Shown here piece by piece: positions 1 through 64,000 of a stretch of DNA of 64,000 nucleotides (position 1 is the stretch's first letter; each line of letters starts with the position of its first letter). The notes under the pieces are model-generated. The model was not told where the DNA came from and did no database searches. It saw only the letters and a list, made by a program, of their open reading frames with translations. A program made the translations under genes and the position numbers. The stretch comes from Thauera sp. (GTDB lineage Bacteria; Pseudomonadota; Gammaproteobacteria; Burkholderiales; Rhodocyclaceae): NCBI GenBank assembly GCA_024235615.1, contig JACKMB010000006.1:186001-250000 (forward strand), written 5' to 3'.

Positions 1-742
1 CGCCGAGCTGCTGCCGCGCGTGCTCGCCGCCGCGGCGCCCGGCGTCGCCTACCCGGTGCTCACCCCCAACCTGAAAGGCTTCGAGGCCGCCCTCGCCGCG
101 GGCGCGCACGAGGTCGCGGTGTTCGGTGCCGCCTCGGAGTCCTTCAGTCAGAAGAACATCAACTGCTCGATCGCCGAGTCGCTCGCGCGCTTCCGCCCGG
201 TCACCGAGGCCGCGCACGCCGCCGGCGTGAAGGTGCGCGGCTACGTCTCCTGCGTGGTCGGCTGCCCCTACGAGGGTGCGATCGCGCCGCAGGCGGTGGC
301 CGATGTTGCGGCGACGCTGCTGGACATGGGCTGCTACGAGGTCTCGCTCGGCGACACCATCGGCGTCGGCACGCCCGCGAGCATCCAGCGCATGCTCGAG
401 GCGGTGGCGAAACGTGTGCCGGTGGACAGGCTCGCCGGCCATTACCACGACACCTACGGCATGGCGGTGGCCAACGTCTACGCGTCGCTGGAGCTGGGCG
501 TGGCGGTGTTCGACGCCTCGGTCGGCGGCCTGGGCGGCTGTCCCTACGCGGCCGGCGCCTCGGGGAACGTTGCCACCGAGGACGTGGTCTGGTTGCTGAA
601 CGGGCTCGGGATCGACACCGGCATCGACCTCGACGTGCTGGTGGACACCGCCGCCTGGATCAGCGCTCGGCTCGGCCGCGATCCCGCGTCGCGCGTGGCG
701 CGCGCGGTGCTTGCCAAGCGCGCCAAGGCGGCCTGCGCCTGA
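1..742 (+). CDS. mvaB: Hydroxymethylglutaryl-CoA lyase, 3' portion (5' end outside window)
   Basis: Cleaves 3-hydroxy-3-methylglutaryl-CoA to acetyl-CoA and acetoacetate, the last step of leucine/isovalerate catabolism. The reading frame is already open at the left edge (codons from base 2), so the N-terminal part is missing; about 246 residues are visible. The TIM-barrel family shows in the segment [15 protein letters not shown], in the metal-binding region HYHDTYGMA, and in the signature [10 protein letters not shown] near position 520-545, which holds the catalytic cysteine and is followed by [10 protein letters not shown]. The size of the fragment agrees with a family of about 300 residues. 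No partner such as isovaleryl-CoA dehydrogenase is visible downstream, so the gene probably ends an operon that lies to the left. Confidence 0.93.
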
Positions 743-855
743 GCGTCCGATGAGCCGATCCCGGCCACCTGCGGTGCGCTCGGGCAGGAGGCCGAAGGTG
801 GTCGTTGCGAGCCAAGGCTTGCCGGCTGCTTCATAATCCGTACTTCGGATCACGA

Positions 856-879
856 GGCGGGCCACACGCATGGCCCGCC
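856..879. terminator. Perfect hairpin between mvaB and the DUF1289 genes
   Basis: GGCGGGCCA (856-864) and TGGCCCGCC (871-879) form a 9-bp perfect stem with a 6-nt loop. It could end the mvaB transcript, but no T-tract follows, so it may instead be a leader hairpin 26 nt upstream of the first DUF1289 start codon. Confidence 0.3.
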
Positions 880-904
880 CGCCGCCCCTACAGAGACGAC
901 TGCC

Positions 905-1105
905 ATGAGTGTCCCATCCCCCTGTACCAACATCTGCCGCATGAGCCCCGACACCGGCTGGTGCGAAGGCTGCCAGCGCACGATCGACGAGATCACGCGC
1001 TGGAGTCGTACGACCGACGATGACCGCCGCGGCATCCTCGCCGCGGTTGCCGAGCGCCGCGAATGGCTGGGCGCAGCCGGCCAGCCCGTGGAGACGCGGG
1101 CATGA
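905..1105 (+). CDS. DUF1289 small cysteine-motif protein, copy 1
   Basis: A 66-residue protein of the DUF1289 family, whose members are small and have a four-cysteine motif. Cys7, Cys11, Cys20 and Cys23 (PCTNIC...WCEGC) are spaced like a metal-binding knuckle and are followed by TIDEITRW, a segment typical of the family. The molecular role of DUF1289 is not established, and metal binding is inferred from the cysteine spacing. The gene overlaps the next one by 4 nt (ATGA at 1102-1105), and the next gene is a second copy of the same type. Three genes in a row (two DUF1289, one metallo-beta-lactamase fold) therefore look translationally coupled. Confidence 0.85.
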   Translation: MSVPSPCTNICRMSPDTGWCEGCQRTIDEITRWSRTTDDDRRGILAAVAERREWLGAAGQPVETRA

Positions 1106-1326
1106 GCGGCGACGCGCTCTGCGTCGGCGTGTGCATGATCGACTGGGACGCGGGCGTGTGCCTGGGCTGCGGTCGCAGCGCCGACGAGATCAACGGCATG
1201 CCCGCATCCGCGCCGGACACGAGCGCCGTCGCGCAGCCGGATCCCGCCGCGGTCTCGGCCGCGCGGCAGGCCGGCGTGCCCCTGCCGCCCAACGTCGCCG
1301 CCCGCGTCGGGGAGGGCAGCGATTGA
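1102..1326 (+). CDS. DUF1289-like small cysteine-motif protein, copy 2
   Basis: A 74-residue protein whose first 30 residues align without gaps to copy 1: Cys7, Cys11, Cys20 and Cys23 are at identical positions (CVGVCMIDWDAGVCLGC). The C-terminal half differs and is rich in Ala and Pro. The start ATG at 1102 was chosen over upstream in-frame codons because it forms an ATGA overlap with copy 1 and gives the aligned N-terminus. The stop at 1324-1326 overlaps the TTG start of the next gene. It looks like a tandem duplication followed by divergence. Function unknown; binding of Zn or another metal is an inference. Confidence 0.75.
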   Translation: MSGDALCVGVCMIDWDAGVCLGCGRSADEINGMPASAPDTSAVAQPDPAAVSAARQAGVPLPPNVAARVGEGSD

Positions 1327-2243
1327 GCGCGCGTCCCCAGCTGCCCGCCGGCGTGCAGGTCTTCGAGCGTGGCTGGCTGTCGGCCAACAACGTGCTGCTG
1401 TTCGACGGCGACGAGGCGACGCTGATCGACTCCGGCTACCTGAGCCATGCCGATCAGACGGTGGGGCTGCTGCGCGCCGCGCTCGAGGGGCGCCAGCTGA
1501 GGCGGCTCATCAACACCCACTCGCACTCCGACCACATCGGCGGCAACGCCCGCGTCCAGCGCGCCTTCGGCTGCAGCATCACCGTGCCCGAGGGCATGGC
1601 GCGCGCGGTCGCGGAGTGGGACGAGGAGGCCCTGCTGCTGAGCGTGGGGGCGCAGGCCGGCGAGCGCTTCCGCCATGACGAGACGCTCGCGCCCGGGGCG
1701 CGCTTCGTCGCCGGCGAGCTCGAATGGCAGGCGGTGGCCGTCCCTGGCCACGACATGGACGCGCTCGCCTACTACAACCCCGAGCGCCGCATCCTGATCT
1801 CGGGCGACGCGCTCTGGCGCGACGGCTTCGGCATCCTGTTCGCCGAGGTGATGGGCCAGGGCGACGCGCTCGGCGAGGCGCGCCGCACCCTGGAGGCCAT
1901 CGGCCGGCTCGCGGTCGATGCGGTGATCCCCGGCCACGGCGCGCCCTTCGCCGAGTTCGACGACGCGCTCGAGCGCGCCTTCGCGCGCATTCGCGCCTTC
2001 GAGGACGACGGCGCGCGCATGGCGCGCAACGCGATCCGCGCCTGCATCACCTTCAAGCTGCTCGAGGTGCGCAGCATGGCGCTCGCCGAGCTGCCACGCC
2101 ACCTCGACGAGACCCCGCTCTACCGCACCGCCAACGCGCGCTACCTCGGCCTCGACGCCGACGCGCTCGCGGCCTGGCTGGTGAAGGAGCTCGAGCGCGC
2201 CGGCGTGGCGCGCAGCGAGGACGGGGCGCTGGTGGTCCTCTGA
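1323..2243 (+). CDS. Metallo-beta-lactamase-fold hydrolase
   Basis: A 306-residue MBL-fold enzyme. The metal site THSHSDHIGG gives His66, His68, Asp70 and His71; later ligands appear in VPGHDMDA, SGDALW and IPGHGAPF, so the binuclear site looks complete. The C-terminal 70 residues are helical, as in the group that hydrolyses thioesters or related small substrates. The start is taken as TTG at 1323 because GGAGG (1311-1315) lies 7 nt upstream and the codon overlaps the stop of the preceding gene; a GTG at 1353 is the alternative. The substrate cannot be read from the sequence. The 4-nt overlap suggests co-translation with the two DUF1289 proteins. Confidence 0.85.
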   Translation: MSARPQLPAGVQVFERGWLSANNVLLFDGDEATLIDSGYLSHADQTVGLLRAALEGRQLRRLINTHSHSDHIGGNARVQRAFGCSITVPEGMARAVAEWDEEALLLSVGAQAGERFRHDETLAPGARFVAGELEWQAVAVPGHDMDALAYYNPERRILISGDALWRDGFGILFAEVMGQGDALGEARRTLEAIGRLAVDAVIPGHGAPFAEFDDALERAFARIRAFEDDGARMARNAIRACITFKLLEVRSMALAELPRHLDETPLYRTANARYLGLDADALAAWLVKELERAGVARSEDGALVVL

Positions 2244-2247
2244 TCGG

Positions 2248-2321
2248 GTTTTCCCGGGGGCGCCAGTTCGTCATCGAGCCGCAACAAGCGGATACAATCG
2301 CGGCTCGTTTCCCGGGAAAAC
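2248..2321 (+). promoter_or_regulatory. Long-range inverted repeat in the leader of the AGCS symporter gene
   Basis: GTTTTCCCGGG (2248-2258) and its exact reverse complement CCCGGGAAAAC (2311-2321) are 52 nt apart. The second arm contains GGGA, the only Shine-Dalgarno-like bases before the ATG at 2328. Pairing of the arms in the mRNA would hide the ribosome site. Each arm is also partly self-palindromic (TTCCCGGGAA). Regulation is an inference from the pairing. Confidence 0.4.
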
Positions 2322-2327
2322 ACAAAA

Positions 2328-3782
2328 ATGCAAGCAACCGTCGACTGGATCAACGGCTGGGTGTGGAGCCCCGCCCTCATCTACCTGTGCCTGATCGTAG
2401 GCCTGTACTTCTCCATCCGCACCCGCTTCATGCAGGTGCGCCACATCGGCGAGATGGTGCGCGCGATGTTCCGCGGCAAGAGCTCCGCGGCGGGCGTGTC
2501 GTCCTTCCAGGCCCTCACCATCGCGCTCTCCGGCCGGGTTGGCACCGGCAACATCGCCGGCGTCGCCACCGCGATCGGCTTCGGCGGCCCGGGCGCGATC
2601 TTCTGGATGTGGATGGTGGCCTTCCTCGGCGCCGCGACCGCCTACATCGAGTCGGCGCTCGGCCAGATCTACAAGACCGAGCACCATGGCCTCTACCGCG
2701 GCGGCCCGGCCTACTACATCGAGAAGGGCCTGGGCTGGCGCGCCTACGCGATCGTGTTCGCGGTCGCCACCGTGTTCGCGTGCGGCGTGCTGCTGCCCGG
2801 CGTGCAGACCAACAGCATCGCGGCCAGCATGGAGAACGCCTTCGGCGTGGCGCCGGCGGTTACCGGCACCATCATCGTGATCCTGCTCGGCCTGATCATC
2901 TTCGGCGGCGTGCGCCGTATCGCCCAGGTCACCCAGGTGGTGGTGCCCTTCATGGCGCTCGGCTACGTGCTGGCTGCGGCCGTGGTGGTGGCGCTCAACG
3001 TCGACAAGGTGCCCGAGGTCGTCGGGCTGATCCTGTCCTCGGCCTTCGGTCTCGACGCGGGCTTCGGCGCGATGATCGGTCTCGCCATCCAGTGGGGCGT
3101 CAAGCGCGGCGTGTATTCCAATGAGGCTGGCCAGGGCACCGGCCCGCACGCCGCCGCCGCGGCCGAGGTGCCGCACCCGGCTGCGCAAGGCCTGGTGCAG
3201 GCCTTCTCGGTGTACATCGACACCCTGTTCGTGTGCTCGGCGACCGCCTTCATGGTGCTGATCACCGGCACCTACAACGTCACCGGCCCGGACGGCGCGC
3301 AGGTGTTCACCGGCCTGGCCAACATCTCGGCCGGCACTGGCTTCACCCAGGCAGCGATGGAGCAGGTGCTGCCAGGCTTCGGCTCGATGTTCGTGGCGGT
3401 GGCGCTGTTCTTCTTCGCCTTCACCACGGTGCTCGCCTACTACTACATCGCCGAGACCAACGTCGCCTACCTGACGCGCAACCTGCGCTCCGAGGCGCTC
3501 ATCTTCGTGCTGCGCGTGGCGCTGATCGGCTCGGCGTTGTACGGCTGCGTGCGCACCAGCGACCTGGCCTGGGGCCTGGGCGACATCGGCGTCGGCCTGA
3601 TGGCCTGGCTCAACATTGTCGCCATCCTGGTGCTGCAGAAGCCGGCCCTGCTGGCGCTGAAGGACTACGAGGCGCAGCAGGCCCAGGGGCGCCTCGAGCC
3701 GCAGTTCGATCCGCGTCCGCTCGGAATCGAGAACGCCGAGCTGTGGGTGAAGATCGCCGACCGCAGGAAGCGGGAAGGCTGA
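2328..3782 (+). CDS. Alanine/glycine:cation symporter family protein (AGCS)
   Basis: Imports a small neutral amino acid (alanine or glycine in characterised relatives) with Na+ or H+ across the inner membrane. The 484-residue length is normal for the family. Diagnostic segments are GRVGTGNIAGVATAIGFGGP (about residues 68-87), the motif YIESALGQIYK, and WGVKRGVYSNEAGQGTGP around residues 260-280. Roughly ten hydrophobic helices are visible, and the C-terminus is cytosolic and charged. The gene stands alone, with an unusual inverted repeat in its leader and a strong terminator pair downstream. The substrate is inferred from the family only. Confidence 0.93.
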   Translation: MQATVDWINGWVWSPALIYLCLIVGLYFSIRTRFMQVRHIGEMVRAMFRGKSSAAGVSSFQALTIALSGRVGTGNIAGVATAIGFGGPGAIFWMWMVAFLGAATAYIESALGQIYKTEHHGLYRGGPAYYIEKGLGWRAYAIVFAVATVFACGVLLPGVQTNSIAASMENAFGVAPAVTGTIIVILLGLIIFGGVRRIAQVTQVVVPFMALGYVLAAAVVVALNVDKVPEVVGLILSSAFGLDAGFGAMIGLAIQWGVKRGVYSNEAGQGTGPHAAAAAEVPHPAAQGLVQAFSVYIDTLFVCSATAFMVLITGTYNVTGPDGAQVFTGLANISAGTGFTQAAMEQVLPGFGSMFVAVALFFFAFTTVLAYYYIAETNVAYLTRNLRSEALIFVLRVALIGSALYGCVRTSDLAWGLGDIGVGLMAWLNIVAILVLQKPALLALKDYEAQQAQGRLEPQFDPRPLGIENAELWVKIADRRKREG

Positions 3783-3820
3783 TCGGGCGCGGGGCGCTTC
3801 GCGCGCCCCTTGCAGGACCC

Positions 3821-3859
3821 GCCCGCCGACACTGGGCTATAGTGTCGGCGGGCGTTTTT
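3821..3859 (+). terminator. Rho-independent terminator after the AGCS gene
   Basis: GCCCGCCGACACT (3821-3833) pairs perfectly with AGTGTCGGCGGGC (3841-3853), a 13-bp stem with a 7-nt loop, followed by GTTTTT. A second 7-bp hairpin (3791-3797 with 3803-3809) precedes it. A TATAGT hexamer (3838-3843) sits across the loop and could be a -10 element for rapZ, which starts only 15 nt after the T-tract. Confidence 0.88.
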
Positions 3860-3873
3860 CATCCGGAAGGGCA

Positions 3874-4773
3874 ATGCAGATCGTTCTAATCAGCGGCTTG
3901 TCGGGCTCGGGCAAGAGCATCGCGCTCAACGTGCTCGAGGACGCCGCGTACTACGTGGTGGACAACCTCCCGGCGGTGCTGCTGCCGCAGCTGGTGGCGC
4001 ACCTGCACGGCGCGGGCTGGCGGCGGGTGGCGGTGGCGGTGGACATGCGCTCGGGCGCGAGCATCGCGGCCCTGCCGCAGCAGGTCGAGGCGCTGCGTGC
4101 GACGGTGCGCGACCTGCGCTTCATCTTCCTCGAGGCGCGCGACGACGCGTTGATCGCGCGCTTCTCGGAGACGCGCCGGCGCCATCCGATGGCGGTCGAC
4201 GGCTATACGCTCGAAGAGGCCATCCAGCGCGAGCGCGACGCGCTCGCCAGCGTGGCCGAGCTCGGGCACCGCATCGACACCAGCGACCTGCACCCGAACA
4301 CGCTGCGCGCCTGGGTGAAGGACTTCATCCAGATGGCCCCGGCCGAGGGCATGACGCTGATGTTCGAGTCCTTCGGCTTCAAGTACGGCATCCCGCTCGA
4401 CGCCGACCTCGTCTTCGACGTGCGCTGCCTGCCCAACCCGCACTACGACCCGCGCCTGCGTCCGCTCACCGGGCGCGACCAGCCGGTGATCGACTTCCTC
4501 CAGGGCGTGCCCGAGGTCGGGCGCATGTCGCAGGACATCCACGACTTCGTCGCCAACTGGCTGCCCGCCTACGTGCGCGACAACCGCAGCTACCTCACCG
4601 TGGCGATCGGCTGTACCGGCGGCCAGCACCGCTCGGTGTATATCGCCGAGTGGCTGGCCGAGCGTTTCCGCGGACAGGTCGAGGTGATCGTGCGCCACCG
4701 CTCGACCGCGCGCCGCGCCGCGGACCGCGCCGCCGGCAAGGTGGACGCGAACGGAGACGGGAACGGGCAGTGA
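3874..4773 (+). CDS. rapZ: RNase adapter protein RapZ (YvcJ family)
   Basis: A P-loop nucleotide-binding protein. In Escherichia coli RapZ guides RNase E to small RNA GlmZ and so controls glucosamine-6-phosphate synthase; whether that RNA partner exists here is unknown. The 299-residue protein has Walker A GLSGSGKS at residues 8-15, the stretch VDNLP, and the conserved C-terminal GCTGGQHRSVYIAE, which is part of the RNA-binding half in characterised members. SD GGAAGGG lies 5-11 nt before the ATG. In many proteobacteria rapZ sits with hprK or ptsN; here it is instead coupled by GTGA (4770-4773) to a NusG-domain-II membrane protein. Confidence 0.95.
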   Translation: MQIVLISGLSGSGKSIALNVLEDAAYYVVDNLPAVLLPQLVAHLHGAGWRRVAVAVDMRSGASIAALPQQVEALRATVRDLRFIFLEARDDALIARFSETRRRHPMAVDGYTLEEAIQRERDALASVAELGHRIDTSDLHPNTLRAWVKDFIQMAPAEGMTLMFESFGFKYGIPLDADLVFDVRCLPNPHYDPRLRPLTGRDQPVIDFLQGVPEVGRMSQDIHDFVANWLPAYVRDNRSYLTVAIGCTGGQHRSVYIAEWLAERFRGQVEVIVRHRSTARRAADRAAGKVDANGDGNGQ

Positions 4774-5159
4774 GGCTGGAGCTTGCCGACTGGCGCGGGC
4801 TGCTGCGTCCCGGCGACGTGCTGGTCGCGCTCGGCGGGCTGCTGGTGTGCGGCTATGCGCTGCTCGCGCTGTGGCAGGGTGGGGTGCCGGACGGTGCGGT
4901 GATCCGCGCCGGCGGCAAGGTGATGGCGCGGGTGGACCTGGCGCGCGAGCGCACGATCGAGGTGCCCGGCCCGCTGGGCGTCACGCTGATCGAGATCCGT
5001 CCCGGGCGCGCGCGCGTCGCCGCCGATCCGGGACCGCGCCAGTACTGCGTTCGCCAGGGCTGGCTCACCCAGGCCGGCGCGGTGGCGATCTGCGCACCCA
5101 ACGAGGTGAGCCTGAGCCTGACCGGGCGGGCTGCCGACTATGACTCCCTCAACTATTGA
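4770..5159 (+). CDS. NusG domain II-containing membrane-anchored protein
   Basis: A 129-residue protein with one N-terminal membrane segment (about residues 14-34) and an extracytoplasmic beta-rich domain of the NusG domain II type. It keeps the family features GKVMARVDL, RIEVxGPLG-like turns, and CVRQGW with a second cysteine in AICAPN. The GTG start at 4770 overlaps the rapZ stop, and its own 3' end overlaps the next gene by 20 nt. Proteins of this type are found next to Gx/heptaprenyl-synthase-component-I-like membrane proteins, as here. In Firmicutes such a pair (EetA/EetB) belongs to flavin-based electron-transfer loci, but no FMN transferase or Ndh2 is present next to this copy. Function here is unproven. 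Confidence 0.8.
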   Translation: MRLELADWRGLLRPGDVLVALGGLLVCGYALLALWQGGVPDGAVIRAGGKVMARVDLARERTIEVPGPLGVTLIEIRPGRARVAADPGPRQYCVRQGWLTQAGAVAICAPNEVSLSLTGRAADYDSLNY

Positions 5160-5694
5160 GCTGACCCCTACCGCCGAGGACCGCCGCATCGCGCGCCACG
5201 CGGCGGCGGCGATCGTGCTGACCGTGGCCGAGGCGGCGATCCCGCTGCCGCTGCCGGGGGTCAAGCCGGGACTGGCCAACATCGTGACCCTGGTGGTGCT
5301 GGCGCGCTGGGGCTGGCGCGAGGCGGTGTGGGTGTCGCTGCTGCGCGTGCTCGCCGGCAGCCTGCTGCTCGGCCAGTTCCTCGCCCCCGGCTTCTTCCTG
5401 AGCCTGTCGGGCGCGCTCGCCAGCCTGGTGGTGCTCGGCCTGGCGATGCACCTGCCGGCGCGCTGGTTCGGCCCGGTGAGCCACAGCATCCTCGCCGCCT
5501 TCGCCCATATCGGCGCGCAGCTGGTGGTCGCGCGCCTGTGGCTGGTACCGCACGACGGGGTCTTCTACCTCACCCCGGTGTTCGCGCTCGCGGCCGTGGT
5601 GTTCGGCCTGCTCAACGGCCTGATCGCCGCGCGCCTGCTGCGCGAGCTGCAGCGGGTGTCGCCGCCGCAGGCTGGAGATCCGATGGAACGCTGA
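5140..5694 (+). CDS. Gx transporter family / heptaprenyl diphosphate synthase component I-like membrane protein
   Basis: A 184-residue integral membrane protein with about five to six helices. It has the characteristic N-terminal segment PLPLPGVKPGLANIVTLV (about residues 43-60) and the short loop GQFLAPGFFLSLSGALAS. The family is annotated after component I of heptaprenyl diphosphate synthase, but the sequence resembles the substrate-binding S-components of ECF-type transporters and contains no prenyltransferase DDxxD motif. So transport or membrane assembly is more likely than catalysis. It overlaps the NusG-II gene by 20 nt, which ties the two proteins together. Confidence 0.82.
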   Translation: MTPSTIELTPTAEDRRIARHAAAAIVLTVAEAAIPLPLPGVKPGLANIVTLVVLARWGWREAVWVSLLRVLAGSLLLGQFLAPGFFLSLSGALASLVVLGLAMHLPARWFGPVSHSILAAFAHIGAQLVVARLWLVPHDGVFYLTPVFALAAVVFGLLNGLIAARLLRELQRVSPPQAGDPMER

Positions 5695-5759
5695 TCCGGT
5701 AGTGCCGTCCAAACAGCCGATGCCGGCAAGGCAACGCCGGCGCAGCGCAGGGAGGTGGC

Positions 5760-5996
5760 ATGCACGGACGGTGGTGGAGGTGGCTCGGCACGGTGCTCGC
5801 GGTCGTCAGCGGCCTGGTGTTCGGCTGGGTCGCGGGCTCGGGCCTGGTGAACGCGGCACCCGTCGTGGCGACGGATGCCGTGATGCGATCGCCGGTCCAG
5901 CCGCCGGCAGCGAGTGCGCCGAGCGATCAGGCGAGTGCCTTGGCAAGGTGCTCCAGCGCGCGCTTCCAGCCGTCCTCGGCCTCGGCCTTGCGGTAG
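5760..5996 (+). CDS. Small membrane or secreted protein, hypothetical
   Basis: A possible 78-residue protein with a basic start (MHGRWWRW), one hydrophobic segment (about residues 9-31) ending in VNAAPV like a signal-peptide cleavage region, and a short Pro/Ala-rich tail. GGAGGT ends 3 nt before the ATG, which is tight. Codon third positions are almost all G or C over the first 55 codons, as in neighbouring real genes. The last 70 nt overlap the 3' end of the convergent dienelactone hydrolase gene, so the true C-terminus is doubtful. No family recognised. Confidence 0.4.
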   Translation: MHGRWWRWLGTVLAVVSGLVFGWVAGSGLVNAAPVVATDAVMRSPVQPPAASAPSDQASALARCSSARFQPSSASALR

Positions 5997-6829
5997 CTCG
6001 GCCGGTAGTCGGCGTGGAAGGCGTGGGGAGCGTCGGGATAGACGTGGATGGAGCTGCCGCCGCCCGCGGCGGAGAGCGCCGCCTGCATCTTCTCCACGTC
6101 GGCGAGCGGGATGCCCTGGTCCTGGCCGCCGTAGAGCCCGAGCACCGGCGCATGCAGCTTGCCGGCGACGTCGAGCGGGTGCTGCGGGGTGAGCTCCGAG
6201 ACGGCGCCGACGAGACGCCCGTACCACGCCACCCCCGCCTTCACCGACGGCTTGTGCCCGGCGTACAGCCAGGTGATGCGGCCGCCCCAGCAGAAGCCGG
6301 TGATCGCGAGGCGGGCGGGATCGCCACCCTGGCCCGCCGACCATGCGGCGCAGGCGTCGAGGTCGGCCATGACCTGAGCGTCGGGTACCTTGGAGACGAT
6401 GTTCTGCAGGATCGCCGGGATGTCGGGCTGGGTGGTCGGGTCGCCCTGGCGAAAGAACAGCTCGGGCGCGATCGCGAGGTAGCCCGCGTGCGCGAGGCGG
6501 CGGCAGACGTCGCGGATGTGCTCGTGGACGCCGAAGATTTCCTGCACGACGAGGACCACGGGCAAGCGGTCGCCCGCGGCGGGGCGTGCGTAATAGACCG
6601 GCAGCTCGCCGCCCTGCACCGCGATGGCGGCCGTGCCCGCGGCCAGGCCGGTGCTCGCGGTGCTGATCACGGTGCTGGCATGGACGGGCTGCACGGCCAG
6701 CGCGAAGCCGGCGGCGGCGACGCCCGCGAGGAAGCCGCGGCGATCGAGGCGGGTGGCGGGGAGCAGGCTGTCGAACTGGCCGCGCTCGTCATCGGCGGTG
6801 TGCTGCGCACGGCTGGGGGTGGCTTGCAT
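5927..6829 (-). CDS. Dienelactone hydrolase family protein with Tat-type signal
   Basis: An alpha/beta hydrolase of the dienelactone hydrolase family, 300 residues. The catalytic triad is visible: Cys180 in GFCWGG, Asp237 in YGGQDQGI and His269 in PHAFHADY. The N-terminus carries a twin-arginine-like motif (DRRGFLAG, Arg30-Arg31) followed by a hydrophobic stretch ending VHAS, so export in folded form is likely. The ATG at 6829 was chosen over in-frame codons upstream because GGAG lies about 9 nt before it and the signal peptide then begins normally. It stands alone rather than in a chlorocatechol cluster, so the natural substrate is open. Confidence 0.9.
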   Translation of the reverse strand: MQATPSRAQHTADDERGQFDSLLPATRLDRRGFLAGVAAAGFALAVQPVHASTVISTASTGLAAGTAAIAVQGGELPVYYARPAAGDRLPVVLVVQEIFGVHEHIRDVCRRLAHAGYLAIAPELFFRQGDPTTQPDIPAILQNIVSKVPDAQVMADLDACAAWSAGQGGDPARLAITGFCWGGRITWLYAGHKPSVKAGVAWYGRLVGAVSELTPQHPLDVAGKLHAPVLGLYGGQDQGIPLADVEKMQAALSAAGGGSSIHVYPDAPHAFHADYRPSYRKAEAEDGWKRALEHLAKALA

Positions 6830-7001
6830 CGTGGCGGTCTCCTCTGGGGTGTGGTGGACATGCCCCGGAGAGACAGCGCCATATGCCCGGTCGTTCCGCG
6901 CGTGGTGCGGGAAATCGGCCGCGTAAACGGCGCGCGGCCCCGAGGGGCCGCGTGAGGCGCGAGAGCGGCGCGATGCCGCCTCGCGGTGTGTTGCAGACGA
7001 C

Positions 7002-7268
7002 TCAGCGCCGGCGCGGCGGCGGCGCAGCGGCGGCACCCGCCGGGCGACCGGGCAGGTGGCGGAAGGTGATGCGGCCCTTGCTGAGGTCGTAGGGCGACAT
7101 CTCCAGCGACACGTTGTCGCCGGCGATGATGCGGATGTGGTGCTTGCGCATCTTGCCGCCCGAGTAGGCGATGAGGTTGTGACCGTTGTCCAGCGTCACG
7201 CGGTAGCGGCCGTCGGGCAGCACCTCGGTGACGGAACCGTGCATTTCGATGAGTTCTTCCTTGGCCAT
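7002..7268 (-). CDS. infA: Translation initiation factor IF-1
   Basis: Binds the ribosomal A site during initiation. The 88-residue protein has the S1/OB fold with [35 protein letters not shown] and [20 protein letters not shown]-1 is usually about 72 residues; this one has a C-terminal extension of some 14 residues rich in Ala, Pro and Arg (ending PPPRRR). AGGAG lies 7 nt before the ATG. It is not in a ribosomal-protein operon, which suggests the second, free-standing IF-1 that many betaproteobacteria carry. A long leader precedes it. Confidence 0.96.
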
Positions 7269-7592
7269 GTCGGGGCTCCTGTAGGGGTTCCGATGCCCGC
7301 TCGTACGCGGGACCGGAGAGGCGCGTTCCGCCGTACACGGGCCTCGAAAAGGTCGGACGCCACGTTCTTGTGGGGCATCGACCGTAAAAAGACGGCACCA
7401 GATCGGCGGGCCGGCTGGAAATGTTGCAATTGCGCTCCCGGGCCAGAAGCCGGGGGCGTGCAGCGAAGGCGAGATCGAAGAGCGTACGCGGGGCGCTCGG
7501 GATCGCTGCGAAAAGACGATGACGCGCTGCGTCACGCACAGTCGTGCCGGGTTGAATGCGTACATTCCAAACCGGCAATGGATTCGACACAA
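7269..7592 (-). other. Long leader/intergenic stretch upstream of infA
   Basis: No convincing gene lies on either strand here. If the promoter at 7593-7621 is used, this is an untranslated leader of about 320 nt. It contains a possible hairpin (GCTCCCGG...CCGGGGGC, about 7432-7455). I see no known riboswitch. Confidence 0.4.
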
Positions 7593-7621
7593 ACTATACC
7601 AGATCAGGTCTTGCCGGTCGA
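7593..7621 (-). promoter_or_regulatory. Candidate sigma-70 promoter reading toward infA
   Basis: Read on the minus strand: -35 TCGACC (7616-7621), 17-nt spacer, -10 TATAGT (7593-7598) with an extended TGG just before it. It overlaps the last codons of the YaiI gene. Confidence 0.45.
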
Positions 7622-8071
7622 TGGCTTCGTGTTGCGCCGCAGCAAAACGTCGAGCCGGTTGGCGAAGCTGCGTGCATCGGCCGCCGAGAAGGCGCTCGGC
7701 CCGCCCGTGTCGACGCCGGTGGCGCGCAGCGTGTCCATGAAGTTGCGCAGGTCGAGCAGCTCGCGGATGTTCTCGCGACCGTAGAGCTCGCCGCGTGGCG
7801 ACAGGGCGTGGGCATCCTTTGCCACCACCGCGGCGGCGAGCGGGATGTCGGCGGTGATGACGAGGTCGCCCGCGCCGGCATGCTCGGCGATGTAGCGGTC
7901 GGCCTCGTCGAATCCGCCCGGCACCTGGATCATGCGGATCCGCGGCGACGCGGGCGTGCGCAGGAACTGGTTGGCGACCAGGGTGACGGGGTGCCCAGTG
8001 CGCTCGGAGGCGCGGAACAGGATGTCCTTGACGAGCACCGGACAGGCGTCGGCATCGACCCAGATGTGCAT
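7604..8071 (-). CDS. YaiI/YqxD family protein (DUF188)
   Basis: A 155-residue protein of the YaiI/YqxD family, related to PIN/NYN-type nuclease folds. Conserved acidic residues are in [11 protein letters not shown] at the very N-terminus, [13 protein letters not shown], and [12 protein letters not shown]; the family motif [10 protein letters not shown] is also present. The activity of the family is not established; a nuclease role is only suggested by the acidic residues. The ATG at 8071 is preceded by AGGAG at 7 nt. It lies directly after a tRNA-Lys gene and its terminator on the same strand. Confidence 0.92.
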
Positions 8072-8102
8072 GGCGGGACTCCTGCGCGGGCTGGCGCAAA
8101 AG

Positions 8103-8132
8103 AAAATGCCCGGAACGAAGTCCGGGCATTTT
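8103..8132 (-). terminator. Rho-independent terminator downstream of tRNA-Lys
   Basis: AAAATGCCCGGA (8103-8114) and TCCGGGCATTTT (8121-8132) form a perfect 12-bp stem with a 6-nt loop. Read on the minus strand it follows the tRNA 3' end by 10 nt and ends in a T-rich run. Confidence 0.88.
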
Positions 8133-8142
8133 CGGTGAAACT

Positions 8143-8218
8143 TGGTAGGCCGTGCGGGATTCGAACCTGCGACCAACGGATTAAAAGTCCGCTGCTCTAC
8201 CAGCTGAGCTAACGACCC
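8143..8218 (-). tRNA. tRNA-Lys(TTT)
   Basis: The minus strand reads as a full 76-nt cloverleaf including encoded CCA. D-arm region TAGCTCAGCTGGTAGAGCA, anticodon loop CTTTTAA (anticodon TTT) closed by GGA/TCC-containing stem, and T-loop GGTTCGAATCC are all canonical. The acceptor stem pairs over seven positions, with a G-T pair at 1-72. Confidence 0.97.
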
Positions 8219-8330
8219 AAAAGCGAGGCCGAATAATAATGGCCCAGCGGCTGGGCGTCAAGCGTCGAGGTGCGTCGCAGGCGTGCTGTCGAGATGCGCG
8301 CCTTGGCAGGCGCACGGACTACGCACCAGG

Positions 8331-8359
8331 TTGCGCCGAACCCTGCCCGGTCCTATAGT
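8331..8359 (+). promoter_or_regulatory. Candidate sigma-70 promoter of the corrinoid operon
   Basis: TTGCGC (8331-8336), 17-nt spacer, TATAGT (8354-8359), 31 nt before the first ATG. The leader is too short to contain a cobalamin riboswitch. Confidence 0.5.
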
Positions 8360-8389
8360 CGGACCACCCTCTCAAGCCGAAGGACGGCC

Positions 8390-9064
8390 ATGAACGGCCC
8401 GCACTCTTCCGGTCCATCGACCGAGGCGGCATTCCAGCCGCTCGTCGATGCACTCCTGGTCGGTGACCACAAGCTGGCTGCCGCGGTGGCACAGCACCTC
8501 ATCGAGCAGGGTTGCTCGCGCGAACAGGTCGTCACCGACGGCCTGGAGCATGCGATGGGGCTTCTCGACGACAAGTGCACGGTCGAGAGCTTCAACCTGC
8601 TCGAGATCATGCTCGTTGGCCGTGCGGTTTCTGCGGTGGTGCGTGTCCTCTATCCGGACGGCTACGCTCCGACCGAGGGCCGCGCCACCTTCGTCATCGC
8701 CACCCTCGAGGGCGATGTCCACGACCTCGGCAAGAACATCGTGCGCATGGTGCTCGCCGGGAAGGGTTTCCGGGTGGTCGATCTCGGTCGCGATTGCCCG
8801 GTCGACGACCTGGTCGGTGCGGCACAACGCGAGGGCGCGGCGGCGGTGCTCGTCAGCGGGCTCATCAGTCCGGTGGTGAGCCAGGTACGCAAGCTCAGGC
8901 CTGCGCTGCGCGCGTGCGGGCTCGCGCACGTCCCGGTCGTGGCCGGTGGCGCCGCGCTGAAGCAGCTGCGCCCCGAGGCGCTCGACGTCGATTACGTCGC
9001 CGAGAATGCCTTCGACGGCGCGCACTATCTCGAGCGCCACGTGAGCGGCGCACCCACAACATGA
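8390..9064 (+). CDS. Corrinoid-binding protein, methyltransferase-cognate type (B12-binding)
   Basis: A 224-residue MtaC/MtbC-like corrinoid protein, the methyl carrier in three-component methyltransferase systems. An N-terminal helical cap (about residues 15-95, with LLEIMLVGRAV) precedes the Rossmann B12-binding domain. The cobalamin motif is DVHDLGKN at residues 109-116, where His111 should be the lower cobalt ligand; VSGLIS (155-160) and VVAGGAAL match the other two loops. It overlaps the UroD/MtaA-like gene by ATGA (9061-9064). No substrate-specific methyltransferase I gene is next to it, so what methylates it is unknown. Confidence 0.92.
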   Translation: MNGPHSSGPSTEAAFQPLVDALLVGDHKLAAAVAQHLIEQGCSREQVVTDGLEHAMGLLDDKCTVESFNLLEIMLVGRAVSAVVRVLYPDGYAPTEGRATFVIATLEGDVHDLGKNIVRMVLAGKGFRVVDLGRDCPVDDLVGAAQREGAAAVLVSGLISPVVSQVRKLRPALRACGLAHVPVVAGGAALKQLRPEALDVDYVAENAFDGAHYLERHVSGAPTT

Positions 9065-10071
9065 ACAGCCTGGAGCGCATCCTGCGGGCGACCCGGCTGG
9101 AGCCGGTGGACCGCACACCGCTTGTCCCGCAGCTGTTCGGCCATGCGGCGGTCTGCGCGGGCCTGTCGTTGCGCGATTACCTGCACGACGGCGAGGCGCT
9201 GGCACATGCCCAGATCCGCGCGCGCGAGCGCTATCGTACCGACGCGGTCTTCGCCTTCCTGGATTTCGGTGTCGAAGCCGAGGCGCTGGGCGCGCAGCTG
9301 AGTTTCGGGGACGACCGCTATCCCGATGTGGTCGGCTGCGTGCTGGGAGCCGACGACGATCCCGCCCGCCTCCGCCTGCCCGAACCCGCGAGCGCCGGCC
9401 GCATGCCGGTCTGCCTGCGGGCGCTGCGGACCATGCGGCAACGGCTCGGGGACTCCGCCCTCGTCGCGGGGGCCGTGGCAGGCCCGATGACCGCGAGCGC
9501 GCAGCTCTACGGCATCGAGAACGCGCTTTTTCTCGCGATCGACGATCCTCCCCGCCTTGCCGCTGCGCTCGATTTCTCCACCCGGCTGGCCATCCGCTAC
9601 GGGCTCGCCCAGCTCGACGCCGGGGCGCACGCCGTGATCGTGTTCGATCCGGCCGCGTCGCCGGCGGTCGTTCCGCCCGGCTTTTTCCGCGAGTTCCTCG
9701 CGCCGCGGCTCGGGCGAGTCCTGGCGGCCCTGCGCGGCGGCGGCGCGGCCTTCACCTGGCTCAACATCGCCGGCCCCACCGCGGGCATCCTCGACTGCTA
9801 TGCGCACATCGGCGCCGATGTAGCGACCTTCGACTACTACCTGAGCGCTGCCGAGGCCTCTCGCCTGCTGCCGCGAACCTGCCTCGCCGGAAACCTGAAG
9901 TCGCTTGATTTCCTGGACGCTGCTCCGGACGTGGTGAAGCGCGAGGCGCGCGGCCTGGTCGCCGCCTTCGGGGGCCGCGGCGGCTTCCTGCTGTCGAGCG
10001 GATGCGAGATTCCGCCCGAGGCCGCCGCGGGCAACATCGCTGCCATGGCGGCGGCGCTGAACGAGGATTGA
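9061..10071 (+). CDS. Uroporphyrinogen decarboxylase/MtaA-family methyltransferase homologue with altered zinc site
   Basis: A 336-residue TIM-barrel protein of the URO-D/MtaA/CmuA group; in that group MtaA moves a methyl group from a corrinoid protein to a zinc-activated thiol. N-terminus MNSLERILRATRLEPVDRTP and barrel landmarks are normal. The zinc site is not: where the family has H-x-C-G, this protein reads LNIAGPT, giving Asn235 and Ala237; only the third ligand, Cys315 (SSGCEIPPE), is kept. So a thiol acceptor bound through the usual zinc seems unlikely, and the protein may use another acceptor, carry out only docking, or act in sensing. It is coupled to the corrinoid protein (ATGA) and lies 5 nt from the reactivase gene. 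Confidence 0.85.
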   Translation: MNSLERILRATRLEPVDRTPLVPQLFGHAAVCAGLSLRDYLHDGEALAHAQIRARERYRTDAVFAFLDFGVEAEALGAQLSFGDDRYPDVVGCVLGADDDPARLRLPEPASAGRMPVCLRALRTMRQRLGDSALVAGAVAGPMTASAQLYGIENALFLAIDDPPRLAAALDFSTRLAIRYGLAQLDAGAHAVIVFDPAASPAVVPPGFFREFLAPRLGRVLAALRGGGAAFTWLNIAGPTAGILDCYAHIGADVATFDYYLSAAEASRLLPRTCLAGNLKSLDFLDAAPDVVKREARGLVAAFGGRGGFLLSSGCEIPPEAAAGNIAAMAAALNED

Positions 10072-10076
10072 GCGCC

Positions 10077-11684
10077 ATGGCCACCCTGCGAGTCCGCGCA
10101 GGTGGGGCGCTGCATCTGCTCGCGTACGATCCTGACGCCGGGAACTCGCTGCGCGCGATCCTGGAGCCCACGGACTTCCGTGTGCGCACGGCCTGCCTGG
10201 GGCTGGGGGCATGCGGGCTGTGCCGGGTCCGGGTGCTCGCCGGCGAGGTGGGTGCGCCCACCGCGGTCGAGCGCGTCCAGCTCGAGGATGCCCTCCTCGC
10301 CGAGCGCGTCAGGCTGGCGTGCCAGTGCAGGCCGGTGGGCGAAGTGGAGATCGAGGTGCTCAGTCTCGCGCCGCCGTCGAGCTGGCACGTTCCGCCCGGC
10401 GGGCTGGCCTCGATCGGGACCTTGCGCTGGGAGGCGGACCCCGCGCCGTCGCATGCGGTCCCCCGTCCGCTGGGGGTCGCGGTCGATCTGGGAACCAGTC
10501 ACATCAGCGTCGCCTTAATCGATCTCATCGGCGCGCGGCCGCTCGCCCTGCGCGTGGGCGCGAACCCGCAGCGCGCCCATGGCGCGGATGTGATGACGCG
10601 CCTCGTCGCGGCCGGTGATCCGGATCATGCGCGTGCGCTCGCCAGCCTGGCGCGCGCGGCCGTGGGCGAGGCGCTCGGCGAGATCGCCCGCAGCGAGGGC
10701 ATCGATCTGCGGCGCGTGCGCCGCGTGCTCGTGGTCGGCAACACGGCGATGCTGAGCCTGCTCGCGGACAGGAACCACCAGCGCCTGCTCGAGCCCGCCA
10801 ACTGGTCGCTGCCGATCGATTGCGCGCCGCTCGAGACCGCTTCATGGGGGCGAGAGTGGGGGCTCGCGCCGGAAGCCTCGATCGAGGTGGTGGCGCCGCT
10901 GGCGGGCTTCGTCGGATCGGATCTGCTTGCGGGCGTCGTCGCCGAGCGCATGCCCGAGCTGCGCACGCCCGGTCTGCTGATCGATTTCGGCACCAACTCG
11001 GAGATCGCCTTGTGGTCGGGCGACACGCTCTGGGTGACCGCTACCGCCGGGGGGCCGGCGTTCGAGGCCAGCGCGGGGCGGGACTGCATCCCTGCCGAGG
11101 CCGGCGCCGTGGTTCGCGTGCGTGAAGGCGAGGGGGGCGCGCTCGAGTGCGACATCATCGCCGGCGACGAGCCCAGGGGGCTTTGCGGCTCGGGCCTCGT
11201 AGACCTGCTGGCCTGCCTGCTGCGACAGAGGCGCCTCGGGCCGCGCGGCCGCTTCAGCGACGGCAGCGAGCGTGTCGAGTTCGAGGTGAACGGCCGTGTG
11301 CTCGGCCTGGGCTGGCGCGAGGTCGATGCCCTGCAGCGCGCGAAGGCCGCGATCGGCGCAGGCATGAAGGTGCTGTGCGGCTGCGCCGGCGTGGATCCGT
11401 ACGCGCTGCAGCGGGTCCTGGTCGCGGGCCTGTTCGGGAGCCATCTCGATCTCGACAGCGCGGCGGCGATCGGCCTGCTGCCACGTCTCCCGGAGGGGCG
11501 CGTGGTGCTCGTCGGCAACACCGCGCTCGCGGGTGCATGTGGCCTGCTGCTGTGCGCGGATGCGCGGCGCATGCTCGAGCGCGTGCGCGCGTGCGCACGC
11601 TTCGTCAATCTCGGCCGCATGGCGGCGTTCGACGAGGCCTTTCTGGACCAGCTTTTCCTCCAACCGATGGGCTCCCCGCCATGA
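10077..11684 (+). CDS. RACo-like corrinoid reductive activator: [2Fe-2S] ferredoxin domain plus ASKHA ATPase (DUF4445)
   Basis: A 535-residue protein that should reduce inactive Co(II) corrinoid back to Co(I) using ATP. The N-terminal ferredoxin domain (residues 1-90) has Cys40, Cys46, Cys49 and Cys82 in the C-x5-C-x2-C...C pattern. A linker is followed by an actin-like ATPase: AVDLGTSHISVALID (about 137-151), VLVVGNTAML, LLIDFGTNSEIALW (phosphate-2 loop), GPAFE and VLVAGLFGSHLD. The end, FVNLGRMAAFDEAFLDQLF, matches the family C-terminus. The start ATG at 10077 was selected because it begins the ferredoxin strand. The 3' end overlaps the HD-GYP gene by ATGA, which is unusual for this family. 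Confidence 0.9.
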   Translation: MATLRVRAGGALHLLAYDPDAGNSLRAILEPTDFRVRTACLGLGACGLCRVRVLAGEVGAPTAVERVQLEDALLAERVRLACQCRPVGEVEIEVLSLAPPSSWHVPPGGLASIGTLRWEADPAPSHAVPRPLGVAVDLGTSHISVALIDLIGARPLALRVGANPQRAHGADVMTRLVAAGDPDHARALASLARAAVGEALGEIARSEGIDLRRVRRVLVVGNTAMLSLLADRNHQRLLEPANWSLPIDCAPLETASWGREWGLAPEASIEVVAPLAGFVGSDLLAGVVAERMPELRTPGLLIDFGTNSEIALWSGDTLWVTATAGGPAFEASAGRDCIPAEAGAVVRVREGEGGALECDIIAGDEPRGLCGSGLVDLLACLLRQRRLGPRGRFSDGSERVEFEVNGRVLGLGWREVDALQRAKAAIGAGMKVLCGCAGVDPYALQRVLVAGLFGSHLDLDSAAAIGLLPRLPEGRVVLVGNTALAGACGLLLCADARRMLERVRACARFVNLGRMAAFDEAFLDQLFLQPMGSPP

Positions 11685-13168
11685 GTGCAGTGTCATCCGG
11701 TCCGCGCACCCCGGTGGATGCCGTGGTCCGTACCGCGCAATATCTTGCCGGCATCGTCTCCTATGAGGGGCTGTGGCCCCAGCTCGGGCGCCTCGTGCGC
11801 AACTTCTTCGGTGCGGACGTGGCCGCCTTCATCGCCCGCGAGGGGGAGGGCGGCGAGCGTTGCCTGCACTGCGAGCCCGACTGCCCGATGCTCGCCGCGG
11901 CGTGTGCGGAGGCCACCGCCATGGTGTTCGAGAGCGGCTTCCTCGCCACCGAGGCGGTGCGGATCCCCGAGCCGCACGAGGTGATCCTGCTGCCCATCGG
12001 CCGCGAGCGGCAGCGCACCGCCTACGTGCTCATCGCAGCCCATCGGGGCGCCACGGCGCTGTCCCGCGACACGCTGGACCTGTATCTCGCGCTGGCGGGC
12101 CTGATCGAGACCACGCTCGATCGCATCGCCTCCCAGCATCGCTTCCTCAGCATGGCCGACAACGTGCCCGAGCTGCTCTTCCAGTTCGTCGAGCACGATG
12201 GCCGCTGGATGTTCAATTATGCGAGCGGCGGCGCTCGGGCTGCGCTCGGGCTCGAAGCCCAGGCCCTGATCGCGGATCCGGCGTTGCTGTTCGCGGGGCT
12301 CGATGAAGCCGGGGGAGGCCGCCTGCTGGAGGCCCTGCGCGCCAGCGCCGCCGGTCGCCGTGTGCATCTGCCGCTGTGCTGGCGGGCGCCCGACGGGGGC
12401 CTGCGCCACCTCCTGCTCGATGCCGTCGCTGCCACCGGAGAACAGGGCCGTCCCGTCTGGGATGGCGCGCTGCGCGACATCAGCGAGCAGGTCCGGCTCG
12501 AGGAAGAGAGCCGGCGCAACCTGGTGCGCCTGAACAAGAGCATGGAGGACGCCATCCAGGCGATCGCGACCACGATCGAGAAGCGGGACCCCTATACCGC
12601 GGGCCACCAGCGCCGTGTGGCCGATCTCGCTGCCCGCCTCGCCGCCGCCCTCGGCATGCCCGACGAGCAGATCCACGGGATCCGCCTGACCGCGGCCATC
12701 CACGACATCGGCAAGATCCACGTGCCGGCCGAGATTCTGAGTTACCCCGGGCCCTTGCCGGAGATCGAGTTCGCCCTGATTCGCACCCACCCCGAGGTCG
12801 GCTACGAGATCCTCAAGAACGTGGACTTCCCGTGGCCGGTCGCGGAGATGGTGCTCCAGCACCACGAGCACCTGGACGGGTCCGGCTATCCGCGCGGCTT
12901 GCGGGGCGACGCGATCCTGCTCGGGGCGCGCATCATCACGGTCGCCGACGTCGTCGAGGCGATCGCCCTCTACCGGCCGTACCGACCCGGCCTCGGGGTC
13001 GACACCGCGCTGGCGGAGATCGAGCGCAGCCGGGGGGCGCGCTACGATCCCGCAGTGGTCGATGCGTGCGTGGAACTGTTCCGCGGGCAGGCTTACTGCT
13101 TCCCCGAAACCGCCGATCCAGGTCGTGTGTTCGCGCGTGCGCCCGCACATCGCAAGCCGGAGGGATGA
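11681..13168 (+). CDS. GAF-PAS-HD-GYP cyclic-di-GMP phosphodiesterase
   Basis: A 495-residue sensor phosphodiesterase. Residues about 20-155 form a GAF-like input domain containing a cysteine cluster Cys61-x2-Cys64-x3-Cys68-x6-Cys75 (CLHCEPDC), which could bind a metal or cluster. Residues about 165-285 are PAS-like (MADNVPELLFQF, then WDGALRDISEQV). A short helix leads to the HD-GYP domain (about 300-480) with GHQRRV, HDIGK (His341-Asp342), RTHPEVGYEIL, HHEHLDGSGYP (GYP at 402-404) and RPYRP, all expected for an active c-di-GMP phosphodiesterase. No transmembrane helix. It is translationally coupled to the corrinoid reactivase gene, so its input may be the state of the corrinoid system. Confidence 0.92.
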   Translation: MSAVSSGPRTPVDAVVRTAQYLAGIVSYEGLWPQLGRLVRNFFGADVAAFIAREGEGGERCLHCEPDCPMLAAACAEATAMVFESGFLATEAVRIPEPHEVILLPIGRERQRTAYVLIAAHRGATALSRDTLDLYLALAGLIETTLDRIASQHRFLSMADNVPELLFQFVEHDGRWMFNYASGGARAALGLEAQALIADPALLFAGLDEAGGGRLLEALRASAAGRRVHLPLCWRAPDGGLRHLLLDAVAATGEQGRPVWDGALRDISEQVRLEEESRRNLVRLNKSMEDAIQAIATTIEKRDPYTAGHQRRVADLAARLAAALGMPDEQIHGIRLTAAIHDIGKIHVPAEILSYPGPLPEIEFALIRTHPEVGYEILKNVDFPWPVAEMVLQHHEHLDGSGYPRGLRGDAILLGARIITVADVVEAIALYRPYRPGLGVDTALAEIERSRGARYDPAVVDACVELFRGQAYCFPETADPGRVFARAPAHRKPEG

Positions 13169-13183
13169 GGTCTAGCGGGGGCG

Positions 13184-13203
13184 CGCCTGCAACCTCGCAG
13201 GCG
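13184..13203. terminator. Short hairpin between convergent genes
   Basis: CGCCTGC (13184-13190) and GCAGGCG (13197-13203) form a 7-bp stem with a 6-nt loop 15 nt after the HD-GYP stop. No T-tract follows, so it is a weak terminator candidate. Confidence 0.3.
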
Positions 13204-13270
13204 GCGTGGTACTCGTGTCCCCGCCCCCGGCCGCGGGCGCGCATCGCGGTGGGCGACGGCCCCGGCCCGC

Positions 13271-14377
13271 TCAGGGCGCGCGCGTCAGCAGCCAGTACTG
13301 GAGCTTCATCGTCGCGGAGGCGCCCGCGATGATCGCCGCAGTGGTGAGGGCTGCGCCGAGCGCCAGCGTCGACAGCCCCGAAACTCCCTGGCCGAGCGTG
13401 CAGCCGAGCGCGGTGACGCCACCGAAGCCCATCAGCAGGCCGCCCGCGATGTGGCGCACGAGGTCGGCGGGGTCGCGGAAGCTCTCGATGCGGAAGCTGC
13501 GCGTGGCCAGCGCCATCGCCGCGGCGCCGGCGATCACGCCGAGCGCGCTGGCGATGCCGAAGCTCATCTGGCGGTTGGCGTCGCTCCACAGCAGCAGCAG
13601 TTCCAGCGTGAAGGCCTGCGGGGCGACGAAGCTGAGCGACTCGGCGCGGCCGCTGTTGGTGGCGAGGAAGACCTCCTCGAGGGTGTCGGGGTGCTCGGCG
13701 ATGTGGCCGAGGTGGCCGGTGACGTACCAGCCCGCCACCACCGCGAGGCCGACGATGGCGCCGCCGAGCAGCACCTCGGGGCGGCGCGCGTCGCGGCTCG
13801 CCAGCGCCCAGGCGAGCAGGCCGCCGCCGGCGAGCGCGCTGGCGGCGAGCAGCGCGCTGCCAGCGTCCATGCCGGCCGCGGCGAGGAAGGCGGGCAGGGT
13901 CTGGGCGTGGGGCAGCTGCAGCGCGACCGGGTCGAGAAGCTCGACCCGCCACACGCCGGTGAGCCCGCGCAGGGTCATCGAGGCGCCGATGGCGAGGAAG
14001 ACGAAGACCACCACCGACTTGAGGTTGCCGCCACCGATGCGGATCAGGGTCTTGCCGGCACAGCCGGAGGCGAGCGTCATGCCGACGCCGAAGGCGAGCC
14101 CGCCGACCACGTGCGACAGCCAGGGCAGGCGGGCGCCGGTGTAGATCGTCCTGGCGGGGTCGAAGAGCCCGAGCGCCTGCAGTACGCCCGTGCCGAGGAC
14201 GGCGATGGCCACCGCGAGCGCCCACATCCGCATGCGCGTCCAGTCGCCGATGTTCACCGCATCGGATACCGCGCCCATGGTGCAGAAGCCGGTGCGCTGG
14301 CTGGAGGCGCCGAACACGGCGCCGATCGCGAAGCCGAGCCAGACGATGGTGGAGGCGGAGACGAGGGCGTGGTCCAT
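13271..14377 (-). CDS. YeeE/YedE family transporter (thiosulfate/sulfur-compound uptake type)
   Basis: A 368-residue inner membrane protein with two DUF395-type halves and about nine helices. The conserved cysteine motifs of the family are present: Cys32 in RTGFCTMGAVSDA, Cys106 in ASGCAGKTLIRIGGGNLKS, and Cys326 in LGCTLGQGVSG. In characterised YeeE (TsuA) such cysteines line a thiosulfate path. The usual TusA-like partner (YeeD) is not adjacent. The start ATG at 14377 is 15 nt downstream of the queC stop, so it probably shares the queEC transcript; a sulfur link to queuosine synthesis is not implied by known chemistry. Confidence 0.88.
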   Translation of the reverse strand: MDHALVSASTIVWLGFAIGAVFGASSQRTGFCTMGAVSDAVNIGDWTRMRMWALAVAIAVLGTGVLQALGLFDPARTIYTGARLPWLSHVVGGLAFGVGMTLASGCAGKTLIRIGGGNLKSVVVFVFLAIGASMTLRGLTGVWRVELLDPVALQLPHAQTLPAFLAAAGMDAGSALLAASALAGGGLLAWALASRDARRPEVLLGGAIVGLAVVAGWYVTGHLGHIAEHPDTLEEVFLATNSGRAESLSFVAPQAFTLELLLLWSDANRQMSFGIASALGVIAGAAAMALATRSFRIESFRDPADLVRHIAGGLLMGFGGVTALGCTLGQGVSGLSTLALGAALTTAAIIAGASATMKLQYWLLTRAP

Positions 14378-14391
14378 GGCGCGGCCGGGGC

Positions 14392-15093
14392 TCAGGTCGA
14401 GGGCGGCTGGTAGGGCGTGGGGTCGGCGACGCCGGCCGCGGCGAAGCCGGCGGCGCGCAGGCGGCAGGCCTCGCAGCGGCCGCAGGCGCGGCCGTCGTCG
14501 TCGGCCTGGTAGCAGGTGACGGTGAGGCCATAGTCCACGCCGAGGGCGACGCCGCGGCGGATGATGTCGGCCTTGGAGAGTTCGATCAGCGGCGCGTGGA
14601 TGCGCAGCTGCGCGCCCTCGACGCCGACCTTGGTGGCGAGCCGTGCCATGCGCTCGAAGGCCTCGATGAAGGCGGGCCGGCAGTCGGGGTAGCCGGAGTA
14701 ATCGACCGCGTTCACGCCGACGAAGATGTCGTTGGCACCGAGCACCTCGGCCCAGGCGAGCGCGATCGACAGCATCACCGTGTTGCGCGCCGGAACGTAG
14801 GTCACCGGGATGCCGGCGTTGTCCTGGTCGAGCGGCACCGCGATGCCGGGGTCGGTGAGCGCCGAGCCGCCGAACTGGCCGAGTTCGACGCTGGCGGTGC
14901 GGTGCTCGCGTGCCCCGAGCGCCTGCGCCACCCGCTTCGAGGCGACGAGCTCGGCGGCGTGGCGCTGGCCGTAGGCGACGGATAGGGCGTAGGTCTCGAA
15001 GCCCATGTCGCGCGCGATCGCGAGGCAGGTGGCGGAATCGAGGCCGCCGGAGAGGAGGACGACGGCGCGGGGCGGGGTGTGGAGGAGGGTCAT
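14392..15093 (-). CDS. queC: 7-cyano-7-deazaguanine synthase QueC
   Basis: Makes preQ0 from 7-carboxy-7-deazaguanine with ATP and ammonia in queuosine biosynthesis. The 233-residue protein has the N-type PP-loop [14 protein letters not shown] (residues 12-25), SVAYGQRH, the segment [17 protein letters not shown], and a C-terminal zinc site ([20 protein letters not shown], four cysteines). It follows queE on the same strand, as in many betaproteobacteria, at the end of the Tol-Pal block. queD and queF are not in the window. Confidence 0.97.
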
Positions 15094-15175
15094 TGCGGGG
15101 CCAATCTGGTAAGGCGGGTCGGGGTGGGGCTGCCCGCCGCACGCGTGCGGTGCCGACGGGCGCGAGTGGCGCCGC

Positions 15176-15847
15176 TCAGCGGCCGCGCGCGTCGTTCCAC
15201 AGGATCTTGTGGAGCTGCAGCTGGAAGCGCACCGGCAGACGGTCGCGCACGATCCACCCGGCGAGATCGGCGGGATCGAGGGCGCCGGCGACGGGCGACA
15301 GCAGCACCGTGCAGCGTTCGGCGAGGCGGTGCTCGGCGATCTGCCGCCTGGCCCAGTCGTAGTCGGTGGCGTCGGCGAGCACGAACTTGAGCTCGTCGCG
15401 CGCGTTCAGCAGCGCGAGGTTCTCCCAGCGGTTACGCGCGAGCTCGCCGGAGCCGGGCGCCTTGAGGTCCACGATGCGCGACACGCGCGGGTCGACACCG
15501 GCGATGTCGAGCGCGCCGCTGGTCTCCAGCGAAACGTCGTGACCCGCGTCGCACAGTGCGGCGAGCAGCGCGAGGCAGCCCTTCTGCGCGAGCGGCTCGC
15601 CTCCGGTCACGCAGACGTGGCGAAGGCCGTGGCCCGCAACCTCGGCGAGGATGTCGTCGAGCGTGCGGGTCTCGCCGCCGCTGAAGGCGTAGGCGGTGTC
15701 GCACCAGCTGCAGCGCAGCGGGCAGCCGGTCAGGCGCACGAACACGGTGGGCAGGCCGACGCGGGTGGATTCGCCCTGCAGCGAGGCGAAGATTTCGGTG
15801 ATGCGCAGGCGCACGGCCGCAGCCGGCGCCGTCTCGACAACCGACAT
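15176..15847 (-). CDS. queE: 7-carboxy-7-deazaguanine synthase QueE (radical SAM)
   Basis: Radical SAM enzyme that contracts 6-carboxytetrahydropterin to 7-carboxy-7-deazaguanine. The 223-residue protein has [20 protein letters not shown] near the N-terminus and the cluster motif [10 protein letters not shown] (C-x3-C-x2-C) that holds [4Fe-4S]. [14 protein letters not shown] is the SAM-binding GGEP region, and [12 protein letters not shown] and LSPVAG are family segments. The start is 3 nt from the cpoB stop, so it is the downstream end of the tol-pal operon. Confidence 0.96.
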
Positions 15848-15850
15848 GGG

Positions 15851-16642
15851 TCAGCGCGCGTTCAGGCGCTGGCGGGCGACCTGGGCGGCGTTGCTCTGCG
15901 GATAGCGCTCGAGCAGCGACTGCAGGGTACGCCTGGCGCCGGCGGCGTCGTTCATCGCCTGCTGGCTGTTGGCCAGGCCGAGCATGGCGTCGGGGGCGAC
16001 GTTCTCCTTGGGATACTTGTCGATCACGGTCTTGAAGTGGCGGTTCGCACTGGCGACGTCGCGCGCCTGCAGTGCGGAGTTGCCGGCCCAGAAGTGGGCG
16101 CCGGCGGTGAAGTTGCCGTTGGGGTAGCGGGCGACGAAGCGCTCGAACGCCGCCTGCGCGTCCTTGTGCTTGCCGTTCTTGAGCAGCGCGAGCGCGCCCT
16201 GGTAGTCGGCCGACTCGGTGTTCGCGGATGCCGGGGCTGGCACGGAGGTGGGTGCCTGGGCGGGCGCCGCGGCCGGTGCCGCCGGCGCCGCATCCCCCGA
16301 GGCGGGGGCGGCGGAGGCGTTGCCCGCCGCGCCGGATTCGAACCGGCGCAGGCGGGCGTCGAGGTCGACGTAGAAATCCTTCTGGCGCTGCTTGAGCGTC
16401 TCCACCTCGTTGGTCAGCAGTTCGATCTGGCCGCGCAGGCGCGCCAGCTCGGCGCGCATCTGTTCGTTCTGCATGGCGAGCTCGAGCTGGCCGCGGCTGG
16501 TGGTCTCGATCTGGCCCTGAACTTCCTGGCGGAGCTGGAAGATCTGGTTGCGCGCCTCGGTGTCACCCCCGAAGAGTTGGGCGTGGGCCGGGGCGGTCGG
16601 GATCAGGACGAGCGCTGCGGCGAGCGGCAGAAGGCGTTTCAT
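15851..16642 (-). CDS. cpoB: Tol-Pal system protein CpoB (YbgF)
   Basis: Periplasmic TPR protein that coordinates outer-membrane constriction (Tol-Pal) with septal peptidoglycan synthesis. A signal peptide is clear (MKRLLPLAAALVLIPTAPAHA). Residues about 30-90 form a coiled coil (QIFQLRQEVQGQIE, EQMRAELARLRGQIELL). A low-complexity Ala/Pro linker of about 45 residues leads to tetratricopeptide repeats (YQGALALLKNGKHKDAQAAF, then GAHFWAGNSALQARD) to residue 263. The gene is 12 nt downstream of pal on the same strand, the classical arrangement. Confidence 0.95.
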   Translation of the reverse strand: MKRLLPLAAALVLIPTAPAHAQLFGGDTEARNQIFQLRQEVQGQIETTSRGQLELAMQNEQMRAELARLRGQIELLTNEVETLKQRQKDFYVDLDARLRRFESGAAGNASAAPASGDAAPAAPAAAPAQAPTSVPAPASANTESADYQGALALLKNGKHKDAQAAFERFVARYPNGNFTAGAHFWAGNSALQARDVASANRHFKTVIDKYPKENVAPDAMLGLANSQQAMNDAAGARRTLQSLLERYPQSNAAQVARQRLNAR

Positions 16643-16654
16643 GTCGGGACTCTC

Positions 16655-17167
16655 TTAGAACTCGCCCGTGTAGAGCATGTCGCCGCGACGGTTCTCGGCG
16701 TAGCAGTTCTCGGTGCGGTCTTCGCAGCGCGGCTTCTCTTCACCCAGGCTCACGGACTCGATCTGCGATTCCTTGGCGCCGAGCAGCATGAGGGCCTGCT
16801 TGACGACGTCGGCACGCTTCTGGCCGAGGGCCAGGTTGTACTCGCGGCTGCCGCGCTCGTCGGTGTTGCCCTGGACCAGCATGTTCATCTGCGGGTTCTG
16901 CACCAGGAAGCGGGCGTGGGCTTCGATCAGCGCGCGCGCTTCCTGCTTGATCACGAAGCTGTCGAAGTCGAAGAACACGCTGCGCTTGGACAGGATGTTG
17001 TTCGGGTCGGTCAGCGCCGCGATGCCGCTACCGGAGGCGCTGCCGGCGGTCACGGTGGCGACGCCGGTGCCACGGTCGGTGACCGAGGCGGCGCCGTTCT
17101 CGGGGCCGGTGCTCGAGCAGGCGGCCAGGGTCAGCGCGAGCAGCGCGGGGAGGACGAGTTTCTTCAT
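16655..17167 (-). CDS. pal: Peptidoglycan-associated lipoprotein Pal
   Basis: Outer-membrane lipoprotein that anchors the membrane to peptidoglycan in the Tol-Pal system. The 170-residue protein starts with a lipoprotein signal, lipobox LAAC at about residues 15-18. After a flexible Ser/Gly/Thr-rich linker the OmpA-like domain begins: VFFDFDSFVIK, VQGNTDERGSREYNLALGQ (diaminopimelate-binding NTDERGS with the Arg of the family) and RRGDMLYTGEF at the end. The ATG at 17167 was chosen because it begins the lipoprotein signal; in-frame codons upstream do not. Confidence 0.97.
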   Translation of the reverse strand: MKKLVLPALLALTLAACSSTGPENGAASVTDRGTGVATVTAGSASGSGIAALTDPNNILSKRSVFFDFDSFVIKQEARALIEAHARFLVQNPQMNMLVQGNTDERGSREYNLALGQKRADVVKQALMLLGAKESQIESVSLGEEKPRCEDRTENCYAENRRGDMLYTGEF

Positions 17168-17235
17168 GGGTGATGCTCCAGTACGAGTGTTGATGACAGC
17201 AGAGAGGGGTATGCGGCTGTGGCGCCGCTTCATGA

Positions 17236-18531
17236 TTACCGGATCTGCGGACCCCAGGCGGGTTCGCGGACATCGGCGGCCTGCACCGTCAGCCGCTGGC
17301 GGATGCGCCCGTCAGTCGACACCGCCGACAGCACGCCGCGGCCACCGGTGTCGGTGGCGTACAGGATCATGCGGCCGTTGGGGGCGAAGCTGGGCGATTC
17401 GTCGCGTGCCGAATCGGTGAGGATGGTGGTCTGCCGGGTGGCGAGGTCCTGCACGGCCACCTGGAAGCGGCCGGCATTGCGGGTGATGAAGGCGAGCAGC
17501 TTGCCGTCGAACGACAGGCGCGGCGACACGTTGTAGTTGCCTTCGAAGCTCACCCGCTGGGCGCTGCCGCCACCGGCAGGAATGCGGTAGATCTGCGGGC
17601 TGCCGCCGCGATCCGAGGTGAAGTAGATGTGGCCGTCGGCACCCCAGAAGGGCTCGGTGTCGATGCCGGAGGACTGCGCGAGGCGACGCACGCCGGAGCC
17701 GTCGGCACCGATCGCATAGAGCTGCGAAAGGCCATCCTTGGTGAGCACGACCGCGAGCTGGCTGCCGTCGGGCGACCAGCTCGGCGCGGAATTCGAGCCC
17801 TTGAAGTTGGCGACCACGCGGCGCTGGCCGGTGGCGAGCGTGTGCACGTAGACGATCGGCTTCTTCTGCTCGAAGGACACGTAGGCCAGGCGCTGGCCAT
17901 CGGGCGACCACGAGGGCGAAATGATCGGCTCGCGCGAGCGCAGCGCGGTGGCGGCGTTCATGCCGTCGGCGTCGGCGATCTGGAGCTCGAAGTTGGGGCC
18001 GGACTTGATCACGTAGGCGATGCGGGTGGCGAAGTAGCCCGGCAGGCCGGTGAGCTTCTCGTAAACGAAGTCGGCGATGCGGTGGCCGACCAGGCGGTTC
18101 TGCGCCGGGCTCATCGGCAGCGACATGGCGCCGAGCTCCTGCTGCTTCTGCGCGTCGAAGAGGCGGAAGCGCACGTCGTAGCGCCCGTCGGACATCGGGA
18201 TCAGGCTGCCGGTGAGCACCGCGTCCGCGCCGCGGCCGCGCACCGCGGCGAGGTCGGGCGCCACGGATTCGGGCATCGGCAGCGGGCCGGTGTCGATCAG
18301 GGTGAACAGTCCGCTGCGCTCGAGATCGGCGCGCACGACGTCGGTGACGCTCTGCGGCAGGCGGCCCTCGTTCTCGAAGATCGGGATGATGACCGGGAAG
18401 CGCGAGGCGCCGGTGCCGGTGATTTCGATCGAGAGCTGGGCGTGCGCAGACAGCGCGAGGCTGGCGAGCAGGCCGGCGAGGAAGAGGCGGAACGCGTGCA
18501 GTGGGCGGAATGCGTGCAGTGTTTTGATCAT
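17236..18531 (-). CDS. tolB: Tol-Pal system beta-propeller protein TolB
   Basis: Periplasmic protein that binds Pal and TolA. The 431-residue length is normal. A signal peptide ends ALSAHA (about residue 30); the N-terminal TolB domain follows (about 35-160), then WD-like/PD40 repeats with the recurring pattern SPSWSPDGQRLAYVS, APSWSPDGSQLAVVL, EPFWGADGHIYFTSD, SPRLSFDGKLLAFIT and SPSFAPNGRMILYAT. The very 5' end contains a near-duplicate of about 18 nt, so the peptide reads LHAFRPLHAFR; this is harmless within a signal peptide. Confidence 0.97.
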   Translation of the reverse strand: MIKTLHAFRPLHAFRLFLAGLLASLALSAHAQLSIEITGTGASRFPVIIPIFENEGRLPQSVTDVVRADLERSGLFTLIDTGPLPMPESVAPDLAAVRGRGADAVLTGSLIPMSDGRYDVRFRLFDAQKQQELGAMSLPMSPAQNRLVGHRIADFVYEKLTGLPGYFATRIAYVIKSGPNFELQIADADGMNAATALRSREPIISPSWSPDGQRLAYVSFEQKKPIVYVHTLATGQRRVVANFKGSNSAPSWSPDGSQLAVVLTKDGLSQLYAIGADGSGVRRLAQSSGIDTEPFWGADGHIYFTSDRGGSPQIYRIPAGGGSAQRVSFEGNYNVSPRLSFDGKLLAFITRNAGRFQVAVQDLATRQTTILTDSARDESPSFAPNGRMILYATDTGGRGVLSAVSTDGRIRQRLTVQAADVREPAWGPQIR

Positions 18532-18571
18532 GCGGGGTTTTCTCCAGCCGCGGATTATAGACAGGACGGAC

Positions 18572-19525
18572 TCAATCGTCCGCCAGCGGACGGAATTTCA
18601 GCTCGAGGGTGCGCTCGAACTGGCTCTTGTTGTCCGGCAGCGGCAGCGGGCTCGAGCGCCGGATCGCGCGCTCGATGGCCTCATCGAGGGCCGGCACGCC
18701 CGACGAGCGCTTGAGGCGCACGTTGAGCACTTCGCCGCTCGGTAGCTGATCGACCTCGAACAGCGCCTCCGGGTTGCCGGAGAGGCCGGGCGGACGCAGC
18801 AGGTTGCCGCGCACCTTGGCGGCGATCGCCGCGCGGTACTTGTCGATGTCGCCGCCCGGCGGGCCCTGCCGGCCCGGGCCGGCCGCGGCCGCGCGCGCGC
18901 CTTCCTGCGCCATCAGGCTGGAGAGGCGGGCCTGCTCGGCGCGCTGCGTCTCCTGGGCGAGACGCTGCGCCATGTAATCGTCGATCGGCTTGCTGTCCGG
19001 CTTCGGCTTGGGTTCGGGTTTGGCCTGAGGCTTGGGCTCGGGTTTCGGCTCCGGCTTGGGCTGTGGCTTTGGTTCCGGCTTCGGCTCGGGCTTCGGCTGC
19101 GGCTTTGGTTCGGGCTTTGGCTGCGGCTTGGGCTCGGGCTTGGGAGGCTCCGGCTTCTTCTCGGGCGCCTTGGCGACGATCTCGGGCTTGGCCTGGGGCT
19201 TGGGCGGTTCAGGCCTGGGTTCGGGCTTCGGCTCAGGCTTGGGTTCGGGTTTTGGTTCCGGTTTGGGCTCGGGTTTTGGTTCCGGTTTGGGCTCGGGTTT
19301 CGGCTCCGGCCGGGGCTCCGGTGCCGGCTGCGGGCGTGCCGCGGCCGGCGCGCTGCGCGCCGGGGCCGAGGCGAGGCCGACCTCGAGCGCCGCAGGCGGC
19401 GGGCTCTGCCAGCGGATGCCGAAGAACAGGAACAGGAACAGTCCCAGATGGACCGCGACGGTCAGGCCGAGCGACTGCCACTTGCCTGGTGGCTCGCGGC
19501 GGGGCGGTGCGGGGCGATCCCTCAT
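18572..19525 (-). CDS. tolA: Cell envelope integrity protein TolA with long Pro-Glu-Lys repeat region
   Basis: Inner-membrane protein that spans the periplasm and links TolQR to TolB/Pal. Residues 18-37 form the membrane anchor. Residues about 66-180 are almost wholly PEPKP/PQPKP-type repeats; enteric TolA has an Ala/Lys-rich helix here, so this should be an extended polyproline-II rod. Residues about 190-317 are the C-terminal TonB/TolA fold ([54 protein letters not shown]). It overlaps tolR by ATGA (19522-19525). Confidence 0.94.
18986..19330 (-). repeat. Coding tandem repeats in tolA (PEPK units)
   Basis: About 115 codons of imperfect 12-nt repeats encoding PEPK, PQPK and PKPQ units, interrupted once by a non-repetitive segment ([13 protein letters not shown]). 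Seven PEPK units in a row occur at residues 73-100. Such repeats can change length by slippage; all units are in frame. Confidence 0.85.
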
Positions 19526-19938
19526 TTCTGCGAAGTCGTGCTCTGGGTGACCAGGCTGATCTTGCGCACGCCGGCGTCGCGCGCGGTCTCGAGCACGTCG
19601 ATCACCTTCTGGTAGTCGAGCTTGCTGTCGGCGGCGACCAGGAAGGGCTGTTCCGGGTTCTTCGCCACCGCGTCCTTGAGCGCGGTGGACAACTGCTCGC
19701 GGCGTACCGGGCGCGAGGTCCCGCTGTTGCTGGCGCGCAGCGCGTAGGCGCCGTCGGCCTTGACCTCGATGAAGATGGCCTCGGACTGCGGCGGCGGCGT
19801 GCCTGCGCCGGCGGAGGGCACGTTGATCGTGCCCTGCTGGATCATCGGCGCGGTGACCATGAAGATCACCAGCAGCACCAGCATCACGTCGATGTAGGGC
19901 ACGACGTTGATCTGGTTCATGAGACGGCGTTGGCGCAT
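19522..19938 (-). CDS. tolR: Protein TolR (ExbD/TolR family)
   Basis: Proton-motor subunit of the Tol system. The 138-residue protein has a short cytosolic start ([17 protein letters not shown]), one helix containing the functionally required Asp of the family ([17 protein letters not shown]) and a periplasmic domain ending in [20 protein letters not shown]. The ATG at 19938 gives the usual N-terminus, 19 nt after tolQ. The 3' end overlaps tolA. Confidence 0.96.
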
Positions 19939-19957
19939 CGGTCGGTCTCCGCCCGGG

Positions 19958-20626
19958 TCAGCGCAGGTTGCGCTGCAGGATGTTGGAGAACTCTTCCATG
20001 AAGCTCTCGAAGCGGATGCCGAGGCGATCGATGTCGTGGGCGAAGCGGTTGTAGGCGACGACCGCCGGGATCGCAGCGAACAGGCCGATCGCGGTGGCCA
20101 CGAGGGCCTCGGCGATGCCGGGCGCGACCTGGGCAAGGGTGGCGGCGCCGACGCTGGACAGCCCGCGGAAGGAGTTCATGATCCCCCAAACGGTGCCGAG
20201 CAGGCCGATGTAGGGCGATACCGAACCCACCGAGGCGAGGAAGGCGAGGTGGGCCTCGAGGTCGTCGATCTCGCGCTGGTAGGTCGCGCGCATCGCGCGG
20301 CGGGCGCCGTCGAGCGTGGCGCCGTGGTCGTGGCCCTTGCCGCGCAGCTTGGTGAATTCGCGGTAGCCGGCCTCGAAGATGCGCTCCATGCCTTCGGACT
20401 GATGGCGGCCGGCCGACTCGTAGAGGGTGTTGAGGTCGCCGCCGCTCCAGAAGTCGCGCTCGAACTCGTCGGTCTGCGCGCGCGCCTGGCGGATCTGGAA
20501 GGCCTTGCGGAAGATCCAGTACCAGGAGACGAGCGACAGGCCGGCCAGCAGCGCCATGACGAGCTGGACGAGGACGCTCGCCTGGGAGATCAGGCTGAGG
20601 ATGGAGAGGTCGTGGGTGACGGTCAT
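19958..20626 (-). CDS. tolQ: Protein TolQ (MotA/TolQ/ExbB family)
   Basis: Proton-channel subunit of the Tol motor, 222 residues with three helices: about 15-37, then 125-150 (SVSPYIGLLGTVWGIMNSF, the family signature) and 160-190 (GIAEALVATAIGLFAAIPAVV). The large cytosolic loop between the first and second helix has the usual DGARRAMRATYQREIDDLE. It overlaps ybgC by ATGA (20623-20626) and precedes tolR. Confidence 0.97.
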   Translation of the reverse strand: MTVTHDLSILSLISQASVLVQLVMALLAGLSLVSWYWIFRKAFQIRQARAQTDEFERDFWSGGDLNTLYESAGRHQSEGMERIFEAGYREFTKLRGKGHDHGATLDGARRAMRATYQREIDDLEAHLAFLASVGSVSPYIGLLGTVWGIMNSFRGLSSVGAATLAQVAPGIAEALVATAIGLFAAIPAVVAYNRFAHDIDRLGIRFESFMEEFSNILQRNLR

Positions 20627-21075
20627 GCTGGGCTTTCGAGGAGGGCGTGCAGGGAGTCGGGGAGGGCTGCGGGCTTCATGCGCCGCAGGTCTACACAGGC
20701 CACGAGGACCTGCGCGGTGAAGAGAAGTTCGCCGCCGCGGCGGACTTCGTGGTCGAATACCAGGCTCGCGCGGCGCCGGCTGACGATGCGGGCACTCACC
20801 TCGAGCGCGTCGTCCAGCCGTGCCGGGGCGCGGTAGTCGGCGTGCACCGAGCGCACCACGAAGCCGAGGCCTTGTTCGTCGAGCAGCGCCTGCTGGGCGA
20901 CGCCGAGCGCGCGCAGCCATTCGGTGCGCGTGCGCTCACAGAATTTGAGATAGTTTGCGTAATAGACGACACCCCCCGCATCGGTGTCTTCGTAATAGAC
21001 TCGAACCGGCAGGGAAAAGCGCGACGACGCGGGGAGCGATTCGCCGCCCGCGTCGGAAACGGTTTTCGGTTGCAT
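20623..21075 (-). CDS. ybgC: Tol-Pal-associated acyl-CoA thioesterase YbgC
   Basis: Hotdog-fold thioesterase that opens the tol operon. The 150-residue protein shows the 4-hydroxybenzoyl-CoA thioesterase signature VYYEDTDAGGVVYYANYLKFCERTR (positions about 25-49; Asp and Tyr catalytic region). The start at 21075 has an N-terminal tail of about 20 residues before the conserved core, so a start slightly downstream is possible. It heads the minus-strand operon ybgC-tolQ-tolR-tolA-tolB-pal-cpoB-queE-queC. Confidence 0.95.
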   Translation of the reverse strand: MQPKTVSDAGGESLPASSRFSLPVRVYYEDTDAGGVVYYANYLKFCERTRTEWLRALGVAQQALLDEQGLGFVVRSVHADYRAPARLDDALEVSARIVSRRRASLVFDHEVRRGGELLFTAQVLVACVDLRRMKPAALPDSLHALLESPA

Positions 21076-21235
21076 TGCAGCATTCTAGCCGAGCCACTGC
21101 GCCGGATGCACGCCTGTCGCATCCTTGATCGGTGGTTTTTTTTACACGCTTACTGCTTGTTGCAAAAGCACTTTTCTGGAAATGTAGTTGGTCGCGGTGG
21201 CGCATGTGGCGTCCCCGCGACATCGGGAAACAGAC

Positions 21236-22408
21236 GTGGCGCTCCCCTTCTTCGGCAGGAAACCGGCTTCGGCCGCGCCCGGCGCGCAGCGCGACGCGCG
21301 CCCCGGGGTGGAGGCGCGCGCCGCGCAGGACGATCGGCCGCCGCCCACCGAACTGTCCGCGCTCGATTTCACCGGCACCGACCACGGTCGCGCACTCGCG
21401 CGCGTCGCCGGGCAGGTCGAAGTGCGCGAGTGCGGCAGCGGGATCGGCGCGGCCTTCGAGGAGGCCGCGGTGCTGTACGCCAACGGCAGCGACGACGACG
21501 CGCTCGCGGTGCTGGAGGCGGCCGTCGGCAGCGAGGGGGGCGAGGGAGCGTGGCTGATGCTGCTCGATCTCTATCGCCTGCGTGGGGAGCGCCAGCGCTT
21601 CGAGTCGCGCGTGCTCGATTACGCCACCCGCTTCGAGCGTTCGCCGCCGCCCTGGGAAGACCTGTCCGGCATGGCGGGCAAGGCGGCCGGCACCGAGCTC
21701 CCGCTGGTCAACCTGAGTGGCCAGCTCTCCGCTGCCGCCGAGCGCCAGTTCGCCCAGCTTGCCCGCATCGCGCGCCGCAGTGGAGGGGTGCGCATCGACG
21801 TAGCCAAGGTGCACGGGGTGGACGATGCGGGCTGCGGCGTGTGGCGCGGGCTGCTCGCCGGGTTGGCGGCGGAGCGCCTGCAGGTGACGTTGGTCAATGT
21901 GCGTGCGCTCGCCGACATCCTCTCGCAGGCCGTGCACCCCGGGCAGGCGCAGGCGCGCGACACCTGGCTGATGCTGCTCGAACTGCTGCAGTACGCCGGC
22001 GACCAGGCGCGCTTCGAAGACTTGGCGGTGGATTACGCGGTCACCTTCGAGGAGTCGCCGCCTTCCTGGGAGGGGCGGGGGACTTCGCCACAGGCGACCG
22101 CAGTGCAGGTGGGCGAGGGCCCGCAAGCCGATCCGGACGCCTTCGCGTTCGCGGGTGAGCTGTGCGGGGCGGCGAACGACACCCTCAAGCGTTTCGCCGG
22201 GTTTGCGGCCGAGCGTCGCGAGGTCCGGGTGGACTGCCGTGGCCTGCGCCGGATCGATTTCGTCTGTGCCGGAACACTTTTCAATATTCTCGCCACGCTG
22301 CAGGCTCAAGGTAAACTCGTCGGCCTTCGCGACGTGAACGCCATGGTTGCCGGGCTGCTGCGGGTCATGAGCGTCGACAAGGTGGCCCACGTCACCCTGC
22401 GTCATTGA
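21236..22408 (+). CDS. STAS-domain protein with internal duplication
   Basis: A 390-residue cytosolic protein. Two halves repeat: a helical module (residues about 106-142, [19 protein letters not shown] to [10 protein letters not shown]) is followed by a STAS-like domain (about 155-225), then the module recurs at 244-280 ([19 protein letters not shown] to FEESPPSWE) with a second STAS domain (about 300-385, [21 protein letters not shown]). STAS domains act in anti-anti-sigma switches and in lipid transport (MlaB). No kinase or phosphatase partner is near, and the phosphorylatable serine is not evident. GTG at 21236 is taken as start because [10 protein letters not shown] gives a plausible N-terminus; a GTG at 21188 is the alternative. 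Confidence 0.7.
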
Positions 22409-22420
22409 ACAACACACCAG

Positions 22421-22437
22421 CCCCGATTCCCTCGGGG
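22421..22437 (+). promoter_or_regulatory. Short hairpin upstream of the hslV ribosome site
   Basis: CCCCGA (22421-22426) and TCGGGG (22432-22437) form a 6-bp stem with a 5-nt loop, 3 nt before GGAG and 15 nt before the ATG. A 5' stem-loop is known to stabilise hslVU mRNA in E. coli; whether this one acts the same way is an inference. Confidence 0.35.
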
Positions 22438-22451
22438 ACGGAGAGCATTCC

Positions 22452-22988
22452 ATGGAACAGTATCGCGGCACGACCATCCTGTCGGTGCGGCGCGGCAATC
22501 GTGTCGCGCTCGGCGGCGACGGTCAGGTCACCCTCGGCAACATCGTCATCAAGGCCTCCGCGCGCAAGGTGCGCACGCTCTACAACGGCCAGATCCTCGC
22601 CGGTTTCGCCGGCGGCACCGCCGACGCCTTCACCTTGTTCGAGCGCTTCGAGGCCAAGCTCGACAAGCATCAGGGCAACCTGCTGCGCAGCGCGGTCGAG
22701 CTCGCCAAGGACTGGCGCACCGACCGCATGCTGCGCCGGCTCGAGGCCATGCTCGCGGTAGCCGACCGCGAGCATTCGCTGGTCATCACCGGCAACGGCG
22801 ACGTGCTCGAGCCCGAGCAGGGCATCGTGGCGATCGGCAGCGGCGGCGCCTACGCGCAGTCGGCGGCGCGCGCGCTGGTCGAGAACACCGAGCTCGATCC
22901 CAAGGACATCGTCTCCAAGGCGCTGTCCATCGCCGGCGACCTGTGCATCTACACCAATCACCACCACACCATCGAAGTGCTGGATTGA
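22452..22988 (+). CDS. hslV: ATP-dependent protease subunit HslV (ClpQ)
   Basis: Proteolytic subunit of the HslUV heat-shock protease, 178 residues. A short propeptide (MEQYRG) would be removed to expose Thr7 as catalytic nucleophile: [20 protein letters not shown]. Conserved [17 protein letters not shown] and [14 protein letters not shown] follow. hslU begins 10 nt after the stop, the universal arrangement. Confidence 0.97.
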
Positions 22989-22998
22989 GGCCGAACGC

Positions 22999-24336
<1,338 letters not shown>

Positions 24337-24453
24337 CCCGTCTCCAGGCCCGTTCGCGGGCAAGCTCGTTCCGTCCGCGCAGGCGGCGCGGAACGCGCCT
24401 GCCGGTGGGGGGCGTGGTGCCGCCTTCTTCAGTTCGCTCCCGGCTTGTCCTGA

Positions 24454-25329
24454 ATGCTGATCCGAATCGTCTCGATCCTGTTCCCGCTGTTCGCGATCAC
24501 CGCGCTCGGCTATTTCGTCGGCCGGCGCATGAAGCCGGATCTGAGCCATGCGAACAAGCTGAACATGGATGTCTTCGTGCCGGCGCTGGTGTTCGGCGCG
24601 CTGGTCGGCAAGGATTTTCGCCTCGGAGAGTACCTGCCGCTGCTGTTCGCGACCGTGGTCATCATCGTGGGGTCGGGCGTGGTCGGCTGGCTGGTGGCGC
24701 GGTCGGCCGGCATCGCCACCAAGACCCTGGTGCCGCCGATGATGTTCAACAACTGCGGCAACCTCGGCCTGCCCCTTGCGGTGCTCGCCTTCGGCGAGTC
24801 GGCGCTGGCGCCGGCCGTGGTCATGTTCGTGGTGTCGAACGTGATCCACTTCTCCTACGGTGCATGGCTGCTGGATCACCACACCAGGCTGACGACGGTG
24901 TGGCGTTCCCCCTCCATCCTGGCGACGATCGCGGGGCTGACGGTTGGTTTCCTCGGCATCGAGGTATGGCCGCCCTTGCTGATGTCGATCGAGATGGTCG
25001 GCGACATCTCGATCCCGCTGATGCTGTTTGCGCTCGGCGTGCGTCTGGCCGATTCGCGGATCAGCGCGGTGGGCTTCGGTCTCTTCGGCGCGGTGCTGAG
25101 ACCTGTGGTTGGCATGGCGCTGGCCTGGGGCCTGCTGCAGGTGCTCGAGCTGCCGCCGCGCGAGCAGGCGCTGGTGCTGGTGTTCGGCGCCCTGCCGCCG
25201 GCCGTGCTGAACTACATGTTCGCCGAGCGTTACGATCAGGAGCCCGACAAGGTGGCCTCGATGGTCTTGATCGGCAACGTCGCGGCGGTAGTCTTCCTGC
25301 CGATTGCGCTGGCGCTGGTGCTCGACTGA
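24454..25329 (+). CDS. AEC (auxin efflux carrier) family transporter
   Basis: A 291-residue inner membrane protein with about ten helices in two inverted halves. Family features are the N-terminal ALGYFVGRRM, the unwound-helix motif FNNCGNLGLPLAVLAFGE (about residues 96-113) and FGALPPAVLNYMFAERYDQ in the second half. Characterised relatives carry organic acids or other anions, and the substrate here is unknown. The gene is 117 nt after hslU; that gap holds nothing I recognise. Confidence 0.88.
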   Translation: MLIRIVSILFPLFAITALGYFVGRRMKPDLSHANKLNMDVFVPALVFGALVGKDFRLGEYLPLLFATVVIIVGSGVVGWLVARSAGIATKTLVPPMMFNNCGNLGLPLAVLAFGESALAPAVVMFVVSNVIHFSYGAWLLDHHTRLTTVWRSPSILATIAGLTVGFLGIEVWPPLLMSIEMVGDISIPLMLFALGVRLADSRISAVGFGLFGAVLRPVVGMALAWGLLQVLELPPREQALVLVFGALPPAVLNYMFAERYDQEPDKVASMVLIGNVAAVVFLPIALALVLD

Positions 25330-25341
25330 GGGCGCGCGGCT

Positions 25342-26112
25342 TCACTCGCGCGCGCGTCCGCCATCCTGTTGCATCAGCTTGCCCAGCAGGTCCACCGGTA
25401 CCGGAAACACCAGCGTCGAGCTCTTGTCCCCCGCCACCTGGGTGAGCGTCTGCAGGTAGCGCAGCTGCATCGCCGCCGGTTCCCGGGACAGCATCTGCGC
25501 CGCTTCGAGCAGCGACTGTGCGGCCTGCTTCTCGCCTTCGGCGTGGATTACCTTGGCGCGGCGTTCGCGCTCGGCTTCGGCCTGACGGGCGATGGCGCGC
25601 ACCATGCTTTCGTTGAGGTCGATGTGCTTGATCTCGACGTTGGCCACCTTGATGCCCCAGGAGTCGGTCTGCGCGTCGAGGATCTGCTGCACGTCGAGGT
25701 TGAGTCGTTCGCGCTCGGCGAGCATCTCGTCGAGCTCGTGCTTGCCGAGCACCGCGCGCAGCGTGGTCTGGGCGAGCTGGCTGGTGGCCATGAGAAAGTT
25801 CTCGACCTGGATGATGGCCTTCTCCGGATCGATGACACGAAAGAACACGATCGCATTGACCTTGACCGAGACGTTGTCGCGCGAGATGACGTCCTGCGAG
25901 GGGACGTCCATGGTCACCACGCGCAGGTCCACCTTGACCATCTGCTGGATGCCGGGGATCACGATCACCAGCCCAGGGCCCTTGACCTTCCAGAAGCGTC
26001 CGAGCAGGAAGATGACGCCGCGCTCGTATTCGCGCAGGATCTTGATCGAGGCGACGACGAGGAAGATGAGCAGCAAAAAGAGCGGGGCAAGCCCAAATTG
26101 AAGGTCGATCAT
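25342..26112 (-). CDS. Slipin family (SPFH domain) membrane protein
   Basis: A 256-residue stomatin-like protein. One N-terminal membrane segment (about residues 8-25) precedes the SPFH domain: [52 protein letters not shown] and a helical arm rich in Glu/Arg ([20 protein letters not shown]). It should form membrane microdomain scaffolds. The start overlaps the stop of the NfeD-type protease gene (26109-26112), the usual pairing of slipin and NfeD; in archaea this protease cleaves the stomatin C-terminus. Confidence 0.94.
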
Positions 26113-27776
26113 GATGAGGTGCTCCCTGGGGTGACGTGGTGAGTGTCCGGTGCGGCCGAGTCCGGACCCGGCGCGGAAGCTGCCGCGTCGGACTGCGCCG
26201 CGATCGGGGTGACCATCAGGGTGAGGCCGTCGATGCCCGCCACGCGCACACGCCCGCCCGGCGCGAGCGCTTCAGCACTGCGCGCGCGCCAGTGCTCGCC
26301 ATGCACCGCGATCCACCAGTCGCCGTCGTCGGTGGCACGCTCGACCACACCGAGGGCGCCGAGCATCTCCTCGCTGCCGCTGACCACGGGCCGGCGCAGG
26401 CTGCGCGCGGCGAAGCTGCCGATGGCGATGATGACTGCGGCGCTGGCGAGCGCCATGCCGACGATCAGTGCGATCGGGATGCCGAAGCCGGGCATGTCGG
26501 CGTCCATCAGGAACAGGCCGCCGACCACGAAGGCGATGATGCCGCCCACGCCGAGCACGCCGAAGCTGGGCAGGAAGGCCTCGGCCAGCATCAGGCCGGC
26601 GCCCACCGCAAGCAGCAGCACGCCTGCCCAGTTCACCGGCAGCAGCTGGAAGGCGTAGAGCGCGATCAGCAGCGAGATCGCGCCCGCCACGCCGGGCACG
26701 CCGAAGCCGGGCGAGGTGAACTCGAAGAACAGGCCGTAGATGCCGATCATCATCAGGATCAGCGCCACCTGCGGGTTGGCGAGCGCGGCGAGGATGCGGT
26801 TGCGCCAGTCCGGCTCCATGCGCTCGATGGCGATGCCGGCGGTGGCGAGGGTGCGCGTGCCGTCGAGCACGGCGACCTCGCGGCCGTCGAGCCGCTTCAG
26901 CAGGGAGGGGGTGTCGATGGCGATGAGCTCGATGACGCCTTTCGCCAGCGCCTCCTCGGCGGACAGGCTGGCGGCCTCGCGCACCGCGCGCTCGGCGAAG
27001 TCGACGTCGCGCCCGCGCAGCTGGGCCAGGCTGCGGATGTAGGCGGTGGCGTCGGACATGGACTTGGCGGCCATGGCGTCGGTGGGGGCCGCGCTGCGCT
27101 GCGCCGCTGCTGGTGACGAAGGCGCTTCAATGACGGGTCGATCGGACGCGGACGGCGGCGCGTTCGCTTCGTCGTCCCTGATCTCCGGTGTGGTTTCCGG
27201 GCTGCGGTTTGCGCTGGCGGGCGGCGATTGGGCGCGCGCGCGGGGGGGTGATGCGCCCGACGTGGAGCCCGACCCATCCCGCTCCGAGCCCGCAGCCTCG
27301 GCCGGTGCCGACTCGTCGCCGAGCGGCGGCATGCGTCCGGGCTGCGCACCGCCGATGCCGATCGCCACGGGGGTGGCCGCGCCGAGGTTGGTGGCCGGCG
27401 CCATGGCGGCGATGTGGCTCGCGTACAGGATGTAGGTACCGGCGCTCGCCGCGCGCGCGCCCTCCGGGGAGACGAAGGTGGCCACCGGCACCGGCGAGGC
27501 GAGGATGTCCTTGATGATCGAACGCATCGAGGTGTCGAGCCCGCCCGGGGTGTCGAGCTCGATTACCACCAGCTGGGCGCCCGTGCTGGCGGCGCGTGTC
27601 AGTCCCTTGTGGATGTAGTCGGCGCTGGCGGGGCCGATGGCGCCGTCCACCCGCAGCACCAGCGCACCCGCCGCGCTCGATCCGGCCTGCGATGCGAGCA
27701 GGAGCAGCACCAGCCCGATCAAGGCCAGGATGGCGCTCGTCGAAGTGCGCAGCGCCGAGGGGGGAGGAGCGGGCAT
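26109..27776 (-). CDS. NfeD-type membrane serine protease with long low-complexity insert
   Basis: A 555-residue protein: signal anchor (about residues 12-35), ClpP-like protease domain, about four membrane helices (roughly 325-440) and a C-terminal NfeD OB-fold domain. [10 protein letters not shown] (76-85) and [10 protein letters not shown] (108-117, with candidate catalytic Ser111) are typical. The catalytic lysine region ([15 protein letters not shown], Lys238) lies about 90 residues further on than expected because residues about 142-232 are a Ser/Pro/Ala-rich insert without structure signals. The ATG at 27776 has GGAG 8 nt upstream. It is coupled to the slipin gene. Confidence 0.9.
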
Positions 27777-27829
27777 TCCAGTCTCTCCGTCGCAGTCCGC
27801 GGGCGGATGGCCCACGGCTCTTCAATCGG

Positions 27830-27857
27830 AGTGTAGAAGCCATCCCCGAGTTCTCAA
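27830..27857 (-). promoter_or_regulatory. Candidate sigma-70 promoter of the nfeD-slipin operon
   Basis: Read on the minus strand: TTGAGA (27852-27857), 16-nt spacer, TACACT (27830-27835), 54 nt before the nfeD ATG. Confidence 0.5.
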
Positions 27858-27969
27858 GCACGCCGACTCTTTAGCCGCTTGCAAGTGGTGAACGCCGTGG
27901 TCCGGGCGCTCGGTGCCACGCATTCCACCCGCCCTCCTTTGTCGCACTGGCCGTCCCGGTGCAAGGGCT

Positions 27970-28371
27970 TCAATGGCCGCCGAAGCGGTCCATGCGCCGG
28001 CGGTCGCGCTTGGTGGGGCGGCCGTGCAGGTCGGCGCCCGGGGTGGCGGCGAGCTTGCGCAACTCGCGGGCGTGCTCGCGCGCAGCGATGCTCTCGGCGG
28101 TCTCTTCGTACAGGGTTTGCGCCACCGTGGCCGAGCCGCGCCGGTCGGCGATCGCGCACACGAGTACCGTGCGCGTCTCCTCACCGATGGTGATGTCGAG
28201 CCGGTCGCCCGGCTTGACGTCGCGCGCGGGTTTCACCGTGATGCCGTTGAGCTTGACCTTGCCGCCGTCGACCGCCTCGGTCGCCGCCGTGCGGTGCTTG
28301 TAGAAGCGCGCCGCCCACAACCATTTGTCGAGGCGGGTGCGTGCGGGATCGGTGAGTGGGTGTGCGGGCAT
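27970..28371 (-). CDS. hslR: Ribosome-associated heat shock protein Hsp15 / S4-domain RNA-binding protein
   Basis: A 133-residue protein with the S4 fold near the N-terminus (TRLDKWLWAARFYKHRTAA, then GGKVKLNGITVKPARDVKPG, residues about 12-60). In E. coli Hsp15 rescues 50S subunits carrying a nascent chain with tRNA. The C-terminal tail is highly basic (GRPTKRDRRRMDRFGG), as in that family. It stands alone between nfeD and traT. Confidence 0.92.
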   Translation of the reverse strand: MPAHPLTDPARTRLDKWLWAARFYKHRTAATEAVDGGKVKLNGITVKPARDVKPGDRLDITIGEETRTVLVCAIADRRGSATVAQTLYEETAESIAAREHARELRKLAATPGADLHGRPTKRDRRRMDRFGGH

Positions 28372-28496
28372 GGCTGGGCGCTGCGGCGAGGGGGCGGACG
28401 TGAAACGGCGCGGTCGACATTATCGACAGCGCCGTGCCCAGAGGCAAAGCCCGACCTCGCGCGCGGGCCAGCTCCCGATGCAGCCCGCGGCGGAGA

Positions 28497-29234
28497 TCAG
28501 AACAACCCGGCGATCGAAGTGATCAGGCCCTTCTTCAGCTCGGGCAGCGCCTCCTCGAAGGCGAGATTGACCTTGTTCGCGCTCGAGCCGATGCGGGTCT
28601 GGTAGGTCTTGTAGGACGACTCCTCGTCGTAGGACACCTGCGAGCCGCCGCTGTTGCCTTGGCGCAGGCTGTGGTTCGAGCTCACCTTCGCCTTGCCGGC
28701 GCCGCGGATGCGCTCCTTGATCTGCAGGTCGGTGATCATCGAGAAGTACACGTCCTTGACCGCGGCGCCGGCGATGCCCTCGGCCAGCGAGCCGATCAGG
28801 CCGGCGGCGGCGATGCCGCGGCCGCTGGCGCCGCCGGCGTAGGCCGCGCCGGCGCCCAGCACCAGGCCGCCCGAGGCGGCGACCCCGTAGCCCTGGTTGA
28901 CCGCCGCCTCGATCGCAGTGGGTGCCGACTTGCCGACCTGCAGGATGTTGGCCTGCAGGATGTAGTGCGCCGCGTCCGGGTCCTGCAGCAGGGTATAGCC
29001 CTTGGCCTGCAGCGCGGCGGCGATCTCGTCATTCACCGCGAGGTCGGGCTTGTCGGAGGTGTTGCGGATCTGCAGGAAGATGGTGCGCTTGTCGGCGCCG
29101 ACCGGGTCGAGGAAGACCGTATCCGACATCTTGGTCTGCACGTCGAGGTCGCGTTTGCTGATGGCGACGTGGGCGGCGGCGCAACCGGTGAGGACGAAGG
29201 CGGCGGCGGTGATGAGGGCGATTCGCTTGAGCAT
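28497..29234 (-). CDS. traT: TraT-like complement resistance lipoprotein
   Basis: A 245-residue outer-membrane lipoprotein. The signal ends in lipobox LTGC (Cys18). TraT family segments are KMSDTVFLDPV, NTSDKP, ILQVGKSAPTAIEAA, a Gly/Ala-rich hydrophobic region (GLVLGAGAAYAGGASG) and YKTYQTRIGSSANKVNL. On F-like plasmids TraT gives surface exclusion and serum resistance. This copy is chromosomal, without tra genes nearby, so its role is open. The ATG at 29234 starts the signal peptide; codons upstream in frame do not. Confidence 0.93.
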   Translation of the reverse strand: MLKRIALITAAAFVLTGCAAAHVAISKRDLDVQTKMSDTVFLDPVGADKRTIFLQIRNTSDKPDLAVNDEIAAALQAKGYTLLQDPDAAHYILQANILQVGKSAPTAIEAAVNQGYGVAASGGLVLGAGAAYAGGASGRGIAAAGLIGSLAEGIAGAAVKDVYFSMITDLQIKERIRGAGKAKVSSNHSLRQGNSGGSQVSYDEESSYKTYQTRIGSSANKVNLAFEEALPELKKGLITSIAGLF

Positions 29235-29343
29235 CGGGAGACTTCCTCGAGGACGGATGGAGAGGGCAGGGCACGGATTTCGCAGTGATCCGGAGATGAC
29301 TTCGCAGGGGCTTCCGTTACAGGCGCACGTCATATGAAATTCG

Positions 29344-29373
29344 ATTATAGAGTCCGATCCGCCTTTTTGTCAT
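29344..29373 (-). promoter_or_regulatory. Candidate sigma-70 promoter of traT
   Basis: Read on the minus strand: ATGACA (29368-29373), 18-nt spacer, consensus TATAAT (29344-29349), 110 nt before the ATG. The -35 lies inside an inverted repeat. Confidence 0.6.
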
Positions 29374-29394
29374 TCATTTGAAATGCTGAATGAC
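29369..29394. promoter_or_regulatory. Inverted repeat overlapping the traT -35 element (operator candidate)
   Basis: GTCATTCA (29369-29376) and TGAATGAC (29387-29394) are perfect 8-bp arms with a 10-nt spacer in a locally AT-rich stretch. The left arm covers the -35 hexamer, as expected for a repressor site. It could also fold as an RNA hairpin from read-through of cysN. Confidence 0.4.
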
Positions 29395-29418
29395 TTTCTT
29401 CGAGGCCCGTAAACGAAG

Positions 29419-29448
29419 AACCCCGGCGCCCTTGCGGGGGCCGGGGTT
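29419..29448 (-). terminator. Rho-independent terminator after cysN
   Basis: AACCCCGG (29419-29426) pairs with CCGGGGTT (29441-29448); inner bases extend the stem. Read on the minus strand it lies 25 nt after the cysN stop and is followed by CTTCGTTT. Confidence 0.8.
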
Positions 29449-29473
29449 CGATCGCAGCGGAAGACTGGCGCGA

Positions 29474-30754
29474 TCAGCCGATCATGCCTGCGCCCACGGT
29501 GTTGTTGGTGCTTTCGTCGATGATGATGAAGGCGCCGGTGGCGCGGTTGTCGGCGTAGCGGTCGGCGACGATCGGTTGCGCGAGCTTGAGCGTTACCCGG
29601 GCGATGTCGTTCATCGCCAAGCCGTTGGTGGCCTCCTGCTCGAGCGTGTTTACATCGAGCCGGTAGTCGATCTTCGCGAGCTTGGCCTTCACCTCGCGGG
29701 TGGTGTGGCGCACCAGATAGGTGCGTGCCGGAGACAGCGGAGTCTCGGACAGCCAGCATACGGTGGCGTCGATCTGCTTGACCGGCTCGGGCGCCTCGGC
29801 GGACTTGACGATGAGGTCGCCGCGCGAGATGTCGATCTCGTCCTCGAGCAGCAGGGTCACCGACTGCTCGTGGATGGCGCGCGGCAGGCTCTCACCGCCG
29901 AGCTCGATCTTCCTGACTCGGCTGCTGGCTCCCGAGGGCAGCACGGTGACAGCGTCGCCGACGGCGATCTCGCCCGATTCGACCCGGCCCATGAAGCCGC
30001 GGTAGTCGTGCAGTTCGGGGTTGGCGGAGTCCTGCGGGCGGCATACGAACTGCACCGGGAAGCGGAAGTCCTCGGCCTGCTCGGTGTGCGCTGCGGGGGC
30101 GTTCTCGAGGATGTCGAGCAGCGTCGGGCCGTCGTACCAGGCGAGGCGCTCGCCGCGGTCGACGATCATGTCGCCTTCGAGCGCCGAGATCGGGATGAAG
30201 CGCACGTCCTTGATGCCGAGCCTGGCGGCGAAGGCGAGGTATTCGGCCTTGATGCGCTCGAACACGGCCTGGTCGTAGTCGACCAGGTCCATCTTGTTGA
30301 CCGCGACCAGCAGGTGGGGGATGCCGACCAGGCTGGCCAGATAGGAGTGGCGGCGGGTCTGGGTAAGCACGCCCTTGCGCGCGTCGATGAGGATGATGGC
30401 GAGGTTGGCGGTGGAGGCCGCGGTAACCATGTTGCGGGTGTACTGCTCGTGGCCGGGGGCGTCGGCGATGATGTACTTGCGCCGGCCGGTGGAGAAGTAG
30501 CGGTAGGCGACGTCGATGGTGATGCCCTGTTCGCGTTCGGCCTGCAGGCCGTCGGTGAGCAGCGACAGGTCGACCGCGCTCATGCCGCGCTTGGCGGAGG
30601 TCTTCTCGATGGCGTTGAGGGTGTCGGCGAGGATGGTCTTGGTGTCGAACAGCAGGCGGCCGATCAGGGTGCTCTTGCCGTCGTCGACGCTGCCGCAGGT
30701 GAGGAAGCGCAACAGGCCGTTGTCGATGTCGGGGAGGTTTTCAAGGGCGGACAT
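29474..30754 (-). CDS. cysN: Sulfate adenylyltransferase subunit 1 (GTPase) CysN
   Basis: GTPase subunit that drives sulfate activation to adenylyl sulfate by CysD. The 426-residue protein has P-loop GSVDDGKSTLIGRL (about 21-34), DAPGHEQY (about 106-113) and NKMDLVDYD (about 161-169), then the elongation-factor-like beta-barrel domains. It ends without a CysC (APS kinase) domain. This fits a direct APS reductase pathway, since the CysH here has the iron-sulfur cysteines. ATG at 30754 is the natural start; it follows cysD after a gap filled by heptanucleotide repeats. Confidence 0.97.
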   Translation of the reverse strand: MSALENLPDIDNGLLRFLTCGSVDDGKSTLIGRLLFDTKTILADTLNAIEKTSAKRGMSAVDLSLLTDGLQAEREQGITIDVAYRYFSTGRRKYIIADAPGHEQYTRNMVTAASTANLAIILIDARKGVLTQTRRHSYLASLVGIPHLLVAVNKMDLVDYDQAVFERIKAEYLAFAARLGIKDVRFIPISALEGDMIVDRGERLAWYDGPTLLDILENAPAAHTEQAEDFRFPVQFVCRPQDSANPELHDYRGFMGRVESGEIAVGDAVTVLPSGASSRVRKIELGGESLPRAIHEQSVTLLLEDEIDISRGDLIVKSAEAPEPVKQIDATVCWLSETPLSPARTYLVRHTTREVKAKLAKIDYRLDVNTLEQEATNGLAMNDIARVTLKLAQPIVADRYADNRATGAFIIIDESTNNTVGAGMIG

Positions 30755-30773
30755 GGTTTGGATTCCGTGCAAG

Positions 30774-30815
30774 GTGAGGCGCGAGGCGTGAGGCGTGAGG
30801 CGTGAGGCGTCAGGA
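30774..30815. repeat. Heptanucleotide tandem repeat between cysD and cysN
   Basis: Six consecutive 7-nt units: GTGAGGC, GCGAGGC, GTGAGGC, GTGAGGC, GTGAGGC, GTCAGGA (30774-30815). It fills most of the 73-nt cysD-cysN gap. The same unit type recurs after ridA at 63024-63072, so it is an interspersed family rather than a local accident. Confidence 0.85.
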
Positions 30816-30827
30816 GGCGTGAAGCGC

Positions 30828-31742
30828 TCAGAAGTAACCTTCCTTCTTCCGCTGCTCCATCGACGCTTCCGAAGTCTGGTCATCCATCCGCGTCGCACCG
30901 CGCTCGGTGATCGTCGTGGTCGCGGTCTCGGCGAGGATCTTCTCCACCGTATCCGCATCCGACTCCACCGGTGCCGTGCAGGTGATGTCGCCCACGGTGC
31001 GGAAGCGCACCAGCACGTCCTCGACCACGTCGCCGTCCTTGGCCGGGGTGAGCTCGGTCACCGGCTGCAGCAGGCCGCTCTTGCGCACCACCGGGCGCAC
31101 ATGCGCGAAGTAGATCGACGGCAGCTCCAGCTGCTCGCGCTGGATGTACTGCCACACGTCGAGCTCGGTCCAGTTGCTGATCGGGAAGGCGCGGATGTTC
31201 TCGCCCTTGTGGCTGCGCGCGTTGTACAGGTTCCACAGCTCGGGACGCTGGTTCTTCGGGTCCCACTGACCGAACTCGTCGCGGAAGCTCATGATGCGCT
31301 CCTTGGCGCGCGCCTTCTCCTCGTCGCGGCGGGCGCCGCCGATGCAGGCGTCGAAGCCGAACTCCTCGATCGCCTCCAGCAGCGTCACCGACTGGTGCTT
31401 GTTGCGCGACTCGCCGGCGTGCTTGAGCACCACGGTACCGCGCGCCATCGAGTCTTCCACCGAGCGCACGATCAGGCGTTCGCCCAGTTCGGCGGCGCGC
31501 TTGTCGCGGAAGTCGGTGACCTCCTTGTAGTTGTGGCCGGTGTCGATGTGCATCAGCGGGAAGGGGAAGCGGCCCGGGCGGAAGGCCTTCTCGGCCAGGC
31601 GCAGCAGGCAGATCGAGTCCTTGCCGCCGGAGAACAGCAGCACCGGGTTGGCGCACTGGCCGGCGACCTCGCGCAGGATGTGGATGGCTTCGGCCTCGAG
31701 CCAGTCGAGGTGGGACAGCGTCTGTTTGGTCAGCGTGGACAT
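30828..31742 (-). CDS. cysD: Sulfate adenylyltransferase subunit 2 CysD
   Basis: Catalytic subunit of ATP sulfurylase, 304 residues. It has the PP-loop LLFSGGKDSICLLRLA (about residues 35-50), FPLMHIDTGHNYKEV, GGARRDEEKARAKERI and FPISNWTELDVWQYI, all typical of CysD. The C-terminus ends RKKEGYF as in the family. It lies between a small ORF and cysN in the minus-strand cys operon. Confidence 0.97.
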   Translation of the reverse strand: MSTLTKQTLSHLDWLEAEAIHILREVAGQCANPVLLFSGGKDSICLLRLAEKAFRPGRFPFPLMHIDTGHNYKEVTDFRDKRAAELGERLIVRSVEDSMARGTVVLKHAGESRNKHQSVTLLEAIEEFGFDACIGGARRDEEKARAKERIMSFRDEFGQWDPKNQRPELWNLYNARSHKGENIRAFPISNWTELDVWQYIQREQLELPSIYFAHVRPVVRKSGLLQPVTELTPAKDGDVVEDVLVRFRTVGDITCTAPVESDADTVEKILAETATTTITERGATRMDDQTSEASMEQRKKEGYF

Positions 31743-31749
31743 GGTGCGA

Positions 31750-31902
31750 TTACCGTTGCGGATGCTTGATCGGATGGGTTCGGAATGCGCGCAGCGCCGC
31801 CTTGAGGCCGGCGCGCAACGCGAGCAGGCGCTGCTGCAGGCTGCGGCGACCGGCGCCGATCGCCGGGCTGTGCGTGGCCTGGGCGGGGTGCTTGCCGTTC
31901 AT
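31750..31902 (-). CDS. Small unannotated ORF between cysH and cysD, 50 residues
   Basis: An ORF starting 3 nt after the cysH stop and ending 7 nt before the cysD start. It would give a basic 50-residue peptide (MNGKHPAQATHSPAIGAGRR, then a Leu/Ala/Arg-rich amphipathic helix, ending HPQR). Nearly every codon ends in G or C, as in the neighbouring genes, which supports translation. No Shine-Dalgarno of note, so translational coupling to cysH would be needed. No family recognised. Confidence 0.5.
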   Translation of the reverse strand: MNGKHPAQATHSPAIGAGRRSLQQRLLALRAGLKAALRAFRTHPIKHPQR

Positions 31903-31905
31903 GGC

Positions 31906-32676
31906 TCAGCTTGCCTTGACGTGGAGACCGCACTCCTTGGTCTCCGGATTCTCCCACCACCAGCGTCCGGCGCGTACGTCCTCGCCGACCGCGATCGCGC
32001 GCGTGCAGGGCGCGCAGCCGATGCTGGGGTAGAACTGGTCGTGCAGGGCGTTGTACGGCACCTCGTTGATCCGGATGTAGGCCCACACCTCGGTCTCGCT
32101 CCAGTCCGAGAGCGGGTTGAGCTTCTCCAGGCCGTTGGCGGTGTCGGTCTCGCGGACCGGCAGGCCGGAGCGGGTGACCGACTGCGCCGCGCGCAGGCCG
32201 GTGATCCAGGCCTTGCGGCCGGCGAGCGCGCGGCGCAGCGGCTCCATCTTGCGTACGCCGCAGCAGGCCTTGCGCAGCTCGACCGAGTCGTAGAAGGCGT
32301 TGATGCCGTGGCCGCGCACGTACTGTTCGACCGCGCCGGCGTCCGGGAAGTAGATCTCGAGCTTCGTGTCGTAGCGCCGCTCGACCTCGCCGATCAGCGT
32401 GTAGGTCTCGGCGGGCAGTCGCCCGGTGTCGAGCGAGAAGACGGTGATCGGCAGGGCGTGCGACAGGATCAGGTCGGTCAGCACCATGTCTTCGGCGCCG
32501 AAGCTGTTGGCGAAGGCGAGCTCGCCATGCGCGCCGAACTCGGCCACGGCCTCGCGCAGCAGCGCGAGCGCGGCGGCGGACTTTGCGCCCACGGTGGCGC
32601 GCAGGGCGTCGGTCAGCGCGGGCTGGGTGGCTGCGTTGGCGGGCGCGGGGCGCAGCGCGGAGACGGCGGCGTTCAT
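31906..32676 (-). CDS. cysH: Adenylyl-sulfate reductase CysH (thioredoxin-dependent, [4Fe-4S] type)
   Basis: Reduces activated sulfate to sulfite. The 256-residue protein has NSFGAEDMVLTDLI (about 57-70), SLDTGRLPAETY, and the cysteine pairs Cys138-Cys139 (KACCGVRK) and Cys221-x2-Cys224 (GCAPC) that bind [4Fe-4S] in APS-preferring enzymes. The catalytic cysteine is Cys249 in KECGLHVK. The presence of the cluster cysteines argues for APS rather than PAPS as substrate, consistent with the missing CysC domain. It overlaps the DUF934 gene by 4 nt. Confidence 0.96.
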   Translation of the reverse strand: MNAAVSALRPAPANAATQPALTDALRATVGAKSAAALALLREAVAEFGAHGELAFANSFGAEDMVLTDLILSHALPITVFSLDTGRLPAETYTLIGEVERRYDTKLEIYFPDAGAVEQYVRGHGINAFYDSVELRKACCGVRKMEPLRRALAGRKAWITGLRAAQSVTRSGLPVRETDTANGLEKLNPLSDWSETEVWAYIRINEVPYNALHDQFYPSIGCAPCTRAIAVGEDVRAGRWWWENPETKECGLHVKAS

Positions 32677-33227
32677 GGCTGCACCTCGTGGCCGTTGCCG
32701 CGTTCGACACGGCGGAACAGCGGCAGCGGATCCTTGACCGAGCGCTGGTAGGGCTGGGTGAAGTCGTCGATGCTGGCGATGGCGGCCTCGAGCTGTTCGT
32801 CGGTGTAGCGCTCGGCCTGCGGCTGCAGGGCGTCGAAGCCGCAGCGCGTCATGTAGTTGAACTGGTCGCGCAGTACCTGGCCGATCGCACGCAGCTCGCC
32901 CCGGTAGCCGTAGCGGGTGCGCAGCAGAGTGGCGGCGGAGTAGCTGCGGCCGTCGGTGAACTTGGGGAAGTGCAGGCCGACGAACTGCAGCAGGCCGAGG
33001 TCTTCAGCGAGCGCGGCGACGTCCTCGCCCGCGGCCAGCCACACGCCCACCTCGCCGCTGCGCGCACGCGCCAGCAGCTCGTCGCGGCGCGCCTGCCACA
33101 CGGCGAGCGGCACGAGCACGGGGCCGGCGGGGACGGCGATGTCGGTGGGCGCCTCGCCCTCGGCGAGGCTAACGGTCAGGCGGTTGTCGGCGACGACGCG
33201 GCCGTTCTTGATGATCTTGTCAGACAT
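32673..33227 (-). CDS. DUF934 domain protein of the sulfite reduction operon
   Basis: A 184-residue protein that occurs almost only beside cysI/cysH. The conserved core reads IAVPAGPVLVPLAVWQARRD, LLQFVGLHFPKFTDGRSYS and LRTRYGYRGELRAIGQVLRDQ. Its biochemical role is not established; its context suggests assistance in siroheme sulfite reduction. ATG at 33227 was chosen because MSDKIIKNG is the family N-terminus; it overlaps cysI by 8 nt, and its 3' end overlaps cysH. Confidence 0.93.
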   Translation of the reverse strand: MSDKIIKNGRVVADNRLTVSLAEGEAPTDIAVPAGPVLVPLAVWQARRDELLARARSGEVGVWLAAGEDVAALAEDLGLLQFVGLHFPKFTDGRSYSAATLLRTRYGYRGELRAIGQVLRDQFNYMTRCGFDALQPQAERYTDEQLEAAIASIDDFTQPYQRSVKDPLPLFRRVERGNGHEVQP

Positions 33228-34902
33228 GGGCGGCCTTCCTTTGCGGCTGGCGGTCGGCATACACGCGGGCCTTGAAGGGCTCGGTGCCGACGCGTTGAAC
33301 GGTGTCGATGAAGCGCTCGTCCTCGAAGCGCAGTTCTACGTAGGTCTCGAGCAGCTTCTCGATCACGCCGACCACCTCGTCGAGGGCGAAGGAGGGGCCG
33401 ATCACCTTGCCGAGCGTGGTGCCGTTGCCCTGGGTGCCGCCGATGCTCACCTGGTACCACTCCTGGTCGTTCTTATCGACGCCGAGGATGCCGATGTGGC
33501 CGACGTGGTGGTGGCCACAGGAGTTCATGCAGCCGGAGATGTTGAGGTCGATCTCGCCGATGTCGTGCTGGTAGTCGAGGTCGTCGAAGCGGCGCTGGAT
33601 GGCGTCGGCGATCGGGATCGAGCGCGCGTTGGCGAGGCTGCAGAAGTCGCCGCCGGGACAGCAGATGATGTCGGTCAGCAGGCCGATGTTCGGCGTCGCC
33701 AGTCCGGCGGCGCGCGCCGCCTGCCACAGCGCGAAGAGGTCGGCGCGGCGAACGTCGGCGAGCGCGACGTTCTGCTCGTGCAGCATGCGCGCCTCGCCGA
33801 AGCTGAAGCGGTCGGCCAGGTCGGCGATCAGGTCCATCTGCTCGGCGGTGACGTCGCCCGGGGCGGTCCCGGTCTTCTTCAGCGACAGGATCACCGCGGC
33901 GTAGCCGGGCTGGCGGTGGGCACGCACGTTGCGCTTGACCCAGGTGGCGAAGGCCTTGTTGTCGGCGAGCAGCGCGTCGAAGGCGGCGTCGTGCGTGGGC
34001 AGGGCCTCGTAGGCGGGCGGGGCGAAGTGGGCCGACACGCGCGCCAGCTCGGCCGCGGTGATGGTGTTGGGGCCGTCCTTGGAACTGGCCCATTCTTCTT
34101 CCACCTCGCGGGCGAAGGCTTCCGGCCCGAGCGCCTTGACGAGGATCTTGATGCGCGCCTTCCACAGGTTGTCGCGGCGGCCCCAGCGGTTATAGACGCG
34201 CAGGATGGCCTCGCAGTAGCTGATCAGGTGCTGCCAGGGCAGGAAGGGCTTGATCTCCTCGCCCAGGATCGGGGTACGGCCGAGGCCGCCGCCCACCAGC
34301 ACGCGAAAGCCGAGCTCGCCGTCTGCGTTGCGCACCAGGTCGAGGCCGATGTCGTAGACGCGCAGCACCACGCGGTCTTCAGCCGCGCTGTTGAAGGCGA
34401 TCTTGAACTTGCGCGGCAGGAAGGCGAACTCCGGGTTGTAGGTCGCCCACTGGCGCAGGATCTCGGCGAAGGGGCGAGGATCGGCGACCTCGTCGGCGGC
34501 CACGCCGGCGAAGGGGTCGGCGGTGATGTTGCGGATGCAGTTGCCCGAGGTCTGGTTGGCGTGCATCTGCACGCTGGCCAGCTCGGCGAGCATCTCCGGC
34601 ACGTCCTCGAGCTTGGGCCAGTTGAACTGCACGTTGGTGCGGGTGGTGAAGTGGGCGTAACCGCGGTCGTAGCCGCGCGCGAGGTGGGCGAGCTTCCTCA
34701 GCTGGCGGCTGGCGAGGTGGCCGTAGGGCACCGAGATGCGGAACATCGGCGCGTGGCGCTGGATGTAGAGGCCGTTCTGCAGGCGCAGCGGACGGAACTC
34801 GTCGGCCGAGAGCTCGCCGGCCAGGTGACGCCGCATCTGGTCGCGGAACTGGGCGACGCGCTGGTCGAGCAGGCGCTGGTCGTGTTCGTCGTATTGGTAC
34901 AT
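33220..34902 (-). CDS. cysI: Nitrite/sulfite reductase hemoprotein (CysI-like)
   Basis: Siroheme-[4Fe-4S] enzyme reducing sulfite to sulfide, 560 residues. It has the repeat architecture of the family: N-terminal ferrite-like half (PYGHLASRQLRKLAHLA, TTRTNVQFNW), then the cluster and siroheme ligands in CCPGGDFCSLANARS and SGCMNSCGHHHVGHIG (C-x5-C ... C-x3-C). No CysJ flavoprotein is adjacent, so electrons may come from ferredoxin or another donor. It is the first gene of the minus-strand block cysI-DUF934-cysH-ORF50-cysD-cysN, divergent from cysB beyond tauE. Confidence 0.95.
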   Translation of the reverse strand: MYQYDEHDQRLLDQRVAQFRDQMRRHLAGELSADEFRPLRLQNGLYIQRHAPMFRISVPYGHLASRQLRKLAHLARGYDRGYAHFTTRTNVQFNWPKLEDVPEMLAELASVQMHANQTSGNCIRNITADPFAGVAADEVADPRPFAEILRQWATYNPEFAFLPRKFKIAFNSAAEDRVVLRVYDIGLDLVRNADGELGFRVLVGGGLGRTPILGEEIKPFLPWQHLISYCEAILRVYNRWGRRDNLWKARIKILVKALGPEAFAREVEEEWASSKDGPNTITAAELARVSAHFAPPAYEALPTHDAAFDALLADNKAFATWVKRNVRAHRQPGYAAVILSLKKTGTAPGDVTAEQMDLIADLADRFSFGEARMLHEQNVALADVRRADLFALWQAARAAGLATPNIGLLTDIICCPGGDFCSLANARSIPIADAIQRRFDDLDYQHDIGEIDLNISGCMNSCGHHHVGHIGILGVDKNDQEWYQVSIGGTQGNGTTLGKVIGPSFALDEVVGVIEKLLETYVELRFEDERFIDTVQRVGTEPFKARVYADRQPQRKAAHV

Positions 34903-34970
34903 GTGGGCTCTCTCTGTCGTATGCGTGAATTCGGGCCGGGGAGGGGCTTCGTGTTCTTGAGCGCTGCGCT

Positions 34971-35753
34971 TCAGTGCGCCATCAGCTTGGCGCCGACCAG
35001 CACCAGCATCGTCGCCAGGATCGGGCGCAGGATGCGGTCGGGCACCTTGGTGGAGACGTGGCTGCCGAGCCAGATGCCGGGCAGCGAGCCGACCAGCAGG
35101 CTGCCCAGCAGCAGCCAGTCGACGCTGCCGAGGAACCAGTGGCCGATGCCAGCGACCGCGGTCAGCGGCACGGCGTGGGCGATGTCCGAGCCGACGATGC
35201 GCAGCGCGGGCATGGCCGGGTAGAGGAAGAACAGCGCGGTGACGCCGAGCGCGCCGGCGCCCACCGAGGAGATCGACACCAGCACGCCGAGCACCGCGCC
35301 GGTAAGTACGGTCAGGCGCGCGGTGCGGACCGGATCGGCGAGGCGACCGCCCGAGCGTGCCGCGGCATAGGCCTGGATGCGCTTGCGGAAGATCAGCGCC
35401 ACCGCGGTCAGCACCAGCGCCACGCCGAGCGCGACCTGGATCAGGTGGGCAGCGCCCTCGATGCCGCCGGGGGCGAAGTGCCCGATCAGCGCCAGCGTGA
35501 TCGCCGCCGCCGGGATGCTGCCGGTGGCGAGCAGGCGGGTGATCTTCCAGTCCACCGTGCCCTTGAGCCCGTGCGCCAGGGTGCCCCCGGCCTTGGTGAT
35601 TGCGGCGTAGAGCAGGTCGGTGCCGACCGCCACCGAGGGGTGGATGCCGAACATCAGCACCAGCAGCGGCGTCATCAAGGAACCGCCCCCGACGCCGGTG
35701 AGACCGACGATCGCACCGACTGCGAAACCGGCGATGGTGTAGGCGAAATCCAT
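34971..35753 (-). CDS. TauE/SafE family sulfite/anion exporter
   Basis: A 260-residue inner membrane protein with about eight helices. Family features are GFAVGAIVGLTGVGGGSLMTPLL near the N-terminus (residues 8-30), VAVGTDLLYAAITKAGGTLAHG, and the repeat half ISSVGAGALGVTALFFLYP. Relatives export sulfite, sulfoacetate or other anions. Its position upstream of cysI and divergent from cysB suggests relief of sulfite build-up during sulfate assimilation; that is inference. Confidence 0.92.
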   Translation of the reverse strand: MDFAYTIAGFAVGAIVGLTGVGGGSLMTPLLVLMFGIHPSVAVGTDLLYAAITKAGGTLAHGLKGTVDWKITRLLATGSIPAAAITLALIGHFAPGGIEGAAHLIQVALGVALVLTAVALIFRKRIQAYAAARSGGRLADPVRTARLTVLTGAVLGVLVSISSVGAGALGVTALFFLYPAMPALRIVGSDIAHAVPLTAVAGIGHWFLGSVDWLLLGSLLVGSLPGIWLGSHVSTKVPDRILRPILATMLVLVGAKLMAH

Positions 35754-35820
35754 GTGATGCGCTCCTGTATGGTGCGGCGCATCGTAAGGACTTCGTTTAA
35801 GTGCAAGAAGCGGTTTGGGG

Positions 35821-35848
35821 TTAGACTTTAAGAACTGGTTGTTATATT
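35821..35848 (+). promoter_or_regulatory. Candidate sigma-70 promoter of cysB
   Basis: TTAGAC (35821-35826), 16-nt spacer, TATATT (35843-35848), 10 nt before the cysB ATG, in an AT-rich patch between divergent tauE and cysB. The closeness to the ATG implies a very short leader. Confidence 0.5.
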
Positions 35849-35857
35849 GAGGTCGCC

Positions 35858-36799
35858 ATGAACCTGCAGCAACTGCGTTACGTGCATGAAGTCGCCCGTC
35901 GCGGCCTCAATGTCTCGGAAGCGGCCGATGCGCTGTTTACCTCGCAGCCCGGGGTGTCCAAGCAGATCCGCCAGCTCGAGTCCGAGCTCGGCGTCGAGAT
36001 CTTCACCCGCCACGGCAAGCGCCTGGTGGCGGTCACCGAGCCGGGGCGGGCCGTGCTGGCGATCGCCGAGCGCGTGCTGCGCGACCTCGACAACCTGCAG
36101 CAGGTGGGCGACGAGTTCGCCAACGAGGCGGTCGGCCGCCTGTCGATCGCCACCACCCACACCCAGGCGCGCTACGTGCTGCCCGACGTGGTCCGCCGCT
36201 TCATGCAGCGCTATCCGCAGGTCAAGCTCGAGCTGCACCAGGGCAACCCGCGCCAGGTGTGCGAGATGGTGCTCGACGGCAGCGCCGACATCGCGATCGC
36301 CACCGAGGCCATCGCCGAGTACGACGAGCTGGTGATGCTGCCGTGTTATCAGTGGAACCGCTGTGTCGTTGCCACCCCGCGCCATCCCATCCTGCAGGCC
36401 GCGCCACTGACGCTGGAAGAGATCGCGCGCTACCCGCTGATCACCTACGACGACGCCTTCACCGGTCGCGGCCAGATCAACAAGGCCTTCCTCGGCCGCG
36501 GCCTCAAGCCCAAGGTGGTGCTGACCGCGATCGACTCGGACGTGATCAAGAAGTATGTCGAGATGGACCTGGGCATCGGCATCCTCGCGCGCATGGCCTA
36601 CGACCCGGCGGAGGACCGCAGGCTGGGGATGGTCGACGCCTCGCACCTCTTCGAGTCGAGCACCACCCGCATCGGGCTGCGCAAGCGCGCCTGGCTGCGC
36701 GCCTATGTGTACGCCTTCATCGAGGGCTTCGCGCCGCACCTGTCGCGGCGTATGGTCGAGGCCGCGCTCGCGGGCGGCGGCACCGATCCAGGGCTGTGA
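35858..36799 (+). CDS. cysB: LysR-family regulator CysB
   Basis: Transcriptional activator of sulfate assimilation. The 313-residue protein starts MNLQQLRYVHEVARRGLNVS, with helix-turn-helix SEAADALFTSQPGVSKQIRQ (about residues 19-38) and the strongly CysB-like LESELGVEIFTRHGKRL. The effector domain (about 90-300) has TTHTQARYVLPDVVRRF and YDDAFTGRGQINKAF, segments that bind the inducer N-acetylserine in relatives. It is divergent from tauE and the cys operon it probably controls. Confidence 0.96.
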   Translation: MNLQQLRYVHEVARRGLNVSEAADALFTSQPGVSKQIRQLESELGVEIFTRHGKRLVAVTEPGRAVLAIAERVLRDLDNLQQVGDEFANEAVGRLSIATTHTQARYVLPDVVRRFMQRYPQVKLELHQGNPRQVCEMVLDGSADIAIATEAIAEYDELVMLPCYQWNRCVVATPRHPILQAAPLTLEEIARYPLITYDDAFTGRGQINKAFLGRGLKPKVVLTAIDSDVIKKYVEMDLGIGILARMAYDPAEDRRLGMVDASHLFESSTTRIGLRKRAWLRAYVYAFIEGFAPHLSRRMVEAALAGGGTDPGL

Positions 36800-36842
36800 C
36801 GCAGGGGCGCGGCGGCGCCCAGGCCCATCGTCGGGGCCTCGC

Positions 36843-37865
36843 TCAGGCGCGCTCGAACCAGCGCCGCAGGCGTGCCCCGCGCAGCCCGGCACCGAGGCCG
36901 GCGATCAGGCGCACGCGTGCCTTCAGGGGATCGAGCGCGCCGGCGTCGAGCCAGTTGGCGGGCGCGTTCTCATGGTGCCGGCGCACGCCGCCGCCGCAGC
37001 GGCTGGCGAGCACGACCGGCACCGCGTTGGGCAACTCTTCCAGCGCGGGCCGCCAGGCCTCCGGCAGGCTGGCGTTACCGGGCAGGGCCAGCACCAGCCC
37101 GGCGGCGCCGTTGAGCAACTGGGCGCGCGCGAGCGCGCGCGCCACCGCCGAGGCGAGCGCGGGCGAGCTGCCCGCAGCCACGGTCAGCAGCTCTACCGGC
37201 GGCAGGTGCTGCAGCTCGTCCGGCAGCACGACCCGGCTGTAGCGCGAGGGCGCGAGCGCCTGCAGCGCGGCGTCGCTGGCGAGCGTGGTGAGCGCGCCCT
37301 CGAACGCGAACGCATCCACCGCCGAGGGGTGGCGTTTGGCGAGGGCGGCCGCAGGCACGATGCGGTCGCCGATCACCGCCAGCACCCCTGCGCGCGCGGC
37401 CGCCGGGCGGCAGGCGAGCTCGACCGCCTGGTAGAGGTTGAGCGGGCCGTCGGCCGACAGCGCGGTGGCCGGGCGCATCGCCGCCGTCATCACCACCGGC
37501 TTGGTGGGGGCGACGGTGATGTTGAGGAAACAGGCCGTCTCTTCCAGCGTGTCGGTGCCATGGGTGATGACGATGCCGTCGACCGCGGGGTCGTCCATCA
37601 GCCGCTGCACACGGCGCGACAGCACCAGCCAGTGCTGCGGGGTCATGTCCTTGCTGTCGACGCTGAAGACCTGGGTGGCGTCGATGCGGGCGAGCTCGGC
37701 CAGCTGCGGCACGGCGGCGAGCAGGGCCTCGGGGCCGAGCTGGCCGGCGGTGTAGTCGCGGGTGTCGGTGGCCGAGCCGGCGGTGCCGGCGATGGTGCCG
37801 CCGGTGGCGAGGAGCGCGATGCGCGGCTTGCGCAGGATCTGGAGGGCGTTGTGCTGCGGGATCAT
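36843..37865 (-). CDS. L-asparaginase family protein
   Basis: Hydrolyses asparagine to aspartate and ammonia. The 340-residue protein has both catalytic signatures: LLATGGTIAGT (Thr24 nucleophile region) and VITHGTDTLEETACFLN (about residues 99-115). No signal peptide is seen, so a cytosolic enzyme is likely, although the length and TGGTIAG motif are shared with the periplasmic class. It is 28 nt downstream of the Kef-type antiporter on the same strand. Confidence 0.93.
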   Translation of the reverse strand: MIPQHNALQILRKPRIALLATGGTIAGTAGSATDTRDYTAGQLGPEALLAAVPQLAELARIDATQVFSVDSKDMTPQHWLVLSRRVQRLMDDPAVDGIVITHGTDTLEETACFLNITVAPTKPVVMTAAMRPATALSADGPLNLYQAVELACRPAAARAGVLAVIGDRIVPAAALAKRHPSAVDAFAFEGALTTLASDAALQALAPSRYSRVVLPDELQHLPPVELLTVAAGSSPALASAVARALARAQLLNGAAGLVLALPGNASLPEAWRPALEELPNAVPVVLASRCGGGVRRHHENAPANWLDAGALDPLKARVRLIAGLGAGLRGARLRRWFERA

Positions 37866-37893
37866 GTGGGGCGTGGATTCGTTCGAGGGGCGG

Positions 37894-39645
37894 TCAGGCG
37901 TTGCCGGTGTCGCGCAGGGCGATGATGCGCCGCTCGCGTTCTTGTTCGACCAGGCGGAGCGCCGCGTCGGGCGGGATGCCCAGGGTCTCCAGCACCCAGC
38001 CGGTGAGCTTGAGGCTGGACTCCAGGGTTTCGGGCACCACCACCGAGGCGCCGGCCTCGCGCAGCAGCAGCGCGTGCTTCTCGTCGCGTGCGCGGGCGAT
38101 GATGCGCATCATCGGCACCATGCGGCGGATGCCGTGCACCGCGTTGATCGCGGCGGCGGTGTGGTCCATGGTGAGCACCACCGCGCGCGCCTGGTCGATG
38201 CGCAGCTTGCGCAGCAGCTCCGGGCGGCTGGCGTCGCCGAACACCAGCGGCACGCCGGCCTTGCGCTGGTGGGCGATGAGCTGGGCGTTGTTCTCGATGG
38301 CGATGTAGCTCACGCCTTGCTCTTCCAGCATCTGCCCGACGAGCTGGCCGACGCGGCCATAGCCGGCGATGATCACGTGCCCGTCGAGCTCGCCGAGCTC
38401 GGTGTCCTCTTCTTCTGCCGGCGGCGCGATGCGGCGGTCGATGTGGTCGCCCAGGCTCTGCCCGAGGCGAGCGACCACGGGCGCGGCCAGCATCGACACG
38501 CCGACCACGATCAGCATGAACTGCCCCACCTGACGCTCGAGCAGGCCGAGCGCGAGCGCCATGCCGATCACGATGAAGGCGAATTCGCCGCCCTGGCCGA
38601 GCAGCAGGCCGCCCTCGGCCGAGCGCCCCCACGACAGGCCGAAGACCCGCAGCAGCACGAACACGATCAGCGCCTTCATGGCCAGCAGGCCGACGACCGA
38701 GAGCGGGATCCACAGCGGCTCGGCGAGCAGCGCGCGCAGGTCGATGCCCATGCCGACCGACATGAAGAACAGGCCCATCAGCAGGCCCTTGAAGGGCTCG
38801 ATGGTGATCTCGACCTCGTGACGGAATTCGGTCTCGGCGATGATCAGGCCGGCGAGCAGGGCGCCGAGCGCCATCGACAGGCCGGCCACCCAGGTCAGCG
38901 CGGCCACGCCCAGGGTGGTGAGCAGGGTGAGCGCGGTGAAGGTGTCGGGCTGCTTGTCGACCGCGATCTGGTGGAAGAGCGGACGCACCACGCGACGGCC
39001 GATGAGGTAGATGCCCACCACGGTGAGCACGCCCTTGAGCATTGCGAGGCCGAGCAGGCCGGCGAAGCTGCCCTCACCGGAGGAGGCGCCGAGGATGCTG
39101 ATCAGCACCAGCAGCGGCACCACCGCGAGGTCCTGGAAGAGAAGGATCGCGAACGAGGCCTGGCCGAGCGGCGTGCCGAGTTCGTGGCGCTGGATCAGCA
39201 GCTGCATGACGATCGCGGTGGACGAGAAGGCCAGCACCACGCCGAGGATGACCGCCGCCTCGATGCCGTTGCCGAACCACAGCGCGAGCGCGCCGACCGC
39301 GCCCGCCGACAGCGCGACCTGCAGGCCGCCGAGTCCGAACACCAGCCGGCGCATCGACCACAGGCGCTCGACCGACATCTCGAGGCCGATCATGAACATC
39401 AGGAAGATGACCCCGAGCTCGGCGAGGAACTCCACCTGGTCCGGGCGCGCGAAGGTGAACCACGACAGCGGCGGCCAGGCCTGCGCGAGCGAGGCAAGGC
39501 CGTAAGGGCCGAGCAGCACCCCGACCGACAGGAAGCCGAGCACGGGATTGATCTTCAGCCGCGACAGCAGCGGCATCAGCACCCCGCTCAGCGCGAGGAA
39601 GAGGATGATTTCCTTGAGGAAGGGAAAGCTGTCGTGCGAATCCAT
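37894..39645 (-). CDS. CPA2-family monovalent cation:proton antiporter with RCK domain (KefB/KefC-like)
   Basis: A 583-residue K+/H+ or Na+/H+ antiporter. Residues about 10-385 form the 12-13 helix exchanger (NPVLGFLSVGVLLGPYGLA, FSSTAIVMQLLIQR, ALGALLAGLIIAETEFRHE). An RCK/TrkA-N domain follows (about 412-530) with the Rossmann motif HVIIAGYGRVGQLVGQML and the acidic end VSYIAIENN. A KefF/KefG-type ancillary protein is not adjacent, and glutathione gating cannot be judged from the sequence. Confidence 0.93.
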   Translation of the reverse strand: MDSHDSFPFLKEIILFLALSGVLMPLLSRLKINPVLGFLSVGVLLGPYGLASLAQAWPPLSWFTFARPDQVEFLAELGVIFLMFMIGLEMSVERLWSMRRLVFGLGGLQVALSAGAVGALALWFGNGIEAAVILGVVLAFSSTAIVMQLLIQRHELGTPLGQASFAILLFQDLAVVPLLVLISILGASSGEGSFAGLLGLAMLKGVLTVVGIYLIGRRVVRPLFHQIAVDKQPDTFTALTLLTTLGVAALTWVAGLSMALGALLAGLIIAETEFRHEVEITIEPFKGLLMGLFFMSVGMGIDLRALLAEPLWIPLSVVGLLAMKALIVFVLLRVFGLSWGRSAEGGLLLGQGGEFAFIVIGMALALGLLERQVGQFMLIVVGVSMLAAPVVARLGQSLGDHIDRRIAPPAEEEDTELGELDGHVIIAGYGRVGQLVGQMLEEQGVSYIAIENNAQLIAHQRKAGVPLVFGDASRPELLRKLRIDQARAVVLTMDHTAAAINAVHGIRRMVPMMRIIARARDEKHALLLREAGASVVVPETLESSLKLTGWVLETLGIPPDAALRLVEQERERRIIALRDTGNA

Positions 39646-39676
39646 GCGGGCCTTGTGCGAGGGCTATCCAAACAGT

Positions 39677-41551
39677 CTACGCCACACCGCCCGCGGGCGC
39701 GGCGAAAGACTTGGCATCCGCGCCGTCATCCCGGACGCCGGCCGCCGCGCTGTCGGCCGTCTCTTCCTGCTGCTGCAGCAGCCACATCTGCGCATAGGCG
39801 CCTCCCTGCGCCAGCAGCAGGGCGTGCCGCCCGCGTTCCACGATGCGCCCCTTGTCCAGCACGATGATCTCGTCGGCGTCCATGATGGTCGACAGCCGGT
39901 GCGCGATCACCAGCGCGGTGCGGCCTTCGGCGGCGCGCTCGATCTGCGCCTGGATGGCCTTCTCGGTCCTGGAGTCGAGTGCCGAGGTGGCCTCGTCGAA
40001 GATCAGGATGGCCGGGTTCTTGAGCAGCGCGCGCGCGATCGCGACGCGCTGCTTCTCGCCCCCCGACAGCTTCAGTCCGCGCTCGCCGACACGGGTCTCG
40101 TAGCCTTCGGGCAGCTGGCGGATGAAGTCCTCCAGCTGCGCCGCGCGCGCGGCGGCCTCGACCTCCTCGCGGCTGGCGTTCGGGCGGCCGTAGTGGATGT
40201 TGTAGTACAAGCTGTCGTTGAACAGCACGGTGTCCTGCGGGACGATGCCGATCGCCGCGCGCAGGCTGTCCTGGGTGAGGCTGCGCAGGTCGTGGCCGTC
40301 GATGCGGATCGCGCCGCCCTGCACGTCGTAGAAGCGGTACAGCAGGCGGGCGAGCGTGGACTTGCCCGAGCCGGAGTGGCCGACCACCGCCACCGTGCTG
40401 CCGGCGGGGATGTCGAAATCCACGTCGAAGAGGATCGGGCGCTTGGCGTCGTAGGCGAAGCTCACGTTCTCGAAGCGCACGCTCGCCGGGCCGGTGGGCA
40501 GCGTATGGGCGTCGGGCGCGTCGGCGATCTCGCGGTGGGTGTGCATGAGGCCGAACATGCGCTCGATGTCGGTGAGCGACTGGCGGATCTCGCGGTAGAG
40601 CACGCCGAGAAAGTTGAGCGGGATGTAGAGCTGGATCATGAAGGCGTTGACCAGCACGATGTCGCCGATCGTCATCTCGCCGCTCGCCACCCGGCCCGCT
40701 GCCTGCCACATCATCGCCGTCACCGCGACCGCGATGATCGCCGCCTGGCCGACGTTGAGCGCCGACAGCGAGTACTGGTTGGTCACCTGCGCCTTGGTCC
40801 ACTTCTGCAATTGCTCGTCGTAGCGCCGCGCCTCGAACTCCTCGTTGTTGAAGTACTTGACGGTCTCGTAGTTGATCAGGCTGTCGATCGCGCGCGCGTT
40901 GGCGGCGGAGTCGAGCTCGTTGGCCTCGCGCCGCAGCGCGGTGCGCCAGTTCGTCACCTTGACGGTGAACACGATGTAGATCGTCAGCGCGCAGAGCGTG
41001 ATGAGCGCGAAGACCGCGTCGTAGTTCGCGAGCAGGATGCCGATCACCATGCCGATCTCGATCAGCGTGGGCAGGATCGAATACAGCGTGTAGCTGATCA
41101 GCGAGCCGATCGAGCGCGTGCCGCGCTCGATGTCGCGGGTGAGCCCGCCGGTCTGGCGTTCGAGGTGGAAGCGCAGCGACAGCGCGTGCAGGTGGCGGAA
41201 AACGCGCAGCGAGATCTCGCGCACGGCCTGCTGGGTCACGCGCGCGAACACCACCTCGCGCAGCTCGGTGAGCAGCGAGGTCGAGAAGCGCAGCGCGCCG
41301 TAGGCCAGCAGCAGCGCCGCCGGCACCACGATGAAGGCCTGCTCGGGCGTGATCGTGAGGCCGTCGATCAGGTGCTTGAAGATGATCGGCACCGACACGT
41401 TGGCGCCCTTGGCCGCCACCAGGCAGGCGAGCGCGAACAGCACGCGGCCCTTGTAGGCCCAGATGAAGGGGAACAGGCTCTTGAGCGTCTGCCAGTCGTG
41501 GCGCTCGCCGGTGGTGGGGGCGGGGAGGGCGGCGGAGGGGGCGCGTCTCAT
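39677..41551 (-). CDS. Atm1-type ABC exporter (fused permease and ATPase)
   Basis: A 624-residue half-transporter: six membrane helices in residues about 30-330, ATPase domain about 365-600. The ATPase has Walker A VVGHSGSGKSTLARLL, Q-loop VPQDTVLF, signature LSGGEKQRVAIARALL, Walker B ILIFDEATSALD and the H-loop IAHRLSTI. FHLERQTGGLTRDIERGTR is the diagnostic segment of the Atm1/HMT1 group, which exports glutathione-linked or heavy-metal conjugates. The ATG at 41551 was selected because the upstream part lacks conservation. It diverges from the PsrA-like regulator gene. Confidence 0.93.
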   Translation of the reverse strand: MRRAPSAALPAPTTGERHDWQTLKSLFPFIWAYKGRVLFALACLVAAKGANVSVPIIFKHLIDGLTITPEQAFIVVPAALLLAYGALRFSTSLLTELREVVFARVTQQAVREISLRVFRHLHALSLRFHLERQTGGLTRDIERGTRSIGSLISYTLYSILPTLIEIGMVIGILLANYDAVFALITLCALTIYIVFTVKVTNWRTALRREANELDSAANARAIDSLINYETVKYFNNEEFEARRYDEQLQKWTKAQVTNQYSLSALNVGQAAIIAVAVTAMMWQAAGRVASGEMTIGDIVLVNAFMIQLYIPLNFLGVLYREIRQSLTDIERMFGLMHTHREIADAPDAHTLPTGPASVRFENVSFAYDAKRPILFDVDFDIPAGSTVAVVGHSGSGKSTLARLLYRFYDVQGGAIRIDGHDLRSLTQDSLRAAIGIVPQDTVLFNDSLYYNIHYGRPNASREEVEAAARAAQLEDFIRQLPEGYETRVGERGLKLSGGEKQRVAIARALLKNPAILIFDEATSALDSRTEKAIQAQIERAAEGRTALVIAHRLSTIMDADEIIVLDKGRIVERGRHALLLAQGGAYAQMWLLQQQEETADSAAAGVRDDGADAKSFAAPAGGVA

Positions 41552-41582
41552 CGTAAGTCTGCCGGTGCGTGGAGGGCGCCCG

Positions 41583-41611
41583 ATTCTGTTGCGCGCCCTC
41601 CCACGAGTCAA
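41583..41611 (-). promoter_or_regulatory. Candidate promoter of the Atm1-type exporter gene
   Basis: Read on the minus strand: TTGACT (41606-41611), 17-nt spacer, CAGAAT (41583-41588), 32 nt before the ATG. Confidence 0.4.
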
Positions 41612-41637
41612 ACGGCACGAAATGGGATCAGCTCGGC

Positions 41638-41665
41638 TTGACACGCGATAAAGAAAACGTATGAT
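41638..41665 (+). promoter_or_regulatory. Strong sigma-70 promoter of the fad regulator/fadE operon
   Basis: Consensus TTGACA (41638-41643), 16-nt spacer, TATGAT (41660-41665), 20 nt before the ATG of the TetR gene. The -10 abuts the palindromic operator at 41665-41682. Confidence 0.7.
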
Positions 41666-41682
41666 TCAAACAAACGTTTGAA
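41665..41682. promoter_or_regulatory. PsrA/FadR-type palindromic operator
   Basis: TTCAAAC (41665-41671), 4-nt spacer AAAC, GTTTGAA (41676-41682): a perfect 7-bp inverted repeat. It matches the CAAAC-N(2-4)-GTTTG type known for PsrA regulators of fatty-acid oxidation. It covers the start-site region of the promoter and ends 2 nt before the ATG of the TetR gene, so autorepression is expected. Confidence 0.7.
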
Positions 41683-41684
41683 AC

Positions 41685-42368
41685 ATGCCGAGTCCGATGA
41701 CCTCGACCCCGCCCGCGCCGATCAGCGACACCCGTGACCGCATCCTCGATGCGGCCGAGCGCCTGTTCGTGGAGCACGGCTTCGACGGCACCTCGATGCG
41801 CATGATCACCGGAGCGGCGAGCGCGAACCTCGCCGCGGTCAATTACCACTTCGGCGGCAAGGACGCGCTGGTACAGGAGGTCTTCCGCCGCCGCCTCACC
41901 GCGCTCAATCAGCGCCGCCTCGCGACGCTCGATCGCCTGGAGGCCGAGGCCGCCGGCGCGCCGCTCAAGCCCAGCCGCATCGTCGAGGCCTTCTTCGGCA
42001 CCGCGCTGGAGCTTGCTGCCGATACCGAGCACGGCGGGCGCACCTTCATGCGCCTGCTCGCGCGCACCTACAACGAACCCAACGCCTTCGTGCGCCAGTT
42101 CCTCGCCGAGGAATACGCCGAGGTGATGGACCGCTTCCTCGGCGCGCTCTTCCGCGCCCTGCCCGAGGTGCCACGGACCGAGATCCTGTGGCGCTTCCAT
42201 TTCATGACCGGCGCGATGGCTTTTGCGATCGCCGGGCCCGGTGGGCTGAGCGAGCTCTTCGAGGCCGCGCCCGACGATGGCGATCCCGCCCGGCTGCTGC
42301 CGCGGCTCATGAGCTTCCTGCTCGGCGGGCTGCGCGCGCCCCTGCCCGACGGTGGTCCGCAAGCCTGA
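41685..42368 (+). CDS. TetR/AcrR-family regulator of fatty-acid oxidation (PsrA-like)
   Basis: A 227-residue repressor. The N-terminal helix-turn-helix domain (about residues 15-62) reads TRDRILDAAERLFVEHGFDG, NLAAVNYHFGGKDALVQEVF; the ligand domain (about 85-215) has HGGRTFMRLLARTY and RFHFMTGAMAFAIAGPG. PsrA-type regulators release DNA on binding long-chain acyl-CoA or fatty acid; the palindrome at its promoter and the fadE gene 51 nt downstream support this role. There is no Shine-Dalgarno before ATG 41685; ATG 41697 is an in-frame alternative. Confidence 0.88.
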   Translation: MPSPMTSTPPAPISDTRDRILDAAERLFVEHGFDGTSMRMITGAASANLAAVNYHFGGKDALVQEVFRRRLTALNQRRLATLDRLEAEAAGAPLKPSRIVEAFFGTALELAADTEHGGRTFMRLLARTYNEPNAFVRQFLAEEYAEVMDRFLGALFRALPEVPRTEILWRFHFMTGAMAFAIAGPGGLSELFEAAPDDGDPARLLPRLMSFLLGGLRAPLPDGGPQA

Positions 42369-42419
42369 CGACGATTTGGTTCGGGTCGCCCTCCGGCGTT
42401 CCGACAAGAGGAGATGAAG

Positions 42420-44905
<2,486 letters not shown>

Positions 44906-44909
<4 letters not shown>

Positions 44910-46255
44910 ACGCGAGCGCAAGGCATTCCGCGGGCAAGCACGCGCATCCCGCGGGGAAGAAGGAGGCGAGTCCGGCAAACAAGCCGATCTACATCGTCGA
45001 TGGCGCGCGCACGCCCTTCCTGAAGGCGAAGAACGCGCCCGGCCCCTTCACCGCTTCCGACCTCGCCACCGCTGCGGGCAGCGCGCTGCTGATGCGCCAG
45101 CCCTTCGCGCCGGACCAGCTCGATGAGGTCATCCTCGGCTGCGCCAGCCCCTCGCCAGACGAGGTCAACATCGGCCGGGTGGTCGCGCTGCGCCTCGGTT
45201 GCGGCAACCAGGTTCCCGGCTGGACGGTGATGCGCAACTGCGCCTCGGGCATGCAGGCGATCGATTCGGCGATCGCCAACATCCAGTGCGGACGCAGCCA
45301 GCTCGTGCTCGCCGGCGGCGTCGATGCGCTCTCGCACGCGCCGCTGCTGTTCTCCGAGAAGATGGTGCGCTGGCTCGCCGGCTGGTATGCGGCGCGCAGC
45401 ACCGGCGACCGGTTGGCGATGCTGAAGACCTTCCGCCTCGGCCACCTCGCCCCGGTGATCGGCATCATGAAGGGCCTCACCGACCCGATCGTCGGCCAGC
45501 TGATGGGCCAGACCGCCGAGAACCTGGCGTGGAAGTTCGGCATCACGCGCGCGGACATGGACGCCTTCGCGGTCGAGAGCCACCGCCGCGTGTGCGCCGG
45601 GCAGGACGCCGGGCACTACGCCAACGAGATCGTCCCGCTGATCGACCGCGACGGCGAGGTCCATGCGGCCGACGACGGCGTGCGGCGCGACTCCTCGATG
45701 GCCAACCTCGCCAAGCTCAAGCCCTTCTTCGACAGGAAATACGGCCGCGTCACCCCGGGCAACAGCTCTCAGATTACCGACGGCGCGGCCTGGCTGGTGC
45801 TGGCCACGGAAGAGGCGGTCGGGCGTCATGGCCTGAAGCCGCTCGGACGCATCGTCGACAGCCAGTGGGCGGCGCTCGCGCCCGACCAGATGGGGCTCGG
45901 GCCGGTGCACGCCTCGATGCCGATCCTGCAGCGCCATGGCCTCGCACCCAACGACCTCGACGCCTGGGAGCTCAACGAGGCCTTCGCCGCGCAGGTCATC
46001 GCCTGTCTGCGTGCCTTCGGGGATCACGACTACTGCCGCACGCACTTCGGCGTGGATGCGCCGGGCGCGCCCGATGCCGGGCGGCTCAATGTGGATGGCG
46101 GCGCGGTCGCGCTCGGCCACCCGGTCGGCGCGAGCGGTGCGCGCATCGTGCTGCATCTGCTCGAGGTGCTGCGCCGCAAGGGCGGCGGGCGCGGCCTGGC
46201 GACCATCTGCATCGGCGGCGGGCAGGGCGGGGCGATGCTGGTGGAGACGGTGTGA
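44906..46255 (+). CDS. Acetyl-CoA C-acyltransferase (thiolase, FadI-like)
   Basis: Thiolytic cleavage of 3-ketoacyl-CoA. The 449-residue protein is longer than FadA because of an N-terminal basic tail of about 28 residues and inserts near residues 140-180 of the FadI/trifunctional-beta type. The nucleophile Cys is in RNCASGMQAIDSA (about residues 111-123). The His region is WELNEAFAAQV, and the second Cys is in TICIGGGQGGAMLVE after DGGAVALGHPVGASGA. Starts in an ATGA overlap with fadE, and its TGA overlaps the ATG of fadJ (46253-46257). Confidence 0.94.
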
Positions 46256-48294
46256 TGAGCGCGAACATGCAACAAGACTGGAAGCACTGGCGCCTGCGCC
46301 GTGAAGACACCGGCCTGGCCTGGCTGGAGCTGGACAAGGCGGACGCGAGCGCGAACGTGCTGTCGTCCGAGGTGATGAGCGAATTCGCCCGCGTGCTCGA
46401 CGCGCTCGACGCCGCGCCGCCCAAGGCGCTGGTGATCGCCTCGGCCAAGCCGGCCGGCTTCATCGCCGGCGCCGACATCGAGGAGTTCTCGCGGCTGGAT
46501 TCGGTGCTCGCCGCGCGCATGCTGGTCGAGCGTGGCTGGCTGCTGTTCAAGCGCCTCGCCGCGCTGTCCTACCCGACGCTGGCGCTGATCCGCGGCCACT
46601 GCATGGGCGGCGGCCTGGAGCTCGCGCTCGCCTGCCGTCACCGCCTCGTGGTCGACGAGCCGGGTACGAAGCTCGCGCTCCCCGAGGTCATGCTCGGCAT
46701 CGTCCCCGGCTGGGGCGGCATGCTGCGCCTACCAGCGCTCATCGGCCCGGCGGCGGCGCTCGACCTGATGCTGACCGGCAAGAGCGTCGATGCGAAGAAG
46801 GCGAAGCGCCTCGGCTTGGCCGACGACTGCGTGCCGGCGCGGGTCATGGAGTCGGCCGCACGCATCGTGGCGCTCGGCGGCAAGCCCGCCCGACAACTGC
46901 CGGCGAAGGAGCGCGCCACGCGCTGGGCGATGAACGGCCCGCTGCGCAGGATGGTCGCCGACAAGGCGCGCGCCCAGGCCGCACGCAAGGTCAGCCGCGC
47001 CAACTACCCGGCGCCGTTCGCGATCGTCGACATCTGGGAAAAATACGGCGGCAACGCGCTCGACGTGCCGGCCAGCGACCCGTCCTCGCTCGACAGCATC
47101 TTCACCTCGCCCACCGCGCGCAACCTGGTGCGCGTCTTCCACCTGCAGGAGCGCCTCAAGGCCTTCGGCAAGGACAGCGACTTCGCGCCGCGCCACGTGC
47201 ATGTGGTGGGCGCCGGCGTGATGGGCGGCGACATCGCCGCGGTGTGTGCGCTGCGCGGCATGACGGTGACGCTGCAGGACCAGTCGGTCGAGCGCATCGC
47301 CCCCGCCATCGCCCGCGCAACCAAGCTCTTCGAGCGCCGCCACAAGGGCGACCAGAAGCAGGTACGCTTCACCCTCGACCGCCTGATCCCCGACCCCAAG
47401 GGCGAGGGCGCCGCCAGCGCCGACCTGATCATCGAGGCGATCTTCGAGAACCTGGAGGCCAAGCGCAGCCTGTTCGCGGACCTCGAGGCACGTGCCAAAC
47501 CCGACGCGGTGCTCGCCACCAACACCTCCAGCCTGCGCCTGGAAGACATCGCCAGCGCGCTGAAGGCCCCTGCGCGCCTGGTCGGCATCCACTTCTTCAA
47601 CCCGGTGCCGATGCTGCCGCTGGTCGAGGTGGTGCAGGGTGAGGCCACCGACGCCGAGGTGCTGCGCCGCGCCACCGGCTTCGTGCGCCGCATCGACAAG
47701 CTGCCGCTGCCGGTGCAGAGCGCGCCCGGCTTCCTGGTCAATGCCGTGCTCGGCCCCTACATGCTCGAGGCGCTGCGCTGCGTCGAGGAAGGCGTCGCGC
47801 CCGCGACGGTGGATGCCGCTCTGATCCAGTTCGGCATGCCGATGGGACCGGTCGAGCTGGTCGACACCGTGGGCCTGGACATCGCCGTGGCCGCTGGCAA
47901 GGCGCTGGCGGGCGAAGGCGTGGAGCCGCCCGCGCGGCTGCTGAAGCTGGTGGCCGAGGGCAAGCTGGGGCGCAAGAGCGGCGAGGGTTACTACCGCTGG
48001 GTCGAGGGCAAGGCGCTCAAGGGCGCAGACAAGGAGGCTGCGCCGGAGGGGCTGCTCGCCCGGTTGCTGAGCCAGCTGCCGGGCAGGCGCCGGCCGGACC
48101 CAGCTCCGCCGATTCCGCCCGGCCTCGCCGAGCGCGTGCTCGCGCCGCTGCTGGCGGCCACGCGGCGCTGCGTGGCGCAGGGCGTGGTGGCCGACGCGGA
48201 TCTGGCCGATGCCGGCGTGATCTTCGGCACGGGCTTCGCACCGCACACGGGCGGTCCGCTGACCTATTGCAGAAGCAAGGGAAAACCCGACTAG
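46255..48294 (+). CDS. fadJ: Fatty-acid oxidation multifunctional protein (enoyl-CoA hydratase / 3-hydroxyacyl-CoA dehydrogenase), FadJ-like
   Basis: A 679-residue fusion. The N-terminal crotonase domain (about 15-200) has FIAGADIEEFS and IRGHCMGGGLELALACRHR with the oxyanion-hole glycines. The NAD-binding dehydrogenase domain starts near residue 310 (HVVGAGVMGGDIAAVCALRG) with TNTSSLRLEDIAS, GIHFFNPVPMLPLVEVV, and a C-terminal dehydrogenase domain (GFLVNAVLGPYMLEALRCVEE, MPMGPVELVDTVGLD). Together with the thiolase it forms a complete FadIJ-type complex downstream of fadE. Confidence 0.95.
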   Translation: MSANMQQDWKHWRLRREDTGLAWLELDKADASANVLSSEVMSEFARVLDALDAAPPKALVIASAKPAGFIAGADIEEFSRLDSVLAARMLVERGWLLFKRLAALSYPTLALIRGHCMGGGLELALACRHRLVVDEPGTKLALPEVMLGIVPGWGGMLRLPALIGPAAALDLMLTGKSVDAKKAKRLGLADDCVPARVMESAARIVALGGKPARQLPAKERATRWAMNGPLRRMVADKARAQAARKVSRANYPAPFAIVDIWEKYGGNALDVPASDPSSLDSIFTSPTARNLVRVFHLQERLKAFGKDSDFAPRHVHVVGAGVMGGDIAAVCALRGMTVTLQDQSVERIAPAIARATKLFERRHKGDQKQVRFTLDRLIPDPKGEGAASADLIIEAIFENLEAKRSLFADLEARAKPDAVLATNTSSLRLEDIASALKAPARLVGIHFFNPVPMLPLVEVVQGEATDAEVLRRATGFVRRIDKLPLPVQSAPGFLVNAVLGPYMLEALRCVEEGVAPATVDAALIQFGMPMGPVELVDTVGLDIAVAAGKALAGEGVEPPARLLKLVAEGKLGRKSGEGYYRWVEGKALKGADKEAAPEGLLARLLSQLPGRRRPDPAPPIPPGLAERVLAPLLAATRRCVAQGVVADADLADAGVIFGTGFAPHTGGPLTYCRSKGKPD

Positions 48295-48465
48295 AAACCC
48301 CGCTGCGAGGTGGCGGATGGTGCGCACAGCATAGGTGAATCGCATGAACGGCTACGCTGCTGCGAGAGAGGGCGACCGCAGCGTGGAATGAAGGATGGTT
48401 TGCAGCAATCAGTCGCACCCCCCAGGGCGCCGGGGTGCGGCTTCCAGTACCAGGTGCCAGGCACG

Positions 48466-48492
48466 CCACCGGGAGAAACCCGGGGCTTTTTT
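48466..48492 (+). terminator. Terminator-like hairpin with T-tract upstream of fadL
   Basis: CCGGG (48469-48473), AGAAA loop, CCCGG (48479-48483), then GGC and six T (48487-48492). It could end the fadE-fadJ transcript 175 nt after the fadJ stop. Because fadL begins only 22 nt further on, it may instead attenuate fadL within its own leader. Confidence 0.55.
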
Positions 48493-48514
48493 GATCGAAG
48501 TGAGGAGACCCGAA

Positions 48515-49837
48515 ATGCAGAAAACCCTGATCGCCCGCGTGCTGCCTGCAGCACTGCTCGCACTTGCCAGCGGCACCGCCTCGGCAGCCGGCTTCCAGTT
48601 GCTGGAGCAGAATGCCAGCGGCATCGGTAACGCCTACGCCGGCTCGGCCGCGGTGGCCGAGAACGCCAGCACGATCTTCTTCAACCCGGCCGGCATGACG
48701 CAGTTGCAGGCGCGCGAGGTGTCGGCGGGCTTGTCGCTGGTGCGGCCGAGCTTCAAGTTCACAAACCAGGGTTCCATTCCCGCCGGCCCCTCTTCCGCGC
48801 AGGACGCAGGGGATTGGGCCGCGCTGCCGAATGCCTACCTGTCGTGGGCGCTGAACAAGGACCTCTACGTCGGGGTTGGCATGGGCGCGCCGTTCGGCCT
48901 CGTGACGGAGTACAACCGCGACTGGGTTGGGTCGGCGCACTCGATCAAGTTCGACATCAAGACGATCAATATCAACCCGTCGATCGCTTGGCGCGTGAAC
49001 GAGAAGGTGTCTATCGGTTTTGGCCTGAACTGGCAGAAGATGGACGCCGAGTATGTCCGTCGTGCTGGAGCCGTTACTCCCCTTCTGGGTCCTTTGAGCC
49101 CGCTCTCCTCCACTTTCGTCACGCTGAAGGCTGACGACGCGTCGTGGGGTTGGAACGTTGGAGCGTTGTTTAGCGTATCGGAGGCTACGAAGGTCGGTGT
49201 GTCGTATCGATCGAAGGTGAAGCATGAACTCGAGGGCTCGCTCGCTTTCTCGGGCGCTGCGGCGCAGAACCCTGCGTTCGGCGGCACGACGACGGACAGC
49301 AGCGCTTCCGCCGACGTTGAACTGCCTGACACCTTTATCGCCAGCTTCGCGCACAAGCTCGATCCGAGGTGGGAGCTGTTGGGTGACGTTTCCTGGACCG
49401 GTTGGAGCAGCATCGAAAAGGTCGACATCGTTCGCACGTCGGGCAATCTGGCTGGCACGCCGCTGGCAACGGCGCAGACGCTCGAAACGGATTTCCAGGA
49501 CACCTGGCGTGTCGCACTTGGCGCGAATTATCAGCTCAATGACGCCTGGAAGCTGAAGTTCGGTGTCGCTTTCGACGAGACTCCGGTCAAGACCGCCGAA
49601 TCTCGCCTGACCTCGCTGCCGGACAATGATCGCATCTGGTTCTCGTTCGGTGGTCAGTGGAAACCCAACAAGGGTTCCGCGCTCGACATGGGTGTGGCTT
49701 ACCTGTACGTCGATGACACCGAGATCAATAACGGGGAGGCCGTTGATGCCGCCCAGAGGAAGGTGCGCGGCCTCGTCAAGGGCGAATACGACTCCAGCGT
49801 CTGGATTGTCGGCGCGCAGTACTCGATGTCGTTCTGA
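48515..49837 (+). CDS. fadL: Outer membrane long-chain fatty acid transporter FadL
   Basis: A 440-residue beta-barrel that takes long-chain fatty acids across the outer membrane. The signal peptide ends ASGTASA (about residue 24), and the mature start AGFQLLEQNASGIGNAYAG is the FadL/OmpP1 hatch signature; NASTIFFNPAGMTQL follows. The C-terminus ends in an outer-membrane insertion signal, VGAQYSMSF with terminal Phe. GAGGAG lies about 9 nt before the ATG. From about 49000 to the stop the codons use A/T in third position more than the neighbours, which suggests different evolutionary pressure or recombination in the barrel. Confidence 0.95.
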   Translation: MQKTLIARVLPAALLALASGTASAAGFQLLEQNASGIGNAYAGSAAVAENASTIFFNPAGMTQLQAREVSAGLSLVRPSFKFTNQGSIPAGPSSAQDAGDWAALPNAYLSWALNKDLYVGVGMGAPFGLVTEYNRDWVGSAHSIKFDIKTININPSIAWRVNEKVSIGFGLNWQKMDAEYVRRAGAVTPLLGPLSPLSSTFVTLKADDASWGWNVGALFSVSEATKVGVSYRSKVKHELEGSLAFSGAAAQNPAFGGTTTDSSASADVELPDTFIASFAHKLDPRWELLGDVSWTGWSSIEKVDIVRTSGNLAGTPLATAQTLETDFQDTWRVALGANYQLNDAWKLKFGVAFDETPVKTAESRLTSLPDNDRIWFSFGGQWKPNKGSALDMGVAYLYVDDTEINNGEAVDAAQRKVRGLVKGEYDSSVWIVGAQYSMSF

Positions 49838-49850
49838 TTGACGCCTCGCT

Positions 49851-49882
49851 CACGGCCCGCGTCGCTCCCGGCGCGGGCCGTG
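49851..49882 (+). terminator. GC-rich hairpin after fadL
   Basis: CACGGCCCGCG (49851-49861) pairs with CGCGGGCCGTG (49872-49882), an 11-bp perfect stem with a 10-nt loop, 13 nt after the fadL stop. A T-tract is lacking, so termination may be weak. Confidence 0.5.
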
Positions 49883-49921
49883 TCGCTTGCGTCCTGTATT
49901 TCCTGCCATCCGGAGAACCGC

Positions 49922-52303
49922 ATGAGCCGTCTCATCATCCGTAAAGTCGCCGTCCTCGGCGCCGGCGTCATGGGGGCGCAGATCGCTGCCCATTGCGCCA
50001 ACGCCGACGTGCCGGTGATCCTGTTCGACCTGCCGGCCAGGGAAGGCCCGGCCAACGGCGTCGTCGACAAGGCGCTCGCCAGCATGAAGAAGCTCGACCC
50101 CGCGCCTTTCGCCGCCAAGGACCGTGCGCAGTACGTCGAGGCTGCCAACTACGGCAGCGACCTCGCCCGCCTGGGCGAGTGCGACCTCGTCATCGAGGCG
50201 ATCGCCGAGAAGATGGAGTGGAAGCTCGACCTCTACGCCAAGGTCGCGCCGCATCTGAAGACCGGCGCGATCTTCGCCTCCAACACTTCGGGCCTGTCGA
50301 TCGAGGCGCTCGCCGCCGGCATGCCCGACGATCGCCGCAGCCAGTTCTGCGGCATCCACTTCTTCAACCCGCCGCGCTACATGCCGCTGGTCGAGCTGAT
50401 CCCGACCGCAGCCACCGACCCCGCGCTGCTCGACGGCCTCGAAGCCTGGCTGATCACCCGCCTGGGCAAGAGCATCGTGCGCGCCAAGGACACGCCCAAC
50501 TTCGTCGCCAACCGCGTCGGCGTGTTCTCCATCCTAGCCGTGCTGCACCACACCGCCCGCCTCGGCCTGGCCTTCGACGAGGTGGACCTGCTCACCGGCC
50601 CGCGCATCGGTCGCCCCAAGAGCGCGACCTTCCGCACCGCCGACGTGGTCGGCCTCGACACCCTGGTGCACGTGCTCGCCACCATGCAGGCGACGCTGCC
50701 CGACGACCCGTGGTGCGCGCACTTCACGACGCCAGAATGGCTGCAGGCCCTGATCGCCAAGGGCGCGCTAGGGCAAAAGACCAAGGCCGGCATCTATCGC
50801 AAGCAGGGCAAGCAGATCCAGGTGCTCGACCTGCACCTGCAGGACTACCGCGAGAGCGGCGGCGAGGTGTTGCCCGAGGTGGAGGAGATCCTCAAGCTCC
50901 GCAACCCGGTGGAGAAGTTCGCCCAGCTCGCCGCGCACCCGCATCCGCAGGCGCAGTTCCTGTGGTCGATCTTCCGCGACGTGTTCCACTACTGCGCGGT
51001 GCATCTGGCCGAAATCGCCGACAACGCGCGCGACATCGACCTGGCCATGCGCTGGGGCTTCGGCTGGGCGCAGGGGCCGTTCGAGACCTGGCAGGCGGCG
51101 GGCTGGAAGGCGGTGGCCGAGATGGTGCGCGACGACATTGCCCACGGCCGCGCGATGTCCGACGTGCCGCTGCCGGCCTGGGTGTTCGAGCGCGACGGCG
51201 TGCATGCGCCGGCCGGCTCCTACAGCGCCGCCGAGAACACCTTGAAACCGCGCGCCGCGCTGCCGGTGTACCAGCGCCAGCTCTACCCCGACCGCGTGCT
51301 CGGCGAGGCGCCGGACGATCGCGGTGAGACCCTGTGGGAGAACGCCGGCGTGCGCCTGTGGCGGCGAGCCGACCAGGACGGGCGCATCGGCATCGTGTCG
51401 ATCACCTCCAAGATGCACGCGGTGGGCGAGGAGGTCATGGACGGCCTGCTCGAGGCGATCGCGCGCGCCGAGCGCGAGCTCGACGGCCTGGTGATTTGGC
51501 AGCCGGCGCCGTTTGCGGTGGGCGCCAACCTGCAGCAGGTGGGCGAGGCTTGCCGCGCCGGGCAGTTCGACCTGCTCGAGCAGATGGTGGCCAAGTTCCA
51601 GCGCACCTCGATGACGATCAAGCACGCACAGATTCCCGTGGTGGCTGCGGTGCAGGGCATGGCGCTGGGCGGCGGCTGCGAGTTCGTCATGCATGCGGCG
51701 CACCGCGTGTTCGCGCTCGAGAGCTACGTCGGCCTGGTCGAGGCGGGCGTGGGCCTGATCCCGGCGGGCGGTGGCAGCAAGGAGTTCGCGCTGCAGGCGC
51801 ACAACCTGGCGCAGCGTGCGGCAGGTGGCGACGTGTTCCCGTACATCCAGAACGCCTTCCAGACCATCGCCATGGCCACGGTGGCCAAGAGCGCACTCGA
51901 GGCCGTGCAGCTCGGCTTCGGCCGCGCGGGCGACGACGTGGTGTTCAACGCCAACGAGATCCTTTTTGCTGCGATCCACCGCGCGCGCGCGCTGGCCGAG
52001 TCGGCCTGGCGGCCGGCGCTGGTGAACCCGCAGGTCACCGTGGCCGGCCGCAACGGCATCGCCACCTGCGAAATGATGCTGGTGAACATGGCCGAGGGCG
52101 GCTTCATCTCGGCGCACGACTACCGCGTCGCCAAGGCCGCGGCCACCGCGCTGTGCGGCGGCGAGGTCGACACCAACCGGCGCGTGAGCGAGCGGTGGAT
52201 CCTCGACGTCGAGCGCGCGCAGTTCGTCGAGCTGCTCAAGACCGAGAAGACCCAGCAGCGCATCGCGCACATGCTCGAAACCGGCAAGCCGCTGCGCAAC
52301 TGA
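49922..52303 (+). CDS. 3-hydroxyacyl-CoA dehydrogenase / enoyl-CoA hydratase fusion, dehydrogenase-first type
   Basis: A 793-residue second beta-oxidation fusion. Domain order is the reverse of FadJ: NAD-binding dehydrogenase first (VAVLGAGVMGAQIAAHCANA at residues 9-28, SNTSGLSIEALAAGM, GIHFFNPPRYMPLVELIPT), dehydrogenase C-domain (about 190-300 and 360-440), then a crotonase domain in the last third (VVAAVQGMALGGGCEFVMHA, VGLVEAGVGLIPAGGGSKE). This architecture is typical of betaproteobacterial FadB2-like proteins and pairs with the thiolase 14 nt downstream. The ATG at 49922 starts just before the Rossmann strand. Confidence 0.94.
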   Translation: MSRLIIRKVAVLGAGVMGAQIAAHCANADVPVILFDLPAREGPANGVVDKALASMKKLDPAPFAAKDRAQYVEAANYGSDLARLGECDLVIEAIAEKMEWKLDLYAKVAPHLKTGAIFASNTSGLSIEALAAGMPDDRRSQFCGIHFFNPPRYMPLVELIPTAATDPALLDGLEAWLITRLGKSIVRAKDTPNFVANRVGVFSILAVLHHTARLGLAFDEVDLLTGPRIGRPKSATFRTADVVGLDTLVHVLATMQATLPDDPWCAHFTTPEWLQALIAKGALGQKTKAGIYRKQGKQIQVLDLHLQDYRESGGEVLPEVEEILKLRNPVEKFAQLAAHPHPQAQFLWSIFRDVFHYCAVHLAEIADNARDIDLAMRWGFGWAQGPFETWQAAGWKAVAEMVRDDIAHGRAMSDVPLPAWVFERDGVHAPAGSYSAAENTLKPRAALPVYQRQLYPDRVLGEAPDDRGETLWENAGVRLWRRADQDGRIGIVSITSKMHAVGEEVMDGLLEAIARAERELDGLVIWQPAPFAVGANLQQVGEACRAGQFDLLEQMVAKFQRTSMTIKHAQIPVVAAVQGMALGGGCEFVMHAAHRVFALESYVGLVEAGVGLIPAGGGSKEFALQAHNLAQRAAGGDVFPYIQNAFQTIAMATVAKSALEAVQLGFGRAGDDVVFNANEILFAAIHRARALAESAWRPALVNPQVTVAGRNGIATCEMMLVNMAEGGFISAHDYRVAKAAATALCGGEVDTNRRVSERWILDVERAQFVELLKTEKTQQRIAHMLETGKPLRN

Positions 52304-52317
52304 GGGAGAACGAGACA

Positions 52318-53517
<1,200 letters not shown>

Positions 53518-53568
53518 TGTTGCGGTGCACGACTAATCCTGAGTGCTGACTTGCGAAGGGCTTGATGA

Positions 53569-53603
53569 AAGCCGTCGGGGCCCGAGGTGGGCTCCGGCGG
53601 CTT
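53569..53603 (+). terminator. Long hairpin after the FadA-like thiolase gene
   Basis: The 15-nt arms 53569-53583 and 53589-53603 pair fully if two G-U pairs are allowed, with a 5-nt loop. It is 52 nt after the thiolase stop. The remaining intergenic DNA up to nqrA (337 nt in all) is more AT-rich than its surroundings and holds no convincing gene. Confidence 0.6.
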
Positions 53604-53719
53604 CGGTGCTTCCGGATGCTGTTGTGCAGCATGAGAATGGAATTGATTTTTCTGCGCTTGGCGGGCCTTTCGCGCATTGTGGATTGTACGAATACGGGGA
53701 GTTCCTGATGCCTGCGGGC

Positions 53720-53748
53720 GTGATCGGGCGGTAACAATCTTTTATAAT
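53720..53748 (+). promoter_or_regulatory. Candidate promoter of the nqr operon
   Basis: A consensus TATAAT lies at 53743-53748 in an AT-rich patch; the -35 at 53720-53725 (GTGATC) is weak, with a 17-nt spacer. The nqrA ATG is about 107 nt downstream. Confidence 0.5.
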
Positions 53749-53854
53749 CCGGGCGTTTATCGACGCGGGATCGCCCCGGCGTCCGGGCGCCTGGTGGTTC
53801 CGGATGTGCGTACGGCGGCCCGTGCCTCCAGTGGAATCAACGGGCGAGAAGCGC

Positions 53855-55195
53855 ATGATCAGAATCAAACGCGGTCTGGACCTGCCCATCACCGGCGCTC
53901 CCGAGCAGCGCATCGAGGCCGGCAGGCCGGTGCGCAGCGTGGCCGTCATCGGCTTCGACCATCACGGCATGAAGCCGACCATGGCGGTGCAGGTCGGCGA
54001 CCGGGTGAAGCTCGGCCAGGTCCTGTTCTCCGACAAGAAGACCCCGGGCGTGGTGTATACCGCGCCCGGTGCCGGCACGGTCAGTGCCATCCACCGCGGC
54101 GAGCAGCGCGTGCTGCAGTCGGTGGTGATCGACCTCGATGGCGATGACGCGATCGAGTTCAGGCGCTGCACGGACGCCGAGATCGACCGGCTCGACGACC
54201 CGACGGTGCGCAGCAATCTGATCGACTCCGGCCTGTGGACCGCGCTGCGCGCACGTCCCTTCGGCAAGGTGCCGGCGATCGACGCCAAGCCGCACTCGAT
54301 CTTCGTCACCGCGATCGACACCCACCCGCTCGCCGCCGACCCGACCGTGGTGATCTCCGAGCATAAGGACGACTTCGCCCGCGGCGTGCGCGTGCTCGCC
54401 CGCATCGCGCCGGTCGTCGTTTGTCACGCCGACGGCACCCAGATGCCCTGCTCGGGGCTCGCCGACGTGCGCACCGAGACCTTCGCCGGTCCCCACCCGG
54501 CCGGCCTCGCCGGCACCCACATCCACTTCCTCGACCCGGTGCATGCAGAGAAGTCGGTGTGGTCGCTCAACTACCAGGACACGATCGCGGTCGGCAAGCT
54601 CTTCGCGACCGGCCGCCTGTGGACCGAGCGCGTGGTGTCGATCGCCGGCCCGATGGCCGCGAAGCCGCGCCTCGTGCGCACCCGCCTCGGCGCCAGCCTC
54701 GACGAGCTGACCGCCGGCGAGCTCAAGACCGGCAAGAAGCTGCGGGTGATCTCCGGCTCGGTCTTCGGCGGGCGCACCTCGCGCGGCGCCTGCGCCTTTC
54801 TTGGCCGCTACCACCTGCAGGTGTCCTGCCTGGAGGAGGGCACCGAGCGCGAGATGCTGCACTACCTGCGCGCGGGGGCGAACAAGCACTCGGTGATGAA
54901 CCTGTTTATCTCCAAGCTCTCGTCGGGCAAGCTCTTCGATTTCACCACCTCCACCAACGGCTCGCCGCGCGCGATGGTGCCGATCGGGAACTACGAGGAG
55001 GTCATGCCGCTCGACATCCTGCCCACGCAGCTGCTGCGGGCGCTGATCGTCGGCGACACCGAGATGGCGCAGAAGCTCGGCTGCCTCGAGCTCGACGAGG
55101 AAGATCTCGCCCTATGCACCTATGTGTGCGCGGGCAAGTACGAATACGGTCCCATCCTGCGGGACAACCTGACCCGCATCGAGAAGGAGGGTTGA
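53855..55195 (+). CDS. nqrA: Na+-translocating NADH:quinone reductase subunit A
   Basis: Cytosolic-side subunit of Na+-NQR, 446 residues. Start [20 protein letters not shown] is the family N-terminus, followed by [21 protein letters not shown] and [20 protein letters not shown]-like biotinyl-lipoyl fold segments. [15 protein letters not shown]-like and GSVFGGRTS segments are also present. It heads the complete plus-strand operon nqrABCDEF; nqrB follows after 2 nt. Confidence 0.96.
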
Positions 55196-55197
55196 GC

Positions 55198-56412
55198 ATG
55201 AGTCTGCGCTCCTGGCTCGACAGCATCGAGCATCATTTTGAAAAGGGCGGCAAGTACGAGAAGTTCTACGCCCTGTACGAGGCCGTGGACACGGCCCTGT
55301 ACAAGCCGCCCCTGGTCACCCGCAACACCGCCCACGTGCGCGACGGTCTCGACCTCAAGCGCATGATGATCACGGTCTGGCTGTGCACCTTCCCGGCCAT
55401 GTTCTTCGGCATGTGGAACGTCGGCTACCAGGCCAACACCATCCTCGCCGGCAGTCCGGAGCTGATGGCCGCGCAGGAGGGCTGGCGCATCGCGCTCACC
55501 GGCGCGCTGGCCGGGCTCGATCCCGCCAGCCTGTGGGCCAACTTCGTGCACGGGGCGACCTACTTCCTGCCGATCTACCTGACGACCTTCATCGTCGGCG
55601 GCTTCTGGGAGGTGCTGTTCGCGTCGATCCGCAATCACGAGGTCAACGAGGGCTTCTTCGTCACCTCGGTGCTGTTCGCCCTCACCCTGCCGCCCGACAC
55701 CCCGCTCTGGCAGGTGGCGCTCGGCATCAGCTTCGGCGTGGTGATCGCGAAGGAGGTCTTCGGCGGCACCGGCAAGAACTTCCTCAACCCCGCGCTCGCC
55801 GGCCGCGCCTTCCTCTACTTCGCCTATCCGGCCGAGATGTCGGGCGACGCCGTGTGGACCGCGGTGGACGGCTACACCGGCGCCACCATGCTGTCGCTCG
55901 GCGCCGCCGGCGGTATCGAGGCGGTGGCCGGCGCCGGCATCGACTGGATGAGCGCCTTCCTCGGCACGGTGCACGGTTCGATCGGCGAGACCAGCACGCT
56001 CGCCATCCTGATCGGCGGCGCGGTGCTGCTGGTCATGAAGATCGCCTCGTGGCGCATCGTCTCCGGCGTGTTCCTCGGCATGGTGGCCTCCAGCCTGCTC
56101 TTCAATGCGATCGGCTCCGACACCAACCCGATGTTCGCCGTGCCCTGGCACTGGCACCTGGTGATGGGCGGCTTCGCGTTCGGCATGATGTTCATGGCCA
56201 CCGACCCGGTGTCGGCCTCGATGACCAACACCGGCAAGTGGATCTTCGGTGCCGTGGTCGGGGTGATGACCGTGCTCGTGCGGGTGGTGAACCCGGCCTT
56301 CCCCGAGGGCATCATGCTCGCCATCCTGTTCGGCAACCTTTGTGCGCCGCTGATCGACCACTTCGTGGTCGCGGCCAACATCAAGCGGAGGCTCGCGCGC
56401 AATGTCCACTAA
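55198..56412 (+). CDS. nqrB: Na+-translocating NADH:quinone reductase subunit B
   Basis: Membrane subunit that carries covalent FMN and riboflavin and takes part in Na+ transfer. The 404-residue protein has about ten helices. The flavinylation site is in [10 protein letters not shown], where Thr230 is the expected FMN-phosphoester residue. [15 protein letters not shown] and [20 protein letters not shown] are conserved. The 3' end overlaps nqrC by 11 nt. Confidence 0.97.
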
Positions 56413-57187
56413 GGAATCGACGACCCGCACGCTGATGGTGGCGCTCGCGGTCAGTCTCGTCAGCTCGGTCTTCGTCGCCGGCGCGGCGGTCTCGCTCAAG
56501 CCGGTGCAGATCGAGAACCGCCAGCTCGACAAGCAGCGCAGCATCCTGTCCATTGCCGGTCTCGGCGGCGACGGCATGTCCGCTCGCGAGGTCAAGGATC
56601 TCTTCGCCAGCCGCATTCAGGCGCGCGTGGTCGATCTCGAGACCGGCGCCTACACCGACGCCCACGACCCGGCCGTATTCGACCCGCTCAAGGCGGCGCG
56701 CGACCCCAAGCTCTCCGACGCGCTCGCCGGCGAGGAGGACATCGCGCTGATCAAGCGGCGCGAGCGCTTCACCACGGTCTATATGGTCGAGAAGGACGGC
56801 AAGCTCGAATCGCTGATCCTGCCGATCCGCGGCTACGGCCTGTGGTCCACGCTGCACGGCTTCATGGCGGTGAAGGGCGACCTCAACACCGTGGTCGGCA
56901 TGGGCTTCTACCAGCACGCCGAGACCCCGGGCCTCGGCGGCGAGGTCGACAACCCGAACTGGAAGGGCCTGTGGCCGGGCAAGCAGCTCTTCGACGAGCA
57001 GGGGAAGCCGGTGATCCGCATCGTCAAGGGCGGCGTCGATCCGGCCAGCCCGGAGGCGAAGCACCAGGTCGACGCGCTCGCCGGCGCAACCCTGACCAGC
57101 AACGGCGTCGACCGTCTGATCCAGTTCTGGCTCGGCGAGCAGGGCTTCGGCCCCTATCTCGCCAAACTGCGTAGCAAGGGGGTCTGA
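56402..57187 (+). CDS. nqrC: Na+-translocating NADH:quinone reductase subunit C
   Basis: Periplasm-facing subunit with one N-terminal helix (about 10-30) and covalent FMN. The 261-residue protein has the FMN-binding domain with [30 protein letters not shown] and the flavinylation motif [13 protein letters not shown] (Thr230 expected). Attachment needs an ApbE-type FMN transferase, which is not encoded in this window. nqrD starts 2 nt after the stop. Confidence 0.97.
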
Positions 57188-57189
57188 TC

Positions 57190-57858
57190 ATGGCCAAGCC
57201 CACCGTCAAGGAAGTCCTGTTCAATCCGGTCTTCGCCAACAACCCGATCGGCCTGCAGATCCTCGGCATCTGCTCGGCGCTCGCGGTCACGTCGAATCTG
57301 CAGACCGCACTGGTGATGTCGCTCGCGCTGACGCTGGTGACCGGTTTCTCCAACCTGTTCATCTCGATGATCCGCAACCAGATCCCGAGCTCGATCCGCA
57401 TGATCGTGCAGATGGTGATCATCGCCTCGCTGGTCATCGTGGTGGACCAGATCCTCAAGGCCTACGCCTACGGCCTGTCGAAGCAGCTCTCGGTGTTCGT
57501 CGGCCTGATCATCACCAACTGCATCGTGATGGGCCGCGCCGAAGCCTTCGCGATGCAGAACCCGCCCGTGCTGTCGTTCTGGGACGGTATCGGCAACGGC
57601 CTGGGCTACAGCGTGGTGCTGCTCACCCTCGGCGTGATCCGCGAGCTCTTCGGCGCCGGCAAGCTCTTCGGCGTCGAGATCATCGCGCTCGCCAAGGACG
57701 GCGGCTGGTACGTGCCCAACGGCCTGCTGCTGCTGCCGCCCTCGGCCTTCTTCCTGATCGGCCTGCTGATCTGGGCGCTGCGCACCTGGCGCAAGGAGCA
57801 GGTCGAGAAGCCCGCCTTCCGGATGGCGCCGCAGGTCGTGGAAAAGGAGGCCTACTGA
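57190..57858 (+). CDS. nqrD: Na+-translocating NADH:quinone reductase subunit D
   Basis: A 222-residue integral membrane subunit of the RnfE/NqrD type with six helices. Conserved segments are [33 protein letters not shown]-like and [20 protein letters not shown]; the Cys in the NC pair is the one proposed to coordinate an iron centre between NqrD and NqrE. Starts 2 nt after nqrC; nqrE starts 1 nt after its stop. Confidence 0.96.
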
Positions 57859-57859
57859 A

Positions 57860-58468
57860 ATGGAACACTATCTGAGCCTCTTCGTGCGGGCCGTGTTCAT
57901 CGAGAACATGGCGCTCGCCTTCTTCCTCGGCATGTGCACCTTCATCGCGATCTCGAAGAAGGTCGAGACCGCGATCGGCCTCGGCATCGCGGTGATCGTG
58001 GTGCAGACTATCACGGTGCCGGCCAACAACCTGATCTACACCTACCTGCTGCGCGAAGGCGCGCTGGCGTGGGCGGGGCTGCCTGACGTCGACCTGTCCT
58101 TCCTCGGGCTGCTGTCCTACATCGGCGTGATCGCGGCGATCGTGCAGATCCTCGAGATGCTGCTCGACAAGTACGTGCCCAGCCTCTACAACGCGCTCGG
58201 CGTCTTCCTGCCGCTGATCACGGTGAACTGCGCGATCATGGCCGGCTCGCTGTTCATGGTGGAGCGCGACTACAACCTCGCCGAGAGCACGGTGTACGGC
58301 ATCGGCTCGGGCGCCTCGTGGGCGCTGGCGATCGCGCTGCTCGCCGGCATCCGCGAGAAGCTCAAGTACAGCGACGTGCCCGAGGGCCTGCAGGGCCTCG
58401 GCATCACCTTCATCACCATCGGCCTGATGTCGCTCGGCTTCATGTCGTTCTCTGGCGTGCAGCTCTAA
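57860..58468 (+). CDS. nqrE: Na+-translocating NADH:quinone reductase subunit E
   Basis: A 202-residue membrane subunit homologous to NqrD in inverted topology. It shows [20 protein letters not shown] near the N-terminus, [17 protein letters not shown] and [19 protein letters not shown] with the matching NC motif. It sits 15 nt before nqrF. Confidence 0.96.
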
Positions 58469-58483
58469 GGAGACCGTGAAACG

Positions 58484-59707
58484 ATGAATACCGAAATCAT
58501 CCTCGGCATCGGGATGTTCACCGCCATCGTGCTCGCGCTGGCCGTGTTCATCATCGCTGCCCGCTCCAAGCTGGTGTCGTCGGGCGACGTCACCATCGAC
58601 ATCAACGGCGAGAAGAAGATCACCGTGCCCGCCGGCGGCAAGCTGCTGCAGACCCTGGCCGAGACCGGCCTGTTCCTGCCCTCGGCCTGCGGTGGCGGTG
58701 GCACCTGCGCGCAGTGCAAGTGCATCGTCAAGGAGGGCGGCGGTTCGATGCTGCCGACCGAGGAGTCCCACTTCACCAAGCGCGACGCCAAGGAAGGCTG
58801 GCGCCTGTCCTGCCAGACGCCGGTCAAGCAGGACATGAAGGTCGAGGTCCCGGAGGAGGTCTTCGGCGTCAAGCGCTGGGAATGCACCGTCGAGTCCAAC
58901 CCCAACGTCGCCACCTTCATCAAGGAGCTCACCCTGCGCCTGCCCGAGGGCGAGGACGTGCATTTCCGCGCCGGTGGCTACGTGCAGCTCGAGTGCCCGC
59001 CGCACGTGGTCAATTACAAGGACTTCGACATCCAGGACGAGTACCGCGGCGACTGGGACAAGTTCAACCTGTGGCGCTACGTCTCCAAGGTCGACGAGAC
59101 CACCATCCGCGCCTACTCGATGGCGAACTACCCCGACGAGAAGGGCGTGGTGAAGTTCAACATCCGCGTCGCCTCGCCCCCGCCGGGTCGCGACGACATC
59201 CCGCCGGGCAAGATGTCGTCCTGGGTGTTCAACCTCAAGAAGGGCGACAAGGTCACGGTGTACGGCCCCTTCGGCGAATTCTTCGCGCGCGAGACCGATC
59301 ACGAGATGGTCTTCGTCGGCGGCGGTGCGGGCATGGCACCGATGCGCTCGCACATCTTCGACCAGCTCAAGCGTCTGCACAGCACGCGCAAGATCAGCTT
59401 CTGGTACGGCGCACGCTCGATGCGCGAGGCCTTCTACGTCGAGGAATTCGACAAGCTCGCCGCCGAGAACCCCAACTTCAAGTGGCACCTCGCGCTCTCC
59501 GACCCGCTGCCCGAGGACAACTGGACCGGCTATACCGGTTTCATCCACAACGTGCTGTACGAGAACTACCTCAAGGACCACCCGGCCCCCGAGGACTGCG
59601 AGTTCTACATGTGCGGCCCCCCGATGATGAACGCCGCGGTGATCAAGACGCTGCTCGACCTCGGCGTCGAGCGCGAGAACATCATGCTCGACGACTTCGG
59701 CGGCTGA
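58484..59707 (+). CDS. nqrF: Na+-translocating NADH:quinone reductase subunit F
   Basis: NADH-oxidising subunit, 407 residues. One N-terminal helix (about 5-26) is followed by a [2Fe-2S] domain with Cys69, Cys75, Cys78 and Cys110 ([12 protein letters not shown] ... LSCQ). A FAD domain follows (RAYSMANYP, about residues 208-216), then an NADH domain ([17 protein letters not shown] and [10 protein letters not shown]). It ends the operon. A CCGCAT repeat and a strong terminator follow instead of the nqrM and apbE genes that often come next. Confidence 0.97.
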
Positions 59708-59713
59708 ACACTG

Positions 59714-59749
59714 CCGCATCCGCATCCGCATCCGCATCCGCGACCGCAT
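59714..59749. repeat. CCGCAT hexanucleotide tandem repeat after nqrF
   Basis: Six units of 6 nt (one variant, CCGCGA) occupy 59714-59749, between the nqrF stop and its terminator. It lies outside any coding region, so length changes would not alter a protein. Confidence 0.85.
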
Positions 59750-59751
59750 GC

Positions 59752-59790
59752 GCCCGCGCAGCCGCCTCACGAGGCGGGCGCGGGCTTTTT
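59752..59790 (+). terminator. Rho-independent terminator of the nqr operon
   Basis: GCCCGCGC (59752-59759) pairs with GCGCGGGC (59778-59785), with inner CGCCTC/GAGGCG pairs, followed by TTTTT (59786-59790). Confidence 0.9.
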
Positions 59791-59867
59791 CATGGCTGCG
59801 CTGCGCATTGGTGAAGCGCTGCGGGTCGGCAGCGCTGCCGGCCCCTCCCGACGTGCTCCGGTGGCGC

Positions 59868-60647
59868 TCAGCGCGACCAGCGATAGGCGAGCTGGCCGAA
59901 CAGCTCGTGGAGCGCGAACCAGGCCGCGTAGGCGGTGTTCTGGCTCGGCGCCAGGGGCAGGGCCTGGGCCTCGGCCGGCGTGTCGCCGCCGCCCAGCCAG
60001 GCGGTCGGCGCCGGGACCACGTCGAGGCCGGCCGCTTCGAACTCGGTGCGCGCGCGGTCGATGTGCATCGCGTGGGTCACCAGCAGGATCCTTTTCACGC
60101 CGGCCGCCTGCAGGTGCACCGCCGAGAAGCGCGCGTTCTCGCGCGTGTCGCGCGAGGCCGTCTCCACCCAGCGCGGCGGCAGGCCGTACTCGTCGCGCAG
60201 CAGCGCCGCCATGAGGTTCGCCTCGGGGGTGTCGCCGGCGGGTGCGCCGCCGCTCACCAGCAGCGGCAGACGGGTCTCGCGGGCGAGCGCGGCGGCGTAG
60301 CGCAGGCGCTCGAGCGCGAGCCGGTTGACCGTCTCGCCACCGAACTCGGGCGCGTGCGTGCGCTTGCCGGCGCCGAGCACCACGATCGCCTGCGCCTCGC
60401 GCAGCCGCGCGCGATCGAGCGTGTGCGGGTACTCGACCTGCGCGACCAGCCAGCCCACGCTCGGCGGCATGATCAGCAGGAGGTTCAGCGCCACGCCTCC
60501 CCAGGCGAGCGCGCGCCCGAGGCGGGGCCGGCGGCGCAGCGCCAACAGGCCGAGCACGATCGGCAGCAGCGGCAGCACGGGTGGCAGCGCGAGCACTGCG
60601 ACGAGCTTCTTGAGCCAGAAGAGGAGGGTGTCGGGGGCGAGTTCCAT
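59868..60647 (-). CDS. YdcF family protein (DUF218)
   Basis: A 259-residue membrane protein with two N-terminal helices (about 10-60) and a DUF218 domain: AIVVLGAGKRTHAPEFGGETV, PLLVSGGAPAGDTPEANLM, ASRDTRENARFSAVHL and ILLVTHAMHIDRARTEFEAAG. Relatives such as ElyC/SanA act in envelope homeostasis; the chemistry is not established. It is convergent with the nqr operon and divergent from the DUF2802 gene. Confidence 0.9.
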   Translation of the reverse strand: MELAPDTLLFWLKKLVAVLALPPVLPLLPIVLGLLALRRRPRLGRALAWGGVALNLLLIMPPSVGWLVAQVEYPHTLDRARLREAQAIVVLGAGKRTHAPEFGGETVNRLALERLRYAAALARETRLPLLVSGGAPAGDTPEANLMAALLRDEYGLPPRWVETASRDTRENARFSAVHLQAAGVKRILLVTHAMHIDRARTEFEAAGLDVVPAPTAWLGGGDTPAEAQALPLAPSQNTAYAAWFALHELFGQLAYRWSR

Positions 60648-60809
60648 TTGCGGGCAGGGCGGGGTTTGGCGGCGGCTGCCGCGGCCAAGTATTATCGACG
60701 CATCCCGCCTTCGCTACCCTAATGCCTCCTAGCCTGAATCTCCTCCACTTGCCGCGAGATCGTTCCCGATGCCCGGGGCTGAATCGCACCTCGCCGGGGC
60801 TCGTCCTCC

Positions 60810-61403
60810 ATGCGTGAGGCCATGTTGTGGCTGGCTGCGCTCCTGGCGGCGTATGCGACCTTCGAGTTCCTGCGTGCGCTGCGGCTGCCGCGCGAAGGTG
60901 CGGCCGGGGCTTTCGTCGCACCGCAGTCCGCTGCCGCACCGCCCGCAACGGTCGTCGCGGCCAGAGATGACCGGGACGACGAGGACGACGACTTCCTCGC
61001 CTACGCGCCGCTGCCTTCTTCGGCTTCCCCCGCCGCGGGCGCGGCTGCGGCCGGCCCCGCGCCTTTCCCTTCCGACTCTGCCGCCGCGGCCGAAGCGGCC
61101 GCGGCGGCACGCTTCGAGCTCGAACTCGAGAACTCCCGCCTTCGCCAGGCCCTGCAGGCACAGCGCGACCTGGTGGCGCTGCAGCAGAGCGAGATCGATC
61201 GTCTCGTGGAGGACATCACTGCCCTGCGTGAGGAGCTCGACGCCCACGCCGCGTCCGTCGCCAGCTCGCCCGAATATTCCGAGGCGATGGTGCTTGCCGC
61301 GCAGGGGCTCAACGCCGAGATGATCGCCGAGCGCTGCGGCATCACCCTCGCCGAGGCCGAGCTGGTCCTCGCGCTCGGGCGCGATGGAGAAGGGCGTCGA
61401 TGA
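60810..61403 (+). CDS. DUF2802 domain protein with N-terminal membrane anchor
   Basis: A 197-residue protein. One N-terminal helix (about residues 4-20) is followed by a low-complexity Ala/Pro/Asp stretch, then a coiled coil of about 55 residues (FELELENSRLRQALQAQRDL, IDRLVEDITALREELDAH). A C-terminal DUF2802-type helix-turn-helix-like segment closes it (MVLAAQGLNAEMIAERCGIT, LAEAELVLALG). Function unknown. It overlaps the SPOR-domain gene by ATGA and is near fliW, so a cell-pole, division or flagellar role is possible but unproven. Confidence 0.8.
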   Translation: MREAMLWLAALLAAYATFEFLRALRLPREGAAGAFVAPQSAAAPPATVVAARDDRDDEDDDFLAYAPLPSSASPAAGAAAAGPAPFPSDSAAAAEAAAAARFELELENSRLRQALQAQRDLVALQQSEIDRLVEDITALREELDAHAASVASSPEYSEAMVLAAQGLNAEMIAERCGITLAEAELVLALGRDGEGRR

Positions 61404-62053
61404 AGCTGCCGCGTTTCCCTGCGACCCGATCCTCGCTTCCGCCCGGCTCGCCGCGCCGCGCCGCACTGGTCCGCGCGGCTGCGGCGCTCTCCGCCGCGCT
61501 CGTGCTGCTGGTGCTCGGCCTGCTCGATCGCGATCGAGCCGCGCCGCCGCGCCCGGGGGGCGAATCCGTCGGCGCGGCGCCACCCGGGGCGCCCGTCGCC
61601 ACTTCCCCGAGCTTGCCGCCGGGCGCGACTTCGCCGCGGGCGGCCGGCAAGCTCGGCAGCGCCGCGGCGGCGCCCGGGGTCGAGACCGCATCCGGGGCCG
61701 TCGGCCTGGCGGAGGTCGCGGCGCCCACCTCATCCTGTCCGGCCCCCCCACCGGCCCCGGCCTGCCCGCCGCCTCCCGCGCCGACCGCACAGGGCGACGG
61801 CATCCTGCTGCCGCGCGCTGCAGCGGCGCCCGCCGGCCCCGGCTACCTCGTCCAGCTCGGCGTCTTCGCCGCCCCCGACAATGCGCTGCGTGTCTATCGG
61901 CAGGCTGCCGCCGCCGGACAGCCGGCCCACATCCAGAGCCGCGTCGTCCTCGGCCCCTTTGCCGACCGCGAATCCGCCGAACGCGCCCGCAAGCGCCTGC
62001 AGGCGGCGGGCGCCGGGCCCGGCGTGCTGATTCCCCCGCAACGCCCGCGTTGA
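61400..62053 (+). CDS. SPOR-domain membrane protein
   Basis: A 217-residue protein with an N-terminal helix (about 25-43), a Pro/Ala-rich periplasmic linker (about 50-145) and a C-terminal SPOR domain (about 148-215: YLVQLGVFAAPDNALRVYRQ, VVLGPFADRESAERARKRL). SPOR domains bind denuded glycan strands at the division septum. Its start overlaps the stop of the DUF2802 gene, so the two are likely made together. Confidence 0.88.
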   Translation: MKLPRFPATRSSLPPGSPRRAALVRAAAALSAALVLLVLGLLDRDRAAPPRPGGESVGAAPPGAPVATSPSLPPGATSPRAAGKLGSAAAAPGVETASGAVGLAEVAAPTSSCPAPPPAPACPPPPAPTAQGDGILLPRAAAAPAGPGYLVQLGVFAAPDNALRVYRQAAAAGQPAHIQSRVVLGPFADRESAERARKRLQAAGAGPGVLIPPQRPR

Positions 62054-62127
62054 GCGGACGTGAAGCCCGTCACGGCGCGCAGGTCGTGTATCGGATGATG
62101 ATGTTTTTTTGAAGCGAGGTTCCCCTC

Positions 62128-62565
62128 ATGCAGATCAAGAGTCCGCTGTTCGGCAGCGCCGAGATTTCCGAAGACAAGATCATCGAGTTTCCCAGGGGCC
62201 TGCCAGGCTTCGAGCACTGCCGCCGCTTCACTCTGCTGCACGAGGAAGGGCGCGAGGCGCATGTGTTCGTGCTGCAGAGCGTGGACGAGCCCGACGTCGC
62301 GTTCTCGGTGACCGCGCCCGAGCGCCTCGGCGTCCATCTGGAGTTTCCGCTGGATGACCAGGAGGTCGCGCTGCTGCGCCTGCACGCGCCCGAGGATGCC
62401 GCGGTGGCGGTGATCGTGCGCAAGGACGACGGCGAAGGCCCGGCCGGAACCGGTCTGCGCGCCAACTTCATGGCGCCGCTGGTGATCAACACCGGCGCAC
62501 GCGTCGGCCTGCAGAAAGTCATCGACCGCCTCGGCTGCGAGATCACGCTGCGCGCGGGCGGCTGA
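62128..62565 (+). CDS. fliW: Flagellar assembly factor FliW
   Basis: A 145-residue protein; FliW binds flagellin and relieves or imposes CsrA control of flagellin translation. Family motifs: FPRGLPGFEHCRRFTLL (about residues 22-38), the Gln-Ser pair in VFVLQSVDEPDVAF, and MAPLVINTGARVGLQKVID. No csrA or flagellin gene is in the window. The gene has AGCGAGGT upstream of the ATG and a T7 run at 62104-62110. Confidence 0.95.
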   Translation: MQIKSPLFGSAEISEDKIIEFPRGLPGFEHCRRFTLLHEEGREAHVFVLQSVDEPDVAFSVTAPERLGVHLEFPLDDQEVALLRLHAPEDAAVAVIVRKDDGEGPAGTGLRANFMAPLVINTGARVGLQKVIDRLGCEITLRAGG

Positions 62566-62646
62566 TCCGCATCGGGGGTGTGCGGGCGGCATGTCCGCCT
62601 GCGGCCGCGGGTACAATGCTCGCTTTCCCCAAGCAGAGTCAGGATC

Positions 62647-63027
62647 ATGGCCCGTCAGATCATCTCCACCCCCAATGCCCCCGCCGCCATCGGCCCCTAC
62701 TCGCAGGCCGTCAAGGTCGGCAATCAGGTCTTCCTCTCCGGCCAGATCGGCCTGGACCCCGCCACCATGGAAATGGTCGAGGGCGTCGAGGCGCAGGCCC
62801 GGCGCGTGTTCGACAACCTCGCCGCGGTGGCCGAGGCCGCCGGCGGCTCCTTCGCCGACGTGGTCAAGATCACCATCTACCTCACCGACCTGGCCAACTT
62901 CGGCGTGGTCAACGAGATCATGAAGTCCTGCTTCGCCGAGCCCTATCCGGCGCGTGCCACCGTCGGTGTGCGCGAGCTGCCGCGCGGTGCGCTGGTCGAG
63001 GCGGATCTGGTGTTGGTGATCGAGTGA
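62647..63027 (+). CDS. ridA: RidA family enamine/imine deaminase
   Basis: Hydrolyses reactive enamine/imine intermediates such as 2-aminoacrylate. The 126-residue protein has the full family set: [51 protein letters not shown], and [19 protein letters not shown] with the catalytic Arg and Glu. The ATG at 62647 was selected over upstream in-frame codons because it gives the normal N-terminus. Confidence 0.96.
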
Positions 63028-63072
63028 GGCGTGAGGTTTAAGGCTTAAGGTGTGAGGCGCGAGGGGCGTGGC
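63024..63072. repeat. Heptanucleotide repeat array after ridA
   Basis: Seven 7-nt units in register: GTGAGGC, GTGAGGT, TTAAGGC, TTAAGGT, GTGAGGC, GCGAGGG, GCGTGGC (63024-63072). The first unit contains the ridA stop codon. Same unit type as at 30774-30815. Confidence 0.8.
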
Positions 63073-63188
63073 GCTCGACGCGCTGCGTCCCTGGTGCGCT
63101 GACTCGATGTGCCGGTCGCGTGCCGGTCGGCGAGCGGCGGACATGCGCGCTCGCTCGCCTCTTTCCTCCTCGCGAGAAGGATCCACGA

Positions 63189-64000
63189 TTGAACGCGATG
63201 CAGCCGCCGCGCGGCTGGCCGGGGGTCGGGGCGCAGCTGGCGGGGCGACTTGCGAAGCTCGACCTGCGCGCGCCGCGCGATCTCCTGCTGCACCTGCCGC
63301 TGCGCTATGAGGACGAGACCCGGCTGACGCCGATCGCCCAGGTGCGCCCCGGGTTTCCCGCCCAGGTCGAGGGCGAGGTGACGAGCGCCGAGGTCGTGCT
63401 GCGTCCGCGCCGCCAGCTCGTGGCGCGGATCTCCGACGGCAGCGGCACGCTGGTGGGGCGTTGGCTCAATTTTTACCCTTCGCAGCAGAAGCAGCTCGCG
63501 CCGGGCGCACGCGTACGCCTGTTCGGCGAGGCGCGTGGCGGCTTCTTCGGGCTCGAGATGGTGCATCCGCGCCTGCGCGCGGTGGCGCCCGGCGATGCGC
63601 TGCCCGATGCGCTGACCCCGGTTTATCCGACCACCGCCGGCGTCGGCCAGCTCACGCTGCGCAAGCTGGTCGCGCAGGCCCTGCACAGCGAGTCGCTCGA
63701 CGAGTTGCTGCCCGCCGACTGGCTGCGCCGCCTCGGCCTGCCCGGCTTCGCCGAGGCCTTGCGCGCGCTGCACCACCCCGCGCCGGATGCCGACCCCTTC
63801 GCGCTCGAGCAGCGCGAGCACCCCGCCTGGCAGCGCATGAAGTTCGAGGAGCTGCTGGTGCAGCAGCTCTCGCTGCGCCGCGCCTGGCTGGCCCGCCGTG
63901 CCCAGGCCGCGGTGGCGCTGCCGGCGCGCGGGTTGCTCACCGCGGCCCTGCTCGATTCGCTGCCCTTCCGCCCCACCGGCGCGCAGGCGCGGGTGGGCGC
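63189..64000 (+). CDS. recG: ATP-dependent DNA helicase RecG, N-terminal part (3' end outside window)
   Basis: Fork-reversal and recombination helicase; only about 270 residues are inside the window and the frame is open at the right edge. The wedge domain is clear: LLLHLPLRYEDETRLTPIAQ (about residues 32-51), VEGEVTSAEVVLRPRRQL, ISDGSGTLVGRWLNFYPSQQ, MVHPRLRAVAP, LTPVYPTTAGV, AWQRMKFEELLVQQLSLRRA and LPFRPTGAQ at the edge, just before the ATPase domain. TTG at 63189 is taken as start because AGAAGG is 8 nt upstream; ATG at 63198 is the alternative. Confidence 0.93.
   Translation, partial: MNAMQPPRGWPGVGAQLAGRLAKLDLRAPRDLLLHLPLRYEDETRLTPIAQVRPGFPAQVEGEVTSAEVVLRPRRQLVARISDGSGTLVGRWLNFYPSQQKQLAPGARVRLFGEARGGFFGLEMVHPRLRAVAPGDALPDALTPVYPTTAGVGQLTLRKLVAQALHSESLDELLPADWLRRLGLPGFAEALRALHHPAPDADPFALEQREHPAWQRMKFEELLVQQLSLRRAWLARRAQAAVALPARGLLTAALLDSLPFRPTGAQARVG

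Follow-up and report, generated by a model that had tools for sequence, protein, structure and literature searches.

The proteins of corrinoid methyl-transfer systems have been described as enzymes. One of the closest described systems that adds a sensor is the mec cassette of dichloromethane degraders, in which, according to the sections of PMC9768040 that we cite, a histidine kinase with a PocR domain has been proposed to respond to substrate. In addition, photocobilins are cobalamin photoreceptors with signalling outputs (as described in part of PMC10979010), and light-responsive B12 domains are fused to diguanylate cyclase (DGC), GAF or MEDS domains (as described in part of PMC11796333).

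We analyzed a four-gene locus, the quartet, in a window of Thauera sp. DNA; the window is the whole stretch of 64,000 nucleotides. The first three genes (the trio) encode a corrinoid protein, a UroD-fold protein and a RACo-type reactivase, and the fourth encodes a signalling protein (Table 1). Like the mec cassette, which clusters a corrinoid protein and an MtaA/CmuA-family protein with a histidine kinase, quartets can combine these three kinds of protein. However, the cassette as presented in the cited sections (PMC9768040) also includes an MTII, further methyltransferases I (MTIs), a transporter and a response regulator, and its kinase bears a PocR domain. Photocobilins and light-responsive B12 proteins resemble our proposal for the quartet in that a B12-binding domain governs a signalling module, which can be a diguanylate cyclase. 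However, they sense light and consist of one fused chain, and neither a methyltransferase nor a reactivase figures in the cited parts of their descriptions (PMC10979010, PMC11796333). The 224-aa corrinoid protein of the window has two B12 domains and no others that we found, i.e., its B12 domain is not fused to bilin-binding or output domains as in photocobilins. A weak sequence match to 8j2y, a "GGDEF domain-containing protein", has an E-value of 3e-4. We recognized no description of the quartet in the literature searched, in which subscription papers and preprints are thinly covered.

Table 1. Features of the quartet and its surroundings in the window.
Feature	Position	Strand	Evidence
Putative promoter TTGCGC-N17-TATAGT	8331-8359	+	block conserved in three Thauera species
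Corrinoid protein (B12-binding domains)	8390-9064	+	ORF, Pfam
MtaA/CmuA-like UroD-fold protein, candidate methyltransferase	9061-10071	+	ORF, Pfam
RACo-type ASKHA corrinoid reactivase, N-terminal [2Fe-2S] domain	10077-11684	+	ORF, Pfam, solved relatives
GAF(-PAS)-HD-GYP predicted phosphodiesterase	11681-13168	+	ORF, Pfam, HD-GYP motifs
Constant GAF-fold input domain, common to fourth genes	11681-12157	+	
Presence/absence unit (quartet)	8263-13261	.	absent as one piece at the same site in five other Thauera genomes

The initial annotation had described four genes on one strand with ATGA, 5-nt and ATGA junctions, and the ORF coordinates and Pfam matches agree, placing the junctions at 9061-9064, 10072-10076 and 11681-11684. 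Its claim of a single promoter holds less well. A consensus promoter scan called none on the plus strand, but the conserved block upstream (TTGCGC at 8331-8336, TATAGT at 8354-8359; 8/12 consensus bases by our count), found in three Thauera species, is a plausible predicted promoter of the quartet. A search for known RNA elements over 7900-13500 found a tRNA alone.

Evidence that the four genes belong together comes from their recurrence. Among 76 RACo loci in genome contigs, 45 have a GAF-fold domain of roughly 158 residues adjoining RACo. Where the trio occurs in the same order and sequence continues past RACo, this domain is present in 41 of 42 loci, as expected from the earlier proposal that the trio and the signalling protein form one unit. 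All four genes are visible in 41 of the 45 GAF-bearing loci; in L037, L084 and L085 the start of the contig truncates the locus, and L100 is decayed. In the sole exception among the 42, L083, the trio is followed by 208 bp without a GAF domain and then by the contig end. This stretch contains an inverted repeat, and its 16-mer recurs earlier in the locus; because the stretch bears repeats, the fourth gene may lie past the contig end. Judging from record titles, quartet loci span ten phylum names. The hosts are many bacteria and some methanogens, and most loci derive from metagenome-assembled genomes; in Thiodictyon, the quartet is on a complete plasmid. Recurrence of the order in so many phyla is more than chance.

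Other observations point the same way. Five Thauera genomes lack the operon, and in these the sequences that flank it in the window are 51-100 bp apart, so the quartet is gained or lost in one piece. Over 42 loci, its four parts have correlated pairwise distances (r 0.86-0.93; permutation maximum 0.30), although this correlation also contains the shared descent of the hosts. The GAF domain occurs in 10 of 399 genomes of the order, behind RACo every time, and among 398 genomes over the phylum the window's own genome alone was positive. All full-length copies from whole-genome searches sit behind this RACo. There was no second full-length copy in 22 genomes with type A loci, which were selected for having the domain, and no full-length copy in four type B genomes. 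As a control, we examined seven places in relatives that carry a distant RACo (33-37% identity), represented by 11 loci of which some overlap, and the domain was near none of them. In type B, which accounts for 21 of the 76 loci, the order is RACo-corrinoid-UroD and the constant domain is missing. Because these loci nest within type A in the RACo tree, the link between RACo and GAF was lost or replaced in them. Seven more distant loci (27-31% identity) lack the quartet; by record titles, six are from Heimdall- or Hodarchaeota and one is from Chloroflexota. Presence of the quartet could not be assigned for L076.

The Thauera fourth protein matches Pfam HD_5 (1.5e-38), contains the motifs EKRDPYTAGH, HDIGK and HHEHLDGSGYP, which we take to supply metal ligands, and has solved HD-GYP relatives (5z7c, E 4e-39; 4mcw, E 1e-30). 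We predict that it hydrolyzes c-di-GMP. Its motifs are common to HD-GYP phosphodiesterases, from which it differs in input domain and operon context. Of the GAF-PAS-HD-GYP architecture first assigned, HD_5 is seen by Pfam and the constant domain has a GAF fold in structure prediction, but Pfam at E<=0.01 recognizes neither PAS nor GAF in the window's protein; a PAS domain is recognized in the orthologue in L029. Pfam matches of GAF_2 or GAF_3 to the constant domain occur in few proteins (L039, L071 and L088, and weakly L029), and a solved sequence relative was not found at E<=1. We also considered PocR or another named Pfam domain as its identity, and no such match appeared in the proteins scanned. 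The alignment of the constant domain omits L048 and L100.

What lies behind this domain is variable. The 41 classified fourth genes comprise 15 with HD-GYP, 13 with GGDEF and 13 with histidine kinase outputs (L037, L046, L048, L056, L057 and L100 were left unclassified). Thus the survey for conserved gene order suggested by the initial annotation recovers the trio with a GAF protein in many phyla but not a fixed HD-GYP output, and c-di-GMP breakdown is not the constant output that had been supposed. Absence of HD-GYP from most relatives had been named in advance as evidence against the link. Literally, it is absent from most; however, the other outputs sit on the same input domain. On the RACo tree, with 41 labelled rows, output class must have changed at least 5 times. 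The closest swap is between L064 and L072, where the GGDEF match of L064 covers 60 of 161 profile positions and the frame is perhaps broken; the closest outside that group is between L038 (GGDEF) and L029 (HD-GYP), whose RACo proteins are 57% identical. The fourth gene can be as small as GAF plus GGDEF (L042, L043, L086) or GAF plus kinase (L050, L053). A GAF-GGDEF protein of Chloroploca has 389 residues. Comparison of the loci shows the quartet as one unit with a predicted signalling output, in which outputs have been swapped on a constant input domain. Apparent fusions, each on a single metagenome contig and possibly a sequence error, join UroD to RACo in L040 and RACo to GAF in L055.

Pfam domains support the identities originally given to the trio. 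The corrinoid protein has a B12-binding match of 1.6e-18, with PF02310 above cut-off and the cap PF02607 slightly below it (21.2 bits; cut-off 23). Its base-off motif is GDVHDLGK, and D-x-H-x-x-G is present in all 45 type A rows, the window included, and in all 23 type B rows, which are the lower-scoring rows. With MtaC-type and MtmC structures among its matches, it has the helical cap and Rossmann domain of methyl-transfer corrinoid proteins. The reactivase matches RACo_C_ter (5.5e-52), Raco_middle and the 2Fe-2S domain Fer2, all above cut-off, and its solved relatives are 3zyy and 4c1n, structures of RACo and its complex. Like RACo/AcsV and RamA, it has ASKHA domains and a [2Fe-2S] domain; unlike them, it is far below the AcsV cut-off (207 bits against 800) and stands before a signalling gene. 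We infer that it reactivates corrinoid at the expense of ATP, as predicted from these domains. RACo is shortened in L100, and the contig of L073 ends within RACo.

The UroD-fold protein (Pfam URO-D, 8.4e-62) has a UroD-type barrel nearest to that of MtaA. It nevertheless differs from MtaA and MtbA of the MtaABC and MtbABC systems in falling under family score cut-offs (TIGR01463, 147 bits; curated NCBIfam threshold 235.4), in being coupled to a signalling protein, and in its zinc site. We take the MtaA zinc ligands to be His-x-Cys...Cys, and located their columns in the alignment. Across 46 type A rows, the His column has H in 24, N in 18 (including the window), F in 2 and a gap in 2; the first Cys column has A in 38, T in 5, P in 1 and a gap in 2; and the last has C in 44 and a gap in 2. 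The first zinc cysteine is therefore lost in 44/44 filled rows. Because the site is incomplete, methyl transfer by this protein is not assured, and the methyl-transfer and reactivation functions of the trio are predicted from its families. Invariant Cys274 is unlikely to be a replacement metal ligand; in the secondary structure it starts a strand, while the zinc-side residues follow strands. In L045 and L061, the UroD-fold frames are split and were used as found.

The claim that no substrate-specific methyltransferase I is adjacent is open to doubt. Some members of the MtaA/CmuA family, e.g., MecE, are annotated as MTI in the cited part of PMC9768040, and the UroD-fold protein may therefore be an MTI as well. 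What stands is that the genome has no MTTB (PF06253) and no MtaB (PF12176). Its pterin-binding domains (PF00809) are in two places, which we read as FolP (a 309-aa frame) and MetH (a 1290-aa frame, also with a B12 domain). There is no other RACo and no MeTr-like partner, and a UroD-family search gave nothing further except a HemE-like gene. Within these families, then, the genome lacks the MTTB/MtaB-family MTI or methyl-H4folate MTII of a complete methylotrophic pathway. We also considered a catabolic cluster with a nearby MTI or MTII. When flanking ORFs of the 46 type A loci were clustered, no family occurred in most loci. The widest cluster covers 11 loci, at scattered distances and on both strands, and the two members scanned (L031, L051) are signalling proteins; the second covers 5 loci and includes a sigma-54 activator, its member in L054. 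Of ten neighbours selected for scanning, four were regulators and two dehydrogenases, one was an HlyD-type and one a CBS protein, and the other two had no match. The earlier judgement that a sensory role fits better than a catabolic one gains from both sides, i.e., retention of the GAF-domain gene (41/42 loci) and the lack of partner methyltransferases found in the genome.

We therefore favor, by a small margin over its negation, the hypothesis that the quartet works as a complete signal transduction system in its own right, with a corrinoid methyl-transfer machine of three proteins as the receiver. RACo would use ATP and electrons from ferredoxin to reduce the carrier corrinoid to Co(I), and the MtaA-like protein would load it with methyl from some donor. 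If no second methyltransferase drains the carrier, its methyl occupancy (methyl-Co against Co(I)/Co(II)) would track donor supply. The GAF domain might touch the carrier or RACo and so read this state, and the output would relay it, through an HD-GYP c-di-GMP phosphodiesterase in Thauera and a GGDEF protein or histidine kinase elsewhere. The methylation or redox state of the corrinoid as the signal is thus inferred, and what is sensed, the GAF contact partner and the sign of the response are conjecture. The original idea of a corrinoid sensor reporting through c-di-GMP is partly supported: the unit stands, and c-di-GMP is just one output. Whether such systems form a widespread bacterial and methanogen class, in which a dedicated corrinoid machine senses, one GAF domain reads the methyl or cobalt state and outputs are exchangeable, we consider evenly balanced. 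If true, cells would sense by a new principle, the covalent loading of a cofactor with methyl, with ATP-driven corrinoid reactivation spent on signalling. Many c-di-GMP enzymes and kinases lack known signals, and some of these would gain an input. Genes annotated as "uroporphyrinogen decarboxylase family" or "ASKHA domain" beside sensors would need a changed annotation. The minimal GAF-GGDEF proteins make the model directly testable.

GAF domains commonly bind small ligands, and the one here might do so instead. This would suit a reading in which the trio is an ordinary demethylation set that consumes a methylated compound, with methyltransferase I represented by the UroD-fold protein. The GAF protein would then detect the compound itself, and the cell would adapt its behaviour accordingly. 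The mec cassette, with its corrinoid protein, MtaA/CmuA-family MTI and PocR kinase, is a precedent for a proposed substrate response (cited sections of PMC9768040). However, apart from the presumed MetH, the families tested reveal no methyl acceptor enzyme in the genome; most loci share no fifth gene; and outputs of the HD-GYP and GGDEF kinds do not control transcription of the operon. We consider this reading unlikely, though it deserves more weight than the others. Many of the host genera are denitrifiers, iron or sulfur oxidizers, anoxygenic phototrophs or anaerobes, which would suit a corrinoid that senses redox or gas (NO, O2), with RACo setting a Co(II)/Co(I) balance that GAF reads, and the UroD-fold protein as a scaffold. 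Loss of the first zinc cysteine also agrees with this. A scaffold, however, would need neither the conservation of the UroD fold (33 invariant columns in 43 rows) nor the last MtaA cysteine (44/44 filled rows), and we judge this variant distinctly improbable.

Adjacency alone does not show direction, so the fourth protein could regulate the trio by contact, its catalytic output being secondary. Three unrelated catalytic outputs on the same domain are instead how an input domain behaves, and we give this reversal very little credence. Least credible of all is chance adjacency or an annotation artefact: L083 alone speaks for it, while the 41/42 loci, the empty sites and the distance correlation make it very unlikely.

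The four ORFs that the initial annotation described as an operon were found at the positions claimed for them, with the ATGA, 5-nt and ATGA junctions between them, and the protein families assigned to them are upheld. The operon stands alone, since the tRNA-Lys gene upstream and what reads as a gene downstream both lie on the other strand. The single promoter that had also been proposed is plausible: a promoter-like element is kept in three Thauera species, but a consensus promoter scan gave no match on the operon strand. Relatives of the window place its genome in Thauera; the nearest RACo match to that of the window is in T. phenylacetica B4P (89% identical).

Features of the operon and its surroundings (window positions)
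Feature	Position	Strand	Remark
tRNA-Lys	8143-8218	- (opposite to operon)	just upstream of operon
promoter-like TTGCGC-N17-TATAGT	8331-8359	+	conserved in three Thauera species
corrinoid protein	8390-9064	+	ORF
UroD-fold protein	9061-10071	+	ORF
RACo-type protein	10077-11684	+	ORF
HD-GYP protein	11681-13168	+	ORF
opposite-strand gene	from ~13271	-	downstream; relatives in other Thauera

A RACo search with an alignment of five sequences yielded 76 loci in genome contigs (L-numbers below), onto which profiles of the four window families were mapped. Two gene orders were found: type A (corrinoid protein, UroD-fold protein, RACo, signalling gene) and type B (RACo, corrinoid protein, UroD-fold protein). 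A profile of the GAF region at the N-terminus of the fourth gene (158 positions) matches 45 of the 76 loci, adjoining RACo; all four genes are visible in 41 of these 45, L037, L084 and L085 are truncated at the contig start, and L100 is decayed. The other loci comprise 21 of type B, 7 distant RACo proteins, the undecidable L076, and two with the first three genes (the trio) in type A order and no GAF domain, L073 and L083. With L073 left out because its contig stops inside RACo, 41 of the 42 type-A-order loci having sequence past RACo carry a fourth gene with the GAF domain. The exception, L083, is a single, undecided case: the 208 bp between RACo and the contig end hold no GAF domain in any frame but carry a repeat element whose inverted arms are 23 nt long (L083:8621-8829) and of which a 16-mer recurs at 5984-5999, between the corrinoid and UroD-fold genes.

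Most type A loci come from metagenome assemblies; by their record titles, the type A loci span ten phylum names, two methanogens included. They are also present in the named strains Dechloromonas agitata is5, Sulfuricella sp. T08, Desulfobacter latus AcRS2 and Thiorhodococcus minor DSM 11518. The complete plasmid pTs417 of Thiodictyon syntrophicum carries the quartet, annotated as cobalamin-dependent protein, UroD family protein, ASKHA protein and sensor diguanylate cyclase, the last with a GAF domain 29.5% identical to that of the window.

The conserved order extends to a GAF gene, but not to HD-GYP in particular: the output of the fourth gene varies, and c-di-GMP breakdown does not hold as the general one. 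Among 47 type A loci (the window, L018 and the 45), 41 were classifiable: 15 HD-GYP, 13 GGDEF and 13 histidine kinase. The remaining six end at a contig edge (L046, L048, L056), reach one after PAS domains (L037), hold PAS only (L057) or are decayed (L100). In L042, L043 and L086 no domains other than GAF and GGDEF are recognised; L050 and L053 have GAF and kinase. Output class changes at least five times across 41 rows of a RACo tree made by a quick method, in which 22 of 76 inner branches are open. The closest swap is between L064 (GGDEF, partial match) and L072 (kinase), with RACo 77% and the GAF domain 73% identical. Such variation on a constant domain is typical of an input domain whose outputs can be exchanged. 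Across 42 loci, the pairwise distances measured on each of the four parts correlate with one another (r 0.86-0.93; permutation maximum 0.30), which partly reflects host descent.

Within the genomes searched, the GAF domain is tied to RACo. Order-wide, it occurs in 10 of 399 genomes, with RACo directly upstream in all 10 loci; phylum-wide, the window's genome is the sole carrier among 398. A set of 26 genomes was reached via the loci: each of the 22 of type A, picked for having the domain, has a single full-length copy behind RACo, one with an additional 26-residue piece at a contig edge, and the domain is absent from all four of type B. No full-length domain away from RACo was found in these genome searches. 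As a control, distant relatives of RACo from the family and order (33-37% identity) were examined at seven places (11 loci, some of which overlap), and none gave a domain match at E<=1. The predicted structure is a GAF fold (pLDDT 87.4), and no solved protein matched the sequence at E<=1. In L040, L052 and L067, a Tll0287-like domain, a possible second input, precedes the GAF domain.

The quartet seems to require no other nearby gene. The window's genome has one RACo, two UroD-family genes (one HemE-like and the quartet's) and two pterin-binding domains, read as FolP and MetH; neither MTTB nor MtaB was found there. The flanking ORFs of type A loci showed no family common to most loci. Among 29 genomes of the genus, three have RACo at least 83% identical. 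In five Thauera genomes lacking the operon (G002, G004, G017, G016, G003), flank-matching DNA lies 51-100 bp apart, versus 5.0 kb in the window, which argues that the quartet was gained or lost as a unit at this site, which the tRNA-Lys gene adjoins.

The trio very probably forms the front end of a signalling unit. It would supply a corrinoid carrier, a protein able to load the carrier or to read it, and a reactivase, which is required only where Co(I) is used. The GAF domain would read the carrier's loading state as the signal itself, which is the natural reading since no draining enzyme was found. We lean slightly towards methyl loading as the signal. The rival readings are that the GAF domain senses a substrate, or that redox or gas is sensed. 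In Thauera, where the HD-GYP motifs are intact, the unit is predicted to act through c-di-GMP breakdown. In the three Chloroploca loci (L042, L043 and L086), a 537-aa frame upstream of the corrinoid gene overlaps the start of the operon; the L042 copy, a double short-chain dehydrogenase, may hint at the substrate.

The quartet is a system built of known families, and keyword searches of the literature listed no recognised description of it. Parts of it have precedents: B12 photoreceptors driving a diguanylate cyclase (photocobilins; PMC10979010) or fused to GAF and other domains (PMC11796333), and the mec cassette, a corrinoid methyltransferase cluster with a sensor kinase (PMC9768040). The main text of a census of c-di-GMP stimuli (PMC8846402) does not contain cobalamin, B12 or corrin.

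Several loci depart from the common arrangement. L040:1838-4495 is an apparent UroD-RACo fusion and L055:5034-7790 an apparent RACo-GAF-PAS-GGDEF fusion, each on a single metagenome contig where sequence error is possible. L052:2305-6364 has the corrinoid-UroD pair twice in tandem, then one RACo and one hybrid kinase, and L100:6975-9422 (Lamprocystis) is an apparently decayed copy, with a short RACo and a halved GAF domain.

Judged by sequence, type B is possibly a second sensory branch that diverged further. All three MtaA zinc residues are missing from its UroD-fold proteins in filled rows (24 rows, including L100), yet its corrinoid proteins retain D-x-H-x-x-G in 23 of 23. In L062, L065, L066, L070, L077, L087 and L090, the corrinoid and UroD-fold parts share one frame of ~563-625 aa after RACo. 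ETR1_N (ethylene-receptor-like) occurs on kinases near L062, L065 and L087, and HD-GYP response regulators lie near L074, L080 and L082.
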